This document shows positions 1 through 17,733 of a stretch of DNA of 17,733 nucleotides, piece by piece (position 1 is the first letter of the stretch; each line of letters begins with the position of its first letter). The position numbers were made by a program, and so were the translations under genes. Below the pieces are notes generated by a model, which worked only from the letters and a program-made list of their open reading frames with translations, was not told the origin of the DNA and ran no database searches. The stretch is from Gemmatimonadota bacterium (GTDB lineage: Bacteria; Latescibacterota; UBA2968; UBA8231), in the NCBI GenBank assembly GCA_028875335.1, contig JAPPEF010000157.1:1-17733 (forward strand). Direction: 5' to 3'.

Positions 1-362
1 TGCGCTATCCCGAGGCTTTGTGCCGCTTGGAAATGAGTTGGACTGAAGCCGTGCCGCACGTGCCGCCCCACGACGTGGTGCTCTACGGTACCGAGGGGAC
101 TATGGTGGTGGGGAATCAGGTGACGGTGTACACTCGCCAGAATCGCGAGGGGACGGAGGTAGAACTCGACGAATTGTCTGCCTCCCAGAGCAATGCCGCC
201 ACGCACTTTCTGCACTGCATCCGCTCGGGCCAGCCGCCCCAGGGCACGACCAATGCCACCCAATCGCGGCACGCCCAAGAGATTATGGAAGCCGGTTTGC
301 AGGCGGCCACTTCGGGCATTGAAGTGAGCCTACCTCTCGAAGGCCATTTGTTCCGCGCATAA
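1..362 (+). CDS. Gfo/Idh/MocA family oxidoreductase, C-terminal part (5' end outside window)
   Basis: The reading frame is open from base 3 and ends with TAA at 360-362, so the N-terminal NAD(P)-binding Rossmann domain lies upstream of the window. What remains is the end of the C-terminal alpha/beta domain. The stretch LYGTEGTMVV matches the strand where this family places a 'G..G.l.v' segment. The stretch FLHCIRSGQPPQGTTNATQSRHAQEIMEAGLQAATSG matches, in pieces, the family's closing pattern: 'F..ci..g..p', a helix with 'a..i..a...s...g', then a short strand. Family members are NAD(P)-dependent sugar or polyol dehydrogenases in the cytoplasm. The substrate cannot be read from this fragment. 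The next gene starts 39 bases downstream, so the two may be cotranscribed. Confident as to family, not as to reaction. Confidence 0.85.
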   Translation, partial: RYPEALCRLEMSWTEAVPHVPPHDVVLYGTEGTMVVGNQVTVYTRQNREGTEVELDELSASQSNAATHFLHCIRSGQPPQGTTNATQSRHAQEIMEAGLQAATSGIEVSLPLEGHLFRA

Positions 363-401
363 CACGCAATCCGCTCAATACCTAACTCGACAGGAGACAT
401 C

Positions 402-1097
402 ATGCCTGATTCCCACTGGCGCAATATTCTGCACCACCACGACGAGCCCGACGAGGCTATGCAACGCATCGACGCCCAAGTCGCCCCGCTGGAGGAGTTG
501 CCCGCCGCGGTGCGCCACATCCGCGCCCTGATCTCGCGCTTCGACTCGCTGACCCACTACTGCGCTTTTGACAACCTCGACCTACTCGTCCGCGCCATTG
601 GCGAAGGCACTTATCCGGGTCAGCCGGCCGTCGATGTGCTCACTCGGGCTTGGGAAATGGACGATCAGCGCCGGAGTCGGGCCAAGACGTATGTGCAAAC
701 TCTACGAGCTTGGTCTGAAGGCAAGTCTGCTGAAGAAGCTCAGCAGATGGCTGATGATTCGGAACTGTGCGCCGAGTTTTACCGCACTTTGGGTTCGCTT
801 GAAGAGCACAAGGCTTGGTTGGCCGCCTCTTTAGCTCATACCCTCAAAGCCTTTGCCTACGAGGCCCAAGACTTACTCGACGAAGCGGCCGAGGCGGATT
901 TTGTGCGCGGGGTCTATCGCGCGGCGCTCGACCGCGACCCCTCGCACGACGACTTGCAAAACCGCTTGGCCGAACTGGCCGGTGGCAAAAGCCGGGACCA
1001 TTTCGTCTGCGAGGTCTTCGACTCGGCTGAAAGCCGCCAGCGCCAGCAGTGGCGGGTGTTGGAAAAGCTACATGCCGATGAGAATGGGAAGTGCTAG
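402..1097 (+). CDS. Uncharacterised protein with C-terminal DUF4214-like segment
   Basis: A 231-residue protein with ATG at 402 and AGGAG at 392-396 five bases upstream. No signal peptide or membrane segment is seen, so it is probably cytoplasmic. Most of it looks alpha-helical, acidic and rich in His, Asp and Glu. Residues about 164-213 contain ADFVRGVYRAALDRDPSHDD, then LAELAGGKSRDHFVCEVFDSAE. This follows the DUF4214 pattern 'fv..lYr..LgR.pd..gl..w...l..g.sr..v...f..s.E'. DUF4214 modules often occur in glycan-modifying or secreted proteins, but their function is not settled. Residues 1-163 resemble nothing I recognise. The gene sits 39 bases after an oxidoreductase gene and before a promoter, so it is probably the last gene of the upstream unit. 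The domain call is by eye. Confidence 0.7.
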   Translation: MPDSHWRNILHHHDEPDEAMQRIDAQVAPLEELPAAVRHIRALISRFDSLTHYCAFDNLDLLVRAIGEGTYPGQPAVDVLTRAWEMDDQRRSRAKTYVQTLRAWSEGKSAEEAQQMADDSELCAEFYRTLGSLEEHKAWLAASLAHTLKAFAYEAQDLLDEAAEADFVRGVYRAALDRDPSHDDLQNRLAELAGGKSRDHFVCEVFDSAESRQRQQWRVLEKLHADENGKC

Positions 1098-1155
1098 GCA
1101 CGGATGATCGCCGAAAGGACGTTTTGCAAAGCGGATAAGTCCCAAAGAAGTGCTC

Positions 1156-1170
1156 AAAGCGGGGCTTTTA
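1156..1170 (+). terminator. Weak hairpin with U-rich tail, possible end of the upstream unit
   Basis: AAAGC at 1156-1160 and GCTTT at 1164-1168 can pair around a GGG loop, followed by a T-rich stretch (TATTT). The stem is only five pairs and mostly A-T, well below a typical intrinsic terminator. Its position after the DUF4214-like gene and just before the promoter is the main reason to list it. Confidence 0.2.
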
Positions 1171-1171
1171 T

Positions 1172-1200
1172 TTGGATTGGATAAAAGTGCTCTGTATAAT
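1172..1200 (+). promoter_or_regulatory. Sigma70-type promoter for the beta-propeller gene
   Basis: A perfect TATAAT at 1195-1200 is preceded by TTGGAT at 1172-1177, with the optimal 17-base spacer. The -35 box matches consensus at only three of six positions, mainly the conserved TTG. The expected transcript start near 1207 gives a leader of about 80 bases before the ATG at 1289. It is the best promoter-like sequence in the 191-base gap. Confidence 0.6.
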
Positions 1201-1288
1201 TCTAAGCCGTAGAACAGCAGGGGCGTGTTAGTGCCTTGTCGCTGGAGATAGCGCGATTTTTTTGCAACCTATTCCAAGGAGGTTTGCC

Positions 1289-2434
1289 ATGCGTTTAATG
1301 AGCTTGTTGTTCAGTGTGGTCGCTATGCTGCTGTTGGCCAATTCTGTTTACGGCCAAGCGATGAACAGGATTCTTTTTGGATCAGACCGCGACGGCACGC
1401 CTGAGATCTATGTGATGGATGCAGATGGGACCGACCTCGTCCGACTCACTACGGACGCTTGGGTTCAGATTGCACCTGTGACAGAAGTTGCTAGCCTTGC
1501 TTGGTCCCCCGATGGAACAAAAATAGCCTTTATAGCAAACCGAGTGGGTGCCCGGCAGATTTATGTGATGAATGCGGATGGAACCGGCCTCGTTAGATTG
1601 ACGGATCATCTCGTTGGGAATGGAGCGCCGGCGTGGTCACCGGATGGACGCCAGATCGCCTTCACATCGCGACGCTTCGGCAATGATGAGATTTTTGTGA
1701 TCAATGTGGATGGAACGGAGTTGGTGAATAGGACCTACCATCCGGCTGATGATGCGGCCCCCGCGTGGTCGCCGGACGGGCGCTGGATCGCCTTTACTTC
1801 CAATCGCTCGGGCAATAATGAGATTTATATGATGAATACCGAGATCGAAGAGTGGCGCTATTCGCGCAAGGACGGGGTAGAAGTAAGCGAAGAGGGCTAT
1901 AATAAGCTCCCATCTATGTTAAAAGGGCAGGTAATTGCGTTGGGGGCGGATCTCATCCAATTAACAGACCATCCGGCGGACGACATCTCTCCTGCGTGGT
2001 CTCCGGATGGGAATCGACTTGCCTTTACCTCCAATCGCTCGGGTGATAATGAGATTTATATAATTGATCCAGACGCTGGGGAGCAACGCTATTTTCGCAA
2101 GGATGGGACAGAAGTGAGCGCTGAGGACTACAATAAACTCTTACCTTTTTTGAAAGGGGAGATGATTACAAGGGCTGCGGATCCCCTCAATGTGACCAAC
2201 CACCCAGCCGATGATGGGTCTCCGGTTTGGTCGCCAGACGGAGGCCAAATTGCCTTTACCTCAACCCGCGATGACAATGGGGAAATTTTTGTAATGAATG
2301 CGGACGGGACCAACCTGATCAACATAACCAATCATCCGGCGGGAGACGCTTCTCCCGCATGGTACCCCATTGGAGTGACAATGACGAATGTCGAAGCAAA
2401 GTCGTGGGGACAGATTAAAGCCGAAGTGCATTGA
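1289..2434 (+). CDS. Secreted TolB-like (PD40/WD40-like) beta-propeller protein with C-terminal WGxIKA motif
   Basis: A 381-residue protein. ATG 1289 is preferred because AAGGAGG at 1276-1282 stands six bases before it and a signal peptide follows directly; an in-frame TTG at 1262 lies upstream of that ribosome site. Residues 1-22 form a signal peptide ending VYG before QA. From about residue 27 there are six repeats of the PD40 type, with cores such as PAWSPDGRQIAFTS, NDEIFVIN and LTDHPADD, and a final PAWYPIG that may close the ring. The propeller is thus probably six-bladed, as in TolB. Blades four and five each carry an extra 37-residue insert (residues 185-221 and 262-298). The last residues, TNVEAKSWGQIKAEVH, match the end of the unrelated protein encoded at 13111-14025. 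There is no N-terminal TolB domain, so this is not TolB itself; it is likely an exported binding or scaffold protein. Confidence 0.85.
   Translation: MRLMSLLFSVVAMLLLANSVYGQAMNRILFGSDRDGTPEIYVMDADGTDLVRLTTDAWVQIAPVTEVASLAWSPDGTKIAFIANRVGARQIYVMNADGTGLVRLTDHLVGNGAPAWSPDGRQIAFTSRRFGNDEIFVINVDGTELVNRTYHPADDAAPAWSPDGRWIAFTSNRSGNNEIYMMNTEIEEWRYSRKDGVEVSEEGYNKLPSMLKGQVIALGADLIQLTDHPADDISPAWSPDGNRLAFTSNRSGDNEIYIIDPDAGEQRYFRKDGTEVSAEDYNKLLPFLKGEMITRAADPLNVTNHPADDGSPVWSPDGGQIAFTSTRDDNGEIFVMNADGTNLINITNHPAGDASPAWYPIGVTMTNVEAKSWGQIKAEVH
1841..1951 (+). repeat. Propeller insert, copy 1 (37 codons)
   Basis: Residues 185-221 of the beta-propeller interrupt blade four between its third and fourth strands. 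The core reads RYSRKDGVEVSEEGYNKL, then LKG. By eye, 21 of 37 positions are identical to copy 2 at 2072-2182, and the lengths are equal. The other blades have a short NADGT-type turn at this place. Confidence 0.8.
2072..2182 (+). repeat. Propeller insert, copy 2 (37 codons)
   Basis: Residues 262-298 interrupt blade five at the equivalent place. The core reads RYFRKDGTEVSAEDYNKL, then LKG. The copies are 231 bases (77 codons) apart, which is one blade plus one insert. This points to duplication of a whole insert-bearing blade followed by divergence. Confidence 0.8.
2384..2431 (+). other. C-terminal WGxIKA motif, copy in the propeller protein
   Basis: Residues 366-381 read TNVEAKSWGQIKAEVH. 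Nine of the first twelve-to-thirteen positions are identical to TAVEEKTWGHIKA in the CBM9-like protein encoded at 13111-14025. The segment follows the last propeller strand and lies at the extreme C-terminus in both proteins, as a sorting or anchoring tag would. Confidence 0.7.
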
Positions 2435-2522
2435 CGAGAGAGAATATCTATTTGCTACAGCCGCGCGAGGGCCTGCAGCAGGAGTGCCTCGTCCCGCCGA
2501 ATGGGTGAGAGGAGAACCGGAC

Positions 2523-3431
2523 ATGGGCGTTTTCCCGGATGCAGCCTTGCGCCAGATAGCTGCGGCCTTTGACGGCCGCATGGGCTGGCATATAGAAGAT
2601 CTGGCTACTGGTCAAGTGCATCAGTACAGAGCTGACGAGCGCTTTCCCACGGCTTCGGTCATCAAAATTGCCGTATTGGTCGAGTTGTTCCGTCAGGCCG
2701 AGGCAGGACGGCTGTCGCTAGACGACCGACACCGGTTGCGGGGTGATATTTCAACGCACGGCTCGGGGGTATTGCAAATCGCCCGCGACGAGCCCGAATT
2801 GACCTTGCGCGACTACGCCCGCCTGATGATGGGTATCAGCGACAATATTGCCACTGATTTCCTCATGGGGTTGCTGGGGCTGGACCAGATCAATGCCACC
2901 CTCGACCGACTGGGCTGTGCCAATGTGCGGGCCGCCGCGACTATGGGCCGCTATCACTACCGCATGGTGGGGATGGACGAGATGCCCACCAATCGAGCTA
3001 ACGATGCCGTGTACAAGGAGCGGGCCAGCACTCAGGGCCTTGACTACGGCAGCGTATCCTTTGGGGATTCGCTGGAAAACAATGTGGCCGCCCCTGGCGA
3101 GTTGGCTTCTTTATTGGCAGCTATATATCGCGGGCAGGTCGTCAGTGCGGCGGCCTCCAAAGCCATGATCGAGTTGCTCAAAACCGGTCGGGATACCCGC
3201 ATGATCCGGTGCTATCTACAGCCGGATGTGGTGGTGGCGCACAAGTACGGCTCTAGCGGGATCATTAAAGGGGATGCTGGCCTTGTGTTTTTGCCAAGCG
3301 GACCCTTGGTCGTGGTGGCCTTTGCCTTGGCCCGCAGCGACGGACCCGCCGCTGCCGAGGCCATTGCCGAGGTCGCCCGCCTAGCCGTGGGGGCGCTGGC
3401 TCCCGAGTGCGTGGTGGACAATAGCAGTTAA
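2523..3431 (+). CDS. Class A beta-lactamase-like serine hydrolase (Beta-lactamase2 type)
   Basis: A 302-residue protein. ATG 2523 is chosen because AGAGGAG at 2508-2514 lies eight bases upstream and homology-like sequence begins at once. A longer frame from 2388 would overlap the propeller gene and adds nothing like a signal peptide. The serine-acyl-enzyme motifs are visible: S45-V-I-K48 (SxxK) and S106-D107-N108 (SDN). At the KTG position the sequence reads K241-Y242-G243-S, with Tyr replacing the usual Thr or Ser. I cannot place a convincing equivalent of the Glu166 general base of class A enzymes. With no signal peptide the protein appears cytoplasmic, which argues against a role in antibiotic resistance. 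It may be an esterase or peptidase of the beta-lactamase fold. It follows the propeller gene by 88 bases and precedes an amidohydrolase gene, probably on one transcript. Confidence 0.82.
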   Translation: MGVFPDAALRQIAAAFDGRMGWHIEDLATGQVHQYRADERFPTASVIKIAVLVELFRQAEAGRLSLDDRHRLRGDISTHGSGVLQIARDEPELTLRDYARLMMGISDNIATDFLMGLLGLDQINATLDRLGCANVRAAATMGRYHYRMVGMDEMPTNRANDAVYKERASTQGLDYGSVSFGDSLENNVAAPGELASLLAAIYRGQVVSAAASKAMIELLKTGRDTRMIRCYLQPDVVVAHKYGSSGIIKGDAGLVFLPSGPLVVVAFALARSDGPAAAEAIAEVARLAVGALAPECVVDNSS

Positions 3432-3475
3432 TGGGGGTCGCTCATGCGATTCAGTTTTTACCCTAGGAGGGACTC

Positions 3476-4303
3476 GTGATTATCGACACTCATCTGCACG
3501 TGTGGAGCGACGACGCGGAGCGCTATCCCTTTGCCGCGGGCCGGACTCAGGTGGGCGGTGGATCCGTGGAATTGCTCAACCAGACTATGGACGAGGTTGG
3601 AGTCGCCAAAGCGGTCATTGTGCAGCCGATTTACTATTTGTTCGACAACCGGTACGTGGCCGACTGTCTGCGCCGCTTTCCGGGCCGCTTTGCCGCTGTT
3701 GGCTTGGTCGATCCCAAGGCCCCGGATGCGGTCGACCGGATGGAAAAGCTAGTGCGCGAGGACGGTTTTGGCGGTTTGCGCATTCACTCGTCGCGACTCG
3801 ACCACCCCTCGGAATGGGCCGCGGCCGATCAGGATCCGCTGTGGCGGCGGTCGGAGGAGTTGGGTACTTGTTTTATCGTCCACGGCCCGGCGGCCAATTT
3901 GCCTCATTTGGAGCCGATCATCGGCCGCTTTCCCGAGGTGCCGGTGGTGCTGGACCACATCGGCGGGGCACCGACTGACGAGGAAACGCCTTTTCCGCTG
4001 TTGAGCAACGTACTCGGTCTGGCGCGCTTTCCCAAGGTGTACGTGAAATTCACGCCGCAGGCGCACAAGTCTGAGTTGCCCTTTCCGCACGCGGATACAT
4101 TTCCCGCCTTTCGCCGCATCTACGACGCCTTTGGCCCGCAGCGGCTGATGTGGGGAACCAATTTCCCCGGTGTAATGAAAGGGGTGGGGTACGGCCCGGC
4201 CTTGGAGATGTTCCGCGACCACGTCGATTTTCTCACCGACGACGACAAGGCGTGGCTCTTCCATCGCACGGCTCTGCAGGTGTGGAGCTTTGCAGGGGCC
4301 TAG
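3476..4303 (+). CDS. TIM-barrel amidohydrolase, Amidohydro_2/COG3618 type
   Basis: A 275-residue cytoplasmic protein starting at GTG 3476, with AGGAGG at 3465-3470 five bases upstream; the length suits the family. It opens with IIDTHLHVW, giving the H6-x-H8 metal-binding motif after the first strand. Further barrel-strand ends are GGLRIHSSRL near 99-108, FIVHGPA with H136, and VVLDHIGG with D160/H161. It ends with LMWGTNFPGV near 224-233. In this family the last motif is usually G-[ST]-D-[YFW]-P and the Asp is a catalytic or metal ligand; here it is Asn229. Known relatives hydrolyse sugar lactones (fuconolactone, rhamnonolactone) or decarboxylate aromatic acids. The importer operon next door makes a sugar-lactone role attractive but unproven. 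The Asn could mean a changed mechanism or lost activity. Confidence 0.85.
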   Translation: MIIDTHLHVWSDDAERYPFAAGRTQVGGGSVELLNQTMDEVGVAKAVIVQPIYYLFDNRYVADCLRRFPGRFAAVGLVDPKAPDAVDRMEKLVREDGFGGLRIHSSRLDHPSEWAAADQDPLWRRSEELGTCFIVHGPAANLPHLEPIIGRFPEVPVVLDHIGGAPTDEETPFPLLSNVLGLARFPKVYVKFTPQAHKSELPFPHADTFPAFRRIYDAFGPQRLMWGTNFPGVMKGVGYGPALEMFRDHVDFLTDDDKAWLFHRTALQVWSFAGA

Positions 4304-4421
4304 AGGCGGCCATTGCACGTCGGTCCAATCAGTCGGATATTGATCGGGCACATTGTACTCAGGGTGCGGTAAGTGCGCTTTTGTCGACGTAAAAAAAACG
4401 CTTCTAAGAGGAGGAAATCGT

Positions 4422-5726
4422 ATGAGAATGCGGATGTTCGGGCTGGCGGTGATCCTGCTGCTAGCGGTGCAAACGGGCCATGCCGAAGACAAGAAGATCA
4501 CTATCTGGTGGGCGCAATGGGATCCGGCCGCGGCGCTACAAGAGCTGGGCCACGAGTTCGCCGAAGAGACCGGGATTGCCGTCGAGGTGTACCAGATTCC
4601 CTGGCCGGCTTATCAAGACCAAGTCTTTCTCAACTTCGGCAACAAGCAGACCGACTTCGACATCGTCGTCGGCGACAGCCAGTGGATCGGTCGCGGCGCG
4701 ACCAAGGGACTGTATCTGGAACTGACCGATTGGCTACCCGAGGCCGTTGATATGGGCGCGATCCATCCGCGGGCTGCGCGCTATTTGTGCGAATACCCGC
4801 CGGGCAGCAGCCGGTTTTTTGCCGCGCCCTGCCAGACGGATGCCATTGGCTTTGTCTATCGCCACGACTGGTTTACAGACCCGGTCGAGCAGGAGGCGTT
4901 TGTCGCTCGCTACGGTCGTCCTCTCGCCGCGCCCGATACGTGGGATGAGTTCCGCGACGTAGCCGAGTTTTTCCACCGCCCGGCGCAAAAGCGCTATGGC
5001 TGCTCGCTGCTGACGGGCCGTGGCTACGACTCCATCGTCATGGGCTTTCAGCCTTTTCTCTGGGCTTGGGGCGGCGCTTGGGGCGACCCACAGAGCCACA
5101 AGGTGCAAGGCCACCTCAACACCGAGGGGGCCGTGGCGGGGCTGGAGTTTTTCAAGTCCCTGCTGCAATTCACGCCCGAAGGCGGCACGAATGCCGATTA
5201 CTTCTTCAACTTAGAGGCTTTCTCCAACGGCTCTACGGCTATGGTCTTGGATTACTTTCCGTTCTATCCGGGCATCGTCGCCAGCATGGGGGACCAAGTT
5301 GGCTTCTTCATGGTGCCGCGCCACGGCGCCCAGCGCGTTATCTCGCTGGGCGGACAGGGCTTTAGCATTTCGACCAAGACCACGCCAGAAAAGCAGGAAT
5401 GGGCCAAGCAGTTTATCGCTTGGTTTTCCCAGACCTCTATACAAGAGAAATGGATCTCCTATCCCGGATCGTTCACGGCTAATACCGAGTTACTGGCGAG
5501 CGCAGAGTTTGCTGCGGCTGCGCCGTATAACGCCGTGTTTGCCGAGTCGTTGGATTACTTGCAGGACTTTTGGAACGTGCCGGTGTACAACGAGTTGTTA
5601 GCCGCGGCTGTGCGCCACTTGGGCGCGGCCCTCGACGGCACGAGCGCGAGCGCCGATGCGCTCGACGCGCTGGCCGCTGAGCACGAGATGATTCTGATGG
5701 AAGCAGGCTTGCTAGAAATGGAATAG
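4422..5726 (+). CDS. Periplasmic substrate-binding protein of a carbohydrate ABC importer (family 1)
   Basis: A 434-residue protein. ATG 4422 has AAGAGGAGG at 4406-4414 seven bases upstream and is followed by a clean signal peptide (residues 1-21, ending GHA before ED) without a lipobox. It is therefore a soluble periplasmic protein, as expected in a Gram-negative cell. The mature start KKITIWWAQWDPAAALQELG and the later DFDIVVGDSQWIGR are typical of the first lobe of family 1 (CUT1) binding proteins. QGFSISTKTTPEKQEWAKQF and the following WFSQTSIQEKW match the hinge and second-lobe pattern near the end. The aromatic-rich sequence fits a sugar or polyol ligand, which cannot be named from sequence. 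It is the first gene of the importer operon; the first permease starts eight bases after its stop. The 118-base gap upstream must hold any promoter, but I see no good one. Confidence 0.9.
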   Translation: MRMRMFGLAVILLLAVQTGHAEDKKITIWWAQWDPAAALQELGHEFAEETGIAVEVYQIPWPAYQDQVFLNFGNKQTDFDIVVGDSQWIGRGATKGLYLELTDWLPEAVDMGAIHPRAARYLCEYPPGSSRFFAAPCQTDAIGFVYRHDWFTDPVEQEAFVARYGRPLAAPDTWDEFRDVAEFFHRPAQKRYGCSLLTGRGYDSIVMGFQPFLWAWGGAWGDPQSHKVQGHLNTEGAVAGLEFFKSLLQFTPEGGTNADYFFNLEAFSNGSTAMVLDYFPFYPGIVASMGDQVGFFMVPRHGAQRVISLGGQGFSISTKTTPEKQEWAKQFIAWFSQTSIQEKWISYPGSFTANTELLASAEFAAAAPYNAVFAESLDYLQDFWNVPVYNELLAAAVRHLGAALDGTSASADALDALAAEHEMILMEAGLLEME

Positions 5727-5734
5727 GAGGCGGC

Positions 5735-6631
5735 GTGAGGGGTCGTATGGGCCGGTGCCGCGATTGGACGCAATATGCGTTCGTGGGGCCGGCCCTCATT
5801 TTGCTCATTGGCATAAACGTCTTCCCACTGCTGTACAGCATCGCGCTCAGTTTCACCAATGTGGACTTGGTCGGCGGAGCGTGGAAATTCGTGGGGGGAT
5901 TCAACTACGCCGTGGCGTTCAAGTTCGCCAAATACGGGGCTGCGCTGCGGACCACCGCGCTCTTTGTCTGCGTGGCCGTGGCCGTGGAACTGATCTTGGG
6001 CTTTGCCTTGGCGCTGGCGCTCAAAGATCGCTTCGGTGGCCGGGCGTTTGCGCTAACTGCGCTTTTGGTGCCGATGATGTTGCCGCCGGCCGTGATCGCG
6101 CTCTTTTGGAAGCTGGTGCTCAACGGGCACTACGGCATCCTCAACCAATGCCTCGGCGCGTTGGGACTGAGCCAACCCCAGTGGATTACAGATCCCGACC
6201 TCAAGCTGCTGTCGATTTTGCTGGTTGACGTGTGGATGTGGACGCCGTTTATGATGCTGATCGCACTGGCGGCGCTCAACGCCATTCCTGGCTATTTGTA
6301 CGAGGCCGCGGCCATTGACCGAGCCTCGCGGTGGAAGATCTTCCGCCGGATTACCCTGCCTTTGTGCGCGCCGCTTTTGGGACTGGCCGTGCTGCTGCGG
6401 GCTACGGACGCGATCAAGCAGTTCGATTTGGTCATGGCCATCACCGGCCCCAACGATCCCGCAACGCAAACGGTGAGCGCGCTGCTCTATCAGGTGGTGT
6501 TCCGCGACGGCAAGGTGGGATTGGGCGCGGCGTATTCGTACGTGGTGCTGGTGCTGGTGCTCGCGCTGGCCAGTGTGTTTGTGCGCTACATGAGTTCAGT
6601 GCAGCGGCGCGAGGAGGCCGGGGCGCAGTGA
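5735..6631 (+). CDS. Carbohydrate ABC importer permease 1 (MalF/UgpA type)
   Basis: A 298-residue inner-membrane protein with six likely transmembrane segments, the first at about residues 15-38. The start is GTG 5735, with AGGAGG at 5725-5730 overlapping the stop of the binding-protein gene. The in-frame ATG at 5747 would put that ribosome site 16 bases away, so GTG is preferred. The permease signature (EAA loop) that docks on the ATPase runs from about residue 190 and reads EAAAIDRASRWKIFRRITLP. A Gly usual in this loop is Arg here. The N-terminal region with the IGINVFPLLYSIALSFTN motif is typical of the MalF/UgpA half. It would form the translocation channel with the next gene product. 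Its stop overlaps the start of permease 2 by four bases, suggesting coupled translation and 1:1 stoichiometry. Confidence 0.92.
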   Translation: MRGRMGRCRDWTQYAFVGPALILLIGINVFPLLYSIALSFTNVDLVGGAWKFVGGFNYAVAFKFAKYGAALRTTALFVCVAVAVELILGFALALALKDRFGGRAFALTALLVPMMLPPAVIALFWKLVLNGHYGILNQCLGALGLSQPQWITDPDLKLLSILLVDVWMWTPFMMLIALAALNAIPGYLYEAAAIDRASRWKIFRRITLPLCAPLLGLAVLLRATDAIKQFDLVMAITGPNDPATQTVSALLYQVVFRDGKVGLGAAYSYVVLVLVLALASVFVRYMSSVQRREEAGAQ

Positions 6632-7491
6632 AGGCGCTGCGCATCGCCTTTGTCGGGGGCTACTTTTGCGCGGCCATGCTGCCGCTGATATGGCTCTTGC
6701 TGACCTCGTTTAAGACGCGGGACGACAGCATTGCCGTGCATCCGAAGTTCGTGCCCACTTGGGCCGAGGAAGTCTCGGCTGACGGGATCTACTTCCGCGC
6801 CAATCTCGACGGTTATCGCCAACTGGCCTCGGTGTACGCCGGCGGAGATCACACCTTTTTCCACTACTTGGGCAACAGCTTGGTCATTGGCCTGCTCAGC
6901 ACCTTGTGCTCGGTGCTGATCGGCACCTGCGCGGCCTATGGCTTTAGCCGCTTTGCCATCCCTGGGGGACGCGACTGGCTGTTCTTCATTCTCTCGACGC
7001 GTTTTTTGCCGCCCCTCGCCGTGGTGGTGCCGGTGTTGATGATGTATCGCGAATTCGATCTCCAGAACAGCCACATGGGATTGGTACTGCTGTACACGGC
7101 GTTTAACATGTCGCTGGCTGTGTGGCTGATGAAGGGCTTTATCGACGAGATACCCACGGCGTACGAAGAAGCTGCGCTGGTGGCTGGCTATACGCGCTTC
7201 CAAGCCTTCCGCTTAGTCGTCCTGCCGCGGGCCGTGCCCGGGATGGCGGTAACTGCGGTGTTTTGCCTGATCTCGGCGTGGAATGAGTACGGGTTTGCCA
7301 TGACGCTCAACAACCAAAAGGCCGTTACAGTGCCGGTTTACTTCGCTGGTTTGCAGGGTAATGTGTCGGGTTTGCCGTGGGCACAGATCAGTGCGGGGAT
7401 GCTGATTTTTGTCGCGCCGATCATTGTCTTCACGGTATTGGTGCGCAAGCATCTGTTGCGCGGCGTCACCTTTGGGACGATCAAGCGATGA
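6628..7491 (+). CDS. Carbohydrate ABC importer permease 2 (MalG/UgpE type)
   Basis: A 287-residue inner-membrane protein. The frame stays open far upstream inside permease 1, but GTG 6628 is the sensible start. It overlaps the permease 1 stop in GTGA, has GAGGAGG at 6611-6617 ten bases upstream, and gives a protein of normal MalG/UgpE length. The first membrane segment is at about 8-27, followed by the SFKTRDD motif common in this half. A periplasmic loop with FRANLDGYRQL precedes the NSLVIGLLSTL helix. The EAA loop is at about 180-200 (EEAALVAGYTRFQAFRLVVLP, in pieces), and Ala replaces the usual Asp. The C-terminus, LLRGVTFGTIKR, is the typical MalG ending. Its stop overlaps the ATG of the 54-residue protein. 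Confidence 0.92.
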   Translation: MKALRIAFVGGYFCAAMLPLIWLLLTSFKTRDDSIAVHPKFVPTWAEEVSADGIYFRANLDGYRQLASVYAGGDHTFFHYLGNSLVIGLLSTLCSVLIGTCAAYGFSRFAIPGGRDWLFFILSTRFLPPLAVVVPVLMMYREFDLQNSHMGLVLLYTAFNMSLAVWLMKGFIDEIPTAYEEAALVAGYTRFQAFRLVVLPRAVPGMAVTAVFCLISAWNEYGFAMTLNNQKAVTVPVYFAGLQGNVSGLPWAQISAGMLIFVAPIIVFTVLVRKHLLRGVTFGTIKR

Positions 7492-7652
7492 GCCGCTGGT
7501 TGGATCGCTGCGCGCGCGTGGGCATGGTCGCTGGAGTGGGATTGATGCTGCAACCGTTCTGGGGAGTAGGGCTAAAGTATGGGTTTTTTGTCGCGGCCTT
7601 CAGCACGCTGTTGCACGTTGTGACGTCGCGGCGGCAGATGGAAGAGCCATGA
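7488..7652 (+). CDS. Small two-helix membrane protein within the ABC importer operon
   Basis: A 54-residue protein from ATG 7488. It overlaps the permease 2 stop by four bases (ATGA), and its own stop overlaps the ATPase 1 start in the same way. Two hydrophobic segments are visible, about residues 11-28 and 29-46, joined near a PFWGVGLKYG turn. The N-terminus is basic and the tail is charged (SRRQMEEP). Double coupling between permease and ATPase genes argues that it is a translated part of the transporter unit. Bacterial glycerol importers (GlpSTPQUV) also carry a small membrane protein, GlpU (DUF2160), beside two permeases and two ATPases. This one is shorter and does not look like DUF2160, so the parallel is one of organisation only. 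It may be an assembly or regulatory subunit; the function is unknown. Confidence 0.78.
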   Translation: MSRWLDRCARVGMVAGVGLMLQPFWGVGLKYGFFVAAFSTLLHVVTSRRQMEEP

Positions 7653-8689
7653 GCTTCCTTGAGTGCCGGGATTTGGTCAAGACCTTTGCCGACGGCACGC
7701 GCGCCGTCCAGGGCATTGATTTGCGCTGCGGCGAGGGCGAGTTCGCCGTGCTGTTGGGGCCTTCTGGGTGCGGCAAGACGACTACGCTGCGGATGGTGGC
7801 GGGTCTCGAAAAGCCGACGGCTGGGCAGATCGTGCTGGCCGGCGCGGACATCACCGACTGCTCGCCCGCTGAGCGGGACGTGGGGTTCGCGTTTCAGTTT
7901 TACGCGCTCTATCCGCATCTGAAGGTTGAGGACAATATCGGCTTTCCGCTGGAGAGCATGGGGTTGAATCGGCGGGAACGACGGCAGCGGGTGGCCGACA
8001 TGGTCGAGCGGTTGGGGCTGGGCGCGTTGGTCGGGCGCTATCCTCGGCAGCTATCGGGCGGCGATCAGCAGCGGGTGGCCTTGGCGCGGGCCATGGTGCG
8101 GCGGCCGCAGATCTACCTAATGGACGAGCCGTTGGGCACGCTCGATGCGGGTTTGCGGCTGGAGATGCGAGAGATGATCCGCGCCCAACAGCTCGACGCG
8201 GGGATCGCCACCTTGTATGTGACCCACGACCAAGAGGAGGCCATGAGCTTGGCCGATCAAGTGGTGGTTATGGACGAGGGTCGGATCCGTCAGAGCGGGG
8301 CCGCAGCCTTGGTGTACGACCAGCCGGCCGACCTATTTGTGGCGCACTTTATCGGCAGCCCCAGCATGAATTTTATCACTGGGGAAATCCGCGAGGATTG
8401 CTTTGTCGCGCCTGGGCTGGTCTGGCCGCTGGCCGAGCGGGTGCAGCCGGGGCCGGCGACGCTGGGGGTGCGGCCGGAGTTCGTGCGACCGGACGCTAAA
8501 GGTCGGCTGCGGGCCGAGGTGGTGCGCGACGAGTACCAAGGCGCCTGCCGCTACATCCACCTACAGGCCGAGTGCGGTCGGTTGGTTATGCGGGTGGCGG
8601 ATCGAGGGCGAGAAGCTGTGGGTGCGTCTTTGGGCTTGGACTTTGCTCGGGTGTTATTGTTCGATCCGGTGAGTGGCAAGCGGCTCTAA
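7649..8689 (+). CDS. ABC importer ATPase 1 (MalK/UgpC-like)
   Basis: A 346-residue cytoplasmic ATPase from ATG 7649, whose ATG overlaps the stop of the small membrane protein. It has Walker A GPSGCGKTT (37-45), Q-loop Gln83, signature LSGGDQ (135-140, with Asp in place of the usual Gln), Walker B LMDEP with D159/E160, D-loop LD at 165-166, and H-loop His193 in VTHDQ. All catalytic residues are present, so it should hydrolyse ATP. Residues from about 240 form a MalK-type regulatory (TOBE) extension with the LGVRPEF motif. It pairs with the permeases and, because a second different ATPase follows, probably forms a heterodimer. The in-frame extension upstream to 7409 runs inside permease 2 and the small gene and is not used. 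Confidence 0.93.
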   Translation: MSFLECRDLVKTFADGTRAVQGIDLRCGEGEFAVLLGPSGCGKTTTLRMVAGLEKPTAGQIVLAGADITDCSPAERDVGFAFQFYALYPHLKVEDNIGFPLESMGLNRRERRQRVADMVERLGLGALVGRYPRQLSGGDQQRVALARAMVRRPQIYLMDEPLGTLDAGLRLEMREMIRAQQLDAGIATLYVTHDQEEAMSLADQVVVMDEGRIRQSGAAALVYDQPADLFVAHFIGSPSMNFITGEIREDCFVAPGLVWPLAERVQPGPATLGVRPEFVRPDAKGRLRAEVVRDEYQGACRYIHLQAECGRLVMRVADRGREAVGASLGLDFARVLLFDPVSGKRL

Positions 8690-8690
8690 G

Positions 8691-9719
8691 ATGTCTTGGT
8701 TACAGCTAAAAGGAGTGACGCGGCGCTTAGGCAAGGCCGAGGTACTGTCTGGCATTGACCTGTCGCTGGGGGGCGACGAGATGCTGGTGGTGTTGGGGCC
8801 GACCGGCGCGGGGAAGACCACGCTGCTGCGGATCGTCGCCGGGTTGGACGCGCCCGACGCCGGACAGGTCGAGATGGACGGCGAGGAGGTGACGCACTGG
8901 CCGCCGGCCGAGCGCGACATTGCGTTTGTCTTCCAGCACTTCGCCTTGTATCCCGACTGGAGCGTGCGGCGCAACTTGGAATTTCCGCTCAAGGCACCGC
9001 GCCAGCAGCTTGCGCGCGATGAGATTGACCAGCGCGTCGGCTGGGCGGCAGAGCTGTTGAAGATTGAGCGGTTGCTCGACCGGCCCGCGGCCCGTCTGTC
9101 GGGTGGGGAGATGCAGCGGGTGGCCATTGGGCAGGCGATTGTGCGGCGGCCGCGACTGTTTCTTTTTGACGAGCCACTGACTAATTTGGACGCCAAGCTG
9201 CGGGAGTCCCTCCGCCTAGAGCTGGCTCTGTTGCGGCAGGAGCTGGGTATCCCGGCGATCTACGTAACCCACGACCAAGCCGAGGCCCTGTCCATGGGCG
9301 ATTCCATTGCCGTGCTGGCCGAGGGGCGGATTTTACAGCAGGGCAGCCCAGAGGCTATTTATCGCCAGCCGGTCTCGCCGGTAGTGGCGCGCCAATTGGG
9401 GCAACCCGCGATCAATATCCTCAGCGTCCAGCGGCGCGGAGATGCGTGGATTGGGCCGAACGAAGCCGAGCGAATGCCGGCGCTGAGTGGGACAGGCGAG
9501 ATGCTGCTCGGCGTTCGGCCGGAGGACATCGCGCCTGAAGGGGGGCACGTGCCGGGGGTGGTGCGCGTCGTTGAGGACGCTGGGGCCGCGTGGATTTTAT
9601 GGGTGGATTGGGCCGGGGCGTCCATCCACATCATCGCGTCTAAGGAACGGCGTTTTGCCCCGGGAGAGACCGTGCATCCGCGCATTGACGCAGAGCGGGC
9701 ACTGCTCTGGCCACGTTAA
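8691..9719 (+). CDS. ABC importer ATPase 2 (MalK/UgpC-like)
   Basis: A 342-residue ATPase. ATG 8691 begins one base after the ATPase 1 stop. The ribosome site is weak, so translation is probably coupled; an in-frame GTG at 8673 would add six residues and cannot be ruled out. Motifs are Walker A GPTGAGKTT (36-44), Gln82, signature LSGGEM (136-141), Walker B LFDEP with D160/E161, D-loop LD at 166-167, and His194. The C-terminal regulatory extension holds LGVRPEDIAP. It resembles ATPase 1 in design but differs throughout, so it is not a recent duplicate. Two ATPase genes with two permease genes are known from the GlpST glycerol importer, whereas most CUT1 importers use one ATPase as a homodimer. 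The substrate is unknown. Confidence 0.93.
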   Translation: MSWLQLKGVTRRLGKAEVLSGIDLSLGGDEMLVVLGPTGAGKTTLLRIVAGLDAPDAGQVEMDGEEVTHWPPAERDIAFVFQHFALYPDWSVRRNLEFPLKAPRQQLARDEIDQRVGWAAELLKIERLLDRPAARLSGGEMQRVAIGQAIVRRPRLFLFDEPLTNLDAKLRESLRLELALLRQELGIPAIYVTHDQAEALSMGDSIAVLAEGRILQQGSPEAIYRQPVSPVVARQLGQPAINILSVQRRGDAWIGPNEAERMPALSGTGEMLLGVRPEDIAPEGGHVPGVVRVVEDAGAAWILWVDWAGASIHIIASKERRFAPGETVHPRIDAERALLWPR

Positions 9720-9730
9720 CAGGAGAGAAT

Positions 9731-11653
9731 ATGTACTTGCGAAAGTTGTCGATATGGAGTGCACTGGGCATGGCGGTGCTCGTCGCCTGTGGACAGCAGG
9801 AGCCGAGCGCCCAAAAGGAGGCATTGCCGCTGGCTCAGGTGGGTGAAGAATTGATCACGGATCGGGACATACGCTACCTGATCGACAATGTGGCCGAGTG
9901 GGCCAAGAGCGATCAGGAGGGCGGCGCAAAGGTGCGCGAATACTTGCAGTCGCTGATCGATCGGACGCTTATTCTCCGAGAAGCGCGCGCCGGCAAATTA
10001 GACCGGAGTCCGGCGTTTGTCAGCGAGGTGGCGACGGCCCTGCGGCGGCGGTTGATACGAGAAATTGAGCAGCGCGCCGTCGATAATCAGGTTGACATTA
10101 CCGAGGAGGAAATGCGGCGCGTCTTTGCCGAGCAGAACTGGGAGCGCTGGATCAAAATCGCCCACATCGTCGTACCCACCCAGGAGCGCGCCGAGGAGGC
10201 GATGGCGGCTTTGCGGGCCGGTACACCCTTTGAGGAAGTAGCGCGCGAATTTTCGACCCATTCGCGCACGGCCTCGCTCGGGGGCGTGAAACCCATGTAT
10301 TACAGCCGCTTCCACGCCGTTCCACTGGTGCGCGATGTACTCTTCAGCCTCAAAGTAGGGGAAATATCAGAGCCCATAGCCGTCCCCCAAGGCTACGAAA
10401 TTTTCAAGGTCCTAAGCGAGTTGCAAGGAACCTACGAGCAAACTAGGGACTTTCTCTTTAAAACACTGTCCGAAGAACGATTGGACGCTCGCAGAAAGGC
10501 GTATGCGGATTCGCTGGCTGAGCAGTTCCAATTGACTCCGGATCCGCACGGTTTGGGCGTCCTGATGGGAATATTGCGCGGTGGTGGGGAGGAGCCGGAG
10601 ACCGGCAAAAAGACATTCCAGATTCCAGAAGGTGCCGCTGAGACGCCTCTCTTCAGATATGCAGGCGGACAGATCTCGCTTGGGGAAGCCATCTTGCAAT
10701 CCCCGTTCATTCGCCAAGGCAGAAACGTATCCGACAGTGTGAGAGTGGCCCATTTTCTAGAGCGCGACGTAGTAATCCCGCAACTCATGTGGATGGAGGC
10801 GGACAAATTGGAGCTGGACCGCGAACTCGAAGAATGGGTCAAGCGCAAGGAAGAAGAAGTGCTGATTGTGACCATGCGCCGGATTGCCACTTCTACCGAA
10901 GAAGAGATAAGCGAACAAGAGGTACTCGATTACTACGAAGAAACCAAGGATCAGTACCGGACCGCCTCGGAGGTGAACGTGGTAGAGATTCAGTTGGCCA
11001 GCGAGGGTGAGGCCGAGGCACTGCTCGCCGAGATTCGCGGCATCTTCCGCCGGGCTCCTCCTTTGATCGACCTGCTCACCAAGATGAAACAAAAGCAGCA
11101 GGCCGGGCGGGACCTGACGGAGGAGGTACGGGCGTTGCGGAAAATGGACGACGATCTCGAGGTTCTGGAATGGCTCCGCCAGCGGTTGGACGAGCGGGGC
11201 GGAGTAGAGACGGTTCTAGAGGAAATAGCTACGGCATCGAGTCCAAAAGAGTTGGCCGAAGAGTACATCATGCGGCAACTGGCCAGCACCCGCAGTCTGC
11301 GGCCGGGCGCTAGCGAAACAGAGGGGCACTACCATCTCTACTGGTACGAGACGGCGCGCTTTGGGGATTTGGTCACAGCGGCCTTTGAGGGGGAAATCGG
11401 CTCGCTCATCGGTCCCATTCAGGTCGGACCTTCCTATTCTGTTGCCAAAATTCTCAGTCGGCGGGAATCAGCAGCGCGCCCTTACGAAGAACGCGAGAGG
11501 CAGATACGAGCTAATATCCGCAAGGAGAGAGAGAGAGAATTGTTCGGGAACTGGTTGAAAGACCTGCGCACCTCGTACGAAGATGAAGTGCGCTATTTCG
11601 ACGATAACATCGAAAAATTGGGTCGGGAATTGACCGCGGAAGGGCGCGGCTAG
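9731..11653 (+). CDS. Peptidyl-prolyl cis-trans isomerase lipoprotein (SurA/PpiC type, two parvulin regions)
   Basis: A 640-residue protein from ATG 9731, with AGGAGAG at 9721-9727. Residues 1-20 are a lipoprotein signal with lipobox LVAC (Cys20). The next residues are GQQ, without the Asp that retains lipoproteins in the inner membrane of enterobacteria, so an outer-membrane location is likely. Residues about 35-130 are a SurA-like helical chaperone region (ITDRDIRYLIDN, LQSLIDRTLILREA). A standard rotamase domain spans about 136-228, with IKIAHIVV, GTPFEEVAREFS, and GEISEPIAVPQGYEIFKVL. A second, degenerate domain spans about 397-580. Its first strand (EVNVVEIQLA) and closing part (IGPIQVGPSYSVAKIL) are separated by a charged helical insert of about 80 residues. 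The tail is charged. It folds envelope proteins and starts 11 bases after the importer genes. Confidence 0.88.
   Translation: MYLRKLSIWSALGMAVLVACGQQEPSAQKEALPLAQVGEELITDRDIRYLIDNVAEWAKSDQEGGAKVREYLQSLIDRTLILREARAGKLDRSPAFVSEVATALRRRLIREIEQRAVDNQVDITEEEMRRVFAEQNWERWIKIAHIVVPTQERAEEAMAALRAGTPFEEVAREFSTHSRTASLGGVKPMYYSRFHAVPLVRDVLFSLKVGEISEPIAVPQGYEIFKVLSELQGTYEQTRDFLFKTLSEERLDARRKAYADSLAEQFQLTPDPHGLGVLMGILRGGGEEPETGKKTFQIPEGAAETPLFRYAGGQISLGEAILQSPFIRQGRNVSDSVRVAHFLERDVVIPQLMWMEADKLELDRELEEWVKRKEEEVLIVTMRRIATSTEEEISEQEVLDYYEETKDQYRTASEVNVVEIQLASEGEAEALLAEIRGIFRRAPPLIDLLTKMKQKQQAGRDLTEEVRALRKMDDDLEVLEWLRQRLDERGGVETVLEEIATASSPKELAEEYIMRQLASTRSLRPGASETEGHYHLYWYETARFGDLVTAAFEGEIGSLIGPIQVGPSYSVAKILSRRESAARPYEERERQIRANIRKERERELFGNWLKDLRTSYEDEVRYFDDNIEKLGRELTAEGRG
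11525..11538 (+). repeat. (GA)7 dinucleotide tract inside the isomerase gene
   Basis: Seven perfect GA units, 14 bases, lie near the 3' end of the isomerase lipoprotein gene and encode an alternating Glu/Arg stretch (KERERE). A gain or loss of one unit would shift the frame about 40 codons before the normal stop. Confidence 0.9.
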
Positions 11654-11710
11654 GCTGGTGGGGCATAGATAAAACTCGACCCGATTGTCTTATCGGTTTA
11701 ATCGCTAAAA

Positions 11711-12811
11711 ATGGATCGAATCGAGATTGGCGGTAAGCTGCTGTTGGTAGTTGCCAGTTTGGCCGTTACCGCGCTCGCCATTGAAGTCTCTTTTTGGCTG
11801 TTGGCCCGGTCCGAGCGGATCTATCCCTTGGTCTATTACGCGACGGACGATCCAAATCTCGATCTATGGTGCTACGATGAACACTTTGCGGGCACTCCCG
11901 ACTGGGATCTGCGGCGAGCACATCCGTATGGGAAGTTGACCTCTCTGGGCAATGCCAACAATGATTCCACCCTCGCCAATCTAGCGCCGCTCAAAGTGCC
12001 CAATGCCATTGAAATGCGCCGCAACGAAGAGCAACTGCGCGAGCGGCCGATGGCTGAGTTCGACGCGCAAAATGCCAAAATCGTCCTAGTAATCGGCGAC
12101 TCCTTTGGCTTTGGGCAGGGGGTCCGGGTCGCGGAGCGCTTTTCGAATGTTTTGGAGATCCGATTGAATCGGGAGCGCCCAGCGGAGCGCTATCAGCTCT
12201 TCAATGCCTGTGTGCCGGGCATGAATATCAAACAGATCGCCAAGACCATGGAGCGCTATGTCGAGTACTTTGCTCGGGTCGAGCGCGTCGTGTATTCGTT
12301 TACCCTGAACGATCCATTCAGGAGCGGGCGTCTGCTGGAGATGGAAAGGGAACTGGCCGATTTTATGCACTTGCGATCCAACGCAGAGTCAGTCCGATTT
12401 CTGGCGGGGCGGAATAGCTATGCGCTCCGTTGGTTTGCCGCGCGCTTAGAGAGACGGCAGATCTCCCGAGACACTGTTGAGTGGTACCGACAACTCTACA
12501 AAGATAACCTAGGCTGGACCCTGACCCGGAAGTTGCTCAGCAAAATGAAGAAATCCTGCGCCGATAGGGGTATTAAATTCTCTTTGGTCGTCTTCCCCGT
12601 GTTCTACCAACTCAAAGCCTATCCCCTAACAGAGGTGCACAAAACGCTTGGGGCACTTGCTCAGCACGAAGGGATACACTACGTTGATCTCCTCGCTCAA
12701 TTTGCCGGCAAGGACGAACGGGATTACTGGGTCCACCCGACGGATTTTCACCCCAATAGTCGAGCTCACAGGGAAGCGGGGGATTTTCTGTACGACGCGA
12801 TTCCTTGGTAA
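11711..12811 (+). CDS. Membrane-anchored SGNH/GDSL hydrolase-like protein
   Basis: A 366-residue protein from ATG 11711. No clear ribosome site stands before it. Residues about 8-31 form an uncleaved signal anchor, so the catalytic part should face the periplasm. SGNH blocks can be placed. Block I is VIGDSFGFGQGV with Ser131. Block II Gly is in VPGMN (Gly170). Block III has Asn200 in TLND. Block V is PTDFHPNSRAH with Asp345 and His347 near the C-terminus. Such proteins are esterases or O-acetyl transfer/removal enzymes acting on polysaccharides or lipids. The long segment between the anchor and block I (residues 40-120) is unassigned. It lies 57 bases after the isomerase gene and could share its transcript. 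Family call is good; substrate unknown. Confidence 0.8.
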   Translation: MDRIEIGGKLLLVVASLAVTALAIEVSFWLLARSERIYPLVYYATDDPNLDLWCYDEHFAGTPDWDLRRAHPYGKLTSLGNANNDSTLANLAPLKVPNAIEMRRNEEQLRERPMAEFDAQNAKIVLVIGDSFGFGQGVRVAERFSNVLEIRLNRERPAERYQLFNACVPGMNIKQIAKTMERYVEYFARVERVVYSFTLNDPFRSGRLLEMERELADFMHLRSNAESVRFLAGRNSYALRWFAARLERRQISRDTVEWYRQLYKDNLGWTLTRKLLSKMKKSCADRGIKFSLVVFPVFYQLKAYPLTEVHKTLGALAQHEGIHYVDLLAQFAGKDERDYWVHPTDFHPNSRAHREAGDFLYDAIPW

Positions 12812-12868
12812 AGCCAATGCGAAATCGGACGCGGAGGGATGCGGACAGGCTATTCGGGCAAAAAAATC

Positions 12869-12898
12869 TTGATTTTCATCCGTCGAATTTTGTATCAT
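12869..12898 (+). promoter_or_regulatory. Sigma70-type promoter candidate for the CBM9-like gene
   Basis: TTGATT at 12869-12874 and TATCAT at 12893-12898 are separated by 18 bases. They match consensus at four and five of six positions. A start near 12905 would give an untranslated leader of about 205 bases containing both tandem repeats and the hairpin. A run of seven A bases (12860-12866) just upstream could act as an UP-like element. Confidence 0.5.
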
Positions 12899-12910
12899 AA
12901 CCCTATCTAT

Positions 12911-12930
12911 ATTTTACCTCATTTTACCTC
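12911..12930 (+). repeat. Perfect tandem repeat of a 10-mer (ATTTTACCTC x2)
   Basis: ATTTTACCTC occurs twice without a gap. The 10-base period is close to one DNA helical turn, so a protein binding both copies would sit on one face. The repeat begins about six bases after the predicted transcript start, where an operator could act. Confidence 0.9.
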
Positions 12931-13018
12931 GCGTCAAAGACAGCGCCGGAATGTTTTCGGTAGGCGGTATAAATAAACTTTTAAAAATCAATATCTTGTG
13001 ACAGAAAGGAGGTGCCCC

Positions 13019-13040
13019 TTTTCGTCGGATTTTCGTCGGA
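13019..13040 (+). repeat. Perfect tandem repeat of an 11-mer (TTTTCGTCGGA x2)
   Basis: TTTTCGTCGGA occurs twice without a gap, starting five bases after the AAAGGAGGTG sequence. A looser relative, TTTTCATCCGTCGA, occurs at about 12873-12886 within the promoter spacer. Repeats of about one helical turn suggest a binding site for DNA or, in the leader, RNA. Confidence 0.9.
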
Positions 13041-13057
13041 GTAAATCAGCTTAGAGC

Positions 13058-13073
13058 CTGGGCCTAAGCCCAG
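13058..13073 (+). other. Leader hairpin before the CBM9-like gene
   Basis: CTGGGC (13058-13063) pairs with GCCCAG (13068-13073) around a CTAA loop, six pairs with five G-C. No T-run follows, so it is not a terminator. It ends 24 bases before the GGAG ribosome site at 13098-13101 and could stabilise the 5' end of the message or take part in control of translation. Confidence 0.45.
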
Positions 13074-13110
13074 ACGTTTCACATTGACCTCAACCTCGGA
13101 GTTTAAAACC

Positions 13111-14025
13111 ATGAAGAAAGTTGCCCTTATTGCTGGAGCTATTTTAGTCTCCACTACTTGCTGGGCCCATTTGCCCGAAGGGGTGGTGAGGCCGGCTGTT
13201 CAATTCCCCACCGGACACCTTCCCATCATCGACAGTGATCTGTCCGATTGGGATGTGGTTACTGATCCCTATTTGATCACCCACGAGGATTTGACCGAGA
13301 CGGTGACCGGATTGGGCACTCAGCGCGATGCCGCGGACTTGGCCTTGCGGGCCTTCGTCGGTTGGAGCCCGGAGACCAACAAAGTCTATATCATGGAAGA
13401 CCGCTGGGACGACGCTGTCTGGGTGGGCGATAACAGTTGGGAAAACGCCAAAGGCAGTGGCTGTACCGGCAATGCCCGCGATTTCCTAGAGATCCAGATC
13501 GACGGCGACCACAGCGGCGGTCAGTTTAACTCTTGGAACGACGATTCCCTGACCCAGGAAGAAAAGGATATTCTGCACGGCCAGCAGGCCCAGGGGTACG
13601 GTCTGCGCCCGAACGGACGCTACGCTTGGCACAAGACCTACGAGCATGCCTTGCCACCGTTTGGCGACGCAGCCTTCTCCTGTACCAACGGACCAGGGGA
13701 GCCCGGCAACTTCTATGCCGAGTATGCCTATACTCCGTGGAACGATCTGCGCTGGACCGACGTACCGAACAGCGTCCAGCACATTCTCAAAGAAAATGAG
13801 ATCTTCGGTTTCAACTTCACGGTCTTGGATTCGGACACTGGCGGCGGCTACGATGGCTACTGGACTTTGAGTGGCGACACCAATAGCTGTCACCACGCCG
13901 ATTTCCTCAGCGACTTTTATCTGAGTCCGGTTGATCCCGACATCGACTGGGCCTCGCAAGTCCGAGCGGGCACGGCGGTGGAGGAAAAGACCTGGGGCCA
14001 TATAAAGGCCACCTTTGCCGAGTAG
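13111..14025 (+). CDS. Secreted CBM9-like protein with C-terminal WGxIKA motif
   Basis: A 304-residue protein. ATG 13111 is preferred over an in-frame TTG at 13084: GGAG at 13098-13101 lies nine bases upstream and MKKVALIAGAILVSTTCWA is a clean signal peptide cut before H20. The mature part from about residue 36 resembles the carbohydrate-binding family 9-like fold. It opens with PIIDSDLSDWDVV (the usual start is 'i.iDG.l.dW'). Then come KVYIMEDRWDDAVW, a central DFLEIQIDGDHSGG (residues 124-137), and FGFNFTVLDSDTGG. Two or more Cys (118, about 195 and later) could form disulphides after export. Residues 288-300 read TAVEEKTWGHIKA, the tag-like motif also ending the propeller protein. Its own promoter, long leader and strong terminator suggest separate and perhaps high expression. 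Ligand unknown. Confidence 0.8.
   Translation: MKKVALIAGAILVSTTCWAHLPEGVVRPAVQFPTGHLPIIDSDLSDWDVVTDPYLITHEDLTETVTGLGTQRDAADLALRAFVGWSPETNKVYIMEDRWDDAVWVGDNSWENAKGSGCTGNARDFLEIQIDGDHSGGQFNSWNDDSLTQEEKDILHGQQAQGYGLRPNGRYAWHKTYEHALPPFGDAAFSCTNGPGEPGNFYAEYAYTPWNDLRWTDVPNSVQHILKENEIFGFNFTVLDSDTGGGYDGYWTLSGDTNSCHHADFLSDFYLSPVDPDIDWASQVRAGTAVEEKTWGHIKATFAE
13972..14022 (+). other. C-terminal WGxIKA motif, copy in the CBM9-like protein
   Basis: Residues 288-304 read TAVEEKTWGHIKATFAE. The identities with the propeller protein's end are T, V, E, K, W, G, I, K and A in register. Codons differ at many of the identical residues (for example GTC/GTG and GAA/GAG), so the similarity is held at protein level and is not a recent DNA copy. 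Confidence 0.7.
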
Positions 14026-14064
14026 TTGCACTGCGCAGTAGAGGTTTGGCTGCACATGATCGCC

Positions 14065-14107
14065 ATGCCGCCATGCCGAGAGTTTCTTCTGGCATGGCGG
14101 CATTTTT
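14065..14107 (+). terminator. Strong intrinsic terminator after the CBM9-like gene
   Basis: A perfect 13-pair stem joins ATGCCGCCATGCC (14065-14077) to GGCATGGCGGCAT (14091-14103) around a 13-base loop, followed at once by a T5 run (14103-14107). The left arm lies in a tandem GCCATGCC repeat (14062-14077). The hairpin begins about 40 bases after the stop codon. Only 42 bases separate the T-run from the next ATG, so some readthrough may feed the following gene. Confidence 0.9.
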
Positions 14108-14149
14108 GTATACGTGGTAGCATGGCACCGAAAGGGGCAGGAGTTGCAG

Positions 14150-15895
14150 ATGAGGAGAGATTGTTCAATCTCGCGGGTTTACCGGCCCCTGCTAGTGCCG
14201 CTCTGGTTGGCGCTGGCGGCGGCAGCCCAGGCTGCAGATATCCGGGTGGTTGGCGGTGGTGCCGGTGGGGAGAGTTGGGAGGAGCGCGCCGAAGCCGCGC
14301 CGATCATTGATTTTACCAGCCGCCCTGGGTGGATCCTGCCCAGTTTTATCGATACTACCACCAACATCGCCTCGGGGACTTTAGCGCGTGGTGGCAGAGT
14401 GGTCTCGCCAAATGCCCAGGCCGTCTTGCGGGGCGACAAGGAGACGCTGGCGGCAAACCTAGAGAGCATGGTGGACGGAGATCCTCAGACGGCTTTTGAA
14501 GTCAAGAACATAACGGCTTCGGGCATTCTCGTGATCTTCGACCTAGGCGCTCGGTTCGGGGTGAATCGCATCCGCTTTTTCCCGCGCACCTCTTTTCCGG
14601 ATGACTTCATGAGGGGCTATGCGCTCTTCATCAACGACGGTATTTTCGGGGCTGAATTCGTAGCCGAGTCCGTCGACGGGCTGCCGAGTAAAAACCTCTT
14701 CGCCCAGATAGATCAGCAGACCGGCAATAGCCAGGATACTGTAAACGTGCAGTTCCCCTTGCGCTATGTGCGCTATCTCCTGTTACAGGCCACGGACAGA
14801 TCCAATTGGGAAATTGACGAGATTGAAGTCTTCGGTCGGGGTTTTGTCCCCGAGGCCGACTATTTGTCCCAAGTCTTCGACTTCAATCAACCCACGCTCT
14901 GGGGCCAACTGCACTGGGCGGCCGAGGCCGTGGGACATCCCGAAAAGTCCCGGTTTTTCATCCGCACTCGCAGCGGTAGCAGTCCGTCTCCTACAGATGA
15001 ACCGGACGCTTGGAGCCCTTGGTCCGCTCCCTACCTGAGCGGAAATACCCCGATTCTTTCGCCAGCACCCAGGCAGTACTTCCAGTTCCGCTTGGACTTT
15101 GAAAGCGACGGTCTGGGGGATGGTACCGCAGTGGATTCGCTGGCGTTTGAATTTTCCGATCCAGTGGCGGAGTCCATAGTCGGGGAAATATGGCCCCAGA
15201 ATGTACCGGTCGGGGTGGATACGACCTTTACTTATGCCGTCCAAGTGGCCGGCGGCCGAGGTTTCGACCACTTGGAGATCGATAGCTCTGTTCCGGTGCA
15301 TACGGTTCGGTCGCTGCACCTCGACGACTTGGAGGTGGAGGATTTCGTCGCGGAATCCCACGAGAGCGGCTTGACTGTGACCTTTCCCCACCAGAGCGGC
15401 AACCACGATCTGCGGATGGTTTTCGACGCCGCGATTTTGCGCTACGAGACGGTTTTCAGTGGGCGCCTGCGCGACAGCCAGTCGGACGGTTTGCCCCAGG
15501 AAATTGAAGAAGGGGACGCAGCGGGATCTATGCTCGGCGACGATCTGAGCGTGCGGGTGCCGCTGAATCAGGACCCCGTCGTCCACCGGGTGACCGTGAC
15601 ACCCAACCCTTTTACGCCCAATGGAGACGGGATCAACGATCAGACGACCATTAGCTACGATCTACTGCACTTGATAAACGACGTTCCGGTTTCTTTGCAG
15701 GTCTACGACCTAGCCGGAAGACAAGTGGCGGAATTGCCGGTGGGAAAAAACCAGAGTGGGCGTCATCTGGTGCACTGGAACGGCCAGAATGACCAAGGTC
15801 GATATCTGCCGCCGGGACTTTACGTCTTGCAGGTAAAAGTGGCAACGGACAGCGGCACAGTGAGCCGCAGCAGTTCTGTCGCAGTCGTCTATTAG
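14150..15895 (+). CDS. Secreted discoidin-like protein with C-terminal FlgD-like Ig domain
   Basis: A 581-residue protein. ATG 14150 has AGGAG at 14139-14143 six bases upstream; an in-frame GTG at 14114 lies before that site and is rejected. Residues 1-28 are a signal peptide ending AQA before AD. Residues about 92-234 look like an F5/8 type C (discoidin) domain. Supporting pieces are NLESMVDGDPQTAFEV, ILVIFDLGARFGVNRIRFFPR (in part), and RYLLLQATDRSNWEIDEIEVFG. The middle region is beta-rich and unassigned. Residues about 480-581 are a FlgD-like Ig domain of the kind that ends many exported FCB proteins, with VTPNPFTPNGDGINDQTTIS, LQVYDLAGRQVAEL, HWNGQNDQGRYLPPGLYVLQ (in part). It probably binds glycan at the cell surface. 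The next gene, for a barrel-like protein, starts 18 bases after the stop. Confidence 0.83.
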   Translation: MRRDCSISRVYRPLLVPLWLALAAAAQAADIRVVGGGAGGESWEERAEAAPIIDFTSRPGWILPSFIDTTTNIASGTLARGGRVVSPNAQAVLRGDKETLAANLESMVDGDPQTAFEVKNITASGILVIFDLGARFGVNRIRFFPRTSFPDDFMRGYALFINDGIFGAEFVAESVDGLPSKNLFAQIDQQTGNSQDTVNVQFPLRYVRYLLLQATDRSNWEIDEIEVFGRGFVPEADYLSQVFDFNQPTLWGQLHWAAEAVGHPEKSRFFIRTRSGSSPSPTDEPDAWSPWSAPYLSGNTPILSPAPRQYFQFRLDFESDGLGDGTAVDSLAFEFSDPVAESIVGEIWPQNVPVGVDTTFTYAVQVAGGRGFDHLEIDSSVPVHTVRSLHLDDLEVEDFVAESHESGLTVTFPHQSGNHDLRMVFDAAILRYETVFSGRLRDSQSDGLPQEIEEGDAAGSMLGDDLSVRVPLNQDPVVHRVTVTPNPFTPNGDGINDQTTISYDLLHLINDVPVSLQVYDLAGRQVAELPVGKNQSGRHLVHWNGQNDQGRYLPPGLYVLQVKVATDSGTVSRSSSVAVVY

Positions 15896-15913
15896 CATCA
15901 ACAGGGGGGTCAT

Positions 15914-17733
15914 ATGACCAGATGGAGTGCGCGTGCAGGCCGGCAGCTTTTTCTCGTAACTGCGAGTATCGCACTACTACTGAGTATTGCAGCAGTACCC
16001 GATGGAGCCGTAGCCCAAGGAATCGATTATGGCCACAGATTGGGCCTGCAGCGCGGCGGCGAGGTCTCGTACGAACCAGTGGGCTCGGGCGTGCTCTTCG
16101 ACGCTCTGGACCCGGCCGTGCGGCGCTGGTACGTGCCGCAGGAACTCTTCCTACTCTATCGCTGGAAGCAATGGGAGTACACCAATTATGCCCGGGACCA
16201 CTATCAGCGTTATTTGAGCCCCGACATAGAGGGGGATTATTTTTACGACCTGTATGGGTCTTTCATCACCAAAGGATGGCTCATCTACGATTGGCGCCAG
16301 CAGCAGCCGCAGCAGTTCGGCAGTGCCATTTTCAAAGATCCGCGATTTGGATCGTGGTTCAACCGGCTGGTCATCTCCTCGGACCGCAGCGGCCAGTACC
16401 ACACGGCCCTGACTATTGGCGAACAGATCCGCACCACGCTGACGCCCATGACTTTTTCCAAGCCGGCTTTCGACGGGGTGCAGATGGATCTCCAGTCCGA
16501 CAAACACGCGGTTACGGTGTTGATGTCGCGCATCAGCTCGCCGGGCAGAGCAAGTACTATAACGGTGGAAGGGACCAATAGCACCAATCTCCTCGGCTTT
16601 AGGGGAACGAGTCAGATCGGCGATTTTGTCAAGGTGGGTGCTACGTATGTCAACGCCCATCATTCCCAGACTCTGCTAGAGAGCCTTGAGGGCGACCCCA
16701 TAAGCGGAGCCCTGACCGTAGGGCAGAACCTCGAACCCATCAGCCAAATCTTCGTCCGTCTGAGCGATGATTCACCCACGGATCGCGAAGGTGGTGCCGC
16801 GCTGTTTTCCCACGATATCATCATCGAGGCCGAGACCGAGGTCGTGGTTGTAACAGACGACGGCGAAGAGAAGATCGAAATTCGCAAAGAGACGGTGCGC
16901 GGTAGCGAGATCGGTTTCAGCGCCCTCATCAACGGGGGATTCCGCCGCCGGGGCTTTCTCGCCGCCGACGGCAGCGAGCAGATCGTGCTGACCTATGATT
17001 TCACCAGCGAGAACCGCTCGTACAACGGCCCGGATTTGTCCACCATCCGCAAGGTCACCATCGAATTGGCCGTGGCCAACGACTACCGCATTGAGATGGG
17101 GTCGGATCGCCAGACCAATCTGCCCGAGCGCCAGCCGGTCTTCCTGACTCAGGCGCGGGCTGCGGGCAATGTAAAAGACGGCTCCAATCTGCAATTGGTG
17201 CGCTTTGATTACGGCTTGCCCACGGGCAACGATATCTTCGGCGGCACCATCGAAGTAAACGATCTGCTGGGCTTTGACCTGTACGCCGAGTTCGATCGCA
17301 GCCGGCGCTTCCGCAAATACCCCAATCGCAAATTCACCGAACACCTCATGGACTCCGACGAGGCTAGTGCTTGGATGATCAATCTGGCGAGGCGGGGCTA
17401 TGCCTTCTTCCTTTTTGGCGAACTCTACAACATGGATTACGACTACGGCACTACCGGCTTGCTCACGGAAGCGAACGGGGACATCGACTACACCAACGAA
17501 CGCCGGTTTTTCTACGAATTCGTCGAGGACAACGACGATCAGGATCGCACGCCCGACTGGCAGCGCATCAATCAAGCGGGACCGGACCGGGAAATCTTCC
17601 CGGGCTGGGACGAAAACAACGATTTCATCTCCGATTTCAACCAGAACGACACCGACTTTCGGCCGAATTACATTCCCGATTACGAAGAACCTTTCTTGCG
17701 CTACAGCGTCGATCGCCCCGAGTTCCTCTTCGG
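15914..17733 (+). CDS. Large exported beta-rich, outer-membrane-barrel-like protein (3' end outside window)
   Basis: The frame is open from ATG 15914 to the window end, 606 codons so far. A G-rich ribosome site (AGGGGGGT, from 15903) precedes it. Residues 1-34 are a signal peptide ending AVA before QG. The mature sequence is rich in Tyr, Phe, Arg and Asp with alternating strand patterns, for example YDLYGSFITKGWLIYDW, TALTIGEQIRTTLTPMTFSK, and VGATYVNAHHS. This suits an outer-membrane barrel or large surface beta structure. From about residue 538 the chain becomes Asp/Asn-rich (DNDDQDRTPDW, then DENNDFISDFNQND near 566-580), like calcium-binding loops. I do not recognise a named family. Coupling to the FlgD-domain gene suggests a shared role in secretion or surface display. 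The true end and the membrane topology cannot be judged here. Confidence 0.78.
   Translation, partial: MTRWSARAGRQLFLVTASIALLLSIAAVPDGAVAQGIDYGHRLGLQRGGEVSYEPVGSGVLFDALDPAVRRWYVPQELFLLYRWKQWEYTNYARDHYQRYLSPDIEGDYFYDLYGSFITKGWLIYDWRQQQPQQFGSAIFKDPRFGSWFNRLVISSDRSGQYHTALTIGEQIRTTLTPMTFSKPAFDGVQMDLQSDKHAVTVLMSRISSPGRASTITVEGTNSTNLLGFRGTSQIGDFVKVGATYVNAHHSQTLLESLEGDPISGALTVGQNLEPISQIFVRLSDDSPTDREGGAALFSHDIIIEAETEVVVVTDDGEEKIEIRKETVRGSEIGFSALINGGFRRRGFLAADGSEQIVLTYDFTSENRSYNGPDLSTIRKVTIELAVANDYRIEMGSDRQTNLPERQPVFLTQARAAGNVKDGSNLQLVRFDYGLPTGNDIFGGTIEVNDLLGFDLYAEFDRSRRFRKYPNRKFTEHLMDSDEASAWMINLARRGYAFFLFGELYNMDYDYGTTGLLTEANGDIDYTNERRFFYEFVEDNDDQDRTPDWQRINQAGPDREIFPGWDENNDFISDFNQNDTDFRPNYIPDYEEPFLRYSVDRPEFLF

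Follow-up and report, generated by a model that had tools for sequence, protein, structure and literature searches.

The stretch of DNA analysed here, referred to as the window, is 17,733 nucleotides long and encodes two predicted exported proteins that end in a similar C-terminal tail, which we call the tag. The relevant features of the window are listed below.

1289..2434, + strand, tagged beta-propeller protein, predicted to be exported, 381 aa, with PD40 repeats and a signal-peptide-like N-terminus
2384..2431, + strand, C-terminal tag TNVEAKSWGQIKAEVH of the propeller protein, with the stop codon ending at 2434
9731..11653, + strand, PpiC-type peptidyl-prolyl isomerase found by domain search, a lipoprotein by eye (LVACGQ)
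13111..14025, + strand, tagged CBM9-like protein, predicted to be exported, 304 aa, with the signal-peptide-like N-terminus MKKVALIAGAILVSTTCWA
13972..14022, + strand, C-terminal tag TAVEEKTWGHIKATFAE of the CBM9-like protein, with the stop codon ending at 14025
14114..15895, + strand, untagged neighbour with a terminal FlgD_ig / CHU_C domain, a T9SS-type CTD (PF13860, E=6.9e-10; PF13585, E=1.2e-8)

The genes for the PpiC isomerase (9731-11653), the tagged CBM9-like protein (13111-14025) and the CTD protein (14114-15895) follow one another in this order. A gene for a class A beta-lactamase-like protein (PF13354, 2388-3431) lies directly behind the tagged propeller gene and overlaps its end, and the segment 4353-9719 resembles an ABC sugar-uptake operon, with a solute-binding protein followed by two permeases and two ATPases recognised by eye. 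The term "CBM9-like" is taken from the initial annotation as a label without a Pfam or NCBIfam family behind it; searches of both libraries with this protein returned no family.

The initial annotation had reported that the two proteins end alike, and both tails, TAVEEKTWGHIKATFAE and TNVEAKSWGQIKAEVH, were found where it had placed them. Recounting the ungapped alignment gave the same nine identical positions out of thirteen, so that the motif spans 13 positions and not the 12 residues of its title; at the DNA level, 27 of 39 bases match. Its statement that codons differ at the identical residues was correct for five of the nine and incorrect for the other four, one of which is Trp with its single codon. 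Both N-termini are indeed signal-peptide-like, and neither a membrane helix nor a basic cluster was seen in the tails inspected, as had been described. The tail of the CBM9-like protein recurs in 30 of 34 homologues among the matches listed, and the search with this protein led to three contigs, all from Latescibacterota or Latescibacteria. The tail of the propeller is also present on its close homologues P0035-P0064 and on others; the organisms named among the propeller homologues include Candidatus Latescibacteria. Eight further propeller homologues (P0088, P0094, P0095, P0113, P0115, P0145, P0149, and P0151) end in a tail resembling TLWGxVKRANT without V-E, which is possibly a sister tag.

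The nearest genome compared (G001) has 21% of the sampled 31-mers of the window in common with it. In this genome the DNA pattern for W-G-x-I-K occurred at 43 sites, versus 7 for the same pattern read backward. A profile (A1) was built from 31 tails, 29 from this genome and two from the window, and applied to OX638377.1, a complete Latescibacteria chromosome of 6.27 Mb (G065; G050 has identical coordinates). The initial annotation had named few, internal or homologue-confined hits as evidence against a sorting tag. Instead, A1 gave 63 matches at E≤1 in this single chromosome, of which 50 also reached E≤1e-3 (row G050), and in 61 of the 62 distinct ORFs read at the matched loci the match was C-terminal, with the invariant Trp 8-19 residues ahead of the stop. 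The lone exception, an ORF of 42 aa, is probably due to chance; the doubtful entries among the 62 are L126 (42 aa), L137 (36 aa), L128 (66 aa), and four ORFs truncated at a locus edge. When the 60 ORFs of at least 60 aa were clustered without their first 20 and last 30 residues, 15 clusters unrelated in sequence were obtained, comprising 31 CBM9-like proteins, 13 propellers, a third group of four proteins, and 12 singletons; because the clustering was based on sequence, some clusters may have a common fold. Confinement to homologues was thus contradicted by the 15 clusters, although two families account for 44 of the 60 proteins. Among the CBM9-like paralogues, the mean share of the top residue was 0.62 in the last 16 columns versus 0.40 elsewhere. 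These results indicate that the tag is more than a chance recurrence.

The consensus was T-A-V-E-x-x-[ST]-W-G-x-[IV]-K-[AS]-x-[FYL], or about TAVExxSWGxIKxxF, in a tail of roughly 16-20 residues. Across 198 non-redundant tails, the residue shares were 0.77 for T, 0.87 for V, 0.78 for E, 0.95 for G, 0.94 for I or V, and 0.85 for F/Y/L, whereas the constancy of Trp and Lys follows from how the tails were picked. The view that the tail is undescribed was borne out for the model libraries: the 27 of the 31 A1 tails that were long enough to scan matched no NCBIfam or Pfam family at E≤10. A full-text literature search for the motif strings of the tag returned no paper, and the titles and opening lines of abstracts among the papers listed held no mention of it. 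In searches of solved structures, the best E was 0.35 with the tag profile and 0.8 with the CBM9-like profile.

The CBM9-like protein of the window gave an AlphaFold2 model that is poor as a whole (mean pLDDT 56.2) and in which the last 21 residues were below 50. In the better model of a tagged LTD protein (mean pLDDT 73.8), residues 192-204 were likewise below 50 and included a single short helix (196-200). According to these models, the tag sits outside the fold in two unrelated proteins. A fold search with the CBM9-like model gave nothing at E≤0.001; ranks 4 (nitrite oxidoreductase subunit 7b04_C) and 9 (ethylbenzene dehydrogenase subunit 2ivf_C) fit a CBM9/DOMON-like fold, which we do not claim because the model is poor (mean pLDDT 56).

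Signal peptides were called with home-made lenient and strict rules, not with SignalP, on the 55 tagged ORFs of at least 100 aa with a complete N-terminus. The lenient rule was passed by 55/55 and the strict rule by 49/55, versus 47/66 and 62/117, respectively, of untagged control ORFs, which were neighbouring ORFs, many of them exported-looking themselves. The expectation that tagged proteins carry signal peptides therefore largely held, though it is shared in part by the untagged neighbours. The contrast is real but modest, since exported proteins are abundant in tag neighbourhoods. A lipobox-like site was present in one of the 55 tagged ORFs. As for the initial proposal of an export or retention tag, the C-terminal position on diverse proteins of exported type was confirmed, and an action in export or retention would be a reading of the sequences.

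The spread of the tag to other phyla and its link to the T9SS go beyond what the initial annotation had reported. Within the phylum, 35 of 64 genomes had an A1 match at E≤1e-3, among them every one of the 25 in the nearest family. A profile rebuilt to include tails from outside the phylum (A3) matched 36 of the 64. Families f7 to f10 gave no tag match with either profile among the in-phylum genomes, and family f4 gave one single match despite many FlgD_ig matches. Outside the phylum, a profile seeded almost wholly with in-phylum tails (A2) was positive in 16 of 322 genomes from 12 families, with 1 to 33 matches each at E≤0.01, and A3 in 23 of 322 from 16 families, 15 genomes having two or more matches and eight having one; the largest per-genome counts in the A2 and A3 surveys are to be read as at least 23. 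In 32 of 33 outside-phylum ORFs, read from 29 loci, the match lay no more than 7 residues from the C-terminus; the remaining ORF (L212) is probably a chance match. The tag was found in other phyla on LTD, beta-helix, Big_5, LVIVD, and other proteins. The LTD-domain protein of one such genome (G275) had 171 homologues; the tag was present on 120 of 120 among the matches listed, Trp stood nine residues from the end in 98 of the best 120 of the 171, and three of those listed were named Candidatus Eisenbacteria. Taken together, the tag is real, C-terminal, present in several phyla, carried beyond any set of homologous proteins, and absent from two model libraries.

The occurrence of the tag was compared with that of sprA, the sole T9SS component profiled (SprA_N, PF14349, E≤1e-3). 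SprA_N was found in 60 of 64 phylum genomes, in 0 of 14 control genomes, and in 142 of 386 genomes of the wider set, 136 of them above the curated cut-off. Outside the phylum, all 23 A3-positive genomes had SprA_N versus 82 of 322 overall (Fisher 1.6e-15), as did all 16 A2-positive genomes (Fisher 9.5e-11); these values ignore kinship beyond the counting of families (16 for A3, 12 for A2). Within the phylum, SprA_N was present in 34 of 36 tag-positive genomes, the other two being G003 (78% complete) and G045 (75% complete). Conversely, at the threshold used, the tag was missing from 59 of the 82 sprA carriers outside the phylum and from 26 of the 60 within it. Shared ancestry could explain part of this link. 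In the excerpt of a T9SS review, CTD proteins are called restricted to Bacteroidota (PMC10202324), so that the T9SS appears to be barely studied in the present phyla. SprA_N reaches nearly all Latescibacterota, unlike the CTD proteins in that excerpt (PMC10202324).

The tag and the classical CTDs exclude each other. In a pool of 2963 ORFs, 203 ended in the tag, 82 ended in a FlgD-type T9SS CTD, and none ended in both; likewise, none of the 27 readable FlgD_ig ORFs from 30 loci was tagged. Nine pairs of a tagged and a CTD-bearing protein from this pool were homologous upstream at E≤1e-5, amounting to about five domain groups, one of which is a weak match between repeat propellers. LVIVD repeats (Pfam), for example, were found in both L055 (tag) and L251 (FlgD_ig). 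Furthermore, four arrays show tagged propellers (PD40 or WD40) in alternation with FlgD-tailed proteins (FG-GAP/FlgD_ig). The number of tags correlated with that of FlgD_ig candidates (Spearman 0.76 over 64 genomes, 0.90 in the nearest family), the FlgD_ig counts per genome being first-look candidates and lower bounds.

Tagged and CTD genes are also neighbours. In OX638377.1, 12 of 61 tags had an FlgD_ig site on the same strand no more than 3.5 kb downstream, versus 1.4 expected by rotation (P=0.0004); this independent test used 86 listed FlgD_ig sites, and five of the twelve positives lie in one array. An either-side test within 4 kb gave 17 versus a null mean of 6.0, with the null reaching 21. 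A CTD gene lay within about 3.9 kb, on either strand, of 20 of the 31 tagged CBM9-like genes, as counted with a CTD model for which seven of ten seeds came from the loci then counted. The same model matched at 9 of 18 comparison loci (0 of the 4 sprA loci), which have no control value because they are mostly tag-bearing. The neighbourhood of a tagged CBM9-like gene and a CTD protein of 600-850 aa recurs (L272-L301 of OX638377.1, L233, and 9731-15895 of the window). It often includes genes for a PpiC isomerase, which recurs beside tagged CBM9-like genes at L277, L289, and L294, and for a lipoprotein about 260 aa long, and is present in many copies per genome. In this it is a little similar to SusC/SusD pairs.

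Several known C-terminal modules invite comparison. PEP-CTERM/exosortase, GlyGly-CTERM/rhombosortase, MYXO-CTERM/myxosortase, and LPXTG/sortase systems likewise mark exported proteins of varied fold with a short module at the C-terminus, which has a membrane helix and a basic end. The tag has neither their hydrophobic helix nor their basic end, and matched none of their models. T9SS CTDs of type A (PF18962/TIGR04183) and type B (PF13585/TIGR04131), as portrayed in excerpts of the T9SS literature, resemble the tag in being C-terminal, in occurring on Sec-exported proteins of varied folds by the dozen per genome, in accompanying sprA, and in having an invariant Lys near the C-terminus; the tag and these CTDs also exchange on homologous domains. 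They differ in that type A and B CTDs are Ig-like and about 70-100 residues long, whereas the tag has about 16-20 residues, no Ig fold, and an invariant Trp; accordingly, the tag tails did not match the type A and type B models. The type C CTD (ChiA type), given as about 100 aa in the excerpt of the review (PMC10202324), is a further signal class differing in sequence from types A and B, and the tag is far shorter. By the features that define CTDs, most tagged proteins have a predicted Sec signal peptide and their genomes the T9SS core gene (SprA_N), but the Ig-like domain is missing. The tag thus falls outside CTD types A, B, and C.

Certain properties of CTDs are nevertheless close to those of the tag. 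In the review excerpt, the type A CTD of HBP35 needed no more than its last 22 residues to bring about secretion of GFP, and lysines near its C-terminus mattered (PMC10202324). In the part consulted of a report on structures in Nature Microbiology, the almost invariant Lys near the CTD end contacts PorV, and the CTDs are bound as folded domains (PMC10994853). Given the 22-residue signal and the contact of Lys with PorV, it is plausible by analogy that a tail as short as the tag, with its invariant Lys, works like a T9SS signal.

Several lines of evidence thus connect the tag with the T9SS, and we give close to an even chance to the reading that the tag is a short sorting signal without an Ig fold that works in or beside the T9SS. 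Tagged proteins would be exported by Sec and their signal peptide cleaved; the flexible tail would then be recognised at the outer membrane by the T9SS or a T9SS carrier, and the protein would be handed to, or kept at, the cell surface. The tag would be a second class of signal alongside the Ig-like T9SS CTDs of the same genomes. Counted against this reading are the missing Ig fold, family f4, which is rich in FlgD_ig and almost tagless, and the many sprA genomes without a tag. The broader proposal is given slightly less credence: a new signal class, formed by a W-G-x-I-K tail of 16-20 residues without a folded domain and serving as an alternative T9SS signal or with its own outer-membrane receptor, would be used in Latescibacterota, Candidatus Eisenbacteria, and further phyla by tens of surface proteins per genome, including those of uncultured sponge symbionts.

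The main rival is that the tag serves for docking or retention and not for export. After transport by Sec it would bind a receptor, perhaps a surface scaffold, a protein of the outer membrane, or a partner exported by the T9SS, and complexes with the CTD neighbours would thereby form. This is unlikely, albeit a serious contender: the tail is predicted to be flexible and outside the fold, large CTD proteins adjoin the tagged CBM9-like genes in 20 of 31 cases, and the propeller arrays interleave tagged and FG-GAP/FlgD_ig genes. However, the tag is also carried by LTD, beta-helix, Big_5, LVIVD, and other proteins in other phyla, which makes a single dedicated partner unlikely, and its exchange with CTDs on homologous domains suggests equivalent roles. 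Less probable still is that the tag belongs to a separate system for sorting or quality control, passed down in part of the superphylum and with no working link to the T9SS. The 59 of 82 outside-phylum sprA genomes without the tag fit such a system, and the perfect nesting of tag in sprA carriers can be obtained from shared ancestry alone; on the other hand, sixteen families nest in this way, CTD genes adjoin tagged genes above the rotation expectation, and the tag and CTDs are mutually exclusive and interchangeable. Ordinary homology or chance, with the tail as the conserved end of paralogues, has hardly any probability left: CBM9-like paralogues and propellers do make up 31 and 13 of the 60 clustered proteins, but 15 clusters have no detectable upstream similarity, LTD and other families are tagged in other phyla, the pattern had 43 sites versus 7 in its control, and the last 16 columns of the CBM9-like paralogues are the more conserved (0.62 versus 0.40).

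If the tag is a T9SS signal, the cargo of the T9SS would extend past proteins with Ig-like CTDs, and tens of surface proteins per genome could be predicted in uncultured phyla. If it is not, an undescribed receptor would be left to find. According to the excerpt of a study of sponge symbionts, few lineages have recognised secretion systems, yet eukaryote-like repeat proteins are many (PMC8163846). Tagged WD40 and PD40 propellers together with sprA would offer a concrete and testable export route in these genomes.
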